DNA from: Wenzhouxiangella sediminis
Lineage (GTDB): Bacteria > Pseudomonadota > Gammaproteobacteria > Xanthomonadales > Wenzhouxiangellaceae
Direction: 5' to 3'
NCBI RefSeq assembly: GCF_003410055.1
Contig: NZ_QUZK01000033.1
Coordinates: 1 to 64,000, forward strand
Length of the DNA stretch: 64,000 nucleotides
In this document: positions 1-64,000 of the stretch, piece by piece
Layout of the letters: every line of letters begins with the position of its first letter
Position numbering within the stretch: the stretch's first letter is position 1
Notes under the pieces: generated by a model
Told to the model about the DNA's origin: nothing
What the model saw: only the letters and a program-made list of their open reading frames with translations
The model's database searches: none
Position numbers and translations under genes: made by a program

Positions 1-165
1 GTCAGGTCGATATCGCCGCCTGACTTAAGCCAACGAGCCTCCGCGAAACCCGGGGCGGTTCATGCCGGTAAAAACGCGGGAGGAGTCCATTTCATCACTC
101 AAGTACGCTCGGCCCTTCGGGCCTCCACCGGACGCGGCTAGCGCCGCGCCGCTTGGATAAAAGCA
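1..165. other. Left-edge non-coding stretch with short inverted repeats
   Basis: No gene can be supported here. GTCAGG at 1-6 pairs with CCTGAC at 19-24. Further on there are two small hairpins, GGCCC-TTC-GGGCC near 105-117 and GCGGC-TAGC-GCCGC near 135-148. The block ends in GCATTGGGC (163-171), which resembles the right-hand box of an integron attC site. This is only a resemblance, because a convincing left-hand box is missing. Confidence 0.3.
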
Positions 166-189
166 TTGGGCACCAGAGGAAGGAATCCG

Positions 190-981
190 TTGAACGTGAA
201 GCTTATTGCGAAGAAAGCCTATGCTTTTGCGATTGCTTGCTGCCTGATTGCAGCATTAGCTGGCCCGGCTACCACATTCGCTTCGGAGAAGAGTAAGGTT
301 TTATTCGTAGCATCGAATGTGCTCGATATGGGCGATGCCGAGCGGCACGATGCTCGTAACAACCTCTGGGAATATGCGCCGCCTTTCCACATCTTCGTGA
401 TGCATGGTTACGAGGTTGATTTCGTCTCACCTCAAGGTGGTCCAGTTGAGTTCATGATGGACCCCCTGGGTATCAGTAGTTATGCAATCAAGTACGAGAA
501 CTTCCTCGGGAAGGCCGGAAGCACGCTAGAGCCCGGCCAAGTCGATACGGCCCAGTATGCGGCGGTATATGTTGGTGGTGGCTACGGCACATTGTTCGAC
601 GTTGCCCCGAACCCAACGTTGATGAGTCTCATTGGGGAGATTTACGAGCAAGGTGGCGTTGTGGGCGGCTGCGGGCATGGTCCGGGCGGTTTCGCCAACG
701 CCAGGCTGAGGAACGGAGACTATCTGGTCAATGGCAAGCGCGTCGCCGGATTCCCGAATTCGACCGAACGATCCAAGCCCTGGGCGAAGCAAGGGAGCTT
801 GTTGCCCTTTCTTGTCGAGGATCAACTTCGCAGGAATGGGGCGCAGGCTGAAAACAAGGAAACGTTGGCCGACAAGCATGCTGTCGTTGTCGATCAACGC
901 GTTGTTTCAAGTATGTTCCTGCCTTCGGCGGCGTTGGTGGCAGAGGAAATGGTTCGGTTGCTTGAACGTGGGGATCCATGA
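190..981 (+). CDS. Secreted DJ-1/PfpI-family (type 1 glutamine amidotransferase-like) protein
   Basis: A protein of about 263 residues with an N-terminal signal peptide (hydrophobic run followed by TTFAS) and a DJ-1/PfpI fold. Family cues are the VDFVSPQGGPV strand, the GGGYGT loop and the nucleophile-elbow region GGCGHGPGG. Usual members have C-H-G-P at the elbow. Here Cys is followed by an extra Gly before HGP, so the canonical nucleophile looks displaced. I chose the TTG at 190 because AGAGGAAGG lies 6 bases upstream; a TTG at 166 is in frame but has no ribosome site. Codon use is less GC-rich than in downstream housekeeping genes. Family members include glyoxalases, chaperones and proteases, so the exact activity is unknown. 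Confidence 0.8.
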   Translation: MNVKLIAKKAYAFAIACCLIAALAGPATTFASEKSKVLFVASNVLDMGDAERHDARNNLWEYAPPFHIFVMHGYEVDFVSPQGGPVEFMMDPLGISSYAIKYENFLGKAGSTLEPGQVDTAQYAAVYVGGGYGTLFDVAPNPTLMSLIGEIYEQGGVVGGCGHGPGGFANARLRNGDYLVNGKRVAGFPNSTERSKPWAKQGSLLPFLVEDQLRRNGAQAENKETLADKHAVVVDQRVVSSMFLPSAALVAEEMVRLLERGDP

Positions 982-1120
982 GTCGGGCGTGGGTGCGCTG
1001 GTGCCCAACGAATCGTTGCAGCGGACGTTTGACCCGCCGCCCATTTTTGCTGCCGCTAGAAGCCAGAATGATCCTGGCAAGACCGCTGGCCAAATCATGA
1101 CTGTGTCCGAAGGGGACTTG

Positions 1121-1651
1121 ATGAGCGCACACCAAGAGCAAATGCGTGGTTTCTCCAGGTATAACCAAGAGTTCAATCGGGTTCTGTACGGGAAGGTGGC
1201 GGAACTGGGAGAGGATGAGCGCAAGCGGGATATGGGCGCGTTCTTCGGGTCGATCCACGGCACCCTGAATCATATCCTGCTGGCCGACAGGATCTGGCTT
1301 GGCCGGTTTGCGAAAGCGTTTCCCGACATGACCTCGCTGGCCGACGCGGATCTGGTCCACGAGTTTTCGTCACTGTCGCAGGAAATCTGTGCCGACTTCG
1401 ACGAACTGTCTCTTGAACGCCAGGCCACGGACCGGGTGATTACGGACTGGGCGGAGGAGCTGAGCGATGCATTGCTCGCTCAGACCATGCGCTACAGCAA
1501 TTCAAGTGGCCAGGTGCGCGAGCATCCCGTCTGGGTGGCGGTTGCCCACCTGTTCAATCATCAGACCCACCATCGGGGGCAGGTGACCACCCTGCTGTCG
1601 CAACTCGGCCACGACCCGGGCGTGACCGACTACTTCGCCTACGTGCTGTAG
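1121..1651 (+). CDS. DinB-family protein
   Basis: A protein of 176 residues with the four-helix DinB/YfiT-like fold. The metal-binding histidines are visible in the helix GTLNHILLADRIW and in the C-terminal HQTHHRGQ motif. Family members are metal-dependent hydrolases or thiol transferases, often induced by stress; the substrate cannot be told from sequence. ATG 1121 is preceded by GAAGGGGA at good spacing, while the longer in-frame extension upstream overlaps the DJ-1 gene out of frame and is not needed. It follows the DJ-1-like gene by 139 bases on the same strand and faces the GST gene convergently. Confidence 0.85.
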   Translation: MSAHQEQMRGFSRYNQEFNRVLYGKVAELGEDERKRDMGAFFGSIHGTLNHILLADRIWLGRFAKAFPDMTSLADADLVHEFSSLSQEICADFDELSLERQATDRVITDWAEELSDALLAQTMRYSNSSGQVREHPVWVAVAHLFNHQTHHRGQVTTLLSQLGHDPGVTDYFAYVL

Positions 1652-1698
1652 CAGGGGCTGGGCGGCTCCGGTCCGCGAGGTCGCCTGGGTGCGCTTGC

Positions 1699-2574
1699 CT
1701 AGTCCTCGTCTCCCACCTTGTCCCAGGTCCGATGCTCGAAGTCGCTCGGGTCGTGCCGCTCACGCAGCTGGTTCTTCGGTTCGCCGAACACTGAATTGAC
1801 CATCCGCCCGCGTTTGACGGCCGGCCGTTCGTCGATGGCCTTCGCCCAGCGCATGACGTTCTTGTACTCGTGGGTCTGCAGGAACTCCGCCGCTTCGTAG
1901 ACGCGGTTGAGCGCCAGGCAGCCGTACCAGGGCCAGATGGCCATGTCGGCGATGGTGTAGTGGTCGCCGGCGATGTATTCCTTCTTCGCCAGTTCGCGGT
2001 CGAGGACGTCTAGCTGGCGCTTGACCTCCATGGTGAAGCGGTCGATGGCGTATTTGATCTTGACCGGGGCGTAGTTGTAGAAGTGGCCGAAGCCGCCGCC
2101 CAGGAAGGGGGCCGAGCCCATCTGCCAGAATAGCCAGTTGAGGGTCTCGGTGCGGCCGTTCGCGTCGGCGGGCAGGAACTCGCCGAATTTCTCGGCAAGG
2201 TAGAGCAGGATCGCGCCCGATTCGAACACGCGCCTGGGCGGGTCGACGCTGTGGTCGGCCATGGCCGGGATCTTGGAGTTGGGGTTGATCTCGACGAAGC
2301 CCGAGGAAAACTGCTCGCCTTCGCCGATGCGGACCAGCCAGGCGTCGTACTCGGCATCCGAGTGGCCCTTCTCGAGCAGCTCCTCGAACATGATCGAAGC
2401 CTTCACGCCGTTGGGCGTGCCCAGGGAATAGAGCTGGTGCGGGTGCTTGCCGACCGGCAGGGCCTTCTCGTGTGTGGGCCCGGCCTCGGGGCGGTTGATC
2501 TTGGCGAACTGCCCGCCGTTTTCGCCCTTTTCCCATTTCCAGATTTTCGGCGGTACGTATTCGTTCTCGCTCAT
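1699..2574 (-). CDS. yghU: Glutathione-dependent disulfide-bond oxidoreductase, YghU type
   Basis: A 291-residue GST-superfamily protein closely resembling E. coli YghU. Shared landmarks are the long N-terminal extension before the thioredoxin-like domain (PTHEKALPVGKHPHQLYSLG), FSSGFVEINPNSKIPAM, FESGAILLYLAEKFG, and the helical domain GGGFGHFYNYAPVKIKYAI followed by GDHYTIADMAIWPWYG. YghU binds two glutathiones and reduces disulfides; the same cytosolic activity is inferred. The start at 2574 has GGGAG just upstream; an in-frame extension to 2676 has no family counterpart. Confidence 0.93.
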   Translation of the reverse strand: MSENEYVPPKIWKWEKGENGGQFAKINRPEAGPTHEKALPVGKHPHQLYSLGTPNGVKASIMFEELLEKGHSDAEYDAWLVRIGEGEQFSSGFVEINPNSKIPAMADHSVDPPRRVFESGAILLYLAEKFGEFLPADANGRTETLNWLFWQMGSAPFLGGGFGHFYNYAPVKIKYAIDRFTMEVKRQLDVLDRELAKKEYIAGDHYTIADMAIWPWYGCLALNRVYEAAEFLQTHEYKNVMRWAKAIDERPAVKRGRMVNSVFGEPKNQLRERHDPSDFEHRTWDKVGDED

Positions 2575-2761
2575 GATCGGGCTCCCTTGATTGGTTGGGT
2601 ATCGCGATCCGGAAATCGCTCGAACTATGGATTGGTCAATAGCAGTATAGGTGCGGTCGGCGGCCGGGATCGTCAACGGCGGTTCATGCCGGCGTCATTT
2701 GCCCGGGGGCGCGGGCGGCGTGATAATCCCCGGTCTGGGATTCCAATTCAGGGAGACTGTC

Positions 2762-3736
2762 ATGCGCACTATCGTTCTGATGTCGACCATCCTGCTGCTC
2801 GCCGCCTGCCGGGCCGGCGAGGACGGCGCACCCGAGCCGCAGGCGGCCGAACCCGCCGGCGAGGAACAGGCGATGGCCGAGGCCTCCGCTCCCGAGGAGG
2901 AAGCCGCCGAAACCGAATCCGAACAGCCGCACGCCGATCCGCTGCAGTCGGTGCTCGACGCCCAGCCCGACGAGATCCAGGCCCGCTTTGATGCGCGTCA
3001 TCCGCGCGAGACGCTCGAGTTCTTTGGCATCGAACCGGGCATGATCGTGGTCGAGGGGCTGCCCGGCGGCGGCTGGTACACCCGCATCCTGCTGCCCTAC
3101 CTGGGCTCGGAAGGCGAGCTGATCGCGGCCAACTATCCGCTCGACATGTGGCCGAACTTCCCATTCGCCGACGAGGCGTTCTTGGAGAACATCCGCAAGT
3201 GGCCGGAGGAGTTCCCGCAGCAAACCGAGGGCTGGTGCGACGGTGACTGCGCCGACGTGCGCACCTTCTGGTTCGGCGACATGCCGGCCGAGGTCGAAGG
3301 CGCGGCCGATGCGGTGCTGTTCATCCGCGTGCTGCACAACATGGCCGCCTTCCAGAATTCCGGTATCGACAACTACCTCGACCAGGCCTTTGCCGACGCC
3401 CACGCCGCGCTCAAGCCCGGCGGCATCCTGGGCGTGGTCCAGCACGAGGCGCGCGAGGACATGCCCGATGACTGGGCCGACGGCAGCGCCGGCTACCTCA
3501 AGCAGGCCTTCGTGATCGAGCGCGCCGAAGCCGCCGGTTTCGAGCTGGTCGATTCGAGCGCCATCAATGCCAACCCCAACGACCAGCCCACGACCGACGA
3601 GGTGGTCTGGCGCCTGCCGCCCTCGCTGAGCGTGCCCGAAGATGCCGAGAACGCCGAGGCGCTGCGGGCGCAGTACGAGTCGATCGGCGAATCGAACCGG
3701 ATGACGCTGAAGTTTCGCAAGCCCGGAGAAACCTGA
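2762..3736 (+). CDS. Lipoprotein with class I SAM methyltransferase-like domain
   Basis: A 324-residue predicted lipoprotein: the signal peptide ends in lipobox LLAAC, followed by an acidic Ala/Glu-rich linker (about residues 20-60). The folded part resembles secreted class I methyltransferase-like proteins: motif I is degenerate (VVEGLPGGGWYTRILLPYL), with LKPGGILGVVQHEAR as the post-II region. It is typical of periplasmic proteins annotated as methyltransferases, although SAM is not known in the periplasm, so enzymatic activity is doubtful. AGGGAGA precedes ATG 2762. The pyruvate kinase gene follows 40 bases downstream on the same strand. Confidence 0.8.
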   Translation: MRTIVLMSTILLLAACRAGEDGAPEPQAAEPAGEEQAMAEASAPEEEAAETESEQPHADPLQSVLDAQPDEIQARFDARHPRETLEFFGIEPGMIVVEGLPGGGWYTRILLPYLGSEGELIAANYPLDMWPNFPFADEAFLENIRKWPEEFPQQTEGWCDGDCADVRTFWFGDMPAEVEGAADAVLFIRVLHNMAAFQNSGIDNYLDQAFADAHAALKPGGILGVVQHEAREDMPDDWADGSAGYLKQAFVIERAEAAGFELVDSSAINANPNDQPTTDEVVWRLPPSLSVPEDAENAEALRAQYESIGESNRMTLKFRKPGET

Positions 3737-3776
3737 TGTCACCGGGCCGGCATGACTTGCTGGTAGTCTCGAAGAC

Positions 3777-5201
3777 ATGACAAGAAGAACCAAGATCGTG
3801 GCCACCCTGGGGCCGGCCACCGACGAGCCCGACGTACTCGAGCGATTGATCACGGCCGGCTGCGATGTCGTGCGGATCAATTTCTCCCACGGCGATGCCG
3901 AAACCCACGCCCGGCGCATCAAGATGGTGCGCGCCGCCGCCCGCGAGCTCGACACCGACGTGGCCGTGCTCGCCGACCTGGCCGGGCCGAAGATCCGCAT
4001 CGACCGCTTCCGGGAGGGCTCGGTGCTGCTGGCGCCCGACCAGGATTTCGCGCTCTACGCCCGGGAGAATCCGCCCGCCGGAGACGAGAACGGCGTGGGC
4101 GTGGCCTACCTGGGCCTGGTCGACGACGTCAAGCCCGGCTCGGAATTGCTGCTCGACGACGGCCTGATGGCGATGCGCGTCGAATCCATCGATGGCGACA
4201 CCATCCACTGCAAGGTGCTCACCGCCGGCAAGCTGTCGGACCGCAAGGGGCTGAACCTGCGCGGCGGCGGTCTTTCGGTGCCGGGGATCTCGGAGGCCGA
4301 TGCGCGCGACATCGAGCGCGCCGCCGAATGGCAGGTGGACTACCTGGCGGTGTCCTTCCCGCGCGGGCCCGAGGACATGCAGCGCGCCCGTGAGCTGATG
4401 GAAGCCGCCGGCGGGCACGCCGGCCTGGTCTCCAAGATCGAGCGCGCCGAGGCCATCGAGAACCTCGAAGCGATCATCGAAGCCTCCGACGCGGTCCTGG
4501 TGGCGCGCGGCGACCTGGGCGTGGAGATCGGCGATGCGGAATTGCCGGGCCTGCAGAAGCGCATCATCGCCGCCTCGCTGGCGGCCAACCGCCCGGTGAT
4601 CACCGCCACGCAGATGATGCAGTCGATGGTCGAATCGCCGATTCCCACGCGCGCCGAAGTGCTGGACGTGGCCAACGCCGTCATCGACGGCACCGATGCG
4701 GTGATGCTCTCGGCTGAAACGGCCGTGGGCCGGCACCCGGTGACCGTCATCGAGGCCATGCGCCGCATCTGCAAGGGCGCCGAGCGCCACGTCGACACCC
4801 ACCTGCCCATGGGGCGGCTCAACGTCCACGCCGAGCGCATCGACCAGGCGGTGGCGATGGCGACGATGGTGACCGTGCACAACCTGCCGGTGAAGGCCAT
4901 CATCGCCCTGACCGAGTCGGGCTCGACCGCGCAGTGGCTCAGTCGCGTGCGCTCGCCGGTGCCGATCATCGCGCTCTCGCCCAATCGCTTCAGCCTGCGC
5001 AAGATGCGCCTGTTCCAGCACGTGCGCCCGCTGCTGTTCGTGCCGGAGGACATGGCCACGCCCAAGCTGGCCCGCTCGGCCATCGAACACGCCCGCCGCG
5101 CCGGCCTGGTCGAAACCGGCGACCGCGTGCTGATGACCCTGGGCGACGAGCAGGGCGTGATGGGCGGGACCAACACGATGAAAGTTCTGACGGTGGAGTA
5201 G
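3777..5201 (+). CDS. pyk: Pyruvate kinase
   Basis: Pyruvate kinase of 474 residues, the usual length. It converts phosphoenolpyruvate and ADP to pyruvate and ATP in the cytosol. Signatures in order: RRTKIVATLGPAT at the N-terminus, VVRINFSHG, the B-domain with LLLDDGLM, the active-site region LVSKIERAEAIENLEAI, VARGDLGVEIG, the TATQMMQSM helix, and the C-terminal regulatory domain with SGSTAQWLSRVRSPVPIIA. It opens a run of three carbon-metabolism genes on the same strand (kinase, aldolase, malic enzyme), each with its own intergenic region. Confidence 0.96.
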   Translation: MTRRTKIVATLGPATDEPDVLERLITAGCDVVRINFSHGDAETHARRIKMVRAAARELDTDVAVLADLAGPKIRIDRFREGSVLLAPDQDFALYARENPPAGDENGVGVAYLGLVDDVKPGSELLLDDGLMAMRVESIDGDTIHCKVLTAGKLSDRKGLNLRGGGLSVPGISEADARDIERAAEWQVDYLAVSFPRGPEDMQRARELMEAAGGHAGLVSKIERAEAIENLEAIIEASDAVLVARGDLGVEIGDAELPGLQKRIIAASLAANRPVITATQMMQSMVESPIPTRAEVLDVANAVIDGTDAVMLSAETAVGRHPVTVIEAMRRICKGAERHVDTHLPMGRLNVHAERIDQAVAMATMVTVHNLPVKAIIALTESGSTAQWLSRVRSPVPIIALSPNRFSLRKMRLFQHVRPLLFVPEDMATPKLARSAIEHARRAGLVETGDRVLMTLGDEQGVMGGTNTMKVLTVE

Positions 5202-5227
5202 AGAGGGGCGTGAAAATCAAAACCTGT

Positions 5228-5376
5228 CAAACGCAAAGACGCCAAGACGCGAAGGAATCAAAAAATGGAGCGGGCTCCATTGATCTTTTGCGAAGCCCTG
5301 AGCGACCGGGATTCTCCTCGCATTTTCAAATACACTTTTTTCTTTCTTGGCGTCTTCGCGTCTTTGCGTTTCAAAG
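5228..5376. repeat. MITE-like intergenic element with about 27-base terminal inverted repeats
   Basis: The left arm (5229-5254) begins AAACGCAAAGACGC and the right arm (5346-5372) is its near-perfect reverse complement, ending GTCTTTGCGTTT; I count two mismatches over about 26 bases. Read through, the arms translate to TQRRQDAKE and SWRLRVFAF. From general experience, such peptides recur at intergenic repeats in many bacterial genomes. The roughly 90-base core holds a small hairpin (5265-5280). No coding function is seen. Confidence 0.75.
5265..5280 (+). terminator. Possible stem-loop downstream of pyk
   Basis: ATGGAGC and GCTCCAT form a perfect 7-base inverted repeat separated by GG, followed by TGATCTTTTG. 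It could act as a weak terminator for pyk, or simply be part of the repeat element it sits in. Confidence 0.3.
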
Positions 5377-5427
5377 ATTTTTGCGCTCACGCAGGCACAA
5401 GCGGGTGAACTCGGCCCCGTGGCTGGC

Positions 5428-5433
5428 TACAAT
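5428..5433 (+). promoter_or_regulatory. Candidate -10 box of the aldolase gene
   Basis: TACAAT lies 51 bases before the aldolase start and just after the repeat element. The matching -35 region (about 5405, GTGAAC) is weak, so only the -10 hexamer is persuasive. Confidence 0.35.
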
Positions 5434-5484
5434 AGCGGACTACTCTCATTCACCCTCAAACCGCGTAGCAGGGGACTCAAGGAC

Positions 5485-6507
5485 ATGACCGACAAACTCG
5501 AACAGCTCGTAGAAACCGCTCAGGCGATGGTCGCCCCCGGCAAGGGCATCCTGGCCATCGACGAATCCACCGGCACCATCCAGAAGCGCCTGTCGGCCGT
5601 CGGGGTGGAGTCCACCGAGGACAACCGCCGCGACTACCGCTCGATGATGCTGTCCACGCCCGGCCTGGGCGAGCACATCTCCGGGGCGATCCTGTTCGAC
5701 GAAACGATTCGCCAGAAGGCTTCGGACGGCACCTCCATGGTCGAGTTGATGAACAAGGCCGGCATCCTGCCGGGCATCAAGGTCGACCGCGGCGCCAAGG
5801 CCCTGGCCGGCTTCGAGGGCGAGAAGGTCACCGAGGGCCTCGACGGCCTGCGCGAGCGCCTGGCCGAATACGCCGAGCTCGGTGCCAAGTTCGCCAAGTG
5901 GCGCGCGGTGATCACCATCGGCGACGACATTCCCTCGCGCGCCTGCCTGGACGCCAACGCCCACGCCCTGGCCCGCTATGCCGCGCTGTGCCAGGAAGCC
6001 GGCATCGTGCCGATCGTCGAGCCGGAAGTGCTGATGGACGGCAGCCACGACCTCGACACCTCCTACGACGTGACCGAGGCCACGCTCAAGGCCCTGTTCG
6101 CCCAGCTCTACGAGCAGAACGTGCTGCTCGAGGGTACGATCCTGAAGGCCTCGATGGTGATTTCGGGTTCCGAGGCTTCCGATCGCGCCGGCCCCGAGGA
6201 AGTGGCCGAGGCCACGATCGATTGCCTGCTCAACGCCGTTCCGGCCGCCACCGCCGGCATCGTCTTCCTGTCCGGCGGGCAGGGCGACGTGGAAGCCACC
6301 CGGCACCTCGACACCATGAACAAGATGGGCGACCTGCCCTGGCCGCTGTCGTTCTCCTACGGCCGCGCCCTGCAGGCCGAGTGCCTCAAGACCTGGGCGG
6401 CCGACCCCAAGGGCAATCGCGAACAGGCCCAGCAGATTCTCGCCCACCGCGCGAAGATGAACGGCCTGGCGGCTCTTGGAGAGTGGAGCGAAGACGAAGA
6501 AGGCTGA
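5485..6507 (+). CDS. Class I fructose-bisphosphate aldolase
   Basis: A 340-residue Schiff-base (class I) aldolase, which reversibly cleaves fructose 1,6-bisphosphate into dihydroxyacetone phosphate and glyceraldehyde 3-phosphate. Family landmarks are GKGILAIDESTGTIQKR, GILPGIKVDRG, KWRAVITIG, VEPEVLMDG, and LLEGTILKASMV, where Lys221 would form the imine. It resembles the eukaryote-like glycolytic family rather than the DhnA/FbaB type. ATG 5485 follows GGGGACTCAAGGAC; an in-frame extension to 5347 runs into the repeat element and is rejected. Together with pyk it supports an active glycolytic or gluconeogenic route. Confidence 0.95.
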   Translation: MTDKLEQLVETAQAMVAPGKGILAIDESTGTIQKRLSAVGVESTEDNRRDYRSMMLSTPGLGEHISGAILFDETIRQKASDGTSMVELMNKAGILPGIKVDRGAKALAGFEGEKVTEGLDGLRERLAEYAELGAKFAKWRAVITIGDDIPSRACLDANAHALARYAALCQEAGIVPIVEPEVLMDGSHDLDTSYDVTEATLKALFAQLYEQNVLLEGTILKASMVISGSEASDRAGPEEVAEATIDCLLNAVPAATAGIVFLSGGQGDVEATRHLDTMNKMGDLPWPLSFSYGRALQAECLKTWAADPKGNREQAQQILAHRAKMNGLAALGEWSEDEEG

Positions 6508-6522
6508 TTGGCCTTCTTCTTC
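6496..6522 (+). terminator. Rho-independent terminator overlapping the aldolase stop codon
   Basis: GAAGAAGGC (6496-6504) and GCCTTCTTC (6511-6519) form a perfect 9-base stem with a 6-base loop containing the TGA stop, followed by a pyrimidine-rich TTC tract. It is a plausible intrinsic terminator, though the U-run is short. Confidence 0.5.
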
Positions 6523-6524
6523 AA

Positions 6525-6576
6525 GGTTTCAGGTTTCAGGGAGGCGCGACTTCGCTGATTGCTGAAGCCTGAATCC
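6525..6576. repeat. GGTTTCAGG / CCTGAA-type intergenic repeat
   Basis: GGTTTCAGGTTTCAGGG (6525-6541) is followed about 20 bases later by the opposite-strand form CTGAAGCCTGAATCC (6562-6576). The same repeat units occur inside the linker-coding regions of the PDH E2 and E3 genes at 49.6 and 51.6 kb. Confidence 0.55.
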
Positions 6577-6582
6577 GGGTTC

Positions 6583-6609
6583 GCCGGCTCCGGAGACGTC
6601 GGAGCCGGC
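6583..6609. other. Strong hairpin in the malic enzyme leader
   Basis: GCCGGCTCCG and CGGAGCCGGC form a perfect 10-base stem with a 7-base loop, followed by an A-rich stretch rather than T. It ends 30 bases before the malic enzyme ATG. Without a U-tract it is not a standard terminator in either direction; it may shape the 5' leader. Confidence 0.5.
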
Positions 6610-6639
6610 AAAAAACACAAAAACACCAGCGAGTCGTTG

Positions 6640-8949
6640 ATGTCGGATCAGGACAAGTTTCGCGAAGAGGCCCTCGAGTATCACCGGCAGTATCCGCCGG
6701 GCAAGATCAAGCTGGTGCCGACCAAGGCGCTAACCACGGCCAAGGACCTGGCGCTGGCCTATTCGCCGGGGGTGGCCGCGGCTTCGGAGGAGATCGCGGC
6801 CGATCCGCTCAAGGCGCTGGACTACACCGCGCGCGGGAACCTGGTGGCGGTGATCTCCAACGGCACGGCGGTGCTCGGCCTGGGCGACATCGGGGCGGCG
6901 GCTTCCAAGCCGGTGATGGAAGGCAAGGGCGTGCTGTTCAAGAAGTTCGCCGACATCAACGTCTTCGACATCGAGATCGACGAGCGCGACCCCGACAAGC
7001 TGATCGACATCATCGCCAGCCTGGAGCCCACTTTCGGCGGCATCAACCTCGAGGACATCAAGGCGCCGGAGTGCTTCAAGGTGGAAGAAGCGCTCAAGGA
7101 GCGCATGAACATTCCCGTCTTCCATGACGATCAGCACGGCACGGCGATCATTGCGGCGGCGGCCCTGGTCAACGGCCTGAAGCTGGTCGACAAGAAGATG
7201 GAAGACATTCGCCTGGTCGCCTCGGGCGCGGGCGCGGCCGGCATGGCCTGCCTGGACCTGCTGGTGACCATGGGCGTCAAGCGCGAGAATATCGTGGTCT
7301 GCGACCGCGAGGGCGTCATCTACACCGGCCGCGATAGCTACATGGACGATCGCAAGGCCACCTATGCCGTCGACACCGATGCCCGGGAGATGGGCGAGGT
7401 CATCGAGGGCGCGGACGTCTTCCTGGGAGTTTCCGCGCCCGGCGTGCTCAAGCCCGAGATGGTCAAGGCCATGGCCGACAAGCCGATCATCCTGGCCCTG
7501 GCCAACCCGGTGCCCGAGATCATGCCCGACGAGGCGCGCGAGGCCCGGCCCGACGCGCTGATCGCCACCGGCCGTTCGGACTTCCCCAACCAGGTCAACA
7601 ATGTCCTGTGCTTCCCCTACATCTTCCGCGGCGCGCTGGATGTGGGGGCGACGGCCATCAACGACGAGATGAAGATGGCCTGCGTGCACGCCATCGCCGA
7701 ACTGGCCCAGATGGAAGCCTCCGATGTGGCTGCCCAGGCCTACGGCGGCCAGGCACCGAAGTTCGGTCCCGACTACCTGATTCCGCAGCCGTTCGACCCC
7801 CGACTGCTCGTGCACCTGGCGCCGGCCGTGGCGAAGGCGGCAATGGACACCGGCGTGGCCACGCGGCCGATCGAGGATCTCAACGCCTACACCGAGCGTC
7901 TCTACCAGCACGTCTTCCGCACCGGGTTGCTGATGAAGCCGGTTTTCGATGCTGCGCGTTCCGATCCCAAGCGCGTGGTCTTTGCCGAGGGCGAGGAGGA
8001 GACGGTGCTGCGGGCGGTGCAGACCGTGGTTGACGACGGCCTGGCCAAACCCATCCTGATCGGGCGGCCCAAGGTCGTCGACATGCGCATCGAGCGTGCC
8101 GGCCTGCGGCTCAAGCCGGGCGAGGACTTCGAACTGGTCAATCCCGAGTCGGATCCGCGATTCAAGGAATACTGGCAGACCTTCCACGAAATTACCCAGC
8201 GCAGGGGCGTGACGCCCGATTCGGCCAAGGCACTCGTGCGCACCCGCACGGCGGTGATCGCCGCGGTGATGGTGCACCGCAATGAGGCCGACGCGATGAT
8301 CTGCGGCGTGGTCGGTCGCTACCAGAAGAAGTTGCAGTACATCACCGAGGTTTTCGGAACGCGCGACGGCAGCGGTACGCTGGGCGCGCTGTCGGCCATG
8401 ACCAACGAGAACGGCGTGTGGTTCGTCTGTGATACCCACGTCAATCCCGACCCGACTGCCGAGCAGCTCGTCGAGCTGACGCTGATGTCGGCCGAACGCC
8501 TGCGCATGTTCGGTATCACGCCGCGGATTGCACTTTGTTCGCATTCCAACTTCGGCAGCCACGTCAATCCGTCGGCTTCCAAGATGCGGAAGGTGTTCAA
8601 CATGCTCCAGGAACGGGCCCCGGATCTCCAGGTCGAGGGCGAGATGCGCGCCGACGCCGCCCTGATGCCCGCCATCCGCGAGCGAATCTTCCCCAACTCC
8701 CGCCTCAAGGGCGAAGCCAACCTGCTGATCATGCCCAACCAGGATGCCGCGCACATCGCGTTCTCGATGGCACGCGTGGTCGGCAAGGGCGTGACCATCG
8801 GCCCCATGCTGATGGGCATCGGCCGCCCGGCCCACGTGCTCACGCCCTCGGCCACCGTGCGCCGCGTGGTCAACATGACCGCGATTGCCGTGGTCGACGC
8901 CCAGCAGTACGAGCGGCGCACGAAGACCAGCGGCGAGCTGTTCGTCTGA
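6640..8949 (+). CDS. maeB: NADP-dependent malic enzyme with C-terminal phosphotransacetylase-like domain
   Basis: A 769-residue MaeB-type enzyme. The N-terminal part (about 1-430) is malic enzyme, decarboxylating malate to pyruvate. Visible motifs are [20 protein letters not shown]-like [11 protein letters not shown], the dinucleotide site [17 protein letters not shown], and [13 protein letters not shown]. The C-terminal part (about 435-760) is a phosphate acetyltransferase-like domain ([26 protein letters not shown]), regulatory in known MaeB proteins and binding acetyl-CoA. I chose ATG 6640 because [16 protein letters not shown] matches the family start; no strong ribosome site precedes it. 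It links the TCA cycle to the pyruvate pool used by PDH. Confidence 0.95.
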
Positions 8950-9112
8950 GCGACCGGGCGGCTAGCCCCCGGCGTTGTTGACTGGCCAACTTTGCCCGCG
9001 GCGTCTCGCGGGCACCATTGGCCGAGCTTGCGGGGTGCGCTTGCGAACAGACGGCTCCTGAACACGGCCCCATGATGGGCATCTGTTGCAAAGAGCAAAT
9101 GGATGCCCCGCG

Positions 9113-9886
9113 ATGAATCGCTCCGCCCCGACTCTCTCCCGACGGTCCCGTCTCCTGAATGGGCGCGAGCTGTTGGCCCATGGCACAGGGCGGATGATCC
9201 TGGAGGTGGGGTGCTGGGTTGCGGGTATCGCGCTGATAGCGATCTATTTCCTGGTAACCGCCGACCTGGAGGGGCAGCGCAAGCAGGGCATAGAATTGTT
9301 CACCCAGGCGAGGGCCGAGGCCTCGGTTGGCCACAGCCTCGAACGACTGCCGCTGCCTGGCCAGACCGCACCATCTTCCGACGATGAGAAAGTCGAGCGT
9401 GCGGCCGCGCCGGCACTGGATATCGACGAAGAATCGCTGCCGGTCGCCATTCTGCGCATCGCCAGGATTGGGCTCGAAGTCCCTGTCTATCCCGGACTGA
9501 ACGAGCTGAACCTGAGCCGCGGCGCGGGCTGGATCGGCGGCACTGCCGCCCCGAATTCGGGCGGGAACATGGCGATTGCAGCGCATCGTGACCAGTACTT
9601 TCGGCCACTGAAGGACATCCAGATCGGCGACACCATGGTGCTGGAGAGCCTCTCAGGACGAGGCGAATTTCGCGTGTCCAGTATCGCGATCGTGGATCCG
9701 GAGGACGTCTCGGTTCTGGAAGACGCCGCGGTTTCCACCATTACGTTGGTCACCTGCTACCCGTTCTACTTCATTGGCAGCGCACCGCAGCGCTACATCG
9801 TGCAGGCCGTTGCCCATGATCCACCCGGGAGTGCGTCAACACAGGACGCGATTCCCACCGCTCCACCATCAGGAGAAACACCATGA
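9113..9886 (+). CDS. Class D-type sortase
   Basis: A 257-residue sortase with one N-terminal membrane anchor (about residues 25-45). The catalytic triad is visible: His158 in IAAHRDQYF, Cys215 in TLVTCYPFYF and Arg227 in APQRYIV. The TLVTCYPF context is typical of proteobacterial class D sortases. Sortases cleave LPxTG-like signals and transfer the protein to an amine acceptor at the outer face of the inner membrane. Its stop overlaps the start of the next gene (ATGA), which encodes a protein with an LPATAG sorting signal, so the pair is almost certainly enzyme and dedicated substrate. The start is at ATG 9113, with a poor ribosome site; a TTG at 9086 is the alternative. Confidence 0.92.
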   Translation: MNRSAPTLSRRSRLLNGRELLAHGTGRMILEVGCWVAGIALIAIYFLVTADLEGQRKQGIELFTQARAEASVGHSLERLPLPGQTAPSSDDEKVERAAAPALDIDEESLPVAILRIARIGLEVPVYPGLNELNLSRGAGWIGGTAAPNSGGNMAIAAHRDQYFRPLKDIQIGDTMVLESLSGRGEFRVSSIAIVDPEDVSVLEDAAVSTITLVTCYPFYFIGSAPQRYIVQAVAHDPPGSASTQDAIPTAPPSGETP

Positions 9887-10542
9887 ACACCCGTTTCAAA
9901 ATACTTGCCATGGCATCGGCGGCCTTGCTGCTGAACCTGGCGTGGACTGGCCATGCAATGAGTCAGCAATCCGAAATGCCGCGACCCGAAATGGACCGGG
10001 CGAGTTGTGAGGAAGTCCAGTGGAATCGCGACTTGCTGCGACATTACCCCTGGGTGGTCGAGGCGTGTCACGAAGCCATCATCGTCGACGGCGAGAAGTG
10101 GGCGCGATTCGAAGCCGAGTTCGATCGACTCAATCGTGATGGATCGATTACTTCGACGTTTCGCAATGATCGTGGTCGGTCGCTGGGCCGTGTCCGCCTG
10201 ATGCCTGGTCGAGATCAGCGGGTACTTCTGGACGGTCGCCCCTATCGGTTCTCCCAGTTGCAACGCGGCCAGGTGCTGAACTTCTATGCGCCCGAAGATA
10301 TCTACGCCTTTACCACGCAGCCAGGTGCGCCGGCCAGTGAACTCGTCCAGGTCGTCGAGCCTACGGATGCAGAAATTGCCACGCCGCAACTGGCCCAGGC
10401 CCAACCCGTCGCAGACCAGCCGCCAGCCACCTTGCCGGCCACCGCGGGACCACTGCCGGTCGTCGCCCTGGCTGGACTGCTGTCCTTGCTGGGCGGGTTC
10501 AGCCTCACCATGCGCCGTCGTTCGCAGAGACTGAGTGCCTGA
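9883..10542 (+). CDS. Secreted sortase substrate with LPATAG sorting signal
   Basis: A 219-residue protein with an N-terminal signal peptide ending near AMSQQ, a region of unknown fold (about residues 30-150), and a Pro/Gln/Ala-rich spacer. It ends in a classic sorting signal: LPATAG at 184-189, a hydrophobic helix, and the basic tail MRRRSQR. The body shows no domain I recognise; the YRFSQLQRGQVLNFYAPED segment may be a small beta domain. It is translationally coupled to the sortase. What it is attached to in a Gram-negative envelope is unknown. Confidence 0.88.
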   Translation: MNTRFKILAMASAALLLNLAWTGHAMSQQSEMPRPEMDRASCEEVQWNRDLLRHYPWVVEACHEAIIVDGEKWARFEAEFDRLNRDGSITSTFRNDRGRSLGRVRLMPGRDQRVLLDGRPYRFSQLQRGQVLNFYAPEDIYAFTTQPGAPASELVQVVEPTDAEIATPQLAQAQPVADQPPATLPATAGPLPVVALAGLLSLLGGFSLTMRRRSQRLSA

Positions 10543-10777
10543 ATCCCGGGCGTTGCTGCCGAGCTGCTCCGGGCGATCGCAAGTCGGTCGTCCGGCACTT
10601 TCTTGACGAGAAGCCTGGAGCAATTTCACAAGCAGCCGTCGGGTTTGAACACGGGCGCTTATGCGGCTGGGCTGGGAAGATGCCGATCATTGGAATGACC
10701 GGGTGAAGGGCAGGTCCAGCGTGGAGCGGGCGACAGCGTGCGCCAGCGAACTGAGGGCAGCCAGGTCCGCCTGTAGG

Positions 10778-10793
10778 CTGACTGATCAGTCAG
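10778..10793. promoter_or_regulatory. Perfect 16-base palindrome, candidate operator
   Basis: CTGACTGATCAGTCAG lies 24 bases upstream of the diguanylate cyclase start. A wider GGTCC (10764-10768) / GGACC (10793-10797) pair flanks it. The shape fits a dimeric repressor such as a TetR-family protein, but no such regulator gene is adjacent. Confidence 0.45.
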
Positions 10794-10817
10794 GACCAAC
10801 TCCGCAGGAGAGGAACC

Positions 10818-12359
10818 ATGCCTGATCTCCGGTCCCCTGGATATGATCATCATCGCCGTCACCCCGAGCAACGCTTCGATTCCCTGGCTAGCTGGGAGAA
10901 TGAAGGCGGCAGCCTTTGTCAGCGTCCCGCGGCCGATCCGGCCGACAGTGGCGATGAGACCACCGGTTCACTCACCCCGGATTATCTGCTCCTCGACGCA
11001 CTGCCTTTGGGCGTCCTGGTCACCAACCAAGACGGTGAGATCACCTACAGCAACCCCGCGATTCAGAAACTCTACGATGTCTCGGCGGCCGAGCTGCTGG
11101 GTGCCCTCTGGTATCGCTGCACCGATGCGCGGGATATCGTCTCGCTTTCGGCCCCGTCGGTGAGCGGCAACAGCGCCGGTCAACCCGGGATTTTCGAGGT
11201 ACGTATGGTCACTGCCTCCGGAGCGGAGATCTGGACGAAGCACAGCATTGCAGTCCTCGCACTTCAACAGGCGTCCGGCAGTCACATCCATCTCATTGAA
11301 GACATCAGCGCCAGAAAGGCGGCCGACAAGGCCAGAATCGCGAGTCAGGAGCTCTTGGCGACAGAGCGGGAGCGAGCACGTGTGACGCTGGAGTCCATTG
11401 GCGACGCCGTGATCAGTACCGATCCCACGGGGCGGGTAACCTACCTCAACGGTGTGGCCGAACAGCTCACCGGCTGGCTTCGGGACGAGGCAATCGGGCA
11501 GCCGCTCTCCCGCGTCTTCGATGTGCTCGATTCCGAAACCGGCCAGCCCATTTATGACCCCGCCGAACGAGCCATGGATAGGCTCAAGGTCGTGCAGATG
11601 CCGGCGAACGGCCTGCTGCAGCGGCCCGATGGCAGTCAGCTGGCCATCGAGGACTCCGCCGCCCCGATTCTGGACAAGGTCGGTCGGCTGGCCGGTGCGG
11701 TAGTGATCTTTCGGGATCGCCGGCTGTCGCGGGAAAACACGGCAAGGATGGCGCATCTGGCGCGACATGATGACCTGACCGGGCTACCGAACCGGTTTGC
11801 ATTCGCCGAACACTTCGAGCAGGCTCTCAAGCTTGCTCGCCGACACGACAAGCGGGTTGGTGTTCTGTTCATTGATCTCGACCAATTCAAGCAGGTCAAC
11901 GACAGTCTGGGTCATAAGGCGGGTGACCGCCTTCTCAGGAGCGTTGCTCGAGGTATGACTGCCTGCGTACGCGACACCGACCTGGTCTGCCGTCACGGGG
12001 GCGACGAGTTCGTCGTGCTTCTCAGCGAAATCAAGGCGCCCAAGGATGCCGCTCGGGTTGCCGAGAAGCTGAAAGCGGCCGTGGCCAGGCCTCGCCGAAC
12101 CCAGGGCTGCTCCATCGGCCTGGAGCTGAGCATCGGAATCAGTCTCTTTCCTGACGACGGTATCGACATGGAAACGCTGATGCACCGGGCCGATACGGCG
12201 ATGTATCACGCCAAACTCAACCCGGAGAAAGGTCCCTGCTTTTATCATGACGGCATGAGTTCCCGTTCTCCGGATGGCCCAGGCCCGGCTCAGCGCTTGG
12301 GCAAGGCGGGCAAGGCTGCCGGCCAGAGACAAGTCGGGGCCAAGCGGAGTACGTCATGA
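10818..12359 (+). CDS. Diguanylate cyclase with two PAS domains
   Basis: A 513-residue cytosolic signalling protein. An N-terminal tail of about 55 residues precedes PAS 1 (LLLDALPLGVLVTNQDGEI), then PAS 2 (about 190-300, VTLESIGDAVISTDPTGRV) and a GGDEF domain (about 340-490). The active site GGDEF is intact at 394-398, with an inhibitory I-site RDTD at 385-388 at the canonical spacing. It should therefore make cyclic di-GMP with product feedback. No EAL domain follows. GGAGAGGAACC precedes the ATG. The stop overlaps the start of the PRC-barrel gene (ATGA), indicating co-translation. Confidence 0.93.
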   Translation: MPDLRSPGYDHHRRHPEQRFDSLASWENEGGSLCQRPAADPADSGDETTGSLTPDYLLLDALPLGVLVTNQDGEITYSNPAIQKLYDVSAAELLGALWYRCTDARDIVSLSAPSVSGNSAGQPGIFEVRMVTASGAEIWTKHSIAVLALQQASGSHIHLIEDISARKAADKARIASQELLATERERARVTLESIGDAVISTDPTGRVTYLNGVAEQLTGWLRDEAIGQPLSRVFDVLDSETGQPIYDPAERAMDRLKVVQMPANGLLQRPDGSQLAIEDSAAPILDKVGRLAGAVVIFRDRRLSRENTARMAHLARHDDLTGLPNRFAFAEHFEQALKLARRHDKRVGVLFIDLDQFKQVNDSLGHKAGDRLLRSVARGMTACVRDTDLVCRHGGDEFVVLLSEIKAPKDAARVAEKLKAAVARPRRTQGCSIGLELSIGISLFPDDGIDMETLMHRADTAMYHAKLNPEKGPCFYHDGMSSRSPDGPGPAQRLGKAGKAAGQRQVGAKRSTS

Positions 12360-12778
12360 AGGAACTTCGCCGAAACATGCTCGGTGCGGGCCCGGCCCCC
12401 GGACCGAATCCCGAATCCTGGCCGCTCTTGCTTTCGGCCACCACGCTCACCGGCGATGAGGTCTGCAATCGGCAAGGCGAGAGACTGGGTTACGTCAGAG
12501 ATCTGATGCTCGATATGGACAGCGGAAGAATTCGCTATGTGGTCATGAGCTGCGGTGGCTTCCTTGGCATGGGTGACAGGCTGCTGGCGATTCCCTGGAC
12601 TGCGCTCGACCTCGATGTGGAGAATCTCTGCTTTCTTCTCGATGTCGATATTGATCGAATCAAATCCGCACCGGGATTCGACAAGGATCACTGGCCGGAT
12701 ATGGCCGACGAGCAATGGGCCGGCAAGGTTCGCTATTATTATCGCAGGCTCAAGGACGGATCGAAGTCGTTGCTTTAG
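12356..12778 (+). CDS. PRC-barrel domain protein
   Basis: A 140-residue protein. The segment ATTLTGDEVCNRQGERLGYV to VENLCFLLDVD matches the PRC-barrel pattern (conserved G-x-x-LG, then D/I-R-Y-V, then PW). PRC-barrel proteins occur in photosynthetic reaction centres, in RimM, and in small stress proteins. Overlap with the diguanylate cyclase gene suggests a linked envelope or stress role; the precise function is unknown. Confidence 0.85.
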   Translation: MKELRRNMLGAGPAPGPNPESWPLLLSATTLTGDEVCNRQGERLGYVRDLMLDMDSGRIRYVVMSCGGFLGMGDRLLAIPWTALDLDVENLCFLLDVDIDRIKSAPGFDKDHWPDMADEQWAGKVRYYYRRLKDGSKSLL

Positions 12779-12872
12779 TGGCCCTGACCTACGTTTGATG
12801 CCGAACAGAGGTATTGTCCGCTAGCGCGGTCTACTAGTTCCCGAACCTTAAGCATGGCAAGACACTGCAGCC

Positions 12873-13721
12873 ATGAATATCCAAGCGGCCCGGTTGGCTG
12901 GAGCCAACGTGACCTATTTCGTCGCCGTCCACTTTCTGGCACTTGTCGTCTCGACGCTGTATGGTCTGTTTGTCGGTTTCAGTGCTTGGGCTTGGCTGGC
13001 TGCCGGCGTGATCTGGCTGTTAAGCGGGCTTTCCATTACCGCCGGCTACCATCGACTGTGGTCGCATAGAAGTTACGAGGCAGCCTGGCCACTCAAGCTG
13101 TTCTTTGCCGTTTTCGGAACCTTTGCCCTTCAGAACTCGGTTCTGGTCTGGAGCGCTCGTCACCGCGTGCATCACCGCTATGTTGATGACGTCGGGTGAC
13201 ACCCCCACTCGATTCTAAGGGGTATCTGGCATGCGCATATTGGCTGGCTTGCGCTGCTTACCTGGGGTGAGGGTTATCACAACTTCCATCACACTTTCCA
13301 GGCCGACTATCGTAACGGTGTGCGCTGGTGGGATTTTGACCCGGGCAAGTGGCTGATCGCCTCCTGTTCATGTGTCGGGTTGGCCGGCGGGCTTAAGCGA
13401 ACTCCGGCATTCAGAGTTCGGCGCGCTCGGGTCCAGATGCAGCTTCATGAGCTCGAGAGCAAGCTGCAGTCGCTTGACGCCGACGAAACACGGGCCCAGT
13501 GCATCGAGCGTGAGTATCAGCAGTTCAGGGAAACGGTTGGCCAGTGGCAGGCTGTTCAGGCCGAACGCTTTCAGGTTGGCGTCTCCGCCATGAGCGATCG
13601 CTGGCAGCGGCATCGCTGCAGGGCCCGTTGCCGGGAACTGGACCAGAGCCTTAAGGCACAGGCCCGGCGTCTTGCCGATCTGCAGCGGGAGTGGCAGGCC
13701 GGCCGTCGCAGTTCAGTCTGA
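12873..13721 (+). pseudogene. Broken delta-9-type acyl desaturase gene
   Basis: One reading frame carries a recognisable membrane fatty-acid desaturase. The start (MNIQAARLAGANVTYF), first His box GYHRLWSHRSY and second HRVHHRYVDD are present. A TGA at 13197 follows immediately. Continuing in the same frame come HAHIGW, then directly TWGEGYHNFHH (third His box) and the usual C-terminal tail with a coiled-coil-like end. In intact relatives roughly 90-100 residues with two membrane helices lie between HIGW and the third box. The gene therefore has both a nonsense codon and an in-frame internal deletion, and cannot make a working desaturase. The frame after the stop stays open for more than 170 codons, suggesting recent decay. 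Confidence 0.88.
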
Positions 13722-14159
13722 GTCCGCGGGGCTCGCGATTGGGCGGCTCTTCCCCAGGCTGACCCGGCCGCTCGACCAGAGCCATAACAGCAACAGAACC
13801 ATGAGCAAGAGTGCTGCTCGCGTCGAGCCGAGCAGTGTGATCCAGTTCGACAGGTCCGCCCGCCATGCGGCCTGTTGCGGGCTTTCTGCACTGAACCAGA
13901 AAGCAACGCCAAGTAACATCAGCGCCAGGAGTAGAAGGTCGATTGGCTTGTGCTTGTGTGCGACCGGGATTAATGCAAGCGCGATTACCAAGCCCAATGG
14001 CATGTACAAGATCGAGCCGGCCAGCTGAGCTTGCCAGGTCGCAATAGCCGCTGCTATAAGCCCCAGCGCTGCTGACAGGAGTACCAGAGTCCACGCCAGA
14101 CTGAATCGCAGGTAGTGCGAGACGCGTTTCCCTCTTGCTTGTTCCACAATCCTGTTCAT
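13713..14159 (-). CDS. Small four-helix membrane protein, unknown function
   Basis: A 148-residue protein with four hydrophobic segments (near residues 20-40, 48-66, 72-90 and 112-130) and polar ends; no family recognised. It is convergent with, and overlaps by 9 bases, the broken desaturase gene. The start at 14159 has only a distant AGAGGA. The hydrophobic pattern and the lack of a competing gene make it believable. Confidence 0.6.
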   Translation of the reverse strand: MNRIVEQARGKRVSHYLRFSLAWTLVLLSAALGLIAAAIATWQAQLAGSILYMPLGLVIALALIPVAHKHKPIDLLLLALMLLGVAFWFSAESPQQAAWRADLSNWITLLGSTRAALLLMVLLLLWLWSSGRVSLGKSRPIASPADSD

Positions 14160-14319
14160 GTTCGGTGCTCAGATCCTCTGAGATGGCAGCGTTTCGACCG
14201 CGCCGTCGTGCCCAGTGCAGCCGGATACCACCCGGAAAATGTCGTCGAGGCTGGCATGAGTGGAACTGGCCAGGTTAAGGTCGGCAGCTGCCTCTGCTCT
14301 TAGGTCGCTACGATCACCC

Positions 14320-14598
14320 ATGCCTGTAGGAACTGTGGGGAGGGCGGCCGGTGTGGCTGATGCCAAGCCGCCAAGAGTTGATTCCATATCAGCCAGCGCG
14401 CATGGGGTGGTCGACTAGGCCGCTGAAGCAACCAACAACGCGACTGATAGCCTGATCGGCACGGGCAAGGAGATGAAGGCCCTTCAGGGTAATTGGCGCG
14501 CCATCTCCCGCAAGCATGTACAGGAGCATCCGGTAGCCTCCTTGGACGGTGTGCTTGCCGGAGGATTCCGCCTCGGCTTCCTCTTACGGTCACGCTGA
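14320..14598 (+). pseudogene. DUF883/YqjD-like small protein gene with an amber stop
   Basis: The frame starting at ATG 14320 reads MPVGTVGRAAGVADAKPP, then VDSISASAHGVVD, a TAG at 14416-14418, then AAEATNNATDSLIGTG, and ends KHVQEHPVASLDGVLAGGF plus RLGFLLRSR before TGA. This is the layout of YqjD/ElaB-like (DUF883) proteins: a helical body, an R/K-x-H-V-x-E-H/N-P motif, and a C-terminal glycine-rich membrane helix ending in arginines. Family members usually have Gln or another residue where TAG stands, so CAG to TAG is the likely lesion. Apart from that single stop the 92-codon frame is intact. Confidence 0.7.
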
Positions 14599-14745
14599 AG
14601 TCTCCTGATGGATGCAGTTGGCGCGCTCCTTCCTGCCCAGGTATAGCTTGTAAAGGGCGTTTGACACCGAACAGAGATCCTCGGAGCATTGGCGCATGCT
14701 GTGAATGCATAACTGATTCGGTCGACGAACCGAAAGGACGTCAAG

Positions 14746-14895
14746 ATGTTGTTTGCAATCGCTGTCATTCTCGCCGTACTCTGGGCCGTTGGGTTGGTCT
14801 CCGGAACCACCTTGGGTGGACTTGTTCACATCCTGCTGGTACTTGCCGTCATCATGGTACTGTTGCAGCTGCTTAGTGGCCGCCGGATGGCCTAG
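14746..14895 (+). CDS. Lmo0937-family small membrane protein
   Basis: A 49-residue protein with two hydrophobic helices separated by a Gly-rich turn (VGLVSGTTLGGLVHILL) and a short basic tail GRRMA. The pattern matches the widespread Lmo0937/DUF5670 small membrane proteins, commonly near other stress genes. AAAGGA lies 6-8 bases before the ATG. The function is not established. Confidence 0.82.
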   Translation: MLFAIAVILAVLWAVGLVSGTTLGGLVHILLVLAVIMVLLQLLSGRRMA

Positions 14896-15119
14896 ATGGC
14901 TGCCAGATTCACGATTTGCATTTCCATTCGTCTAGCAGACCTGATTGTCGACGCCCAGAGCAAGGCGTCGACCTGCCGGATCTCGGCGCCGTTAGTGTAT
15001 GAATCGGGGTATACCAGAGCACGCCAGGTAGCCGTTCGATAGCGTACTGATGGCCGTCATGATGGTCGGTAGCCTGTGGTCGAATCCATCAGTGTCTTGC
15101 TGCGTGAAGGTGCCTTATC

Positions 15120-16103
15120 ATGAATGTTAGAGCAATCAGATCGACCCAGCTATTCACTGTCCTGGCGTTCGCAGTCATGCTGTCACAGGGGTGTGCCGTC
15201 AATCCGGTCAGCGGTGATCGCGAGTTTGTCCTGATCAGCGAGAACCAGGAAATTGCAATGGGTTCGGAGGGAGCCAGGAGCGTGCATAAGTCGGTAGGGC
15301 TTGTGGAAAATGCGGCGCTTCAAGAGTACGTTCAGGAACTGGGCGTGGGCTTGGCAATGGATTCGGAGCGTCCCCGCCTGCCTTGGTCCTTCGGCGTTAT
15401 CAACGACCCCACTCCCAATGCGTTCGCCTTTCCTGGCGGCTATATCTTCATTACCCGAGGTCTGATGGGCCTAATGGGTAACGAGGCGGAGCTCGCCAGT
15501 GTTCTGGGTCATGAGATCGGGCACGTCACTGCCCGCCATTCGGTTGCCATGATGACCCGTTCGCAGGTTGCTCAAATCGGGCTGGGGGTGGGTAGTATTC
15601 TGAGTCCCGAAATTGCCGAGTTCAGCGAGGCGGCGGCGGGCGGATTGTCGCTGCTTTTCCTCAGCTATGGACGTGATGCGGAACGCCAGGCCGACGACCT
15701 CGGCTTTAAGTACGCGCTAAGCCACGGTTCTGACGTGCGCGAGATGCCGAACGTGTTTGCATCGCTGCAGCATGCCGACCGACTCGCTGGCGACAGCCCA
15801 TTGCCCGGCTGGCTTGCAACCCATCCTGACCCGGCTGAAAGAATCCTCCGTATCGAGAAGCGGCTGGGCGATCTGGACCAGCCGCTGGACGGTTCGCGTA
15901 TCGGCCGGGACGCCTACCTGGCCCGACAGCCCGCTCGCATCGCCATCACGCGCACCTCCGTCGCCATGACGTTGAAGTCTTTCAATGAACGGTTCCCGTC
16001 GGTTATCGACATCGATCAGTTGGCCTTGATCAACCAGTTGTCCGGTTCTGATGTGACCGTTCCGGCCGGAACCAAATTGAAACGGGTCATTCAGGCTCCC
16101 TAG
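15120..16103 (+). CDS. M48-family metalloprotease lipoprotein, apparently shortened
   Basis: A 327-residue predicted lipoprotein (lipobox LSQGC). The zinc site is intact: HEIGH at 131-135, and Glu188 in GRDAERQADDLG as third ligand. The C-terminal segment AMTLKSFNERFPS to PAGTKLKRV matches the LysM-like end of larger M48 lipoproteins (typically about 480 residues), but the middle domain normally found between GRDAYL and that segment is missing. The reading frame stays open, so it may be a functional short form or the result of an in-frame deletion. Relatives (BepA/LoiP type) act in outer-membrane quality control. Confidence 0.85.
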   Translation: MNVRAIRSTQLFTVLAFAVMLSQGCAVNPVSGDREFVLISENQEIAMGSEGARSVHKSVGLVENAALQEYVQELGVGLAMDSERPRLPWSFGVINDPTPNAFAFPGGYIFITRGLMGLMGNEAELASVLGHEIGHVTARHSVAMMTRSQVAQIGLGVGSILSPEIAEFSEAAAGGLSLLFLSYGRDAERQADDLGFKYALSHGSDVREMPNVFASLQHADRLAGDSPLPGWLATHPDPAERILRIEKRLGDLDQPLDGSRIGRDAYLARQPARIAITRTSVAMTLKSFNERFPSVIDIDQLALINQLSGSDVTVPAGTKLKRVIQAP

Positions 16104-16312
16104 ATTCCGCCCTTCGCTCGGGCAGGGCTCGCTTGCACACGCGATCACCGGACATCGGTCACGGCTGTTGGGTCGAAATGGTGTTCTGGTCCTCATTTAT
16201 CTCCTAACGTCATCCAGAAACCTTGACCTTAACGTCGGATGAGGTGGACCATGCGATCTGGTGATTGGCTCGGGATGGTTTGTCCCAGGCCAGGAGAAGA
16301 GGTGTCGGGAGC

Positions 16313-16957
16313 GTGTGTACGCGGTTTGGAGGTCTTCTGTTTGCTTCGGCATTGGCGTGTGTCATTTCCTTGGCCCATGCCGGTCAGGAATTCCCAGCCC
16401 GTTCTTATCTGGAGCAGAACTTGCTTCGGGCGGCCAAACAGTTTCCCGACGATGTGCCCCGTCAGCGGTGCTGGGCGGCGGCCAATTCAGTTTGGCAGTA
16501 TGCCCACGATCGTTTTGGCCCGGACCATGCCCGGGCCTGGCGTACGCCGTGGCGGGAAGCCGGTCGCTGGCGCAAGATCTGCGATGGCCAGGGGCTGCGC
16601 GCCCTGGACTCGCGCCACTGGGGCATCACCTGTCCGTACCGGTCTTGCCCGGAAGGGGAAGGACCTTACATCAGCATCAATCACGACCGAATTTACTCGG
16701 GTCAGTGGTCCGAATCCTGGCTTCACGGGCGCTACTACTATGTCATGGCGCACGAAATGGCGCACGCTATCGGTCACTACTACGGGGACCCGCTCTGGGC
16801 GGATGATCATTGGGCCGATGCTGTTGCCCATGCATTCGGTGCCCCGGTCTGTGCGCATTCTCCGTACTGCCGTGATGAGACTTCAGCTTCCGGGATCGCA
16901 CAGCCGGCGGCGTCCGTGGATGCTGTTGTTCCGCCGCTCGTCCGGGTTGGTGAATGA
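16313..16957 (+). CDS. Secreted putative zinc metallopeptidase (HExxH)
   Basis: About 214 residues from GTG 16313, chosen because GGGAG lies just upstream and a signal peptide (FASALACVISLAHA) follows directly; a TTG at 16265 would give 230. The mature part has several Cys and Trp residues and the motif VMAHEMAHAIGHYYGD (HEMAH), then DDHWADAVAHAFGAPVC, consistent with a small gluzincin-like peptidase. I do not recognise the family. It stands alone between the M48 gene and the convergent Crp gene. Confidence 0.65.
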   Translation: MCTRFGGLLFASALACVISLAHAGQEFPARSYLEQNLLRAAKQFPDDVPRQRCWAAANSVWQYAHDRFGPDHARAWRTPWREAGRWRKICDGQGLRALDSRHWGITCPYRSCPEGEGPYISINHDRIYSGQWSESWLHGRYYYVMAHEMAHAIGHYYGDPLWADDHWADAVAHAFGAPVCAHSPYCRDETSASGIAQPAASVDAVVPPLVRVGE

Positions 16958-17011
16958 GCCAACCCGCTCATTCGGACAGGCCATGAATTCAGTCTTCTGT
17001 ACAGGTTGCTT

Positions 17012-17719
17012 TCAGTTGAACTGGCGCCGGTAGGCTGCGAGGGCGGCCGGATAACACTCGCAGGCGATCGACTCCAGCCCGGGGCGCGAGAGCACCCGGA
17101 TGTGCCCGCGGCGGTAGCGGATCATCTCCCTGTCCTGCATTCGACCGGCTGCGATCGTGACTGCACTGCGCCGAACGCCCAACATGTCCGCCAGAAACAG
17201 GTGCGTCAGCACGAGGGGCTCGCCCCGGGTGCGGTCATCCATTATCAACAGCCAACGCGCCAGGCGGGCTTCGACTGCATGGAAAGCATTGCAAGCGGCA
17301 GAATGAGCGAGTTGTTCCGCCAGCACGAAGAGGTAGCCGTGAAGCGTTTGCTCGAGGCGTTTGCTGTCCTGAAGCAGACCGCGGAAGTCGGCTGCCGATA
17401 TTTCGTGGGCCTGACCCGCTCCCTGGACGATCGCCCGCAGGGGGTGGCGATCGACGCCCAGCGCCATGGAGGCGCCAAGCATTCCCTCGAAACCGATAAC
17501 GCCGATCTCCAGCGGATGGTGGCCGCCGATGGCAGCCGTGAGCGAGATGACCGCCGTCGTCGGAAAATGGACCCGGGAGATCGGCGCGCCGGCTGAATTG
17601 AGCTCGGTGCCGAACTCGAGGTCGGCTGGTCGGCACTTGGCCAGGAGCGACCTGGCGTCGGCGGCAGGGAGTCGGTCGATCAACTGATTGGTGGAAGCTG
17701 GTACAGGTGAGATGGGCAT
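17012..17719 (-). CDS. Crp/Fnr-family transcriptional regulator (copy 1)
   Basis: A 235-residue protein with an N-terminal cyclic-nucleotide-binding-like beta barrel (about 20-140) and a C-terminal winged helix with recognition region LADMLGVRRSAVT. The N-terminal iron-sulfur cysteines of FNR are absent. An in-frame extension upstream of 17719 lacks homology. It sits 163 bases downstream of, and in the same direction as, a clear paralogue. Both lie in a family of Crp-like regulators common in proteobacteria whose ligands are unknown. Confidence 0.88.
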   Translation of the reverse strand: MPISPVPASTNQLIDRLPAADARSLLAKCRPADLEFGTELNSAGAPISRVHFPTTAVISLTAAIGGHHPLEIGVIGFEGMLGASMALGVDRHPLRAIVQGAGQAHEISAADFRGLLQDSKRLEQTLHGYLFVLAEQLAHSAACNAFHAVEARLARWLLIMDDRTRGEPLVLTHLFLADMLGVRRSAVTIAAGRMQDREMIRYRRGHIRVLSRPGLESIACECYPAALAAYRRQFN

Positions 17720-17882
17720 GAGGATTCCCGGGCAACTCGCCGCCACTGCCGGATGGGCGAGTGTTGCGGCATTCTTGCCGGGTTCCATGCTGGCTGCCCC
17801 GGCCTTGCCCGTCTGTTCGCCAGGGTACGTTGGAGGCTGCGAGCGCTCTGGTGGCGCTCACACACGACTATCTGGAAGCGGC

Positions 17883-18596
17883 CTAGAGGTTCCTGGCGTA
17901 CGCAGAGAGCCGGTCGGTCTCGGTCTTGACCACCCGGTAGCACTCGCAGCAGAGCGCCTCGAGTCGCTTGCGGTCGAGTACGGTGATGTGCCCGCGCTGG
18001 TAGCGGATTACACCCAGCTTCTGCAACTTGCCGGCCGCCTCGGTGACGCCCTCTCGGCGAACGCCCAGCATGTTTGCGATGAGTTCCTGGGTCATGGTCA
18101 GCTCGTTGGTGGGCAGCCGATCCATGGATAGCAGGAGCCAGCGGCACAGTTGCTGGTCGATGGAGTGGTGCCGGTTGCACACGGCGGTCTGGGCCATTTG
18201 CGTGATCAGGGCCTGCGTGTAGCGGAGCATCAGCATGCGCATGGCCGGCTCGCTGTTGAACTCGCGCTTGAGGTCGGAAGCCCGCAGCCGGTATGCCGTC
18301 CCGGCGCTCTGGACCATGGCCCGGCTGGGTGTGCTGTCGCCGCCCATGAAGACCGCGACGCCGACGATTCCCTCACGACCCACGACCGAAATCTCGGCCG
18401 AAGCGCCGTCGATCATCACATAGAGAAGAGAAATAATGCAGTCGGCCGGAAAGTAGACGGCCTTGATCTCCTGGCCGGCGGCATAGATTTCCTTGCCCAG
18501 GGGCAACTCGACTTCGCGCAGTAGTGGAAACACGCGGTCCTTCGATGGTTGCGGCAACGCTGCCAGCAATTCGTTTCGTTCGGGTCCGGTCTCCAT
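17883..18596 (-). CDS. Crp/Fnr-family transcriptional regulator (copy 2)
   Basis: A 237-residue paralogue of the neighbouring Crp-like protein, with the same architecture: barrel (ISVVGREGIVGVAVFMGG), dimer helix (NRHHSIDQQLCRWLLLSMD) and HTH (IANMLGVRREGVTEAAGKLQ). GGAGGGGGAG precedes the ATG at good spacing. It is probably transcribed ahead of copy 1. No Fe-S ligands are visible. Confidence 0.9.
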   Translation of the reverse strand: METGPERNELLAALPQPSKDRVFPLLREVELPLGKEIYAAGQEIKAVYFPADCIISLLYVMIDGASAEISVVGREGIVGVAVFMGGDSTPSRAMVQSAGTAYRLRASDLKREFNSEPAMRMLMLRYTQALITQMAQTAVCNRHHSIDQQLCRWLLLSMDRLPTNELTMTQELIANMLGVRREGVTEAAGKLQKLGVIRYQRGHITVLDRKRLEALCCECYRVVKTETDRLSAYARNL

Positions 18597-18820
18597 TCCA
18601 ACTCCCCCTCCAGCAGGCCTTGCAGACAGTATCCCGCAGGCATTGCCGGGCCTTATGTTCGATGGCGAACAGACTACCACGGCCGGGCAAGGGTGCTCGT
18701 CGTGGCTGGCCGGCTGGCCGGGCGTTGGCGAGCGCCTGGTTGGCGTTGGCCCGTCCCGTTCCTGGCCGACGCGACTGGGCTTCAGGGAGGCGCAGCCTCC
18801 GCAATGGCCGGCCCGGGATT

Positions 18821-19426
18821 CTATGCGCCCAGGATCCAGTCGACGACCAGCACGAAGACCGTACCGGTCAGCGCCAGCGAAAGCAGGGCGAAGAGGCCGT
18901 CGCGGGCGATCAGCGCCGCGCCGAACGCGAACAGGGCGATGCCGGCGATGTTGGCGGTGAAGGGAATCAGCTCCAGCACGGGCATGACCAGGCCGACGCC
19001 CAGCGCGGCGGCAGCGACGCCGAGGGTCATCACGCTTTCGGACAGGAAGCTCAGGCGCTGGAAAAGGAAGCGGTCGGTGAAGCGCGCCGGGCGCAGCATG
19101 AAGTCCAATGCACCCTGCAGGTGGCGGCGCTTTACCGATCGGCGCAGCAGGAACTGCGGCAGCCAGAAATAGCGGCGGCCGGCCAGGATCTGGCCGGCAG
19201 TGATCACGACCAGCAGCGCCGTGACGGTGGGCACGCCGGGAATGTCTCCGATGATCGGCGCGAGCACGATAATGCCGGCAATGATGAGGATGGCGCCGAA
19301 GGAACGCTGCTCGATCTGCTGCAGGATGACGTGCAGCTCGACTGGATCAACGTCGTCGTCGATGGCGCGAAGTCGCTCGATCAGGCCTTCGAGGCTCTCG
19401 ATTTGTGGCGATGTGCGTTCATTCAT
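18821..19426 (-). CDS. ExoD-family membrane protein
   Basis: A 201-residue protein with a soluble N-terminal helix region and several hydrophobic helices (SFGAILIIAGIIVLAPI, TVTALLVVITAGQIL, TLGVAAAALGVGLVMPVLE, GTVFVLVVDWIL). It matches the ExoD exopolysaccharide-synthesis-related family, including the short IPGVPT loop. Its biochemical role is unresolved; mutants in rhizobia alter exopolysaccharide and alkali tolerance. It is divergent from the DUF883 gene. Confidence 0.85.
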   Translation of the reverse strand: MNERTSPQIESLEGLIERLRAIDDDVDPVELHVILQQIEQRSFGAILIIAGIIVLAPIIGDIPGVPTVTALLVVITAGQILAGRRYFWLPQFLLRRSVKRRHLQGALDFMLRPARFTDRFLFQRLSFLSESVMTLGVAAAALGVGLVMPVLELIPFTANIAGIALFAFGAALIARDGLFALLSLALTGTVFVLVVDWILGA

Positions 19427-19558
19427 GGCTGCGGCCGGGAGCGATCAGGCGGCTCGCGGCGACCATCAATTGAAACACAGGCGCGGCGAGGATTCCTGTC
19501 GGCAGTGTGTTAATGTTCAGTCCAACTTCTCGAAAACGAAGTCAAAACAGGAGGATCC

Positions 19559-19834
19559 ATGGCGACAGGCACTGACAAGGAACTCCAGGAACTGAGAGAA
19601 GAATTCAATCAGTTGAAGGACGAACTCTCGGGCATCGGCAAGACCGTCCGTCAGCTGGCCCACACCGCAACCGACGAAGGGCGCGACCGCCTCCGTTCGG
19701 CCGCCGAGCATTCGCGGCAGCAGGCGCGCGAGACCTGGAGCGCCTTCGAGCACGAGGTCGAGGAGCGGCCGATGACGAGCATCGCGGTGGCGTTGGGCAT
19801 CGGTTTCATTCTGGGCAAGCTGCTCGACCGCTAG
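19559..19834 (+). CDS. DUF883/YqjD-ElaB-like protein
   Basis: A 91-residue protein: a long amphipathic helix (about 5-70) and a C-terminal membrane helix with the family pattern ERPMTSIAVALGIGFILGKL and a final Asp-Arg. E. coli YqjD and ElaB associate with ribosomes at the inner membrane in stationary phase. ACAGGAGG precedes the ATG. The next gene encodes a YqjE-like membrane protein, as in the E. coli yqjDE pairing. Confidence 0.85.
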   Translation: MATGTDKELQELREEFNQLKDELSGIGKTVRQLAHTATDEGRDRLRSAAEHSRQQARETWSAFEHEVEERPMTSIAVALGIGFILGKLLDR

Positions 19835-19861
19835 GCCCCGGGAACGGCTGACCCGACCCGC

Positions 19862-20329
19862 ATGCTGAAGCGCATCAAGAAACGCATGGAGACCGGCGTC
19901 CTGGTGGCGGCGATCGTCATTCCCGTGGCGCTGTGCGTCTTCGCCTTCCTGGGCGTTGCCTGCTACTTCGCCCTGCTGGAATCCCTGCCGCCGGCCATGG
20001 CCGCCCTGGTCACGGCGGCCTGCGGTATTGTCGTGATCGCGCTCGTGTTGCTGGTCGCGAAGATCGCCGACGGCTCGGGCAAGCGCACAGAAGCCCGGCA
20101 GGGCCGGCCGCCTCAGGACGACGAGTTCGAGCGCTTCCTGCGCGAGCACGCCGACCCCGTTCTGGCGCGCTGGATCCAGGACAACCCTGACAAGGCCGCG
20201 ATGGCGACGCTGGGGCTCGGCATTGCCGCCGGCTACAGCGAGCCGTTTCGTCGCGTGCTCTTCGACCTCTACGTGCGGTACTCCGAATCGGAGACCGTGC
20301 GGCGTTCGCGCCCCGACGCCGGGCGCTGA
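19862..20329 (+). CDS. YqjE-like membrane protein
   Basis: A 155-residue protein with two membrane helices near residues 12-35 and 42-65, then a soluble helical tail. It follows the DUF883 gene by 27 bases, like YqjE (phage-holin-like superfamily 3) after YqjD in enterobacteria. The similarity is in layout and hydrophobicity; I cannot confirm the family from motifs alone. Confidence 0.65.
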   Translation: MLKRIKKRMETGVLVAAIVIPVALCVFAFLGVACYFALLESLPPAMAALVTAACGIVVIALVLLVAKIADGSGKRTEARQGRPPQDDEFERFLREHADPVLARWIQDNPDKAAMATLGLGIAAGYSEPFRRVLFDLYVRYSESETVRRSRPDAGR

Positions 20330-20333
20330 ACAA

Positions 20334-20360
20334 CCCGCGGCGGCCGCCGTGGGTTATTCT
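20334..20360 (+). terminator. Candidate terminator after the YqjE-like gene
   Basis: CCCGCGGCG and CGCCGTGGG pair (one G-U) around a tight centre, followed by TTATTCT. It lies 4 bases after the stop codon. The U-tract is imperfect. Confidence 0.45.
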
Positions 20361-20471
20361 CGTCATCGATCGCCGGTGGCGAAATCCATTGACGATTTCT
20401 TTTCTCGAGCCTGATAGTTTCTGTCGAAACTTTCACGATGTCCGATTGTCCGCTGCAGGGCGGGCCGGTCC

Positions 20472-21742
20472 ATGGGGCCGAGGACGACAAGCACTGACAA
20501 GCAAGAGGGTGGCAAGCAGGTGAGCAGCGATTCCGGGGCAGTGAGAGAGGATCGACGCAGCGGCGTGATCAGGACCGTGCTGGTTTGCGCGGCCCTGGTG
20601 GCCGTGGCCGGCGTCCTCTTGTTCGTGATCTTCAATACCGAGCCGACGGCGCGGCGCGACGGCGCGGTCCGCCAGTCGGCCTCCCTGGTCGACGTCACGC
20701 AGGGTGAGTTCGGCACATTCCGCCCGACCATCGAGGCCATGGGCACCGTCCGTCCCGCCAGGGAAATCTCGCTCGGCGCGCGCGTGAGCGGCGAAATCGT
20801 CGAAATCGGCAATTCTTTCGTCCCGGGCGGCTATGTCGATGCCGGCGAAGTGCTGGTCCGCATCGACGACGCCGATTACCAGGTCGCGCTGCAGCAAAGC
20901 CGGAGTGCGCTGGACCAGGCCATCGCCGACCTCGAGATCGAGCGCGGCGAGCGGGCCGCGGCCGAGGCCGAGTATCGCCAGTTCAATCGCGAGCTGCCGC
21001 CGGAGCGCGAGGCGCTGGTGCTGCGCGAGCCGCAGGGTCGGGCGGCGCGGGCCAATGTGGAGGCCGCGCGCGCCGACGTGCGCCAGGCGGAACTGAACGT
21101 CGATCGTGCAACCGTCGAGGCCCCGTTCGACGCCCATGTGCTCGGACGTGCGGTCAACCTGGGCTCACAGGTGAGCCCGGGCGCGGCGCTCGGTCGCCTG
21201 GTCGGCCTGGACACCTACTGGATCGAGGCGACCGTGCCGGTCGGCCAGCTGCAGTGGCTGAGCGTGCCCGACGACGACCAGCCCGGCTCCAGCGTGACCG
21301 TGCGCAACCGCAACGCCTGGCCCATGAACGTGACCCGGCAGGGCGAGGTGTTTCGCCTCATCGGCGAACTGGAAGGCGACACGCGCCTGGCGCGCATCCT
21401 GGTGGCGGTGGACGATCCGCTCGCGCGCGAAACCGAAGAAGACCTGCCCCGGCTGATGCTCGGCGAATACGTCGAGTGCCGCATCGAGGGGCGCGAGCTC
21501 AGCGACGTCGTGCGCCTGAATCGGGACTACATCCGCGAGAACGACACCGTCTGGTTGATGGTGGACCAGCGCCTGGTGATCCAGCCGGTGTCCATCCTGT
21601 TCGAGGACGAGCGCTACGCCTATATCGACGAAGGTCTGACCGCCGAAGACCGAGTGGTGACCACGCGCCTGGCGACCGTACAGGAGGGCCTGCGCCTGCG
21701 CGTGGATACCGACGGTGACGCCGCCGGGGAGGACATCGACGC

Positions 21743-21746
<4 letters not shown>
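20472..21746 (+). CDS. RND efflux periplasmic adaptor subunit
   Basis: A 424-residue membrane-fusion protein: one N-terminal anchor ([20 protein letters not shown]), a barrel-sandwich half ([20 protein letters not shown]), an alpha-hairpin (about 140-200), the second lipoyl half ([16 protein letters not shown]) and a beta-barrel. It connects the RND pump to an outer-membrane channel. A GTG at 20520 is an alternative start and would remove only the polar tail. Its stop overlaps the permease start (ATGA). No outer-membrane factor gene is nearby, so TolC-type protein must come from elsewhere. Confidence 0.93.
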
Positions 21747-24859
<3,113 letters not shown>

Positions 24860-25036
24860 AGGTCCGTCGCTGGCCGCGAATCTCCGGGGGCGCGAGGGCG
24901 CGCAAAAATGGCGTAAATTTGCCAGCATCTGCCGGGAAATGCCTCGAACAGCCGCCTTTTCATCAATTTTTCGGGGTCTGTGTTAGGTTGGAAGCCATAT
25001 CGATCCATTCCGCGCAGATTGCCAAGGAGGCACCGC

Positions 25037-26323
25037 ATGGTCCAGGAACAGCAACCGACCCCGTCATCGCTCGATCCCCAGGCCGCCGGCAAGCGCTCCG
25101 CAGGCAAGGACCCGAACAAGGGCTACATCGCCCTGCTCGGGTGGAGTCTCAATGCAATCGACGCAATGGAGCGTTTCGACCGGCGCTATGTCGTCGTCGC
25201 GCCGTCCTGGGCCACGGATTATGCCCGCGAGCACGATATTCCCTTCATCGAGTGGGATTTCGAACGGCTCAACGAGCGTTCGCTTGAAATTGCCGAGACG
25301 CTCAAGAAGGAAGGTGTCGATGTCTCCGTGCCCCTGTTCGAGGAAACGGTCGAGTGGGCCGGTGCCATCAACTCCGTGCTGATGGGGCAGCCGCGCTTGC
25401 ACGGTCAGTCCGTGCTGTTCCGCGACAAGGCCCTGATGAAGCGCCGCGCCCATCTGGGCGGTATCCGCGTCGGGGTATTCGAGGAGGCGCACGATCGAGA
25501 CGACGTCTACCGCTTCCTGCGCCGGGTCAACCAGACGCTGCTCAAGCTCGACGGCGATCCCAACGATCCGATTCACCTTAAGGCTTTCGACCAGGCCGGC
25601 TGCCTGGGCCATCGCGTCATCCGCATGCCCGAGGAGATCGAGTCCATTCCGGACACGGACTTTCCGCTGCTGATGGAATCCCATCTCGACGGCTGGGAAT
25701 TCGCCGTCGAGGCCTGGATTCACGACGGCGAGATCAAGTTCCTCAACATCTCCGAGTACGTCACGCTGGGCTATTCGGTATTCGTGCCGGCCACGCCGGA
25801 ACTGGAGAGCTGGCGGGACGCGATCACCAGGGAAGTCGAGAAGCTGATCAAGGCCTTCGACATCAAGTTCGGGCTGATCCACCCCGAGTACTTCGTGACC
25901 TCCGACGGCACAATGTATTTCGGCGAGGTCGCCTATCGGCCGCCGGGCTTCAAGGCCTTCGAGTTGATCGAACGGGCCTACGGATTCAACGCCTACCAGG
26001 CCACGGCACTGATGTTCGATCCCAAGGCGACGAAGGAAGAAGTCGACGCTTTCTTCCCCGAGCCGGTCAAGGGCGCGAAGGGCCATGCCGGTTGCTTCGG
26101 CGTGTTCCCCCGCCGGCGCGTGGTCAGTGAACTGGCGTTTCCGGACGAGACCGCCGAGCACCCCTACTTCGAAAGCCACGAGCTCTATCCCCTGGAGGAA
26201 GAGGTCGTGGCCGAACGCGAGGCCTTCGGTACCCACTGGGGCCTGGTCTACTTCTTCGGCGATGATCCGCACAAGATGCGCGACCTGCTCAAGCATCAGG
26301 AAGACCTGGACTTCTACGTCTAG
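25037..26323 (+). CDS. ATP-grasp family ligase
   Basis: A 428-residue protein with an ATP-grasp fold: a pre-ATP-grasp N-domain (about 25-125), the ATP-binding core with LLMESHLDGWEFAVEAWI, and the metal-site strand FGEVAYRPPG (the family E-x-N-x-R site, here E-V-A-Y-R). Such enzymes activate a carboxylate as an acyl phosphate and join it to an amine or thiol. AAGGAGG lies 7 bases before ATG 25037. It heads a compact operon with a predicted cysteine hydrolase and an HDAC-family deacetylase, pointing to synthesis and trimming of an amide-linked small molecule. The substrate is unknown. Confidence 0.85.
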   Translation: MVQEQQPTPSSLDPQAAGKRSAGKDPNKGYIALLGWSLNAIDAMERFDRRYVVVAPSWATDYAREHDIPFIEWDFERLNERSLEIAETLKKEGVDVSVPLFEETVEWAGAINSVLMGQPRLHGQSVLFRDKALMKRRAHLGGIRVGVFEEAHDRDDVYRFLRRVNQTLLKLDGDPNDPIHLKAFDQAGCLGHRVIRMPEEIESIPDTDFPLLMESHLDGWEFAVEAWIHDGEIKFLNISEYVTLGYSVFVPATPELESWRDAITREVEKLIKAFDIKFGLIHPEYFVTSDGTMYFGEVAYRPPGFKAFELIERAYGFNAYQATALMFDPKATKEEVDAFFPEPVKGAKGHAGCFGVFPRRRVVSELAFPDETAEHPYFESHELYPLEEEVVAEREAFGTHWGLVYFFGDDPHKMRDLLKHQEDLDFYV

Positions 26324-26332
26324 TCCATAATC

Positions 26333-28384
26333 GTGGCCACAGGCCGGGAACGGCCCCGCCCCGAGATTCCGCCCATGGAGTACCAGCGCTTGCAGGATGC
26401 ATCCCGCAACGACCCGGACCTGAACCGGGCCCAGGAACAGTTCGAGTCCGCCCTGGAAAGCGTCGCGCAGGTGACGTCGATTGCCCGGGCGGGGCATTTG
26501 CCGCGCCTGTTCAACGCCACGCTCAGGTTGCTCAAGCTGCCCGGCGGGCCCGCGCGCATTCACGGTCATGCCGGGCGATTCGACGAAGCGGGTGTTTTCG
26601 AAGGCAGTGACTGGGACCATCCCGAGCGGCTCCAGCCCGATCTCTCCCGCGGCTCGCTGACCGGGGCGGCCGACGCTGTGGCCGTCGAGGCACTGAGCCG
26701 ATTGCGCATGCTCGCGATTGCCGAAGGCTCCTACGACCACCCCGACCTGGACGCCGCGGGCGCAAGGGATTTCCTCCAGCGCAGCCTGGTGGTCAATCTG
26801 GACCTGCTGCAGCCCGACCATACCGAGGCCGGCCGGGCCGGCAAGGGGCAGCGCGAGGCCGTTCGCCAGCTGCTGTCTTTCGAGCTCGATCGGCTCGGTG
26901 GTGCAAGCGTGGTCGAGGCCCTGGTCGCCGAAGCCGATGGCATTCTCGAGCAGCGTCCCATCGACGTATCCGCCCCGCGGCAGCTGCTCGATCACGTCGA
27001 GTACCTTCTCGAAAGGGAAGACCTGCCCGACAGTGCCTCGCTGCGACGGGGGCGCCAGCTGCTGGCTGCCTGTCACGGTCCGACCGAACTGACCCGGGCG
27101 TCGGTGGCCGAATGCATGACCGGCTTCGAAGCGATGACGGCGGACGAGCGCGAGGCCGAGCTCGCTGCGCTCGGGGAGTCGATGGGCGAGACCGGACTGG
27201 CCTGTCCCGGTCACGGCGCTATCGTGGCATTGCTGGCGGACAAGGGCAGCGACCGCCAGCTCAGCCTGGCGATGGGGCTGGACGCCGTCGGCAGCGACAG
27301 CCTGGATGCATTCAACCAGTTGGTGCGGGCCCTGATACGCGAAGCGGTCGGCCCGGCAACTGCCCAGTGCCTTGTCGGATTGAGCAACCTGCTGGACCGG
27401 GGAACGCTGTTCTTCCCGCCTGTGCCCGGAGCGCTGTGGCGACTGACCAGGCTCGAACCCCTGCCCGAGGTCTCCGCGCACCTGCGCGAGGAGTTCGGAC
27501 ACGCCGACCCGCCGTCCGGGCACAGTCTTTTGCTGGCCGGCGTGATCAGCGTGCTCGGCCTGCCGCTGGGCGTCGGCCAGGGCAACAATCCCACCTGCCA
27601 GTCTGCGAGGGCCATCAGCCTGTGGGCACAGGTCGACCCGGGTTTCCTGCTCGAAATGGTGACCTGGGCGGCGCGCGACAACGAAATCGACCTGCACTTC
27701 GAAGGCGACCTGATCCGCTCGAGCGAATTGACCGAAGGCCTGATCGAGGATTTCCATACCGATCTCGATACCGTCTCGCTCGTGCTCGTGCCGCACCTGG
27801 ACAAGATCTACTGGGAAATGGGTCGGCGCATCGTCGGCCGCGGCGAGGACGGGCACCGCTGGATCAATCCCGAGTTCCACGGCTGGTGGGTCAATCGGGG
27901 GTTTGCCACGACCATCGACTACGCCACCGGCGCAGTCGCGGATTTCGCGGGCTTCATCCGGCAGTTCCACGCTGCGTATCACCCCGACTTCAACGACGGC
28001 GCCGAACTGATCTATCCCCAGCCGGCCGGCATCGTCGCGACCGACCCTTTCGGCAACTACGTGGGCCTGCACGCGATCGCCATCCAGCGCGTCGAGCTCG
28101 ACGACGAAGGCGTGATGCGGGTCTACTTCTACAATCCCAACAACGAGGGCCGGCAGGACTGGGGGCAGGAGATCGTCACCTCCACGCGCGGTCGCGGCGA
28201 GATACCCGGCGAGTCGTCGCTGCCCTTCGAGCAGTTCTGTGCGCGCCTGTACGTCTTTCATTACAACGAGCGTGAGCTGGGCGATCCGCTGGCCGTACCG
28301 GACGATTCGGTCGAGTCGATCGCGCGAATGGTTCGTGAAAGCTGGGCCCGCGAACGGGCCTGGCACGAAGTGGTTACCCGCTGA
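26333..28384 (+). CDS. Unknown protein with predicted papain-like cysteine hydrolase domain
   Basis: About 683 residues from GTG 26333 (an ATG at 26375 would remove 14). I recognise no family over the helical N-terminal 400 residues. The C-terminal part shows an order of residues expected for a papain-like hydrolase: Cys422 at a helix start (GNNPTCQSARAISLWA), His580 in a hydrophobic strand (VGLHAIAIQRVEL) and Asn601 in the following strand (VYFYNPNNEG). A Trp-rich FHGWWVNRGF motif lies between. This assignment is inference from motif order. The gene starts 9 bases after the ATP-grasp gene and its stop overlaps the deacetylase start (TGATG), so the three are one operon. Confidence 0.65.
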   Translation: MATGRERPRPEIPPMEYQRLQDASRNDPDLNRAQEQFESALESVAQVTSIARAGHLPRLFNATLRLLKLPGGPARIHGHAGRFDEAGVFEGSDWDHPERLQPDLSRGSLTGAADAVAVEALSRLRMLAIAEGSYDHPDLDAAGARDFLQRSLVVNLDLLQPDHTEAGRAGKGQREAVRQLLSFELDRLGGASVVEALVAEADGILEQRPIDVSAPRQLLDHVEYLLEREDLPDSASLRRGRQLLAACHGPTELTRASVAECMTGFEAMTADEREAELAALGESMGETGLACPGHGAIVALLADKGSDRQLSLAMGLDAVGSDSLDAFNQLVRALIREAVGPATAQCLVGLSNLLDRGTLFFPPVPGALWRLTRLEPLPEVSAHLREEFGHADPPSGHSLLLAGVISVLGLPLGVGQGNNPTCQSARAISLWAQVDPGFLLEMVTWAARDNEIDLHFEGDLIRSSELTEGLIEDFHTDLDTVSLVLVPHLDKIYWEMGRRIVGRGEDGHRWINPEFHGWWVNRGFATTIDYATGAVADFAGFIRQFHAAYHPDFNDGAELIYPQPAGIVATDPFGNYVGLHAIAIQRVELDDEGVMRVYFYNPNNEGRQDWGQEIVTSTRGRGEIPGESSLPFEQFCARLYVFHYNERELGDPLAVPDDSVESIARMVRESWARERAWHEVVTR

Positions 28385-29499
28385 TGACCGCGCCGCTGGC
28401 AGTGGTCTACCACGACGAAATGCTCGAACACCGCCCGCCGGGGCTGGAGCCGGAGCTGCGCGACTACCATGCCCGCAAGTTGCGCGCGCTGCTCGGTGAA
28501 CTCGTCGTTTCCGGCCCCTGGAAACATCCGGAGCGGCCCGAGCGCCTGTCGGACCTGGTCGAGCACGTCCGTGGCATCGACGATGGCCGCACCCTCTGGA
28601 TCGAACCCCCGCGCGCCGACGACGAAGCCCTTCTGCGCGCGCACACACCGGGCCATCTGAAGCATCTGGCCCGATTGCGCGGCAAGACGCGCATGCTGTC
28701 CCTGGACACCACGGCCGTCTCACCCGGCAGCATCGACGCCGCTTATCGCGCCGCGGGCGCGGCCATGACGGCCGTCGACACTGTGGTCGAAGGCAGGGCG
28801 AAAAGTGCCTTCGCCCTCGTGCGTCCGCCCGGGCACCATGCCCGTGCCGCGCATTTTCGCGGCTTCTGCCTGCTCAACAATGTGGCCGTCGCCGCCCGTC
28901 ACGCCCGCGCCGCCCACGGCCTCGAGCGCGTGCTGATCATCGATTGGGATGTACACCACGGGGACGGCACGGAGTCGATCTTCGAGTCCGATCCCGATGT
29001 CCTGTTCTTCGACCTTCATCGCGCCGCGCCCTACTACCCCGGCAGCGGTGCTCTCGAAAACACGGGTCGGGGCAGGGGGCGGGGCACGACCCTGAACGTC
29101 CCGCTACCCGAAGGCGCGGGGGACCAGGCCGTGCTGCGCGCCTTCGACGAGATCCTGGAACCGGCCGCGCGACGATTCCGGCCGGACCTGATCCTGGTCT
29201 CGGCCGGATTCGACGGCACGCGTGAGCACCTGGCCTGCCGCTGGAGTACGGCCGTCTATGCGCACTTGACGCGGCGGCTGCTCCGCCTGGCCGATGAACT
29301 CTGCCGGGGCCGCCTGGCGATGGTGCTCGAAGGCGGCTACCACATCGACCCCATGCGCCGCGCCCTGGAGCAGTGCCTGTTCACGCTGGTCGCCCCCGAC
29401 CGCGAACTTCCCCCGGTGCAGCGGAATCGAACCGGCTTGCCCGCGGTGGACCGCGCACGCGATTTCTTCGTTGAATCCGGTCTGCTCGGTCGCCGCTGA
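28384..29499 (+). CDS. Histone-deacetylase-family (acetylpolyamine amidohydrolase-like) protein
   Basis: A 371-residue zinc deacetylase. Catalytic features are intact: RPPGHHA with His151/His152, zinc ligands Asp189 and His191 in DWDVHHGDGT, Asp277 in SAGFD, and Tyr319 in EGGYH. Bacterial members deacetylate acetylpolyamines or other N-acetyl amines. The segment after SAGFD (GTREHLACRW) departs from the usual H/R-DPLG. Translationally coupled to the predicted cysteine hydrolase, it is the last gene of the ATP-grasp operon. Confidence 0.92.
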   Translation: MTAPLAVVYHDEMLEHRPPGLEPELRDYHARKLRALLGELVVSGPWKHPERPERLSDLVEHVRGIDDGRTLWIEPPRADDEALLRAHTPGHLKHLARLRGKTRMLSLDTTAVSPGSIDAAYRAAGAAMTAVDTVVEGRAKSAFALVRPPGHHARAAHFRGFCLLNNVAVAARHARAAHGLERVLIIDWDVHHGDGTESIFESDPDVLFFDLHRAAPYYPGSGALENTGRGRGRGTTLNVPLPEGAGDQAVLRAFDEILEPAARRFRPDLILVSAGFDGTREHLACRWSTAVYAHLTRRLLRLADELCRGRLAMVLEGGYHIDPMRRALEQCLFTLVAPDRELPPVQRNRTGLPAVDRARDFFVESGLLGRR

Positions 29500-29504
29500 G
29501 GGGG

Positions 29505-29909
29505 TCAGTCCCCCGAACCGCCGACGCAGGCCGGACCCTGGCCGAACAGCAGCCATCCGAAGGCCACGGCGAACGCAGCGTGGATCGCGAGGGCCACGAT
29601 CATCGCCACGGGCAGGACGCCGCCGATCAGGGGTTTGAGCAGCGACAGCGTGGCGACGGCGAAGTAGATGAAGTTGCCCGAGGCGAGCGGGCGCGCGTAG
29701 ATCCCGCCGATCATGGTTCCCTTGGCCATCCAGTTCATGATGGCGAATCCCAGCAGGGCCGCGCCCAGAAGTTTCAGCATGGGCGTTGCGGCGACGCTGA
29801 TGTCGAGCCCCGTCGCGACCAGCAGGTCGACGCCCGCGAACGATGTCGCGAGTGCCAGCACCAGAAACCAGGCGGCGCTGGCGATCATGAGCCAACGAGT
29901 GTTCTGCAT
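29505..29909 (-). CDS. Four-helix membrane protein, unknown function
   Basis: A 134-residue protein with four hydrophobic helices (about 8-28, 44-62, 75-95 and 100-122) and a Cys/Gly-rich tail CVGGSGD. AAGGGGAAC precedes the start. It converges on the deacetylase gene with a 5-base gap. No family is recognised with certainty; it resembles small uncharacterised membrane proteins. Confidence 0.7.
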   Translation of the reverse strand: MQNTRWLMIASAAWFLVLALATSFAGVDLLVATGLDISVAATPMLKLLGAALLGFAIMNWMAKGTMIGGIYARPLASGNFIYFAVATLSLLKPLIGGVLPVAMIVALAIHAAFAVAFGWLLFGQGPACVGGSGD

Positions 29910-30092
29910 TTCGTTCCCCTTGGCGTGGATCCGCGGGCGAGCCTAGCAAAGGTCGGTGATTTCGCTCAAACGCCGCCGCGATACCGGCTTGGGTTTGCCT
30001 GCGCCACCCGATAAGATGCCGGTACCGATACGCCATCGACATTGCAGGGGACGCCACATGAACGAAGTGCGGACGCGCGGGGTGACGTCCTG

Positions 30093-30773
30093 ATGGGGCC
30101 GAGGCGCAGCCGGGCCTTGACGCGCCTGGACACATTCACGGACGCGGCGTTTGCGTTTGCGGTGACCATGCTCGCCATCTCGATCGACGAGATCCCCGGG
30201 TCGTATCCGGAACTGATCGAGGCGCTCAAGGGCGCGCCCGCCTTCATCGTCAGCTTCGCCATGCTGCTGCTGTACTGGCGCGCACACCAGACCTGGAGCG
30301 AGCGTTTCGGCCTTGACGACCTGCCGTCCGTGTTGCTGACCGCGGCACTGATCGTCGTCGTGATGATCTACGTCTACCCCTTGAAGATCATGTTCGGTGC
30401 CGGATTGAGCTCGGTCAGCGGCGGTTGGTTGCCTTCCAACTTCGACATCGAAACGCACTACCGATTCAGGGTGGTCGCGACGATCTTCAGCATCGGCTTT
30501 GCCTGCCTCAGCGGCATCATCGCCGCGTTGTACCTGCACGCCTGGCGAAAGCGCTCAGAGCTGGAGATGTCGGCACCGGAGGCCTTCGACACGGCGGCCG
30601 AGAGCCTGGCCTGGGCCATCGTGGCCGGCTGGGGTGGGCTGTCGATCCTGTTGGCATGGACCCTGAACGCCGACTGGTTGCCCCTGGCGGTGTGGATCTA
30701 CTGCGGCCTTGCCGTGTTCGGCCCCGCCTTTGATTTCTTCCAGCGAAGGGTGGCGAGAAAGCGTTTCGCTTGA
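30093..30773 (+). CDS. TMEM175-like (DUF1211) membrane protein
   Basis: A 226-residue, roughly six-helix membrane protein. The first helix carries RLDTFTDAAFAFAVTMLAIS, close to the R-x-x-x-F-S/T-D signature of TMEM175 potassium channels, followed by LLYWRAHQTW in helix 3. Bacterial TMEM175 proteins are potassium-selective channels with one six-helix repeat per subunit. GGGGTGA lies upstream of ATG 30093. A remnant of a response-regulator gene lies just after its stop. Confidence 0.8.
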   Translation: MGPRRSRALTRLDTFTDAAFAFAVTMLAISIDEIPGSYPELIEALKGAPAFIVSFAMLLLYWRAHQTWSERFGLDDLPSVLLTAALIVVVMIYVYPLKIMFGAGLSSVSGGWLPSNFDIETHYRFRVVATIFSIGFACLSGIIAALYLHAWRKRSELEMSAPEAFDTAAESLAWAIVAGWGGLSILLAWTLNADWLPLAVWIYCGLAVFGPAFDFFQRRVARKRFA

Positions 30774-30796
30774 TCGAAGCAGCGGGCGACATCCCA

Positions 30797-30846
30797 CCCT
30801 GGTCGCGCGCGATGCGGTAGGCTTCGATGCGGTTTTCGGCCTGCAG
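30797..30846 (-). pseudogene. Remnant of a LuxR-type response-regulator 3' end
   Basis: Fifty bases match the C-terminal codons of the intact response regulator gene at 32640-32689 with 5 mismatches, in the same orientation. Translated on the minus strand it reads LQAENRIEAYRIARDQG, against LQADNRTEAYRIARDQG in the intact protein. Homology is lost beyond LQ on one side and fades at the stop codon on the other. The two copies flank the beta-helix gene as a direct repeat. Confidence 0.8.
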
Positions 30847-30934
30847 CGGCGGCACGTTTACCGGCCCCCGTCCACTCGTCTAGACTGCGTTCCGGTTGGG
30901 GGACGTTGAGCGAGTCATTCTGGAGGCCAGCATA

Positions 30935-32572
30935 ATGTCATTTCCCCAGCGCATCATTGCCGCCCTGTCGGTGGCCGCCGCCGGCCTGTGGGCGGCGCCT
31001 GCTCCGGCAGTGGAGTATTTCGTCGCCCCGGGTGGCGACGACGCCGATCCCGGCACGGAGTCCCAGCCCTTCGCGACCATGACGCACGCCATAGATCAGC
31101 TTGCCGAGGGCGACACCCTGACCCTGCGCGGCGGCGAGTACCGGCTTGTGGACGAGGACGGCCCCGGTTTCATCGACGTGCCGGGCATCACGATCCAGGG
31201 GTTCGCAGGCGAGACCGCCGTGCTGCTCGGATCGGCCAGCACCGACGGCATGACCTGGGATGCCTACAATGCCGACGTCTGGCGTATTCCGGCGGAGTTC
31301 CTGTCCAGCGATCCCAAGGGCCTGTTCAACGGCAGCCGCCGCATTGCCCACTCGACCGACTTCAGCAACGGGCGCGATCACAGCGACGTCTCCGAGTTGA
31401 CCGAACCCGGTTTGTGGACCAAGGCGGACGTCAACGGCGAGCAGTGCGATGACGACAATGCCGGCTGCTATATCTACCTCTACCCGCCGGCAGGCGAGAC
31501 GCCAGGCGAGGAAACCTACGAGCTGGCCCAGCGCGGCCTGGCGCGGATCGTTGCCGACCACGTCACCTTGCGCAACCTCGAGTTCTATTACACCCAGTCG
31601 TCGCCGGTGTTCTTCGAAGGCGCCGACTACGCCGTGATCGAGCACAGTGTTTTCGGCCACAACTCCAACGGCAACGACAACAGCTACGGCCTGCGCATCT
31701 GGGACTCGCAGGGCACGATCGTGCGCCACAACCGCGTGTTCGATTCGGTCTATTGGGGCGGGGTGTCCAACAGCAAGGGCATCACGTTCATGGTGTCCAA
31801 GCTCGGGGACCCCAACATCGTCGAGTACAACGAGATCCACGACATTCCGGGGTTTGCCGCGGTGGGTACCAAGGGCGGTGTGTCGGGGCTGATCGTGCGC
31901 CACAACTACATCCACGACGTCTACGCGGCCATCGAGCCGGGCGACGAGCGTTGCGTCTGGGCGTCCGACAATCCGAGCTGCGAATCGACCGACGAGGAGT
32001 ACCGTCCCGGGGGGCAGTGGGAGATCTACGGCAATGTCATCGTCAACGCCGAGATCGGCGTGAGGCTCCCCGGCTTCACCAGCGACGGGCACGGCAATCG
32101 CGTCTACAACAACGTCTTCCATCAGGGCCGAACGGGGATCGACCTGGGCTGGGATGGTGCCTATGGCAACGTGTTCGCCAACAACATCTTTTCGGCCAAC
32201 GAAGCGGGTATCTACCTGAGCAGCGGCGGCACCGACACCACGGTGCCCGACTATCTCGACCAGTTCGTGTCCGACAACAACCTCTTCTTCGGCAACAGCC
32301 TGGCCGATATCCATCTGCGGCCGAACTGGGGCGGCAATTACTCATCGGGCACGCCCTACTCGCTGGCCGAATTCCGCGATGCCTTCGGGCGCGAGGTGGA
32401 TTCCATCGCCGGTGACCCGAGCTTCGTCAATGCGCCCTCGGATTTCCACCTGAACAACGACAGCCCGGCACGAGGGCAGGGCGATCGCAGTTTCTGGCCG
32501 GGGGCGCCGGCGGTCGATATCGGCGCCCATCCCTTCGGCAGTCTGCTGTTCTTCGACGCCTTCGAGCAGTAG
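30935..32572 (+). CDS. Secreted right-handed beta-helix protein
   Basis: A 545-residue exported protein. The signal peptide ends APAPAVE. It opens with the pectate-lyase-like start YFVAPGGDDADPGTESQPF, followed by parallel beta-helix coils rich in N/H/G turns (FGHNSNGNDNSYGLRIWDS, HNRVFDS, HNYIHDV). No polysaccharide-lyase catalytic residues can be assigned with confidence. It ends in the short tail LLFFDAFEQ, shared in form with two other secreted proteins of this window. TGGAGG precedes ATG 30935. Flanking direct repeats suggest it was inserted beside the response regulator gene. Confidence 0.85.
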   Translation: MSFPQRIIAALSVAAAGLWAAPAPAVEYFVAPGGDDADPGTESQPFATMTHAIDQLAEGDTLTLRGGEYRLVDEDGPGFIDVPGITIQGFAGETAVLLGSASTDGMTWDAYNADVWRIPAEFLSSDPKGLFNGSRRIAHSTDFSNGRDHSDVSELTEPGLWTKADVNGEQCDDDNAGCYIYLYPPAGETPGEETYELAQRGLARIVADHVTLRNLEFYYTQSSPVFFEGADYAVIEHSVFGHNSNGNDNSYGLRIWDSQGTIVRHNRVFDSVYWGGVSNSKGITFMVSKLGDPNIVEYNEIHDIPGFAAVGTKGGVSGLIVRHNYIHDVYAAIEPGDERCVWASDNPSCESTDEEYRPGGQWEIYGNVIVNAEIGVRLPGFTSDGHGNRVYNNVFHQGRTGIDLGWDGAYGNVFANNIFSANEAGIYLSSGGTDTTVPDYLDQFVSDNNLFFGNSLADIHLRPNWGGNYSSGTPYSLAEFRDAFGREVDSIAGDPSFVNAPSDFHLNNDSPARGQGDRSFWPGAPAVDIGAHPFGSLLFFDAFEQ

Positions 32573-32609
32573 ACGACCCATTGATGCTGGGCAGGGTGGG
32601 GCCGCCGGC

Positions 32610-32625
32610 CCGCTCGCGCGAGCGG
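32610..32625. terminator. Perfect palindrome between convergent genes
   Basis: CCGCTCGCGCGAGCGG is a 16-base perfect palindrome between the beta-helix gene and the response regulator gene, which converge here. It could terminate transcription in both directions, but no U-tract follows on either side. Confidence 0.35.
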
Positions 32626-32629
32626 TTCG

Positions 32630-33232
32630 CTACAGCCAGCCCTGGTCGCGGGCGATGCGGTAGGCCTCGGTGCGATTGTCGGCCTGCAGCTTGCCGATGG
32701 CTTCCGACAGGTAGTTGCGCACCGTGCCCTCGGCCAGGTGCAGGCGCTGGCCGATCTCGGCGTTGCCCAGGCCTTCGCCCGCCAGCCTGAGCACCTGACG
32801 CTCGCGGTCGGTGAGCGGGTCGCTGCTGTCGAAGGCGGTCAGCGCCAGTTCGGGATCGATCACCCGCTGGCCTGCGTGGATGCGGCGAATGGCGTCGGCC
32901 AACTGTTCGGCCGGCGTTTCCTTGAGCAGGTAACCGCGCACGCCGGCTTCGAGCGCGCGCCTCAGATAGCCGGGTCGCGCGAAGGTGGTCAGGATGGCCA
33001 CAGCGGTGCCGGGCGCGTTGCCGCGCGCCCAGTCGGCCAGGTCCAGGCCGGTGCTGCCCGGCATCTCGATGTCGGTCAGCAGCAGGTCGGGTTTCTCGGA
33101 CTCGACCAGGCCACGAGCCTCGTCGCCGCTGGTGGCGCGCCCGACCACCTCGATGTCGTCCTCGAGCTCGAGCAGTGAGGCGAGTGCGCCCAGCAAAAGG
33201 GTCTGGTCTTCGGCGAGTACGAGTCGGATCAT
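32630..33232 (-). CDS. NarL/DesR-type response regulator
   Basis: A 200-residue two-domain regulator: a receiver domain with acidic pocket (LAEDQ), phospho-acceptor Asp54 in LLTDIEMPG and Lys in YLLKETPA, then a LuxR-type HTH (LTDRERQVLRLAGEGLGNAEI). Its start overlaps the kinase stop by 4 bases (ATGA), so the two form a cognate pair. Sequence flavour (AIRRIHAGQRVIDPELA) is that of DesR/LiaR-like regulators. Confidence 0.95.
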   Translation of the reverse strand: MIRLVLAEDQTLLLGALASLLELEDDIEVVGRATSGDEARGLVESEKPDLLLTDIEMPGSTGLDLADWARGNAPGTAVAILTTFARPGYLRRALEAGVRGYLLKETPAEQLADAIRRIHAGQRVIDPELALTAFDSSDPLTDRERQVLRLAGEGLGNAEIGQRLHLAEGTVRNYLSEAIGKLQADNRTEAYRIARDQGWL

Positions 33233-34338
33233 GCGGCCTCCAGTGGTAAGCGGGCGCTCAGGCTGGACGGGCCGTCGGATCCGATGTCGAGCCGGCCGCC
33301 GAGGGATTCGATGCGCGCGCGCATGCCCTGGATGCCGTTGCCGTCCATGCGGATGCTGCCGCCGCCGTCGTCGTCGACCGACAGGTTCAGTTCACCCTGT
33401 GAAGCTTCGAGCCGGATGCGGCAGCGGCGGGCCTGCGAGTGACGAATGACGTTGGTGACCGCCTCGCGGATGACCAGGGCCAGCATGCCCTGGGTCTGTG
33501 CGGGCAGCTCGACGACCCCGTCGACCTCGATGACCGGGTCGATGTCGGCCGCGCGCAGGCTCAGGCGCATGTGTTCGAGGGTTTCGGCAAGGGTCTGCCG
33601 CTGGTAGCCGCTGATGGCCTCGCGTACGTCGGCCAGTGCCTTGCGGGCGCTCTCGCCCATGGAGCGGATCTCCTCGCGCGCCTTGTCGCCGTCGCGCTCG
33701 ACCAGGCGCTCGGCCAGCTCGCTCTTGACCGCGATCATCGACAGGGTGTGGCCGAGCACGTCGTGCAGGTCGCGCGCGATGCGCTCGCGCTCGGCCACGC
33801 GAGCCAGGCGCTTGATCTCTGCCTGGCTGAGCTTGAGCTCGGCGTTCTTGCGCCCCTGTTCGGCGAAGAAGATATTGGTCAGGCCGATAATGATGCTGAT
33901 GAAAACGCCCGGCAGCCAGTAGAAGGGTTCGGGCCGGGCCAGGGGCGCGATCAGGCCCGCGAAGGCGGCCACGCCGAGGACGACCCAGACCGATCGTCTC
34001 GGTGGCCCCACCAGGTGGGCAAAGGCGGCGGCGTAGATGAACAGCACGCTGGCGCCGGCGTTGGCCCAGCTCCAGGCCGCGGCCATCGCGGTGATGGCGA
34101 CGATGTGCGCCAGCGCCGTGCGGCGGGTCCGGCTCCGGAACGCGCTGAAGTACAGGACGAGGAAAACGGCAATGGTCGCCATGCCCAGGGTCATCTCGAC
34201 CGGGCCGACAGGGCGGAAGTACCACTCGACGAAGAAGAAGCTCAGATAGACCAGCCAGACGTAGGCCGTCCAGCCCTGGCCGCTTTCGGGGGGCACCAGG
34301 GACTCGTGAATTCTCTTGAGGCGTTGTCGGGCGCTCAT
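33229..34338 (-). CDS. DesK/LiaS-type sensor histidine kinase
   Basis: A 369-residue kinase with an N-terminal block of about five membrane helices (residues 25-160), a short coiled linker, the HisKA_3 motif ERIARDLHDVLGHTLSMIAV, and an HATPase domain (REAVTNVIRHSQARRCRI, DDGGGS, GNGIQGMRARIESLGG). It has no large extracellular sensor, as in DesK/LiaS-type intramembrane-sensing kinases. It is the partner of the overlapping response regulator and lies downstream of an ABC-2 exporter and an amidohydrolase gene on the same strand. Confidence 0.94.
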   Translation of the reverse strand: MSARQRLKRIHESLVPPESGQGWTAYVWLVYLSFFFVEWYFRPVGPVEMTLGMATIAVFLVLYFSAFRSRTRRTALAHIVAITAMAAAWSWANAGASVLFIYAAAFAHLVGPPRRSVWVVLGVAAFAGLIAPLARPEPFYWLPGVFISIIIGLTNIFFAEQGRKNAELKLSQAEIKRLARVAERERIARDLHDVLGHTLSMIAVKSELAERLVERDGDKAREEIRSMGESARKALADVREAISGYQRQTLAETLEHMRLSLRAADIDPVIEVDGVVELPAQTQGMLALVIREAVTNVIRHSQARRCRIRLEASQGELNLSVDDDGGGSIRMDGNGIQGMRARIESLGGRLDIGSDGPSSLSARLPLEAA

Positions 34339-34400
34339 CGACGGTTTCCTTCGACGGCCCGGTCGGCCCGGGCCTGCCTGAATTGTAGTGCCATCGCGGG

Positions 34401-35675
34401 CTATTCCACCGAGTCACCGGGCGGAAAGCCGTTTTTCCAGACTGCAGCGATGCGAGCCGTGTGCCGGATGTCTTCGAGCGGGTTGCCGTCGACGACGACC
34501 AGGTCGGCGCGGCAACCCGGCTTCAGGCAGCCGCGACCTTCCAGCCCGAATTCGCGTGCAGGCAGGCCCGTCGCCGAGCGCAGCGCCTCGGCGGGTGTCA
34601 GACCCGCTTCCACCAGCAGGGCCAGTTCGTGGTGCAGGCTCGGGCCGTGGGCCGTGCCGGGGTTGCCGGCGTCGCTGCCGGCCAGCAGGGGCACGCCGGC
34701 TTCGTGCAGCTTGCGGATGTTGTCGAAGACCACCGGCCAGCGCGCGCTGCGCATTCCGGAACCCGGAAAGGACTGCGCGAGCATGGTCTGCTGCTGCGGC
34801 GAGATCCGGCCCTCGGCGTGGTCGCCGTTGGTGAGCCAGTCGGGGACGGACTGGCCGTGGCTCGCGGCCAGCACGGGCGTCGTGGGCACGATCCAGATCC
34901 CGGCCTCGCTTGCCATCTCGATGAATTCATCGTCGACGGGCTGGTCGGCGAACAGGTGCACCAGTCCGTCGACGCCGGCGCGGACCGCCATCTTCGCGGC
35001 CGATTGCGTCGACGCGTGGGCGACGGCCAGCACGTCGTTGGCGTGAGCGGCTTCGACCAGGGCCTCGACCATGGCTGCGTCCAGGGTCGGCAGCGGCCGG
35101 CCCCAGGTCGAGCCGTCCTCGATGATGATCTTGATGTAGTCCGAGCCTTCCTCGAGGCGCTGCTCGACCCACGCTTCGGCCGTCTCGGGCGATTCGGGGA
35201 CGGGCACGGGCAATCCGTACTGGGTGCCGTGGCCGCCCTCGGCGGTGGCCAGGTAGCCGGCCGAGAACAGGTCGGCCTGGTCGGTGGGCTGCAGCGACTC
35301 GCGCTGATTGATGATCAACGGCTGGTCGGTGGGCGCGCGGAACATATCGAGCAGGGTGGTCACGCCCATGCGCAGGGCGTCGCTGCGGGCATTGCCGTAG
35401 GCGTGGACGTGGGCGTCGATCAGGCCCGGAAGCACGGTCCGGCCCCGGCCCTCGACGACCGTCGCGTCTTCGGGGACGGTTACCTGCGGGCCGATCCCGG
35501 CGATTCGCCCATCGCTGATGAGCAGCGTGGCTTGTTCGATCATGCGCTCGCCGTCGAACACGCGCACGTCGGTGAAGGCCGTCATGCCCCGCTTGCCGTC
35601 GACCGGCCCGGGCAGGAGCAGCAGGGTGGCGATCGCGGCGAGCACGATGGCGATGATTCCGTAAAGGCTTCTCAT
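34401..35675 (-). CDS. Membrane-anchored or secreted amidohydrolase
   Basis: A 424-residue amidohydrolase-superfamily enzyme with an N-terminal hydrophobic segment (about 4-22). Metal-site motifs are visible: LPGLIDAHVHAYG, then AVAHAS (His), LVHLFADQ (His) and LLAGSDAGNPG (Asp). It resembles imidazolonepropionase/prolidase-like hydrolases annotated in marine bacteria; the substrate may be a cyclic amide or dipeptide. AGGAG precedes the start. It lies 15 bases downstream of the ABC permease gene and 62 upstream of the kinase. Confidence 0.88.
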   Translation of the reverse strand: MRSLYGIIAIVLAAIATLLLLPGPVDGKRGMTAFTDVRVFDGERMIEQATLLISDGRIAGIGPQVTVPEDATVVEGRGRTVLPGLIDAHVHAYGNARSDALRMGVTTLLDMFRAPTDQPLIINQRESLQPTDQADLFSAGYLATAEGGHGTQYGLPVPVPESPETAEAWVEQRLEEGSDYIKIIIEDGSTWGRPLPTLDAAMVEALVEAAHANDVLAVAHASTQSAAKMAVRAGVDGLVHLFADQPVDDEFIEMASEAGIWIVPTTPVLAASHGQSVPDWLTNGDHAEGRISPQQQTMLAQSFPGSGMRSARWPVVFDNIRKLHEAGVPLLAGSDAGNPGTAHGPSLHHELALLVEAGLTPAEALRSATGLPAREFGLEGRGCLKPGCRADLVVVDGNPLEDIRHTARIAAVWKNGFPPGDSVE

Positions 35676-35690
35676 GGTCCTGGACTCCTG

Positions 35691-36425
35691 TCAGGAAACG
35701 CCGGCGAGCCGGCGCCAGCCCAGCGCCGTCATCACGGCAAAGACCAGCCCGAAGACGCCCAGCACGGCCAGGGAGTGGCCCCAGTCGGCCGGCTTCGCGC
35801 CGGTGATGTCGAGCGCCAGCGCGGCCAGGTGATAGGGCGGCAGCCACTCGGCCACCGACTGCAGCCAGCCCGGGAAGACCGTCGAGGGAATCCACAGGCC
35901 CGAGAGGAAACCCAGCGGCAGGTAGACGATATTGAGCACCGCCGGCGCGGCGTTGGGGCTCAGCCACAGACCGAGCGCCAGACCCATCAGGCAGAAGGGC
36001 AGGGCGCCAAGGGTGAGTATTCCGGCCAGTCCGAGCCATTGGCTCGTCTCCAGGCGGACTTCGCCGAAGGCCGCGGCCAGCGCGGCCATCATCACCACGA
36101 TGACGATCGCGAACAGGAGCGCGCCGAAGGCCTTGCCGGCGATGACGGCCGACACCGGGGCCGGCGAGGCCCGCAGGAGCAATAGCCAGCCCTGGGCGCG
36201 CTCGGTGGCGATGCTCACGCCGAAGGAGAACAGCGCCGCGCCCATGACGCCGAAGGTGGCGAAGGTGCACAGCAGCCACAGCGACTGGCCGCGCAGCATC
36301 AGCAGCCCGAAGAAGACGTAGAACATCACCGGGAAGAGCAGCGTGGGCAGGGTGTAGGCCGGCGTGCGCAGCAGGTTGAGCCACTGCGCGCGGATGAGCT
36401 GGATCGAGGGATTGGCGGCGTTCAT
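35691..36425 (-). CDS. ABC-2 type transporter permease
   Basis: A 244-residue permease with six membrane helices and an N-terminal cytoplasmic start (NAANPSIQLIRAQWLNLLRT) typical of ABC-2 export permeases. The late motif LPLGFLSGLWIPSTVFPGWL is the family signature. Start 36425 overlaps the stop of the ATPase gene (ATGA); an in-frame extension beyond lies within the ATPase gene and is rejected. It forms an exporter with the ATPase and is likely regulated by the downstream two-component pair. Confidence 0.93.
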   Translation of the reverse strand: MNAANPSIQLIRAQWLNLLRTPAYTLPTLLFPVMFYVFFGLLMLRGQSLWLLCTFATFGVMGAALFSFGVSIATERAQGWLLLLRASPAPVSAVIAGKAFGALLFAIVIVVMMAALAAAFGEVRLETSQWLGLAGILTLGALPFCLMGLALGLWLSPNAAPAVLNIVYLPLGFLSGLWIPSTVFPGWLQSVAEWLPPYHLAALALDITGAKPADWGHSLAVLGVFGLVFAVMTALGWRRLAGVS

Positions 36426-37333
36426 GCGGCCTCCTGTTCGGGTTGGGCGGAGTCGGTCAGGGCGAGAAAGGCGGTCTCCAGGTCGGCGCCGGCCACTTCG
36501 AGATCGTCGACGGTGTCGTCGGCGGCGAGGAGGGCACGAACCGTGTCGATGCCGCGGCGGCTGAGGATTTCGACGCGATCCTCGCCGGCGTGCACGGCCT
36601 GGACGGCCGGCAGGGTGCGCAGTTTCTCCTTCGGCAGCGCGGTGCGGGCGAGGATGCGGTCGCTGGGCACGCGCCGGCGGATGGCGTCGGGCGAGCCCTG
36701 ATCGAGAACGCGGCCGCGGTCGAGCACGACGACGTGGTCGGCCAGTTTCTGCGCCTCGTCCATGAAGTGCGTGCACAGCAGGATCGAGACCCCGGCGCGG
36801 CGGCGCGCCTCGATGGCGCGCCACAGGATCCGGCGCGCGGCGGGGTCAAGGCCGGTCGTCGGCTCGTCGAGGATCAGCCAGTCCGGCCGGCCGACGACGG
36901 CCAGCGCGAAGAGCGCGCGTTGTTTCTGGCCGCCCGAGAGGCGGTCGAAGCGGCGGTCGGCGAGATCGACCAGGTCGAGTTCATCGAGCAGGCCGATCTG
37001 CGAATCCGGTTCGGGGTAGAAGCTGGCGAACAGGGCCAGCAGCTCGGACACCGTCAGGTTGTCCTGTACGCCGCTGGCCTGGAGCATGACGCCGATGCGC
37101 CGCTGCGCCTCGGTGCGGCCCGGCTCGAGATCGCCGAACAGGCTGATCTTCCCGCGCTGAACGGAGAGGATGCCCAGCAGCAGGTGGATCAGCGTGGTCT
37201 TGCCCGCGCCGTTGGGGCCGAGCAGGGCGGTGACGCGACCGCCGTGAAGGGTCAGGTCGATGCCGGCCAGCGCCGGCGTCGACCCGTAGTCGTGGTGCAG
37301 TGCCGAACACTCGGCGACGACTGGCTTGTCCAT
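36422..37333 (-). CDS. ABC transporter ATP-binding protein
   Basis: A 303-residue ABC-2-type ATPase with Walker A GPNGAGKTT, Q-loop VMLQASG, signature RLSGGQKQR, Walker B WLILDEPTTGLDP and the H-loop LLCTHFMDEAQ. The C-terminal tail of about 80 residues is typical of drug or lipid exporters of the CcmA/DrrA type. GGGAGC lies 8 bases before the start. It is the first gene of the minus-strand set with permease, amidohydrolase, kinase and regulator. Confidence 0.95.
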   Translation of the reverse strand: MDKPVVAECSALHHDYGSTPALAGIDLTLHGGRVTALLGPNGAGKTTLIHLLLGILSVQRGKISLFGDLEPGRTEAQRRIGVMLQASGVQDNLTVSELLALFASFYPEPDSQIGLLDELDLVDLADRRFDRLSGGQKQRALFALAVVGRPDWLILDEPTTGLDPAARRILWRAIEARRRAGVSILLCTHFMDEAQKLADHVVVLDRGRVLDQGSPDAIRRRVPSDRILARTALPKEKLRTLPAVQAVHAGEDRVEILSRRGIDTVRALLAADDTVDDLEVAGADLETAFLALTDSAQPEQEAA

Positions 37334-37425
37334 GTGGTTTGCTCCCGATCAAGTGTCGGGAACAGTCTGGGCAAGCCGGCCGCTTCGTCCCAGTGACGCG
37401 CCTCAGGAATCGGGCATGACATTTG

Positions 37426-38052
37426 TCACTCGCGTCCGGCCTGCTCCATCGCTTCGCGCATGAACCGGTCGGCGACCTGCCGTGCTGGCCGGTCCTTGAG
37501 GCCTTCCCAGTACGCCACGAATTCGGGTCGCTCATCCATCGTGCCGAACTGCATGCCCCAGCCGATGTGCGAGCCGACGTAGACGTCGGCGGCGCTGAAG
37601 CGATCGCCGGCGATGTAGCGGCGGTCGCGCACCGCGCCGGCCAGGGTGTCGAGCGTGGCCTCGAGGGTGCCGAAGCCCAGCGTCCGCTGGTTCTCCTCGC
37701 TGGGCTCGAAGCCGCAGGCGCGCGTGCTGACCGCCGCCTCGACCGGGCCGGCGGCGAAGAACAGCCAGCGGTAGTAGTCGGCTCGATTCTTCGGGTCCGG
37801 CGCCAGGCCGGCCTCCGGAAAGGCGTCGGCCAGGTAGGCGCAGATGGCGGCCACTTCCGTGACCACCTTGCCGCCATGGACGATGGCCGGCACCTTGCCC
37901 ATCGGGTTGACGGCCAGGAAATCGTCGGACTTCATGGGCGCGCCGTAGTCGACGACTTTCAGCTCATAAGGCTGCCCGACTTCCTCGAGCATCCAGTGGG
38001 CAATGCCGCCGCGCGACATCGGGTTGGTGTAGAAAACCAGTTCGCTTGTCAC
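37426..38052 (-). CDS. Glutathione S-transferase family protein
   Basis: A 208-residue GST. It has an N-terminal thioredoxin-like domain (LVFYTNPMSRGGIAHWMLEE, NPMGKVPAIV, then E-V-A at the glutathione gamma-glutamyl site) and a helical C-domain (GDRFSAADVYVGSHIGWGM). The Ser at SRGG is a likely catalytic residue. The start is GTG 38052, with GGGGAGA upstream; the long frame extension lies antisense to nothing and overlaps the next gene. It is located between the ABC set and a secreted protein gene. Confidence 0.9.
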   Translation of the reverse strand: MTSELVFYTNPMSRGGIAHWMLEEVGQPYELKVVDYGAPMKSDDFLAVNPMGKVPAIVHGGKVVTEVAAICAYLADAFPEAGLAPDPKNRADYYRWLFFAAGPVEAAVSTRACGFEPSEENQRTLGFGTLEATLDTLAGAVRDRRYIAGDRFSAADVYVGSHIGWGMQFGTMDERPEFVAYWEGLKDRPARQVADRFMREAMEQAGRE

Positions 38053-38080
38053 CTTTTTCTCTCCCCGGAATGCGGCACGC

Positions 38081-40252
38081 TCAGTTCGTGCCGGAGAAAT
38101 TGTCGTTGAACAGGCGGTCGATGGCGCGGTCGACGACCTGAAGGTCGGCTTCGACGCTCTCGGTGCCGATGGTGACCTGGAAGCCGTCGTCCGGCCCGGG
38201 TACACCGCGGCTCGTCGGCATGTTGCCGCCCGTCGTGGTCACGCTACTGTAAGCCGGAGAGACGTCCGGCACCAGCGTGTAGGTGCCGGGCGGCAGGGCC
38301 GTGGTCTGGTAGCGGGCGTTGAAGAATTCGAGCTTGTAGCTGCCCACGAAATCGCCGGTGTCGGTATAGACCTCGACCTTGCCGCGCGGAATGGCGAATC
38401 CGCTGGGCACTTCGAGGATCTGTCCGGAGATGACCGGGCCCGAAGTGACTTCGAGGTTGCCCACGGAGTGGTCAGTGCTGCCGTCGAGCGTGATCATGGT
38501 GCCCGTGGTCGGGTCGCACAGCGCCTCGGAACAGTTGCCGGCAGCGCCGTGAACCTTGTCGAAGTACGCGAACTGGACGCCGTAGTGACCGGGACCCACC
38601 GACGAGCTCATGCTAGTGCGCACGTAGTAGTCGCCGGCCGGCAGCGCGCCGAAGCGGAAGTCGCCGTTGGCGTCGGTCATCACGACCGACAACGTTTCCC
38701 CCGAGGCATCCACGACACGGACGATGGTCTCTGCGATCGGATTGTTCGTGCCGGCATCCACGACCGTGCCGTCGATATGGCTGCCGGTGGTGATCTCCAT
38801 GATGATCGAAGTCGTGTTGCCGGCGGTCACCGATACGGTGCTGGCGGCCGACAGGTCGCAGTCGATACCGGCACAGGGCTCGTCCGGGTAGACGGCGTCC
38901 GTGTAGTTGTCCAGCGCCTCGTCCGAGTAGAAATCGGGGTGACTGATTGAGTCGCCGAGGAATTCTCCGTAGGTGCGAACGAAGTAGTTGCCGGGCGGAA
39001 TTGCGGCAGAGGGTTCCAGCGACACCGCGCCGGTAGCGTCAGTGACGATATCGGCGCCACCGACCACTTGACCGCTTGCATCGATGACGTCGTAGGAACC
39101 AAGATCCGCATTTGCGGGAGAACCCGCCGGAATGCCGTTGGTGTCGGCATCGATGATGATGCCTTCGACCTGCCCGCCCTGGCTGAGCGTTCGTGCCGGA
39201 AGTGAAAGGCTGGCGCCGGCGGGAACGGTCAGCGGCGTGCCGCGAGCGCGTTCGCAGCCGCCCCAGGGACAATGCAGCCCATTGTGCAGTTCGCGCAAGT
39301 AGGGGTTGTGGTTGATCGGGCCGAGCTGGATGTAGTAGCTGCCGCCACGCAGGCCGTTGAACGCCCAAGCCGTTTCGGGGAGCTGAGGCGAATCAATGAA
39401 GCGGAATGTCTTGTGCTGGCCGGAGCCGTCGTACAGATAGATCAATTTCTCGATATCGGGAGGGTTGAGGTTGCCGGTGATCGTGGCCCCCGGTGCGAGG
39501 ACGAAATCCACACCCGTGGTCGTCGAACCCGACGAGATATGGACGGTGTCGGTGTTTCCCAGAGGACAACTGCCCAGTTCACAGGTCCGGTCGTTCCATG
39601 CCTCGGCTACATAATTGTCGACGTACAGCGGGAAGTCTCCAATTCGCGGCTCGGCAATGACGTGATAATCGCCGGGTTCGATGGCCAGTGAACTCGAATA
39701 ACTTCCGTCGCTGGCGGTGGTCGCGCCGAAATGACTGGAGTACTCACGGAACGAGCCCTCCTGGAAAACGCGGATTCGGGCATTCTCGAGCCCGGAGCCG
39801 GTGTCTTCGGCGGTGATTGTTCCTGAAAGTCGCCCGCCGGCATCGAGCGCAATGTCGATACCGGTCAGCGAGTCCCCACTGCTGAGCGTGATCTCTCCGC
39901 CGGCCACGCATTTGAAGTAGCAGGGAAGTGGATCCGTAATTCCGTGGCGGGCCGGCGCGTGATCAGGGCCCGCGGCTTCCACGATGATGTCGCGGGTTTC
40001 GCCCGCCGGTACCGAAACGGTGATCGAGTACCCACCGGAGGCGTTGGTCGTGTCCGTGATGAAGGGCGAGTTGCCGCCGGTTGTCGGGTCGGAAATGGCA
40101 ACCGTGGCGCCGGCGATCGGGTCGCCGCTGCCGCTCTCGGTGATCGTGCCCTCGATCGTGGCCGACTGGCCGAAGGTCGGGCCTGCCCAGGCAAGGCACA
40201 GGAAAGCGAATACCGCGATCGGCGGGCAATGGAGTGGCTTCCGTTGTCGCAT
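38081..40252 (-). CDS. Secreted protein with repeated carboxypeptidase-regulatory-like domains
   Basis: A 723-residue exported protein. The signal peptide ends TFGQS. The rest is a chain of Ig-like carboxypeptidase-regulatory-like repeats, with turns such as GTITESGSGDPIAGATVAI, GTITAEDTGSGLENARIRV, GTVVDAGTNNPIAETIVRV and DANGDFRFGALPAGDYYVR. No enzyme domain is visible, so it is probably structural or adhesive at the cell surface. It ends in AIDRLFNDNFSGTN, a tail matching the LFxDxF ends of two other secreted proteins here. GGAGAACCC precedes the start. Confidence 0.88.
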   Translation of the reverse strand: MRQRKPLHCPPIAVFAFLCLAWAGPTFGQSATIEGTITESGSGDPIAGATVAISDPTTGGNSPFITDTTNASGGYSITVSVPAGETRDIIVEAAGPDHAPARHGITDPLPCYFKCVAGGEITLSSGDSLTGIDIALDAGGRLSGTITAEDTGSGLENARIRVFQEGSFREYSSHFGATTASDGSYSSSLAIEPGDYHVIAEPRIGDFPLYVDNYVAEAWNDRTCELGSCPLGNTDTVHISSGSTTTGVDFVLAPGATITGNLNPPDIEKLIYLYDGSGQHKTFRFIDSPQLPETAWAFNGLRGGSYYIQLGPINHNPYLRELHNGLHCPWGGCERARGTPLTVPAGASLSLPARTLSQGGQVEGIIIDADTNGIPAGSPANADLGSYDVIDASGQVVGGADIVTDATGAVSLEPSAAIPPGNYFVRTYGEFLGDSISHPDFYSDEALDNYTDAVYPDEPCAGIDCDLSAASTVSVTAGNTTSIIMEITTGSHIDGTVVDAGTNNPIAETIVRVVDASGETLSVVMTDANGDFRFGALPAGDYYVRTSMSSSVGPGHYGVQFAYFDKVHGAAGNCSEALCDPTTGTMITLDGSTDHSVGNLEVTSGPVISGQILEVPSGFAIPRGKVEVYTDTGDFVGSYKLEFFNARYQTTALPPGTYTLVPDVSPAYSSVTTTGGNMPTSRGVPGPDDGFQVTIGTESVEADLQVVDRAIDRLFNDNFSGTN

Positions 40253-40435
40253 GGGTTCTCCGGGTCATCTCTGGCAATTGATGTCGATAGGCCGCAATCG
40301 AGGCAGCCTTCCATCCACCCTATACGCAATCCGGGACATCTTCATGCCGCCGCTGAATTGTCACCCCGTCGCGCTGTCACTAGATAAGATGGGTGGCGGG
40401 CGGTTGGCCCGGTTGGCAGAACTGGAGCGAATGGA

Positions 40436-41305
40436 ATGAGTGAAAGGACTGAATCGAGCATTTACGGGCGCCGGGGCCGAGCATGGCTGGTGCTGCTGTT
40501 GGGCGTCGTGCTGGCGATGCCGGCTGTCGCCGCCGAGGCGCCCTCGTTCATGCGCATGAAAACGGGCGCCGAAGGCGAGCCGAAGGCCCTGCAGGTGGGG
40601 CTGGCCCGCTATCGCGACGACGCCGGCCGCACGCTCGATCTCGTCGGCGCGGTGCACGTGGCTGACCGCGATTACTTCCAGGACCTCGACCGACGTTTCG
40701 AGGACTATGACGTGGTGCTCTACGAGCTCGTCGGCGACCCGGACGGCGGGGAGAGGCGCCCCGCCGGCGTCGGGTTGAACCTGGTCGGGCTGATGCAGGG
40801 CGGCATGAAGGAGGCGATGGGCCTGGCCTTCCAGCTCGAGGAAATCGACTACGAACGCGATAACTTCGTCCACGCCGACATGACGGCCGGCGAGTTCAGC
40901 GCGAGCATGCGTGATCGCGACGAGTCCTGGACCGGCACCTTCGTGCAGCTTTGGGCCGCCTCGGTACTTTCCCAGGACGCCGCCGCCCAGCAGGCACAGA
41001 TGCTCGAAGTGCTGTTCGCCAGCGACCGCCAGCTGGCCTTCAAGCGCCTCATGGCCGAATCGATGATCGACCAGGCGCGCGTGCTGGAGGTGCTCGCCGG
41101 CGAGGACGGTTCGGTGCTGATCACCGAACGCAATCGCAAGGCGCTTTCGGTGCTCGAGCGTGAGCTTGGAGACGGCGCCCGCAATCTCGCGCTGTTCTAC
41201 GGCGCCGGCCACCTGCCCGATTTCCACCGACGCCTGACCGGCGAGCTCGGCTTCGAACTCGAGGTCGTCGAATGGCTCGACGCGTGGGACCTGAGAGGCG
41301 AATGA
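40436..41305 (+). CDS. TraB/GumN-family protein
   Basis: A 289-residue secreted protein with a signal peptide (WLVLLLGVVLAMPAVAAEA). It carries the TraB/GumN/PrgY motifs: LVGAVHVADRDYFQDL with its GxxH-like site near the N-terminus, YELVGDPDGG, and FYGAGHLPDFHRRL with a second GxxH near the C-terminus. The fold is related to Tiki-type metalloproteases; bacterial roles are unclear. Its stop overlaps the next start (ATGA). Confidence 0.87.
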   Translation: MSERTESSIYGRRGRAWLVLLLGVVLAMPAVAAEAPSFMRMKTGAEGEPKALQVGLARYRDDAGRTLDLVGAVHVADRDYFQDLDRRFEDYDVVLYELVGDPDGGERRPAGVGLNLVGLMQGGMKEAMGLAFQLEEIDYERDNFVHADMTAGEFSASMRDRDESWTGTFVQLWAASVLSQDAAAQQAQMLEVLFASDRQLAFKRLMAESMIDQARVLEVLAGEDGSVLITERNRKALSVLERELGDGARNLALFYGAGHLPDFHRRLTGELGFELEVVEWLDAWDLRGE

Positions 41306-42513
41306 GTTCTGCGCGCAACTCGGTGCTCCCCACGCGCTTCCGCTATCGCCTCAGCCCGGTCAACATGAAGCGCGGCCTCTGGATCGTTTTCGTTTCGCTG
41401 GCCGTGCTGATCGGTCTCGGGATGCTCGGCTCCGAGAGCCTGGGCGAGACGATCCTGGAAGACCTGCAGGAGCAGCCCGCCTGGGCGCTCGGTGCCGCGC
41501 TCGTCGGCATTGTGGCGCTGGTCGCGCTGATCGGCCGGATCGTGTCGCTGGCACGCGAGGCCTGGCTGACGGTCGATTCGAGCGGCATTCAGTGCTCGCC
41601 CCACAAGCACCATGGTCCGCGGAACTGGCTGCGCCAGGACTGGCAGCTGCCCTGGTCGGCCATCGACAAGGCGATCGTCCAGCGGCCCGGACCGAAGGCC
41701 CAGCACGTCCAGAGCTGGATCAATACCACGCTCACGCTCGAGAGCGGGCAGGGACAGCACGACCTCGCCCTGCTGCTCTGGGATCCGGTGGATGATCCGC
41801 TCGAGCGCCCCGGCCTCACAGCCTTCCGTCCGGGTACGCGGCTTCACGAGATGACCGAGACACATCCGCTGATCCGCCACCTGGAACAGCGCGGCATCGA
41901 GATCGATTACCAGCCGCTGGGCTTTCGCGGTCGATGGGGCATGGGCAAGCCGTCCGAGGATCGACCCGAGGCGGGCGCCGGCGATGCGCCGGTCGACCTG
42001 TTCAATTTCAAGTCGCTGGTGTTGATGCTTTCGTTGATGGGTGCGATTGCCGTGGCGGCTGCGCTGCACTTCATGGTCCTGCCGCCGATCCGCCCGCTGT
42101 GGTCGCCCGCCTGGGGGATGATGGCGCTGGCCGGCAGCGCGGTCTTTCTGGCCGGAGCGCTGTTGCCGCGCGCCGCCCCCGTGCGGGAGAGAACGGTCGT
42201 TGCCCTGTTGCTGGGTGCAACGGTCGGGGCGCTTGCGCACCCGCTGTCGGTCCGCCTGGAGGCCATGACCGCTGAAGCGCCGCAGACGGTGGACTACGTC
42301 GTGGCGGCGCCCGGCGTGTTCGAGCCGATCGATTCCGGGCTCCCCGCACTCGATCTAAGCGACCTCGAAGTGCCCGAGTACTGGAACAGTTTGCCGGACG
42401 GAGAAATCCATCCCTTCGATCTGCAGCGCACCGGGGAGTCCCGGTATGTCCTGAGGCTGGGCCCACTGTTCGAACGGACCCGCGCGTTCTATGCCGGCCG
42501 GGAGGCCGACTAG
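41302..42513 (+). CDS. Membrane protein of unknown function, coupled to TraB/GumN
   Basis: A 403-residue protein with two N-terminal helices (about 27-43 and 63-83), a soluble segment (about 90-215) whose VDSSGIQ and LPWSAIDKAIVQR phrases recall bacterial PH-like domains, three further helices (about 235-325) and a C-terminal soluble domain. No firm family. Overlap with the TraB/GumN gene suggests a joint envelope function. It converges with the next small gene, 6 bases away. Confidence 0.75.
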   Translation: MSSARNSVLPTRFRYRLSPVNMKRGLWIVFVSLAVLIGLGMLGSESLGETILEDLQEQPAWALGAALVGIVALVALIGRIVSLAREAWLTVDSSGIQCSPHKHHGPRNWLRQDWQLPWSAIDKAIVQRPGPKAQHVQSWINTTLTLESGQGQHDLALLLWDPVDDPLERPGLTAFRPGTRLHEMTETHPLIRHLEQRGIEIDYQPLGFRGRWGMGKPSEDRPEAGAGDAPVDLFNFKSLVLMLSLMGAIAVAAALHFMVLPPIRPLWSPAWGMMALAGSAVFLAGALLPRAAPVRERTVVALLLGATVGALAHPLSVRLEAMTAEAPQTVDYVVAAPGVFEPIDSGLPALDLSDLEVPEYWNSLPDGEIHPFDLQRTGESRYVLRLGPLFERTRAFYAGREAD

Positions 42514-42519
42514 GCAAGG

Positions 42520-42795
42520 TCAGCTGCAGGCCGTTCCCGACTGACCGGCCACGCCGTCGCCATCGACCATCGCTTTGAGTACCGCCGTGGATCGGACCGG
42601 GCGGAGGCGTTCGCGCTCGGGATTCGGCGATAACCGGTCTCCGAGCAACGCCATCAGGGCCTTGCCCGGTTCGGAAACCTGCTCGAACACGAATTCGATC
42701 CGTTCGTGCACCGACTTCGGGGGCCACACCCCGTCGACGCGGATGCTCAGGGCCATGCACACCAGTACCAGGAAGATCACGAGAAACGTTCGCAT
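42520..42795 (-). CDS. Small exported hypothetical protein
   Basis: A 91-residue protein with an N-terminal hydrophobic segment (FLVIFLVLVCMALSI) and a polar remainder (KSVHERIEFVFEQVSE) ending in CS. AAGGAG lies 7 bases before the ATG, which supports it as real despite overlap-free but short length. No family recognised. It is transcribed away from the antiporter gene. Confidence 0.65.
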   Translation of the reverse strand: MRTFLVIFLVLVCMALSIRVDGVWPPKSVHERIEFVFEQVSEPGKALMALLGDRLSPNPERERLRPVRSTAVLKAMVDGDGVAGQSGTACS

Positions 42796-42964
42796 GGCTG
42801 AACTCCTTGCGGCCATTTTTGCCGCCTGTCCTGTTGCTATGACGTCCGGAGAGGACATTTGGTTGCATTCGGTCGCGCCGACACCGGTCGCGATGGGTGC
42901 TAGACTGCCCGCGCGCCGGCGCGGCCTTGCACGCTGGCGGATGTGATCCCTGACGGAAACGTGG

Positions 42965-43993
42965 ATGGATGTTCTTTTCTGGCTGATCGTGGCCCTGGCT
43001 TCGACGGGCATCGTCTGGGTCGGCAGCGGCCTGCTCGAATCCTCGAGCGCACGGCTTTCGGCCTGGTATTCGCTGCCCGAGATCGTGCAGGGGGCGATCG
43101 TGGTGGCCATCGGCTCGAGCTTTCCCGAACTGGCCACCGTGGTGATGTCGACGCTGCTGCACGGTGAGTTCGAGCTCGGTGTCGCGGCCATCGTCGGCTC
43201 GGCCCTGTTCAACATCCTGATCATTCCCGCGATCTCTGGCCTCGTCAGCAAGGAGCAACTGCGCGCCAACCGTGACCTTGTCTACAAGGAAGCGCAGTTC
43301 TACATGATCGCGGTAGCGGTGCTGACGCTGACCTTTTCGTTCGCAGCGATCTACCACCCGATTTCTTCCGGCGACGGTTCGATCCGCGGCGAGATGACGC
43401 GCTGGCTGGCCCTGATGCCGTTGGCGCTCTACGCGCTCTACATCTTCGTGCAGTACCACGACACCATCGACCAGCCCGAGGAAGTCGACACGACCGGGAT
43501 CCGTCCCGGCCGGGAATGGGCCAGGCTCGGCGGATCGCTGCTGGTCATCCTGGTCGGCGTCGAGGGCCTGATCCGGGCAGCGGTGAGTTTCGGCGAGATC
43601 TTCGACACGCCCTCGTTCCTGTGGGGCATCACGGTGGTCGCCGCCGGCACTTCCATTCCCGATGCCTTCGTCTCGATCCGGGCGGCCCGCAAGGGGCGGG
43701 CGGTCACCAGCATTGCCAACGTGCTCGGCAGCAACACCTTCGACCTGCTGGTCTGCATTCCGGTGGGTGTGCTGATTGCGGGTACGGCGGTGATCAACTT
43801 CTCGATCGCCGCGCCGATGATGGCGGTGCTGACGGTCGCGACCGTGGCGCTGTTCCTGATGATGCGCACGCACCTGGTGCTTTCCCGAGCGGAGTCCTGG
43901 GTGCTGCTGGTGATCTACGTGCTGTTCGTTGCCTGGGTCAGCGGAGAAAGCTTCGGCCTGGTCGACTGGGTGCCCACCCTGCCTCCCGACTGA
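42965..43993 (+). CDS. Sodium/calcium exchanger-family antiporter
   Basis: A 342-residue CaCA-superfamily protein with about ten helices. Both alpha-repeat signatures are present: AIGSSFPELATVVMST then GSALFNILIIPAISG, and AAGTSIPDAFVSIRA then NVLGSNTFDLLVCIPVG. It should exchange calcium for sodium or protons across the inner membrane. It lies divergent to a small exported protein gene. Confidence 0.93.
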   Translation: MDVLFWLIVALASTGIVWVGSGLLESSSARLSAWYSLPEIVQGAIVVAIGSSFPELATVVMSTLLHGEFELGVAAIVGSALFNILIIPAISGLVSKEQLRANRDLVYKEAQFYMIAVAVLTLTFSFAAIYHPISSGDGSIRGEMTRWLALMPLALYALYIFVQYHDTIDQPEEVDTTGIRPGREWARLGGSLLVILVGVEGLIRAAVSFGEIFDTPSFLWGITVVAAGTSIPDAFVSIRAARKGRAVTSIANVLGSNTFDLLVCIPVGVLIAGTAVINFSIAAPMMAVLTVATVALFLMMRTHLVLSRAESWVLLVIYVLFVAWVSGESFGLVDWVPTLPPD

Positions 43994-44006
43994 GCACGTT
44001 CGGCGA

Positions 44007-44037
44007 TTGACAGGTTTTCGCGTGGCCTGTCTATACT
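44007..44037 (+). promoter_or_regulatory. Promoter for the FAD dehydrogenase gene, possibly giving a leaderless mRNA
   Basis: TTGACA (44007-44012) and TATACT (44032-44037) are separated by 19 bases. The -10 box ends 6 bases before the ATG at 44044, so the transcript would begin at or next to the start codon, and no ribosome-binding site is visible. Confidence 0.5.
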
Positions 44038-44043
44038 GGTTCC

Positions 44044-45696
44044 ATGAACGCTGATGCAATCGTGATCGGTGGTGGCCTGGCCGGCCTCGTGGCGGCCTGC
44101 GAGCTGTGTGATGCGGGCAAGCGGGTGATCGTGCTCGAGCAGGAGGGCGAGAACAGCCTGGGCGGCCAGGCGTTCTGGTCGCTGGGCGGCCTGTTCTTCG
44201 TCGACAGCCCCGAGCAGCGTCGCATGCGCATTGCCGACAGCCCGGAACTGGCCCTGCAGGACTGGCTGGGTTCGGCGCAGTTCGACCGCGAAGAGGACTA
44301 CTGGCCGCGCAAGGTGGCCGAAGCCTACATCGATTTCGCCGCCGGCGAGATGCGGCCCTGGCTGCACTCGATGGGCATGCGCTGGTTTCCCGTCGTCGGC
44401 TGGGCCGAGCGCGGCGGGGCGCTGGCGAACGGACACGGCAATTCCGTGCCGCGCTTCCACATCACCTGGGGTACCGGCCCCGGCGTGGTCAAACCCTTCG
44501 TCGATCGTCTGATGGCTCACGTGGAAGCCGGCCGGGCCGAAGTGCGTTGCCGTCATCGCGTGACCGAACTGCACACCGCCTCCGGCGCGGTTTCCGGCGT
44601 GAGCGGCGACATCCTCGAGCCGTCGACGGTGCAACGGGGCGAGCGTTCGGGCCGCGAGGTGATCGACGCCTTCGAGCTGGCCTGCGGCTGCGTGATCGTG
44701 ACCTCCGGCGGCATCGGCGGCAACCACGACCTGGTGCGCAAGAACTGGCCGGTCGATGCACTCGGCCCGGCGCCGAAGCGCATGGTCGCCGGCGTGCCGC
44801 ATCACGTCGACGGGCTGATGATCGACGTCGCCCGCTCGGCGGGTGCGGCGGTGATCAACGCCGACCGGATGTGGCACTACACCGAAGGCGTGCAGAACTG
44901 GAACCCGATCTGGCCCAACCACGGCATCCGGATTCTGCCCGGTCCCTCGTCGCTGTGGTTCGACGCAAACGGCGAGCGTCTCGAAGCGCCCTGCATGCCG
45001 GGTTTCGACACCCGGTCGACGCTCAAGCGGATCCTGTCCACCGGGTACGAGCATTCCTGGTTCATTCTCAACCGCGAGATCATCCGCAAGGAATTCTCGC
45101 TGTCGGGCTCGGAACAGAACCCCGACCTGACCGGCGCGAAGTGGTCGCTGGTCATAAAGAACCGCAAGGGCGGTCGGGTGCCGCCGACGGTGCAGGCCTT
45201 CATGGATCACGGCGAGGACTTCGTCGTCGCCGACGATCTGACCGAGCTTGTCGAGGGGATGAACCGCATCACCCCGGACACCCCGCTCGATCTCGACCGC
45301 ATCCGCGGCCAGATCGAGGCCCGTGATCGGGAAGTCGCCAACCCGTATTCGAAGGATGTCCAGATCACCGCGATCCATGGCGCGCGTCGTTACCTGGGCG
45401 ACAAGCTGATCCGCACCGCCAAACCCCATCGCCTTCTCGATCCCGACAAGGGGCCGCTGATCGCCGTGCGGCTCAACATTCTCACGCGCAAGACCCTGGG
45501 CGGGCTGCACACCGACCTGGACTCACGCGTGCTCGACGCGGCGGGTGAACCCATCGACGGGCTATACGCTGCCGGCGAGTGCGCGGGTTTCGGCGGCGGC
45601 GGATACCACGGGTACAACGCCCTGGAAGGCACCTTCCTGGGCGGCTGCATCTTTTCGGGCCGCAACGCGGGCCGGCACGCGGCCGGTCGCGAGTGA
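44044..45696 (+). CDS. FAD-binding dehydrogenase (KsdD/fumarate-reductase flavoprotein type)
   Basis: A 550-residue flavoprotein. It has the Rossmann motif IVIGGGLAGLVAACEL at the N-terminus, LGGQAFWSLGG, VIVTSGGIGGNHDLVRKNW, and the C-terminal flavin contact LYAAGECAGFGGGGYHGYN. It resembles the FAD-binding dehydrogenases annotated as 3-ketosteroid-dehydrogenase-like; the substrate is unknown. A strong promoter-like sequence sits directly at its start codon. Confidence 0.9.
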   Translation: MNADAIVIGGGLAGLVAACELCDAGKRVIVLEQEGENSLGGQAFWSLGGLFFVDSPEQRRMRIADSPELALQDWLGSAQFDREEDYWPRKVAEAYIDFAAGEMRPWLHSMGMRWFPVVGWAERGGALANGHGNSVPRFHITWGTGPGVVKPFVDRLMAHVEAGRAEVRCRHRVTELHTASGAVSGVSGDILEPSTVQRGERSGREVIDAFELACGCVIVTSGGIGGNHDLVRKNWPVDALGPAPKRMVAGVPHHVDGLMIDVARSAGAAVINADRMWHYTEGVQNWNPIWPNHGIRILPGPSSLWFDANGERLEAPCMPGFDTRSTLKRILSTGYEHSWFILNREIIRKEFSLSGSEQNPDLTGAKWSLVIKNRKGGRVPPTVQAFMDHGEDFVVADDLTELVEGMNRITPDTPLDLDRIRGQIEARDREVANPYSKDVQITAIHGARRYLGDKLIRTAKPHRLLDPDKGPLIAVRLNILTRKTLGGLHTDLDSRVLDAAGEPIDGLYAAGECAGFGGGGYHGYNALEGTFLGGCIFSGRNAGRHAAGRE

Positions 45697-45803
45697 AGCG
45701 CTGTTCCGGCTAGCGCAAAGCCCGACACCACCGTATCGGCAGAACGGACCCTGCTGCTGGCCTGCAAGCGGCGGGAACCAGAACACCCATCAGGCTGTAT
45801 CAC

Positions 45804-46319
45804 ATGACGAAGATCGAAATCTCAACCGAACGTGCCTCGGACATTCCGATGATCCACGCCGTCCATTCGGAGGCCTTCGAGACCGAGGCGGAGGCGCGCC
45901 TGGTCGATCGGCTGCGCCAGAGCGCCGACCCTTTCTTGTCGTTGGTCGCGCGTTTCGGTGATGTCGTTGTGGGCCACATCCTGTTCACGCCCGTCCATCT
46001 GGCCGATCGGGGCAAGGCCGGGCTGCTCGGCCTGGCCCCGATGGCGGTGTTGCCCGCTTTCCAGGGCCAGGGCATCGGCGGGCAACTGATCGAGCGGGGA
46101 TTGGCGGCGGCGCGTGAACTCGGCGCGCGGGGTGTCGTCGTCCTCGGCCACGCCGCTTACTACCCGCGTTTCGGATTCCGGCCGGCCTCCGAGTTCGGCC
46201 TGTCCAACGAGTTCCGCGCGCCGGCCGAGAACTTCATGGCGCTGGAATTGGTGCCGGATGGATTGAGTGCGGCCTCCGGCCAGGTTCGTTACCACGCCGC
46301 TTTCTCCGGTTCCGCCTGA
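45804..46319 (+). CDS. GNAT-family N-acetyltransferase
   Basis: A 171-residue protein with the GNAT fold. It has the acetyl-CoA loop QGQGIGGQLIERGLAAA, the preceding strand LGLAPMAVLPAF, and the later GARGVVVLGHAAYYPRFGF typical of YhbS-like acetyltransferases. The substrate is unknown. It stands 107 bases after the FAD dehydrogenase gene. Confidence 0.92.
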   Translation: MTKIEISTERASDIPMIHAVHSEAFETEAEARLVDRLRQSADPFLSLVARFGDVVVGHILFTPVHLADRGKAGLLGLAPMAVLPAFQGQGIGGQLIERGLAAARELGARGVVVLGHAAYYPRFGFRPASEFGLSNEFRAPAENFMALELVPDGLSAASGQVRYHAAFSGSA

Positions 46320-46403
46320 TCCTCATCACCCGGCGGGATCCATCGGTCTCCCACGGAGTCGGCAATACGCTGCAGTATGGTGATTCCGAAGGGCTTTCCC
46401 TGC

Positions 46404-46432
46404 CGGACACGTGCACGGGCAGTCGGTACAAT
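46404..46432 (+). promoter_or_regulatory. Candidate promoter of the pyruvate dehydrogenase operon
   Basis: CGGACA (46404-46409, four matches to the -35 consensus) and TACAAT (46427-46432) are 17 bases apart. The predicted start would leave a leader of about 35 bases carrying the GAGAGGA ribosome site before aceE. Confidence 0.5.
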
Positions 46433-46473
46433 AGCCGGCCCGAACAAGCAAAACGCCCCGCGAGAGGACTGGC

Positions 46474-49149
46474 ATGGTGCAACAGTATCCCCATCCCGAC
46501 GACATCGATTCGCAGGAGACTCAGGAGTGGCTCGAGTCGCTGGCCGCGGTCGTCGACCGTGACGGCCCGGAGCGAGCGCACTTTCTGCTCGAACGCTGTG
46601 TCGAGCTCGCTCGTCGATCCGGGGCGCATCTGCCGTTCGACCTGACGACCGCCTACATCAACACGATTCCGCCGCATCGCGAGCCCAACATGCCAGGCGA
46701 CGGCTCGCTGGAGCGGCGCATTCGTTCGATCATCCGCTGGAACGCCATGGCCATGGTCGTTCGCGCCGCGCGCCGAGGCGGTGAACTGGGTGGGCATATC
46801 GCCAGCTTCGCCTCGGCGGCCACGCTCTACGACGTGGGCTTCAATCATTTCTTCAAGGGGCCGGATCACGAGGACGGCGGCGACCTGGTCTACATCCAGG
46901 GCCATTCCTCGCCGGGCATCTATGCCCGCGCCTTTCTCGAGGGGCGCCTGAGCGAGGAGCAGCTCGACGGCTTCCGCCAGGAAGTCGACGGCGAGGGCAT
47001 CAGCTCCTATCCGCATCCCTGGCTGATGCCGGATTTCTGGCAGTTTCCGACGGTGTCGATGGGCCTGGGCCCCATCATGTCGATCTACCAGGCGCGTTTC
47101 CTCAAGTACCTGACCAACCGCGGTATCACCGACGCGAGCAAGCGCAAGGTCTGGAGCTTCCTGGGCGACGGCGAGATGGACGAGCCCGAATCGCTGGGCG
47201 CGATCTCGCTCGCCGGCCGCGAGAAGCTCGACAACCTGGTCTTCGTGGTCAACTGCAACCTGCAGCGTCTCGACGGTCCGGTGCGCGGCAACGGCAAGAT
47301 CATCCAGGAGCTGGAAGGCTTCTTCCGGGGTGCGGGCTGGAACGTCGTCAAGGTCATCTGGGGCTCCTACTGGGATCCGCTGCTGGCGCGCGACACCAAG
47401 GGCCTGCTGCGCCGCCGCATGGAAGAAGCGCTCGACGGCGACTACCAGAAGTACAAGGCCAACGACGGCGCCTACGTGCGCGAGCATTTCTTCGGCGCAT
47501 ACGACGAATTGAAGGAAATGGTCGCCGATATGTCCGACGAGGACATCTGGCGGCTCAACCGCGGTGGCCACGATCCGCACAAGATCCACGCGGCCTACCA
47601 CGCCGCGACTCACACCGAAGGCCGCCCGACCGTCATCCTGGCCAAGACGATCAAGGGTTACGGCCTGGGTGAATCGGGCGAGGGTCAGAACATCTCGCAC
47701 CAGCAGAAGAAGCTCGACGACGAGGGCGTGAAGTACTTCCGCGATCGTTTCAACGTGCCGGTCTCCGACGAAAGCCTCTCCGAGGTGCCGTACTTCCATC
47801 CCGGCGAGGACTCCGAGGAAGTGAAGTACATGAAGAAGCGGCGGGAAGAACTCGGCGGCTTCCTGCCTCAGCGCAAGGTCGAAGCGGAGAAGCTCGAGGT
47901 GCCGGGCCTGGACGATTTCTCCAAGGTGATGGAATCGAGCGGCGAGCGCGAGATCTCGACCACCATGGCCTTCGTGCGCTGCCTGACCGTGATGCTGCGC
48001 GACAAGAACATCAAGAAGCACGTCGTGCCGATCATCTGCGACGAGGCGCGCACCTTCGGCATGGAGGGGCTGTTCCGCCAGATCGGCATCTACGCTCCCT
48101 TCGGGCAGCTCTACGAGCCGGTCGATTCGGACCAGCTTGCTTATTACAAGGAAGCCAAGGAAGGCCAGGTCTTGCAGGAAGGCATCACCGAAGCCGGTTC
48201 GATGAGCTCCTGGATCGCCGCGGCGACCAGCTACGCCTCGACCGGCGTGCCGATGATTCCCTTCTACGCCTTCTACTCGATGTTCGGATTCCAGCGCATC
48301 CAGGACCTGGCCTGGGCGGCCGGCGACATGCGCGCCAAGGGCTTCCTCATCGGCGGCACGTCGGGGCGAACCACCCTCAACGGCGAAGGCCTGCAGCACG
48401 AGGACGGCCACAGCCAGGTGCAGGCCGGGCTGATTCCCAACTGCGTGTCCTACGACCCGACCTTCGCCTACGAGCTGGCGGTGATCCTGCAGGACGGCCT
48501 GCGTCGCATGTACGGTGAGGGCGAGGATGTCTACTACTACATCACCGTGCTCAACGAGAACTATCCGCAGCCCGACATGCCCGAGGGTGCCGAGGAAGGC
48601 ATTCGCAAGGGCATGTACCTGTTCCGCGAGGGCGGAAACGACAAGGACAAGCCGCGCGTCCAGCTGATGGGATCCGGTTCGATCCTGCGTGAAGTGATCG
48701 CAGCGGCCGACATCCTGAAGGACGACTACGGCGTCGAAGCCGACATCTGGTCGGTGACGAGCTTCAACGAGGTGCGCAAGGAAGGCTACGAGGTCAGCCG
48801 GCGCAACCGGCTCAAACCCGACGAATCGTCGAAGACGCCCTATGTCACCGGCCTGCTCAAGGATCGCCAGGGCCCCGCGATCGCAGCGACCGATTACGTA
48901 CGCGCTTTCGCCGACCAGGTGCGCGAGTTCGTCCCCCAGGATGAATACATCGTTTTGGGCACCGACGGTTACGGCCGCTCGGATACGCGCGAGAACCTGC
49001 GCCGATTCTTCGAGGTGGATCGCTACAACGTGGCCTGGGCCGCGCTGGTCGGGCTCAACCGTGAAGGCAAGTTCGACGACGACAAGCTGGTCAAGGCCAG
49101 AAGCGCGCTGAACATCGATCCCGAAAAGCCGTTGCCGACGACGGTATGA
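46474..49149 (+). CDS. aceE: Pyruvate dehydrogenase E1 component (homodimeric type)
   Basis: An 891-residue E1 of usual length. It decarboxylates pyruvate on thiamine diphosphate and passes the acetyl group to the E2 lipoyl arm. Landmarks are the N-terminal PNMPGDGSLERRIRSIIRWN, the TPP/Mg loop GDGEMDEPES (about residue 231), VFVVNCNLQRLDGPVRGNGK, and DEARTFGMEGLFRQIGIY. It is followed by aceF, an aspartic protease gene and lpd in one direction, forming the PDH operon. Confidence 0.98.
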   Translation: MVQQYPHPDDIDSQETQEWLESLAAVVDRDGPERAHFLLERCVELARRSGAHLPFDLTTAYINTIPPHREPNMPGDGSLERRIRSIIRWNAMAMVVRAARRGGELGGHIASFASAATLYDVGFNHFFKGPDHEDGGDLVYIQGHSSPGIYARAFLEGRLSEEQLDGFRQEVDGEGISSYPHPWLMPDFWQFPTVSMGLGPIMSIYQARFLKYLTNRGITDASKRKVWSFLGDGEMDEPESLGAISLAGREKLDNLVFVVNCNLQRLDGPVRGNGKIIQELEGFFRGAGWNVVKVIWGSYWDPLLARDTKGLLRRRMEEALDGDYQKYKANDGAYVREHFFGAYDELKEMVADMSDEDIWRLNRGGHDPHKIHAAYHAATHTEGRPTVILAKTIKGYGLGESGEGQNISHQQKKLDDEGVKYFRDRFNVPVSDESLSEVPYFHPGEDSEEVKYMKKRREELGGFLPQRKVEAEKLEVPGLDDFSKVMESSGEREISTTMAFVRCLTVMLRDKNIKKHVVPIICDEARTFGMEGLFRQIGIYAPFGQLYEPVDSDQLAYYKEAKEGQVLQEGITEAGSMSSWIAAATSYASTGVPMIPFYAFYSMFGFQRIQDLAWAAGDMRAKGFLIGGTSGRTTLNGEGLQHEDGHSQVQAGLIPNCVSYDPTFAYELAVILQDGLRRMYGEGEDVYYYITVLNENYPQPDMPEGAEEGIRKGMYLFREGGNDKDKPRVQLMGSGSILREVIAAADILKDDYGVEADIWSVTSFNEVRKEGYEVSRRNRLKPDESSKTPYVTGLLKDRQGPAIAATDYVRAFADQVREFVPQDEYIVLGTDGYGRSDTRENLRRFFEVDRYNVAWAALVGLNREGKFDDDKLVKARSALNIDPEKPLPTTV

Positions 49150-49207
49150 CGGCAAACGGGTATGGGCGCGCAGGTCACGGACTCAGACAGACAACGAGAC
49201 GAATGCG

Positions 49208-50623
49208 ATGAGCAATAGACAAGAGATCAAGGTCCCCGATATCGGCGATTTCGACAAGGTGCCGGTCATCGAGGTGCTGGTATCGGAAGGCGACGAGATC
49301 GAGAAGGAGCAGTCGCTGGTCACCCTCGAGTCGGACAAGGCGACCATGGAAGTGCCTGCTTCGACGGGCGGCAAGCTCGTCGAGCTGAAGGTTTCCGAGG
49401 GCGATGAGGTCGGGGAAGGCGATGTCATTGCCGTTGTCGAAGTGGCTTCGGAGAGCGAGTCGGAGGCTTCCGATGACGATGGCTCCGGGGATGAAGAAGA
49501 AAAGGGTTCAGGGGCGTCTTCGGATGACACTGAGGAGGCTGATGGATCCGCTGGCTCCGACAATGGCGACGAAGCCCGCCCTGAAACCCGAAACCTGAAA
49601 CCTGAAACCTCATCCGACGGAGACGGCGAACGCTCAGCCAGTAAGGGGTCCGCTAGAGGCGATGAGCTGCCAGCTCCGCCGGTGCCTTTCGACGGCATGG
49701 ATCAGGATCCTTCGAAGCTGCCGCACGCCTCGCCGGCGGTGCGCAAGCTCGCGCGCGAGTTGGGGGTCGATCTGACCGGCGTTTCGGGGTCGGGCCGCAA
49801 GGGTCGAATTACCGAGGAGGATTTGAAGGGTCACGTCAAGCAGACGATGGAATCCGGCGGCGCTGGCGCAGCCGGCGGTGTCGGCCTGAACATTGCCGAG
49901 CCGCCGCAGGTCGACTTCTCGAAGTTCGGCGAGATCGTCGAAGAGAAGCTTTCGCGCATCAAGCAGATTTCCGGCCCCAACCTGCATCGCAACTGGGTGT
50001 CGATTCCGCACGTCACGCAGTTCGACGAGGCCGACATCACCGAGATGGAGGCCTTCCGCAAGGCCAACAAGAAGGCCGCCGAGGACGCCGGCACCAAGAT
50101 GACGCCGCTGGTCTTCCTGATCAAGGCGGTGGTCGCTGCGCTGAAGCAGTTTCCGCACTTCAATGCCTCGCTGTCGAACGACGGCAAGTCGCTCATCAAG
50201 AAGAAGTACTTCCACATCGGCGTGGCCGTCGACACGCCCAACGGCCTGGTCGTGCCGGTCATCCGGGATGCCGACCGGAAGGGCCTGATCGAGCTGGCGC
50301 AGGAACTCACCGACCTGTCCACGCGCGCCCGCGACGGCAAGCTCAAGGGCGATGAGATGAAGGGTGGCTGCTTCTCGATTTCGAGCCTGGGCGGCATCGG
50401 CGGCACGGCGTTCACGCCGATCATCAACGCCCCCGAACTGGCCATCCTGGGCGTGTCGCGCTCGGAGACGAAGCCGGTCTGGGATGGTGGGGCGTTCCAG
50501 CCGCGCCTGATGCTGCCGCTGTCGCTGTCCTACGACCACCGGGTGATCGATGGCGCGGACGCGGCGCGCTTCACCCGCTACCTGGCCGAGCAGCTCGAGG
50601 ATTTGAGGCGCCTGCTGCTTTGA
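49208..50623 (+). CDS. aceF: Dihydrolipoyllysine acetyltransferase (PDH E2)
   Basis: A 471-residue E2 with one lipoyl domain (about 1-80, lipoyl Lys44 in LESDKATMEVP), a long acidic Ser/Glu/Asp linker (80-155), a peripheral-subunit-binding domain (SPAVRKLARELGVDLTGVSG, then KGRITEEDL) and the catalytic domain ending DHRVIDGADAARF. Many gammaproteobacterial E2s have two or three lipoyl domains. The linker contains RPETRNLKPETSSD (124-137), encoded by a CCTGAAACC repeat that recurs identically in lpd. Confidence 0.96.
   Translation: MSNRQEIKVPDIGDFDKVPVIEVLVSEGDEIEKEQSLVTLESDKATMEVPASTGGKLVELKVSEGDEVGEGDVIAVVEVASESESEASDDDGSGDEEEKGSGASSDDTEEADGSAGSDNGDEARPETRNLKPETSSDGDGERSASKGSARGDELPAPPVPFDGMDQDPSKLPHASPAVRKLARELGVDLTGVSGSGRKGRITEEDLKGHVKQTMESGGAGAAGGVGLNIAEPPQVDFSKFGEIVEEKLSRIKQISGPNLHRNWVSIPHVTQFDEADITEMEAFRKANKKAAEDAGTKMTPLVFLIKAVVAALKQFPHFNASLSNDGKSLIKKKYFHIGVAVDTPNGLVVPVIRDADRKGLIELAQELTDLSTRARDGKLKGDEMKGGCFSISSLGGIGGTAFTPIINAPELAILGVSRSETKPVWDGGAFQPRLMLPLSLSYDHRVIDGADAARFTRYLAEQLEDLRRLLL
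49577..49617 (+). repeat. CCTGAAACC repeat inside aceF linker
   Basis: Forty-one bases containing tandem CCTGAAA units are identical to 51660-51700 in lpd. A shorter GGGTTCAGGGG unit in the opposite sense lies upstream at 49504-49514. The same units occur non-coding at 6525-6576. Confidence 0.8.
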
Positions 50624-51120
50624 GCCAGCACCGCACCGGTTTCGGCATGATGCTGGCCGCCGCGGTCGGCTTCCTGCTGTTGCTGACATTCGTGTTTTCG
50701 GGCCTGATCGATGATCGGCGCAACCCCAACCAGCAGGTGCAGAGCCAGCGCGTGGGCGGTGGCGTGGAGGTCGTCCTGGATTCCGACCGGCAGGGACATT
50801 TCATCGCCAGCGGCGCCATCAACGGCCGCGACGTGACTTTCCTGGTCGACACCGGGGCCACGCTGGTGTCCGTGCCCGAGGACATGGCCGATGAGCTCGG
50901 CCTGGAGCGCATGGCCCGAATCGGCCTGGAAACCGCCGCCGGCCCGGTCACCGGCTGGATGACGCGCATCGACGAGGTGCGCCTGGGCGAGATTGTGCAG
51001 CGCGATGTGCGTGCCGCGATCAGCCCCGGCCGCAGCGAAACGATCCTGCTGGGGATGAGCTTCCTGCGGGATCTGGAGATGACCCAGTCCGACGGCCAGT
51101 TGCGCCTGATGACAAACTGA
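50620..51120 (+). CDS. Membrane-anchored retropepsin-like aspartic protease (TIGR02281 type)
   Basis: About 166 residues, with one N-terminal helix (GFGMMLAAAVGFLLLLTFVF) and a single-lobe aspartic protease domain. The catalytic site is FLVDTGATLVSVP, preceded by a flap-like GHFIASGAINGRDV and followed by ILLGMSFLRDLEM, as in TIGR02281-type clan AA proteins. The start is TTG 50620, overlapping the aceF stop; an ATG at 50647 is the alternative. Its placement between E2 and E3 is unexpected and its substrate unknown. Confidence 0.85.
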   Translation: MSQHRTGFGMMLAAAVGFLLLLTFVFSGLIDDRRNPNQQVQSQRVGGGVEVVLDSDRQGHFIASGAINGRDVTFLVDTGATLVSVPEDMADELGLERMARIGLETAAGPVTGWMTRIDEVRLGEIVQRDVRAAISPGRSETILLGMSFLRDLEMTQSDGQLRLMTN

Positions 51121-51139
51121 TTGACCGAGTTTATGGAAG

Positions 51140-51238
51140 CCGCAGATCACGGTGATTTGCGCAGATTCTTTCGTGGGTTTCTTGTCCACGGATCCCGGTC
51201 GGAGATATCCGATCCGCTGCAATCTGCATAGTCTGCGG
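51140..51238. repeat. MITE-like element with CCGCAGA ends
   Basis: The left end, CCGCAGATCACGG and GATTTGCGCAGATT (51140-51166), is mirrored by the right end, AATCTGCATAGTCTGCGG (51221-51238). The inverted repeat is imperfect but shares CCGCAGA and GCAGATT. It fills the gap between the aspartic protease gene and lpd and resembles, in style only, the element at 5.3 kb. Confidence 0.5.
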
Positions 51239-51272
51239 TTCAAACAAACTCCAGAAGCTGGAGACGCATGTC

Positions 51273-53123
51273 ATGAGCAATAGACAAGAGATCAAGGTTC
51301 CCGACATCGGCGATTTCGACAAGGTGCCCGTCATCGAGGTGCTGGTCGCCGAGGGTGACGAACTGGAGGCCGAGCAGTCGCTGATCACGCTCGAGTCCGA
51401 CAAGGCGACGATGGAAGTTCCGTCGCCGGCGGCCGGCAAGCTGGTCGAGCTGAAGGTCTCAGAAGGTGATGAGGTCGGGGAAGGGGATGTCATTGGCGTG
51501 TTGGAGGTTTCCGAAGAGTCTGGCGAAGACTCCGCCGAAGGTGGCTCCGATCATGAAGAAGAAAGGGGTTCAGGGTTCAGTGTTCAGGGTTCAGGGGAGT
51601 CGTCGGATGACGCTGGCGAAGCCGAAGAGCCCGCCGGTTCCGGCGAGGGTGACGAAGGCCGCCCTGAAACCCGAAACCTGAAACCTGAAACCTCATCCGA
51701 TCCGACCGATCACGATCATGAATATGACCTCGCCGTGCTGGGTTCGGGGCCGGCCGGGTATACGGCGGCCTTCCGGGCCGCGGACCTGGGGCTGAAGGTG
51801 GCGCTGATCGAGCGTTACGACTCGATCGGGGGCGTGTGCCTCAACGTCGGCTGCATTCCGTCCAAGGCGCTGCTTCACGTCGGGCAGGTGATCGATTCGG
51901 CCGCGCACCTGGGCGAGCACGGGGTGTCCTTCGGCGAGCCCGATATCGATATCGACAAGCTCAGGGGCTTCAAGGACTCGGTGGTCGAGAAGCTTACCGG
52001 CGGCCTGGCCGGCATGGCCAGGAAGCGCAAGGTAGAGATCGTCCAGGGCATGGGCCAGTTCAGCGGCGAGCACGAACTGGTCGTCGAGCACGAGGGCTCC
52101 GAGCGCACCGTCGGTTTCAATCAGTGCATCATCGCCGCCGGCTCGCGGGTGATCGAGATTCCCAACGTGCCCTGGGACGACGATCGCGTGATGGATTCGA
52201 CCGGCGCGCTGGAACTGGCCGACGTGCCCGAACGACTGCTGGTGATCGGCGGGGGCATCATCGGGCTCGAGATGGCCTGCGTCTATCGCGCCCTGGGCTC
52301 GAAGGTCACTGTCGTGGAGATGATGAAACAGCTCATGCCCGGCGCGGACGCCGACCTGGTCAAGCCGTTGCAGCAGCACCTCAAGAAGCAGGGCGTCGAA
52401 TTCCACCTCGACACGAAGGTCGAGAAAGTGGAGGCTGGCGACAGCGCCCTGACCGCTCACCTGGACGGCAAGGATGCGCCGGACAGCGCCGATTTCGATC
52501 GCGTGCTGGTCTGCGTGGGTCGCCGTCCCAACGGCGACCAGCTCAACGCGGAAGCCGCCGGCGTCGAAGTCGATGACAAGGGCTTCATCGCCGTTGACGG
52601 GCAGATGCGAACGAACCGGGGCCACATCTTCGCCATCGGCGACATCGTCGGCCAGCCGATGCTGGCCCACAAGGGTTCCTACGAAGGCAAGGTGGCCGCC
52701 GAGGTCGCCGCCGGCCACAAGCGTGCCGCCGATGCACGCGTGATTCCGTCGGTGGCCTACACCGACCCCGAAGTGGCCTGGGTCGGCCTGACCGAAGGGC
52801 AGGCGAAGGACCAGGGTATCGACTATGGTGTCGGCAAGTTCCCCTGGGCGGCTTCCGGCCGTGCGCTCGGCATGGACCGTTCCGAGGGTTTCACCAAGCT
52901 GATCTTCGAGAAGGGCAGCGACCGGTTGATCGGCGCGGGCGTCGTGGGAATGCACGCCGGCGACCTGATCGCCGAACTGGCCCTGGCCATCGAGATGGGT
53001 TGCGATGCGGCCGATATCGGCCTGACCATCCACCCGCATCCGACCCTGTCGGAATCGGTGATGATGGCGGCCGAGGCTTACGAGGGCACGATCACCGACC
53101 TGTACATGCCGAAGAAGGGCTGA
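51273..53123 (+). CDS. lpdA: Dihydrolipoyl dehydrogenase (PDH E3) with N-terminal lipoyl domain
   Basis: A 616-residue E3. The N-terminal lipoyl domain (1-80, Lys44) is almost identical to that of the adjacent E2, then comes a repeat-encoded linker (85-145), then the flavoenzyme. This has the FAD motif LGSGPAGYTAAFRAADLG, redox disulfide Cys189-x4-Cys194 (GVCLNVGC), NAD motif VIGGGIIGLEMA and the C-terminal HPHPTLSE catalytic His-Glu. It reoxidises dihydrolipoamide with NAD. The lipoyl-E3 fusion is known from Neisseria and Ralstonia relatives. Confidence 0.97.
   Translation: MSNRQEIKVPDIGDFDKVPVIEVLVAEGDELEAEQSLITLESDKATMEVPSPAAGKLVELKVSEGDEVGEGDVIGVLEVSEESGEDSAEGGSDHEEERGSGFSVQGSGESSDDAGEAEEPAGSGEGDEGRPETRNLKPETSSDPTDHDHEYDLAVLGSGPAGYTAAFRAADLGLKVALIERYDSIGGVCLNVGCIPSKALLHVGQVIDSAAHLGEHGVSFGEPDIDIDKLRGFKDSVVEKLTGGLAGMARKRKVEIVQGMGQFSGEHELVVEHEGSERTVGFNQCIIAAGSRVIEIPNVPWDDDRVMDSTGALELADVPERLLVIGGGIIGLEMACVYRALGSKVTVVEMMKQLMPGADADLVKPLQQHLKKQGVEFHLDTKVEKVEAGDSALTAHLDGKDAPDSADFDRVLVCVGRRPNGDQLNAEAAGVEVDDKGFIAVDGQMRTNRGHIFAIGDIVGQPMLAHKGSYEGKVAAEVAAGHKRAADARVIPSVAYTDPEVAWVGLTEGQAKDQGIDYGVGKFPWAASGRALGMDRSEGFTKLIFEKGSDRLIGAGVVGMHAGDLIAELALAIEMGCDAADIGLTIHPHPTLSESVMMAAEAYEGTITDLYMPKKG
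51566..51597 (+). repeat. GTTCAGG tandem repeat inside lpd linker
   Basis: Four GTTCAGG/GTTCAGT units encode GFSVQGSGESS-type residues. The opposite-sense units CCTGAAA lie at 51664-51695, so the linker-coding DNA looks like one repeat element with inverted ends. Confidence 0.75.
51660..51700 (+). repeat. CCTGAAACC repeat inside lpd linker
   Basis: Forty-one bases identical to 49577-49617 in aceF, encoding RPETRNLKPETSSD at residues 130-143. Surrounding linker codons are also similar between the two genes but not identical. Confidence 0.8.
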
Positions 53124-53169
53124 CCGGGTCCGGCAGGGCGATTGACCGAACTTTGGTGCTTTTGCAACA

Positions 53170-53193
53170 TTACATTAACTAGTGCTAATGTAA
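53170..53193. promoter_or_regulatory. Candidate operator upstream of the pentaheme cytochrome
   Basis: TTACATTA (53170-53177) and TAATGTAA (53186-53193) form a perfect inverted repeat with an 8-base spacer centred on ACTAGT-like sequence. It lies 33 bases before the start codon, overlapping the likely core promoter, which fits a repressor or redox-regulator site. The AT-rich composition stands out from its surroundings. Confidence 0.55.
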
Positions 53194-53225
53194 AAGGGTC
53201 TTTTCCCTGATTCGAGGAATTGCCC

Positions 53226-54962
53226 GTGGCCTCCAATGCCAGAGTTGAAAGCGCGCGCTGCCGCGCCCGATTGAACGCCCAGCCGGGCCCCCGCTTGCTG
53301 TTGGCGTTCTGGCTCGTCACCATGGTTCCGGCGGCCCTGGCGCAGCAAATCACCGGCCGGGTCATCGATGCCGACAGCGGCCAGCCCGTGGTCGGCGCGA
53401 GAGTCCACGAGCAGGCCCGTCCCGCCCTCGATGTCGTGATCACCGACGCCCAGGGGCAATTTGCGCTGCCGGTGTCCGCCGGTGCGACCAACGTGCCCGT
53501 TGCGGCTGCCTTGCCGTATTCCGTCGACGCTCCGGTCAATTACGAAACCGAAGTCGATCTCGCCGACGAGGGCGACGACATCGTCATTTCGCTGCGGCCG
53601 ATCCCCGACCAGGAGAACGTGGACTACCAGCCCATCGTGGGCGCGCCTCCGGAAGGCTGCGGCAGCTGTCATACCGAGCAGTACGCCCAGTGGCAGGAGA
53701 GCAATCACTCGCGGGCGGCGGTCAATGTGCGCGTGCGCGATCTCTACTCTGGAGACGGCACCGGGGACGGCACCGGCCCCGAGGCCGACGGCTACGTGTT
53801 CACCGAACTGCACGACGCTGAAGACACGGGGTTCTGCGCGACCTGCCACTCGCCCAACGAGAACCCGGCCGATCCCGGCGGCGTGAAATTCAACGAAACC
53901 TCGACCGCGGCCGGGCTGGAAGGTGTGACCTGCACCAGCTGCCACCAGCTCCACGTCATCAACGATGACATCGAGTCGATTCACTTGTTGGGCACTTCCG
54001 AGTTCCGGTTCCCCCTCTCTTTTCGCGGCGGCAATGAAGTGACCCACGAGCATGTCTGGGGGCCGCTTGACGATGTTGGCTTCGGGCAGATGCGGGCGGC
54101 TTATGCCCCGTTTTTCAAGACGTCGAAGATGTGCGCACAGTGCCACGAGTACGAGAACCCGGAGACCGGTGCGCCCGGCCAGGACACCTACAGTGAATGG
54201 CTGGGTTCTCCCGCAGCCGCCGCCGGCGTGCAGTGCCAGACCTGTCACATGCCGGAGGCCGACGCGCCGGGACCGATCGCCGCCATCGGTGCGGCACCGC
54301 AACGCCCCGCCGAACAGCGTCATGACCACAGTTTCCCGGGCGTCTATTCGGGTGTGCTCGGCGATCCTGTCGAACTGGAGGTCGAGATCGAGCCGACCGG
54401 AGCCAGGGTGGAAATCGTCACCCGGGTTCACAACCGGGTGACCGGGCATGACTGGCCGACGGGCGTGGACGTGCGCAATGCCATGCTGGTCGTCGAGGTC
54501 TCACTCAACGGCGAGGCTCTCGTTCAGGTCGCCGGCGACCAGGTGCCCGGCTGGGCGAATGATGCCGAACCGGGCGTCCAGCCCGGTGACTTCGGCGGGC
54601 TCGCCGGTCGAGGTTATGCGCACGTTCTGGAAGGGCGTATCAACGGCGAAGGTCCGGTGGTCAGCCCCGTCAATTTCATCGATGCTGATGCGCTCGTGTC
54701 CCACAGCACGATTCCGCCCGGGCAGACGGATCTCGGCCGGTTCTCCTTCGAACTGCCGCCCACCGCGTTGCCCGGCGACGAACTGGCGGTGCGGGCCCGC
54801 GTGGTCTACCGCCGGGTCTGGCGTGAAATCGCGGTAACCAAGGGCTGGACCGAACAGGACTTCGATGAGCCCTGGGAGCGGGTGGTCGAGGATCAGACGA
54901 TCACCCGTAGCCTGACGGAAGGTGACCTGGACCGCATCTTCTTCGACCGCTTCGGCTCGTGA
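53226..54962 (+). CDS. Secreted pentaheme c-type cytochrome with carboxypeptidase-regulatory-like domain
   Basis: A 578-residue exported protein. The signal peptide ends ALAQQ. It contains one carboxypeptidase-regulatory-like domain (ITGRVIDADSGQPVVGARV), five c-heme motifs (CGSCH, CATCH, CTSCH, CAQCH, CQTCH) spaced as in cytochrome c554-like proteins, a beta-rich C-domain, and the tail DLDRIFFDRFGS. GTG 53226 is chosen because GAGGA lies 7 bases upstream. A periplasmic or surface electron-transfer role is inferred. A palindromic operator candidate precedes it. Confidence 0.9.
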   Translation: MASNARVESARCRARLNAQPGPRLLLAFWLVTMVPAALAQQITGRVIDADSGQPVVGARVHEQARPALDVVITDAQGQFALPVSAGATNVPVAAALPYSVDAPVNYETEVDLADEGDDIVISLRPIPDQENVDYQPIVGAPPEGCGSCHTEQYAQWQESNHSRAAVNVRVRDLYSGDGTGDGTGPEADGYVFTELHDAEDTGFCATCHSPNENPADPGGVKFNETSTAAGLEGVTCTSCHQLHVINDDIESIHLLGTSEFRFPLSFRGGNEVTHEHVWGPLDDVGFGQMRAAYAPFFKTSKMCAQCHEYENPETGAPGQDTYSEWLGSPAAAAGVQCQTCHMPEADAPGPIAAIGAAPQRPAEQRHDHSFPGVYSGVLGDPVELEVEIEPTGARVEIVTRVHNRVTGHDWPTGVDVRNAMLVVEVSLNGEALVQVAGDQVPGWANDAEPGVQPGDFGGLAGRGYAHVLEGRINGEGPVVSPVNFIDADALVSHSTIPPGQTDLGRFSFELPPTALPGDELAVRARVVYRRVWREIAVTKGWTEQDFDEPWERVVEDQTITRSLTEGDLDRIFFDRFGS

Positions 54963-55055
54963 GCCGATGCGTGCCTGAAGTCCGGCCGCGAGCGTCGTCA
55001 TTCGTGATACGGAGTAGACTGCGAGCCTGAGTCGCCGTCCGAGAGACGATCCGGG

Positions 55056-55622
55056 ATGAACCGTTCCAGCGCCAGGCGCCCCTGGCACCAGCACTTCGAG
55101 ACCGTGGGGTCGATCACCGCCATTGTGGTCGGCGTCGCCGCATTGTTCGTCAGCTTCGACCAGAGCCGGGTCATGCGCGAGGAGATCCGGGCCTCGATCT
55201 GGCCGGCGCTGCAGGTCGATGGATTCGCTTCCCTGGAAAACGGCACCCTGGCGATCGGTCTCAGCGTCCAGAATGCCGGGGTCGGCCCCGCCCTGGTGGA
55301 ACGAGTGACCATCCGCCACGACGACTCGCCGGTGGAAGATCTCGATGCGCTGCGGGCATTGATGCCTCCCGGCGCCGACTTGTCGAGGACCTCCCTGACA
55401 GGCCGGGTCGTTGCGGCCGGCGCATCCGTTCGTCCGTTCGAATTGCGTTATCCGGCCGAAGAGAGCGACGATGCCATCGACGTCCTCAATCGCCTGCTGT
55501 CGAGATGGTCCGCTGAAGTCTGTTATTGCTCGACGCTCGGGCAGTGCTGGGTGGCCAGTGACGATCCAGGCGCGCCGACGATGGTCGACAGCTGTGAAGG
55601 TCAGCCCGGCGGCGACTTCTGA
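55056..55622 (+). CDS. Membrane-anchored hypothetical protein
   Basis: A 188-residue protein with one N-terminal helix (SITAIVVGVAALFVSF) followed by an Ig-like-looking beta domain (GTLAIGLSVQNAGVGPALVE), a pattern common in uncharacterised membrane-tethered proteins. It has Cys residues near the end (VCYCSTLGQCW). No family name recognised. Its 3' end overlaps the DUF2256 gene on the other strand by 22 bases. Confidence 0.7.
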   Translation: MNRSSARRPWHQHFETVGSITAIVVGVAALFVSFDQSRVMREEIRASIWPALQVDGFASLENGTLAIGLSVQNAGVGPALVERVTIRHDDSPVEDLDALRALMPPGADLSRTSLTGRVVAAGASVRPFELRYPAEESDDAIDVLNRLLSRWSAEVCYCSTLGQCWVASDDPGAPTMVDSCEGQPGGDF

Positions 55623-55777
55623 TCACTGCGGGTCTGTCGATTGCGCCGCCGGCCTTCACTGCTGCACCGTTTGGAGCAGTAACGAACCTCGTCCCAGCAA
55701 TCGCGCCATTTGCGACGCCAGGTGAACGGGCGCTTGCAGACAACGCAGATGCGAGTTGGCAGTTCGGACTTTTTCAC
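55601..55777 (-). CDS. DUF2256-family small zinc-ribbon-like protein
   Basis: A 58-residue protein starting at GTG 55777, with the full DUF2256 pattern: KKSELPTRICVVCKRPFTW, then RRKWRDCWDEVRYCSKRC. The four conserved cysteines (CVVC, YC, RC) suggest a metal ribbon. Its function is unknown; relatives often neighbour photolyase genes, but none is seen here. No clear ribosome site is visible. It is convergent and overlapping with the preceding hypothetical gene. Confidence 0.85.
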   Translation of the reverse strand: MKKSELPTRICVVCKRPFTWRRKWRDCWDEVRYCSKRCSSEGRRRNRQTRSDQKSPPG

Positions 55778-55878
55778 ACCGTATAGTCGATCACGCGGGC
55801 ATTCACGAGCGGGTGAATCCTCCAGTATTCTGGCCGGTACACGCGTCGGGTATGCTGACCGACCTTGCCGACCGGACG

Positions 55879-57738
55879 ATGCCGATGCCCCGAATTTTCA
55901 TAGTCCTCTCCCTCTTCGCAGCCATGATCATGGCGGTGGCCTGCAGTCCGGTTTCTCAAACGGGTGAAGGGGAAGGGGGAGGCCGGGAATCCCGCGTCGC
56001 ACTGAACGCCTTCTTCGAGCGTGTCGAGTCCGAAAGGCGGGCGCTGAGTCCGCAGGCCATGGCTGCCCACACGCTGGGAACGGCCGAAGAGGAACGATAT
56101 CTCGGCAGGCTCGATGTGCCCTCGGTCGACAAGACCCAACGCGAACTCGCCCTGGCGCGGCAGCACCTGGAGACGCTCCGGGACTTCGACAGAGATTCAC
56201 TCGACGGTCAGGACGCCTTGTCGCGCGACATCATGGCCTGGCAGCTCGAGCATCAGGTCGAGGGTGCTTCTTTCGTCTGGCACGACTACCCGGTCAATCA
56301 GTTGATGTCCTTCCACAACATGCTGCCGGGCTACATGACCGGCCAGCATCCCTTGCGCAACGATGCCGACGTCGACTTCTACATCGAACGCCTGAAACGC
56401 TTCCCCGACGTTTTCGCGGGCGCGGTCGAAGTCGTTCAGCATCGCGTAGAGCGCGGCATCGTGCCGCCGCGTTTTGCCATCGAAAAGACCATGCGCGATG
56501 CGCGCGCATTCGTCGACGGTGCGGCCGAGGACAATCCGCTGGTGACCGAGATTGTGGCGCGGGCCGATCGCAGCGGCGCTTTGTCGGCCGAACGTCGAGA
56601 GGGACTGGAGGCCGAACTGGCCGCCGTGGTCAGGGAACAGGTCGTGCCGGCCTATCATCACCTGGCCGACTACCTGGAAGGCCTGCTCGCGCTCGAGCCG
56701 ACCAATGACGGCGTCTGGCGACTGCCGGACGGCGATGCCTACTATCGCTGGCTGCTCGAGGGGCACACCACCACCGATCTCGGCCCGGAGGTCATTCACC
56801 AGCTCGGGCTCGACGAGGTGGATCGCATCTCGGCAAGAATGGATGAGCTGCTCTGCGGCCAGGGCTATTGCGAAGGCACGGTGGGTGAACGCATGGTCGC
56901 CCTCAACGGGGAGGCGCGATTCCTTTTCGAGGATTCCGATGCCGGCCGCGGGCGCATCCTGGCCGCCTACCGCGAGATCGTCGCCGAGATCGAGGACGGC
57001 CTGGACGGCTGGTTCCACCAAGGGCCGGCCGCGCCGATCGAGGTCAGGCGCGTGCCCGCGTATCGCGAAGCCACCGCTTTCGGCGCCTACTATATGCGCC
57101 CGTCGGTCGACGGCAGCCGGCCGGGCCAGTTTTTCGTCAACCTGCGCTCGGTCGATGAGCACCCGCGCTATGCCATGCGCACGCTGGCCTACCACGAGTC
57201 CATCCCCGGGCATCATCTCCAGATCACCCGCATGCAGGCGATGGAGAACGTACCGGACTTTCGCCGAAGCTTGAGCCTGCACGCACACGCCGAGGGTTGG
57301 GCGCTCTACGCCGAAGGTCTGGCCGCCGAGATGGGTTTTCACGATGACCCGTTCAGCGACCTGGGCCGCCTGCGCGCCGAGCTGTTCCGAGCCGTGCGAC
57401 TGGTTGTCGACACCGGCATGCATCATCACCGCTGGTCGCGCGAGCGCGCCATCGGCTATATGCATTCGGTGACCGGCATGCCGATGACCGACGTGGTTGC
57501 CGAGATCGAGCGCTACCTGGTCATTCCGGGCCAGGCCTGCTCTTTCAAGATCGGGATGCTCCGCATCCAGGCCATGCGCCAGCGGGCCGCCGAGGCACTG
57601 GGCGACGATTTCGACATTCGCGATTTCCACCGCGTGATTCTCGACAACGGCGCCATGCCTCTGGCCCTGCTCGATCGCGTCGTCGACGACTGGATCGAAC
57701 GCACCACGAAGCGGGGGGCTTCCGGCACCGCGCTGTAG
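55879..57738 (+). CDS. DUF885-family predicted metallopeptidase, probable lipoprotein
   Basis: A 619-residue DUF885 protein. Its zinc motif is ATLAYHE-like: LAYHESIPGHHLQITR (His439), a variant of H-E-x-x-P-G-H-H. An acidic helix (HAHAEGWALYAEGLAAEMG) supplies the expected third ligand. The N-terminus ends in AVAC after a hydrophobic run, so it is probably a lipoprotein, although -3 is Ala rather than Leu. The start could also be ATG 55885 or 55852. DUF885 enzymes are periplasmic peptidases of poorly known specificity. Confidence 0.88.
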   Translation: MPMPRIFIVLSLFAAMIMAVACSPVSQTGEGEGGGRESRVALNAFFERVESERRALSPQAMAAHTLGTAEEERYLGRLDVPSVDKTQRELALARQHLETLRDFDRDSLDGQDALSRDIMAWQLEHQVEGASFVWHDYPVNQLMSFHNMLPGYMTGQHPLRNDADVDFYIERLKRFPDVFAGAVEVVQHRVERGIVPPRFAIEKTMRDARAFVDGAAEDNPLVTEIVARADRSGALSAERREGLEAELAAVVREQVVPAYHHLADYLEGLLALEPTNDGVWRLPDGDAYYRWLLEGHTTTDLGPEVIHQLGLDEVDRISARMDELLCGQGYCEGTVGERMVALNGEARFLFEDSDAGRGRILAAYREIVAEIEDGLDGWFHQGPAAPIEVRRVPAYREATAFGAYYMRPSVDGSRPGQFFVNLRSVDEHPRYAMRTLAYHESIPGHHLQITRMQAMENVPDFRRSLSLHAHAEGWALYAEGLAAEMGFHDDPFSDLGRLRAELFRAVRLVVDTGMHHHRWSRERAIGYMHSVTGMPMTDVVAEIERYLVIPGQACSFKIGMLRIQAMRQRAAEALGDDFDIRDFHRVILDNGAMPLALLDRVVDDWIERTTKRGASGTAL

Positions 57739-57831
57739 ACATGTGCGCGCGATGCCCGCGTTCGTTGCGGGTCCATCGACGGCGGCCGAGTGATATGCTT
57801 GAGCGCCGTCCTTCTCCCGCGAAGCCCGAAC

Positions 57832-58809
57832 GTGTATTACGCTGCTGCCTGCCAGACCAACTTTCCTGCGCCCGCCCATCGCGATGAAATCGCCGATCGG
57901 GTGCGTCGCATGGGCGAGATCGTCGAACAGACGATCATCGGATACGAGCCGTTCTTCGACGTCCGGCTGCTGGTCTTTCCCGAATTCGCCCACGCCGTGC
58001 CCGTTCACGACAACCCCGGGAAACTTCTCGATACCGTGGCCGTGGCGCTCCCCAACGAGCACACGGACTTCTACGAGCGGCTCGCCAAGAAGTACGGCTG
58101 CTTCATCCAGACGGGCACCTTTCTCGAACGGGATGACGATTGGCCTGGCGTGGTATTCAACACGACCCTGCTGATCGGTCCCGACGGCATCCTTTCGAAA
58201 TACCGGAAGGTGAATCCCTGGATTCCCTGGGAAGTCCACGCGAGTCCGCACGACTTGCCCGGCTATCTCGACGATCCGTTTCCCGTGGTCGACACGGAAA
58301 TCGGCCGTCTCGGCGTTGCCATCTGCTACGACTGGCTGTTTCCGGAGACGATTCGCGAGCTGGCGTTTCGCGGCGCCGAAGTGCTGATTCGCGTCTCCGC
58401 CTACATGGATCCCTGGGGCACGCAGCAGCCAACCGACTGGTGGACGCTGGTCAATCGCACTCGTGCGCTGGAGAACACCGCCTATGTGGTGGCCGCCAAC
58501 CAGGGCGCGGAGATGCATCACTACCCGCCGTTCTCCTGGCCGGGCGGCTCGATGGCCGTGGACTACGACGGACGGATTCTCGCCCAGGCCGATCCCGGAC
58601 CCGGCGAGAAGGTCGTGGTCGCGCCGATCGACATCGAAACGCTTCGTCATGAACGCACCCGTCGACGGGGGCACGACACCCGTGCGCATTACCGGGCCGA
58701 AGTTCACGACTATGCGCGAGCGACGCGGCTGGCGCCGGCCGGCGCGGCCGATCTCAGCATCGAGGCGGCCGGCCGGCGCATCGCGGCCGCCAAGAAAACC
58801 CTGCCCTGA
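57832..58809 (+). CDS. Nitrilase-superfamily carbon-nitrogen hydrolase
   Basis: About 325 residues. The Glu-Lys-Cys triad is visible: Glu51 in LLVFPEFAH, Lys126 in YRKVNPW and Cys165 in AICYDWLFPE. The general pattern is that of aliphatic amidases or nitrilases with an extended C-terminus. GTG 57832 is preferred because YYAAACQTNF matches the family start; an upstream GTG at 57790 is possible. The substrate is unknown. It lies upstream of the giant FG-GAP gene with a 14-base gap. Confidence 0.88.
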   Translation: MYYAAACQTNFPAPAHRDEIADRVRRMGEIVEQTIIGYEPFFDVRLLVFPEFAHAVPVHDNPGKLLDTVAVALPNEHTDFYERLAKKYGCFIQTGTFLERDDDWPGVVFNTTLLIGPDGILSKYRKVNPWIPWEVHASPHDLPGYLDDPFPVVDTEIGRLGVAICYDWLFPETIRELAFRGAEVLIRVSAYMDPWGTQQPTDWWTLVNRTRALENTAYVVAANQGAEMHHYPPFSWPGGSMAVDYDGRILAQADPGPGEKVVVAPIDIETLRHERTRRRGHDTRAHYRAEVHDYARATRLAPAGAADLSIEAAGRRIAAAKKTLP

Positions 58810-58823
58810 CTGAAAGGCTCGTC

Positions 58824-61800
58824 ATGACCCGTAACTGGATTGCCCGCTGGTCCGCCGCCCTGTTGTTCATCCTGCTGGCCGGCTGCCAGCCCTCCGGGTC
58901 CGAGTTGCCGCCCGCTGCTATAGAGCAGAACAACCGCGGCGTCGGGTTGATGGGACAGTATCGCAACGAGGAAGCCAGGCAGGTCTTCGCCGAGCTCGCC
59001 GATGCCCATCCCGGCTGGCTGGAAGTGCGCGTCAACGAGGCGATCGCGATCCTCAACAGGCAGGAGGAAGGTGACGAGCGCCGGGCCCTGGCGGAGGTCG
59101 AGTCCGTACTCGAAGAAGATCCCGGCCATGTTCGCGCCCACTATGTCGCCGGTTTGATGCGCTTCTATCTCGGCGAAACCGAACGCGCCTTGCCGCATTT
59201 CAGGGCGGTCCGCGAGGCCGCGCCCCGGGATGCCTACGCGGCCTATTTTGCGGCGCAGGCCCTGGCCCAGCTCGGCCGCAACGAGGAGGCGCTGGAACTC
59301 TACGAGCGGGCAATCGTGCTCGATCCTTACCTGCGTAGTGCCTACTATGGGGCAGCCCTGGTGTTGCGGCAGGCGGGCCGCACGGAGCGCGCCGGCGAGC
59401 AGCTCGCCGCCTACCAGCGCTTTGCCGACAATCCCCGCGCCCATCTCGCCGAGTTCCGGTATACGCGAATGGGGCCGCTGGCGGAGGCCAAGGCTGTCTC
59501 GGGCGAGTCGCCCCAGAGCAACGCCGAGCCGCCGGAAGGCGCCCTGTTCGGCGCTTCGCGCGATGCGGCCACGCTGCCGCCCGGCGGTGACCGGGTCTCG
59601 CTGACGACCGCCGATATCGACGGCGACGGCCGACTCGACCTGTTCGTCTCCGACCCCGTCGCCACGCTCGTGCTGCTCGGACGTGAAGAGGGATTCGAAA
59701 GCGCTGATTCACACCCCCTGGCCGGTCTCGACGGCGTACGGGCTGCAGCCTGGGGCGACGTCGACAATGACGGTCGGCTGGATGTCTACCTGTGCCGGAC
59801 CGGCCCGAATCTTCTTCTGTCGGGCAACGACGAATGGCGTCCGGCGCCCGGGGCGGGGGATGTCGACGATGGCGGCGACTGCGCCGATGTCGGAATGTTC
59901 GACGCCGACCACGACGGCGACCTCGACGTTTTCGTGGTCAATGCCGATGCCCCCAACGAGCTCTACAGCAACAACCTCGACGGCAGCTGGCGGGCCCTCG
60001 CTCAGACGACCGAGGCGATGCTGGCCGGCCATGATGGCAGTCGCGGAATCCTGGCGGCCGATCTGGATTCCGATCGCGACGGCGATCTCGTCGCCTGGCA
60101 CGATCGATCGCCGCAGCAAGTGCTCCTCAACGATCGGCTCTGGCGCTATCGCGAGACCGATGCGTTCCAGGCATTCAGGCAGTCGCCTGCGGTTTCGGTG
60201 ACGGTGGCCGATTTCGAGGCCAGCGGCCAGCCGGCCCTGATCGGACTTCGACCCGACGGCGGCATCGACCGCTGGCGGCCCGGCGACGACGGTCTCTGGC
60301 AGGCAGAAGCGTTGGCGAGGATCGAGATGGACTCGCCCGCGAGCGCGTCTCTGGCGGCCCTGGATCTGACCGGCAACGGACAGCCCGAACTCCTGGTGCA
60401 CCACGCGGACGGATTCGAGGTGCTGGCCTTCCGGCCCGATCCGGTCCGGCTGGAGTCGATTGCATCGGAATCCGCGGTTCTCCGGGCTCTGACGCCAATC
60501 CTGATGACGCCGGCAAGGGGACCCGCGCTCGCCGGCCTGGTGAGCGTGCAGGGCGATCGTCGGCTGCGGATCTGGCCGGCAGGTCCGGGTCGCCATGAAT
60601 TCCTGGCCATCGCGCCGACCGGCCGCTCCGAGCGTGCCGACGGCATGCGCTCCAACGCCTCGGGCATCGGAACCGGCATCGTCGCGCGCTTTGGCGATCG
60701 CTGGGCGCTGGCCGATACCTATGACCGGCACGCCGCGCCGGGCCAGAGCCTGCAACCGGTCGCGTTCGGCCTGGCCGGCGATGACCGGCTCGACTTCGTG
60801 CGGCTGCACTGGAGCGACGGCGTTCTGCAGACCGAGATGGCGCTGGCCGCCGGTCAGGTCCATCGAATCCCGGAAACGCAGCGTCAGCTCGCCAGTTGCC
60901 CGGTGCTGTTCGCCTTCGACGGCGAGCGCTTCGAATTCGTTTCCGACCTGCTCGGCGTGGCCGGCATCGGGTTCTTCCAGGCGCCCGGTCAGTATTCCGA
61001 GCCGAGGCCGTGGGAGTATTTCCGCTTTCCCGAGGGCAGCATTGCGCCTCGTGACGGCTACTACGCGATCCGCATTGGCGAACCGATGGAAGAGGTCGCT
61101 TACCTGGACCAGGCGCGTTTGCATGTGCATGACTTGCCCCCGGGTTGGTCGGTGACCCTGGACGAACGCTTGCACACCGGAGGCGGGCCGGCGCCGACGG
61201 GGGCGGCGGTCTACTATCGGGATGCCTCCCTCCTGTCGGTCGGGCGTGCCACGAACGAGCGCGGAGAAGACGTGACCGAGGCCGTGCGCAAGGCCGATTT
61301 CGAGGCCGCTCCCTTGGGCGAACGCGACCGCCGATTCATCGGACGGCTCACCGAGGAACACCTGTTGACGCTGGACTTCGGCCGCCCCATCAATCCGGAC
61401 GGCAGCCGTCCGGTGCTGATCATCGACGGTTGGGTCGAGTACCCGTATTCGCAGACCGTCTTCTCGGCCTGGCAGGCGGATGCGGCATACGCCGCGCCGA
61501 CCCTGGAGGCGCGCGCCGGGGGGCAATGGCAGACCGTCTACCGGCATTTCGGTTACCCGGCCGGCATGCCGCGGGAGATGTCGTTGCCGCTCGACGGCCT
61601 GCCGGCGGGCACGACCGCGCTGCGGCTTCGCACCAACCTGGAAATCTACTTCGATCGCGTTGCTGTCGCCCACGCGGAGCCGGCGCCCGGCTCGGCCACC
61701 GTACGCGTGCTCGACGTCGAGCGTGCGCGCCTGGGTCGCCCCGGTTTCGCCCGGCGCGACACGTTGGATCAGCGGCGGCCTTACTACGACTATTCGGATC

Positions 61801-62120
61801 GAAGCCCGTTCTGGGACACCAAGGCACCGACCGGTTATTACACGGCATTCGGCCCGGTCGGGGACCTGGTCGGCGAGGCCGACGACCGTTTCGCCGTACT
61901 GGGCCCGGGCGAGGAAGTGTTGTTCGAGTTCGCCGCGCCGCCGGCAGCGCCGGAGGGGTTTCGTCGGGAGGTGATTCTCGAAATTCGCGGCTACGCCAAG
62001 GACATGGACCTCTACACCCGCGACGGCGAAACCGTCGGCCCGCTGCCGGGGTCTTCGAATCCGTCCGAGGACGACACCGCGGGTCGGGGCAAGTTGACGC
62101 GCTTTCGGGGAGGATACTGA
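58824..62120 (+). CDS. Giant lipoprotein with TPR and FG-GAP/VCBS repeats (CRTAC1/UnbV-like)
   Basis: A 1098-residue lipoprotein (lipobox LLAGC). TPR-like helices occupy about 30-215, followed by calcium-binding FG-GAP blades with D-x-D-x-D-G motifs (DIDGDGRLDLF, DVDNDGRLDVY, DADHDGDLDVF, DSDRDGDLVAW). A C-terminal region (about 690-1040, LFAFDGERFEFVSDLLGVAG) is of the kind seen in ASPIC/UnbV (CRTAC1) proteins. It is directly followed by the multiheme cytochrome (stop TGA then GTG), so it may be the surface partner of that cytochrome. Confidence 0.88.
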   Translation: MTRNWIARWSAALLFILLAGCQPSGSELPPAAIEQNNRGVGLMGQYRNEEARQVFAELADAHPGWLEVRVNEAIAILNRQEEGDERRALAEVESVLEEDPGHVRAHYVAGLMRFYLGETERALPHFRAVREAAPRDAYAAYFAAQALAQLGRNEEALELYERAIVLDPYLRSAYYGAALVLRQAGRTERAGEQLAAYQRFADNPRAHLAEFRYTRMGPLAEAKAVSGESPQSNAEPPEGALFGASRDAATLPPGGDRVSLTTADIDGDGRLDLFVSDPVATLVLLGREEGFESADSHPLAGLDGVRAAAWGDVDNDGRLDVYLCRTGPNLLLSGNDEWRPAPGAGDVDDGGDCADVGMFDADHDGDLDVFVVNADAPNELYSNNLDGSWRALAQTTEAMLAGHDGSRGILAADLDSDRDGDLVAWHDRSPQQVLLNDRLWRYRETDAFQAFRQSPAVSVTVADFEASGQPALIGLRPDGGIDRWRPGDDGLWQAEALARIEMDSPASASLAALDLTGNGQPELLVHHADGFEVLAFRPDPVRLESIASESAVLRALTPILMTPARGPALAGLVSVQGDRRLRIWPAGPGRHEFLAIAPTGRSERADGMRSNASGIGTGIVARFGDRWALADTYDRHAAPGQSLQPVAFGLAGDDRLDFVRLHWSDGVLQTEMALAAGQVHRIPETQRQLASCPVLFAFDGERFEFVSDLLGVAGIGFFQAPGQYSEPRPWEYFRFPEGSIAPRDGYYAIRIGEPMEEVAYLDQARLHVHDLPPGWSVTLDERLHTGGGPAPTGAAVYYRDASLLSVGRATNERGEDVTEAVRKADFEAAPLGERDRRFIGRLTEEHLLTLDFGRPINPDGSRPVLIIDGWVEYPYSQTVFSAWQADAAYAAPTLEARAGGQWQTVYRHFGYPAGMPREMSLPLDGLPAGTTALRLRTNLEIYFDRVAVAHAEPAPGSATVRVLDVERARLGRPGFARRDTLDQRRPYYDYSDRSPFWDTKAPTGYYTAFGPVGDLVGEADDRFAVLGPGEEVLFEFAAPPAAPEGFRREVILEIRGYAKDMDLYTRDGETVGPLPGSSNPSEDDTAGRGKLTRFRGGY

Positions 62121-64000
62121 GTGACACAACGCAAGCGTCCGCGCAAGGCCGTCGGCCCGCGCCTTCGATGGCTGCTGGTGGCCGTGCTGGGGCTTTTTGC
62201 GCTGCTGCTGGTCAACTCGGTCTACCTGGGCGGCATCACGCTGGTCGAGCATCTGTCCGGCGAAACCTACCAGGACTACACCTACCAACTGATGTTCCTG
62301 TTCCACCTGGTCTTCGGGCTGATGCTCGTCGTGCCTGCGCTGGTGTTCATCGGCGTACACATGCGCAATACCTGGAGCCGGCCCAACCGGCGAGCGGTCT
62401 ACGCCGGCCTGGGCCTGTTCGCGGCAGTGCTGGTCCTGCTGGTCAGCGGCCTTGCGCTGGTGCGTTTCGATTTCTTCCAGGTGCGCAGCGAAGTGGTTCG
62501 CGCGGGCGCCTACTGGCTGCACGTGCTGGTGCCGCTGGTCTGCATCTGGCTGTTCGTCCTCCACCGACTGGCCGGCCCGCGCATCCGGTGGCGATCCGGG
62601 CTGGTTGTGGCCGGTCTCGGTGCCGCCTTCGCCCTCGGCCTGGTCGCGCTGCAGTCCCAGGATCCGCGCCAGTGGAACCGCCCGGGGCAGTATGGCGAGG
62701 CCGATTTTCGTCCGGCCCTGACGCGTTCGGCCACCGGCGACTTCATACCGGCCGAGACCCTGATGATGGACGAGTACTGCGCGGACTGCCACGCCGACGT
62801 GCACGCCCAGTGGCAGAACAGCATGCACCGTTGGGCATCGTTCAACAATCCGGTCTACCTGATGTCGGTACGCAACACGCGAGAGTTCGCCCTCGAGCGC
62901 GACGGCAACGTGGAAGCGGCGCGCTTCTGTGCCGGCTGCCATGACCTGGTGCCCCTGCTTTCGGGCGCCTTCGACGATCCCGACTACGACGACGTCAATC
63001 ACCCGACGGCGCATGCGGGCATCACCTGCACTTCCTGTCACGCCATCACCAACGTCAACAGCCCGCGCGGCAACGGCGACTTCACCGTCGAGGAGCCGGT
63101 GCACTATCCGTTCGCCTTCAGCGAAGATTCCCTGTTGCAGTGGGTCAATGCGCAGCTGATCAAGGCCAAGCCGGCCTTCCACAAGAAGACCTTCCTGAAA
63201 CCGCTGCACCGCGAGCCCGAGTTCTGCGGTACCTGCCACAAGGTCCACTTGCCCGAGCACCTCAACGACTACAAGTGGCTCCGCGGCCAGAATCACTATG
63301 ATTCCTTCCTGCTCAGCGGCGTGTCCGGACACGGCGTAAGCAGCTTCTACTATCCGGAGCAGGCCCAGGAGAACTGTTCAGGCTGTCATATGCCGACGGT
63401 GGCTTCCGACGACTTCGGCGCCCGCCGACGAGGCGAAGACGACTTCTACAGCGTTCACGATCACATGTTTCCGGCCGCCAATACCGCCATTCCGCGCATG
63501 GTCGGCCTGCCCGGGGAAGTGGTGGAATCGCATCAAGCATTTCTGCAGAAGGCGCTGCGCGTCGACCTGGTTGCGCTACGTGAGGAAGGGCGTATCGATG
63601 GACCGCTGGTCGCGCCCATCCGCCCCGACGTCCCGGCCCTGCAGCCCGGTCGAGAGTATCTCCTCGAGACCGTGGTTCGAACGACGGGAATGGGGCACCA
63701 CTTCACGCAGGGCACGGCCGACTCCAACCAGGTCTGGGTCGAAGTCGAGGTCGAGCACGACGGTCGCATCATCGCTCGCAGCGGCGGAATCGAGCGGGAT
63801 GAGCACCGCGTCGACCCTTGGTCGCACTTCATCAATGCCTATGTGCTCGACCGCGATGGCAACCGCATCGAACGGCGCAACCCCGAAGACATCTTCGTGC
63901 CGCTCTACAACCACCAGATTCCCCCGGGCGCGGCCGATGTCGTCCATTACCGCCTGGCCGTGCCGGAATCGATCGAGGGCGAGTTGACGGTGCGTGCCCG
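62121..64000 (+). CDS. Membrane multiheme cytochrome c (3' end beyond window)
   Basis: An open frame to the window edge (at least 626 codons, GTG start directly after the upstream stop). The N-terminal 200 residues have about four helices with histidine pairs suited to b-heme binding (HVLVPLVCIWLFVLH, and FHLVFGL to GVHM). The periplasmic part has five c-heme motifs (CADCH, CAGCH, CTSCH, CGTCH, CSGCH), then a beta-rich region. It would pass electrons from the quinone pool to the periplasm or to the neighbouring lipoprotein. The b-heme assignment is inference. Confidence 0.88.
   Translation, partial: MTQRKRPRKAVGPRLRWLLVAVLGLFALLLVNSVYLGGITLVEHLSGETYQDYTYQLMFLFHLVFGLMLVVPALVFIGVHMRNTWSRPNRRAVYAGLGLFAAVLVLLVSGLALVRFDFFQVRSEVVRAGAYWLHVLVPLVCIWLFVLHRLAGPRIRWRSGLVVAGLGAAFALGLVALQSQDPRQWNRPGQYGEADFRPALTRSATGDFIPAETLMMDEYCADCHADVHAQWQNSMHRWASFNNPVYLMSVRNTREFALERDGNVEAARFCAGCHDLVPLLSGAFDDPDYDDVNHPTAHAGITCTSCHAITNVNSPRGNGDFTVEEPVHYPFAFSEDSLLQWVNAQLIKAKPAFHKKTFLKPLHREPEFCGTCHKVHLPEHLNDYKWLRGQNHYDSFLLSGVSGHGVSSFYYPEQAQENCSGCHMPTVASDDFGARRRGEDDFYSVHDHMFPAANTAIPRMVGLPGEVVESHQAFLQKALRVDLVALREEGRIDGPLVAPIRPDVPALQPGREYLLETVVRTTGMGHHFTQGTADSNQVWVEVEVEHDGRIIARSGGIERDEHRVDPWSHFINAYVLDRDGNRIERRNPEDIFVPLYNHQIPPGAADVVHYRLAVPESIEGELTVRA

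Follow-up and report, generated by a model that had tools for sequence, protein, structure and literature searches.

An ATP-grasp ligase paired with a new family of predicted papain-fold enzymes, and an HDAC-type deacetylase seen only in genomes with the pair

Three adjacent genes in the bacterium Wenzhouxiangella sediminis are predicted to encode an amide-forming ligase (A), an enzyme that could cut amides (B) and a zinc deacetylase (C). Do they belong together, and what would they do in common? Among the papers listed in the literature searches (titles, abstracts and passages, with the amidoligase survey of 2009 outside the coverage), no description of the A-B-C set was found. Our results point to a previously undescribed system for making and trimming amide bonds.

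The locus and its predicted enzymes

The window is the whole stretch of DNA that was analysed, 64,000 nucleotides of contig NZ_QUZK01000033.1. A, B and C lie side by side on its + strand, and all three are intact:

25037..26323, + strand: gene A, ATP-grasp carboxylate-amine ligase (predicted), 428 aa; ATG at 25037, TAG ending at 26323
26375..28384, + strand: gene B, new family with predicted papain fold; 669 aa if begun at the conserved ATG and 683 aa if begun at GTG 26333
26375..27514, + strand: N-terminal all-helical, repeat-like region of B, about residues 1-380 (AlphaFold2 model)
27515..28381, + strand: C-terminal papain-like catalytic domain of B, about residues 381-669 (model and structure matches)
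27578..27580, + strand: codon of B Gln402, predicted oxyanion-hole Gln; invariant in 136 rows; 416 counted from the GTG
27596..27598, + strand: codon of B Cys408, predicted nucleophile; invariant in 136 rows; 422 counted from the GTG
28070..28072, + strand: codon of B His566, predicted general base; invariant in 136 rows; 580 counted from the GTG
28133..28135, + strand: codon of B Asn587, predicted third triad residue; invariant in 136 rows; 601 counted from the GTG
28384..29499, + strand: gene C, HDAC-type zinc deacetylase (predicted), 371 aa; ATG at 28384, TGA ending at 29499
28423..28524, + strand: N-terminal insertion of C (L1 position) ahead of HPE, characteristic of the C clade (from match start positions)
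28948..28956, + strand: zinc-ligand motif D189-V-H191 of C; D189 and H191 invariant in 36 rows

B probably starts at ATG 26375 and not at GTG 26333. Conservation in the alignment with its relatives starts at the Met of this ATG. The earliest B start codons of six close relatives (L004-L009) were found at the same position or at most two codons away, and L003 has a TAA stop upstream of the matching position. With this start the gap between A and B is 51 bases. The first-pass annotation had described a 9-base gap followed by a TGATG overlap; the overlap stands (the TGA of B shares one base with the ATG of C at 28384), and the gap has to be corrected. Promoter and terminator scans of the locus found none, no more than in shuffled sequence. 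The closest named relatives of the locus, among the matches listed in a larger collection, were Wenzhouxiangella.

A alone matched PF13535 (ATP-grasp_4) with E 2.1e-5 and 24.6 bits, just below the cut-off of 27, and the same family was found in all 14 aligned A members at E <=0.001 (best 6e-8). Against solved structures, the A profile matched the L-amino acid ligases 4wd3 (E 3e-6) and 3vot (E 6e-6); 4dim, titled phosphoribosylglycinamide synthetase, scored slightly above both. K182, E284, E297 and R301 were invariant in 127 rows, an alignment from which hits shorter than 380 residues, with stops or with X were excluded. E284 and E297 correspond in the alignment to the glutamates of HLEIY and GEIA in 4wd3, and we take them to be the conserved acidic Mg-binding residues of the ATP-grasp C-terminal lobe. 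These matches agree with the earlier call of an ATP-grasp ligase and suggested that A is a member of the ATP-grasp amide ligase superfamily, with amide formation as its predicted reaction.

B gave no family match in Pfam, NCBIfam, PADLOC or PHROGs, as expected from its first description as a protein of no recognised family. Its catalytic-domain sequence profile found no PDB chain at E <=5, and PF00648 (Peptidase_C2, calpain) was absent from 49 B members at E <=1. A PF00648 search of 143 class genomes returned 0 matches, but as the control genomes also returned 0 it does not bear on the question.

The fold of B was approached by structure prediction. In the AlphaFold2 model of the whole protein (15 sequences) the helical part was mostly confident, pLDDT exceeding 85 in 26 of the 38 ten-residue blocks of the N-terminal region, and the C-terminal part was less certain. 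The helical region had weak ARM/HEAT/PUF-like structural matches only. With whole B, Foldseek placed helical-repeat proteins on top and staphopain weakly, and VIA gave calpain cores at Z 5.9. Residues 340-669 modelled alone (330 residues, 49 sequences) reached pLDDT 88.3 and pTM 0.87, and searches with this domain gave a clearer papain signal than the whole protein. Among the Foldseek matches listed, 47 of 50 were papain-fold enzymes (best E 6.6e-3, none at 0.001). Among the VIA-align matches listed, 49 of 50 were papain-fold by title or by known fold, the other being 8ssk, a CDI toxin unassigned by title. The best VIA-align match was to calpain-3 cores (Z 8.2, rmsd 4.2 Å, 210 residues aligned); a Z near 8 may reflect a common arrangement, and the list for B is uniform with moderate Z. 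It also contained 2bu3 (Z 6.7, 146 aligned), presumably a phytochelatin-synthase-like transpeptidase.

The sequence gave independent support for the papain fold, because Gln402, Cys408, His566 and Asn587 are invariant. The 136 rows comprise 135 distinct full-length proteins from the loci, window copy included, and a reference; hits shorter than 600 residues, with stops or with X were excluded. Gln402 stands six residues before Cys408, and Gln, Cys, His and Asn in this order are the arrangement expected of papain-like enzymes. Thus the model of B has a hydrolase fold, in line with the papain-like hydrolase predicted at first pass. We suggest that B has a papain-like (clan CA) fold with these as its catalytic residues, and that it may cleave peptide or amide bonds.

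C matched PF00850 (Hist_deacetyl) with E 2e-91. H151, H152, D189, H191, D277 and Y319 were invariant in 36 rows, so that the HDAC zinc ligands and catalytic residues are intact and its naming as an HDAC-type deacetylase holds. D189 and H191 are taken to be zinc ligands by comparison with HDAC8. Hits shorter than 300 residues, with stops or X, below 240 bits or starting after residue 13 were excluded from this alignment.

The C clade is set apart by an insertion that comes after the first strand and ahead of the HPE motif. C-type matches began at query residue 1-13, and the other extracted HDACs, L248 excepted, at residue 38 or later. In a tree of 60 HDACs (identical rows and proteins shorter than 290 residues excluded), a branch with support 100/99 separated the 33 C-type rows from the rest. 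Rows had been labelled C-type for their similarity to C; what the tree adds is that they are one group, and the independent fact is their distribution.

Could C act on acetylated polyamines, as the first reading of the locus had it? According to passages of a 2024 survey of bacterial deacylases (PMC11532494), polyamine specificity is tied to a PEG motif in HDAC10 and to PIS in bacterial ApaH, and RPPGHH with EGGY is linked to deacetylation over long-chain deacylation; ApaH enzymes also have RPPGHH and EGGY. C carries RPPGHH and EGGY. Neither PEG nor PIS was present at its gate, where GTREHLACR comes after AGFD (position judged by eye), and both motifs were also absent from L103 and L106. By this motif test an acetylpolyamine substrate of C is less likely, and polyamine deacetylation was set aside as a candidate. 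A Pfam scan at E <=1 found no glutathionylspermidine-synthetase or CHAP family in A or B. The polyamine or glutathionylspermidine interpretation is not supported.

A and B are an obligate pair

The occurrence of A and B was compared in several samples. In the class sample (369 genomes, own included), B was found in 13 genomes (E <=1e-3) and A in the same 13 (E <=1e-60). In a sample of a second family (121 genomes), B was found in 74, and A in 73 of these 74. The sole exception, G531, holds only a 61-aa remnant of B. Fisher tests of co-occurrence gave 3e-24 (class) and 5e-33 (family), values that ignore relatedness. In the sample of relatives, B was found in 15 of 61 genomes (the window's own counted) and A adjoins B in all 15 loci, A being cut by the contig end in two of them.

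The larger collection contained at least 595 pattern-matched stretches, at least 582 of which encode a B relative, and the best 80 were kept. A lay within the fetched DNA in 67 of these 80 loci, directly upstream on the same strand in 63 and in other arrangements in four. The other 13 had no A of at least 150 residues nearby. Of these, L024 starts at a contig end, and fragments were seen in L075 and L079; for most of these 13 genomes the search covered the fetched DNA around B. The first proposal depended on the set reaching beyond one species, and this held, the set being found across distant bacteria.

Both genes were also kept where they are split. They lie about 55 kb apart in G345, on different contigs in G470, and more than 1 Mb apart in G492 and G511. 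G511 (taken as the same record as L079) has a decayed piece of A beside B and an intact A about 2 Mb away. Copy numbers were not 1:1. Of the 74 family genomes, 15 had 2-3 B matches, and 12 of the 15 had a single A; two A with one B were seen in five. Damaged copies of A were seen in G433 (two internal stops) and G541 (truncated). In conclusion, A and B are an obligate pair.

A fusion of A and B was considered and rejected. Judging by coordinates, the long B frames of L045 and L083 run on in a wrong frame through GC-rich DNA. A long B open frame was also seen in L028, and no A-B fusion is claimed.

C is an accessory found only in genomes with the pair

HDACs are common, and 198 of the 369 class genomes matched C at E <=1e-30. 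The distribution of the C type was much narrower. In the class sample, the 11 best matches outside the own genome (273-356 bits) were all in A+B genomes and aligned from C residue 5-7, and the top match in a genome lacking B had 244 bits. Among the matches listed for B-lacking class genomes, nearly all started at residue 38 or later, the exceptions being G271 (from residue 4, 187 bits) and G263 (from residue 29). Thus, of the 13 A+B class genomes 12 had the C type (exception G219), and of the 356 others none. At E <=1e-62, the family sample gave it in 38 of 73 A+B genomes, partial in one of the 38 (G446), and in none of the other 48, which are G531 and 47 genomes lacking B. At E <=1e-40, the relatives sample gave it in 9 of the 15 genomes with B, a tenth (G009) being cut by a contig end, and in none of the 46 without B. 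These three samples share a few genomes. Of 28 genomes reached through B loci, 16 are non-actinobacterial, and 12 of these had it; none of the 12 actinobacterial ones did.

In 8 of the 12 class genomes C was unlinked to A-B, lying 41 kb to more than 700 kb away or on another contig. Where the genes were linked, the orders were A-B-C (Wenzhouxiangella and G239), B-C-A (G318) and B-A-C (G404); L086 also has A-B-C, cut by a contig end. The first-pass annotation had proposed a functional link between the three genes, and the neighbourhood check gave it further weight, with co-occurrence seen even when the genes are unlinked.

The reverse did not hold. A+B genomes without a C-type HDAC made up 35 of 73 in the family sample, all 12 actinobacterial genomes and 4 of the 16 others, 5 of 15 relatives (G009 not counted), and G219. 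C was not found in many A+B genomes and therefore cannot be essential to the core reaction. Of the three-gene set first described, A and B remain as the core, and C is no constant member, being present in part of the A+B genomes. In the samples examined, C is an accessory exclusive to A+B genomes.

No fourth component was found: neighbour clustering of 80 loci and 47 further loci (40 regions and 7 earlier loci) gave no gene recurring beside A or B across families. Clusters present in at least 3 of the 47 were limited to close relatives or generic, such as an ABC ATPase at varying distance. The flanking genes scanned were mutually unrelated (malate:quinone oxidoreductase, class II tRNA synthetase, histidinol dehydrogenase and others). 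GNAT acetyltransferase genes stood directly 3' of C in 3 of 20 regions, in G229 and G336 of one family and in G504 of another, where the GNAT follows one of two C copies. These three GNATs are mutually related (37-54% identical). Ten more C-adjacent genes from 7 regions included no GNAT, so the arrangement is not general. A GNAT next to C fits with C acting on an acetylated amine, in a small sample and with GNATs being common.

A, B and C had no PADLOC match at E <=1, and a role in anti-phage defence was rejected as a candidate.

Could the three genes travel together and share no function, A-B being a selfish or hitch-hiking pair and C a coincidence? The patchy distribution would agree with this, and so would the B tree (quick method, near copies excluded). 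In that tree the 13 Actinomycetota rows grouped together with support, next to a sequence from Oceanimonas and among gammaproteobacterial rows, which suggests a transfer into Actinomycetota. Identity between the window and Actinomycetota was about 71-78% for A and about 44-47% for B. However, the A/B pairing is kept when the genes are far apart, and the C type was seen just in A+B genomes though it is often unlinked. A mobile element was also rejected: there was no phage match and no PHROGs match, and the one match was on a 1.8-Mb Halomonas 'plasmid' record whose annotation was of no use. We regard co-inheritance without shared function as very improbable.

Proposed reactions and comparison with known systems

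We infer the chemistry of A, B and C from their folds and invariant residues, and their co-inheritance is observed. Genes inherited together would most simply act on one amine-containing substrate. Our preferred reading, to which we give a probability of roughly 55%, is that A and B each supply one half of an obligate enzyme system, which is probably cytosolic and has C as its dedicated accessory, and that the three ligate, cleave or transfer, and deacetylate. A would activate a carboxylate, an amino acid or a peptide, with ATP and couple it to an amine to form an amide. B, as a papain-fold thiol enzyme, would cleave or transfer the amide made by A, and its large helical repeat-like domain may hold a partner or a large substrate. 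C would strip an acetyl group to give a free amine, which could be used by A or released by B. The common substrate, its class, the direction of the steps and the location in the cell are likewise proposals.

The helical domain of B suggests a large partner or substrate and the relatives of A suggest small ones, so we keep a protein-modification and a metabolite version of this chemistry.

In the protein version, a protein would gain an amino acid or short peptide through A and lose it through B, and C would deacetylate lysines of the same target, in the manner of tubulin tyrosine ligase, vasohibin and HDAC6 in eukaryotes. The roughly 380 residues of helical repeat-like structure joined to a calpain-like core in B are consistent with such a cycle. 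So are the RPPGHH and EGGY motifs of C, tied in passages of the deacylase survey to acetyl over long acyl chains (PMC11532494). The solved relatives of C include HDAC6, a protein deacetylase, together with HDAC15 and bacterial HDAH. However, HDAC6 tops the PDB list of C because two domains are summed, and against single domains HDAC15 and HDAH score like HDAC6 or better. The nearest relatives of A are L-amino acid ligases that work on small molecules, and no target protein recurs beside the genes. We hold such a cycle as possible but rather unlikely. Its stronger form would be a bacterial protein-modification code, with an ATP-grasp writer, a calpain-fold eraser carrying a repeat-domain receptor, and a dedicated HDAC-type deacetylase on the same target, parallel to the eukaryotic tubulin toolkit; we consider this rather doubtful.

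In the metabolite version, the genes would make a small peptide-like compound, and B would be a transpeptidase or tailoring acyltransferase that does not reverse A. The 4wd3/3vot-type relatives of A presumably make dipeptides, and the transpeptidase-like 2bu3 is among the structural matches of B, both of which would suit this version. Against it, the neighbours of A-B include no transporter or tailoring gene that recurs from family to family, and the large helical domain of B is unusual for transpeptidases and tailoring acyltransferases. We consider this version unlikely.

The B family has hundreds of loci and no entry in the libraries searched, and B is tied to the ligase A in every sampled genome with an intact B. 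The A+B pair is in turn tied to one HDAC clade, which places a bacterial HDAC subfamily in a context linked to function. The question of bacterial HDAC substrates thus becomes testable in cultured Halomonas, Marinobacter and Wenzhouxiangella strains.

Among known systems, the bifunctional glutathionylspermidine synthetase/amidase combines an ATP-grasp and a CHAP domain, a ligase and a papain-fold amidase acting on one amide. A+B resembles it as a ligase plus a predicted papain-fold enzyme. It is bifunctional, whereas A and B are separate proteins that match neither family, and the A-B-C set adds the helical domain of B and an HDAC partner. The L-amino acid ligases (RizA-type 4wd3 and BL00235 3vot) share the ATP-grasp branch of A by profile, and their acidic residues line up with those of A in the GEVA region; in contrast to them, A is below the Pfam cut-off and its partner B was always present in the samples. 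The bacterial classical deacylases, five clusters in passages of the survey (PMC11532494), have the Zn and catalytic residues, RPPGHH and EGGY in common with C, whereas C forms its own group with a distinct N-terminal insertion and has neither PEG nor PIS. Calpains and other papain-fold cysteine peptidases share with B the predicted fold, the invariant Gln six residues before the Cys, the His and the Asn; unlike calpains, B has no Peptidase_C2 match, no PDB sequence match (E <=5) and a large N-terminal helical domain. Finally, eukaryotic tubulin tyrosine ligase, vasohibin and HDAC6 are an ATP-grasp ligase, a papain-related eraser and a zinc deacetylase. These are the same three enzyme classes as predicted for A, B and C, as an analogy only, and the A-B-C set is bacterial.

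Duplicated and decayed copies of A and B

Changes in the ATP-grasp ligase gene (A) and the papain-fold family gene (B) were found in fetched loci (L) and sampled genomes (G):

L022 (Nitrococcus MAG), 3952-5934 and 6190-7512: two adjoining B genes, opposite strands
G515 (family sample), contig 2, 92749-97185: two adjoining B genes, opposite strands, A alongside
L079 (record of G511), 7837-7956: decayed A fragment just 5' of intact B
L075, 7646-7956: decayed A fragment just 5' of intact B
G531, contig 78, 32137-32319: B remnant, 61 residues

Two to three B matches per genome were detected in 15 of the 74 B-positive genomes of G515's family. Besides its decayed fragment, G511 has an intact A about 2 Mb from B. 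The genome with the B remnant contains no A, which is expected if the A-B pair was lost together.

A MAG labelled Candidatus Sumerlaeota (G572, locus L032) carries A, B and a C-type HDAC, which came either from transfer or from a mis-binned contig.

Genes flanking A-B-C

The genes around the set in the window were judged by eye:

20472-24859: two-gene set 5' of A, similar to the adaptor and pump of RND-type efflux systems
30042-30773: small membrane protein gene 3' of the deacetylase gene (C), likeness to TMEM175-type channels
32630-34338: response-regulator/histidine-kinase pair 3' of C

The pump-like gene of the 5' set was also observed 5' of A in L017 and L019.

GNAT acetyltransferase genes directly 3' of C

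L204, 7121-7576
L205, 7106-7591
L211, 7164-7805

These GNATs are mutually related and spread over two families. It is possible that GNAT and C form an acetylation/deacetylation pair.
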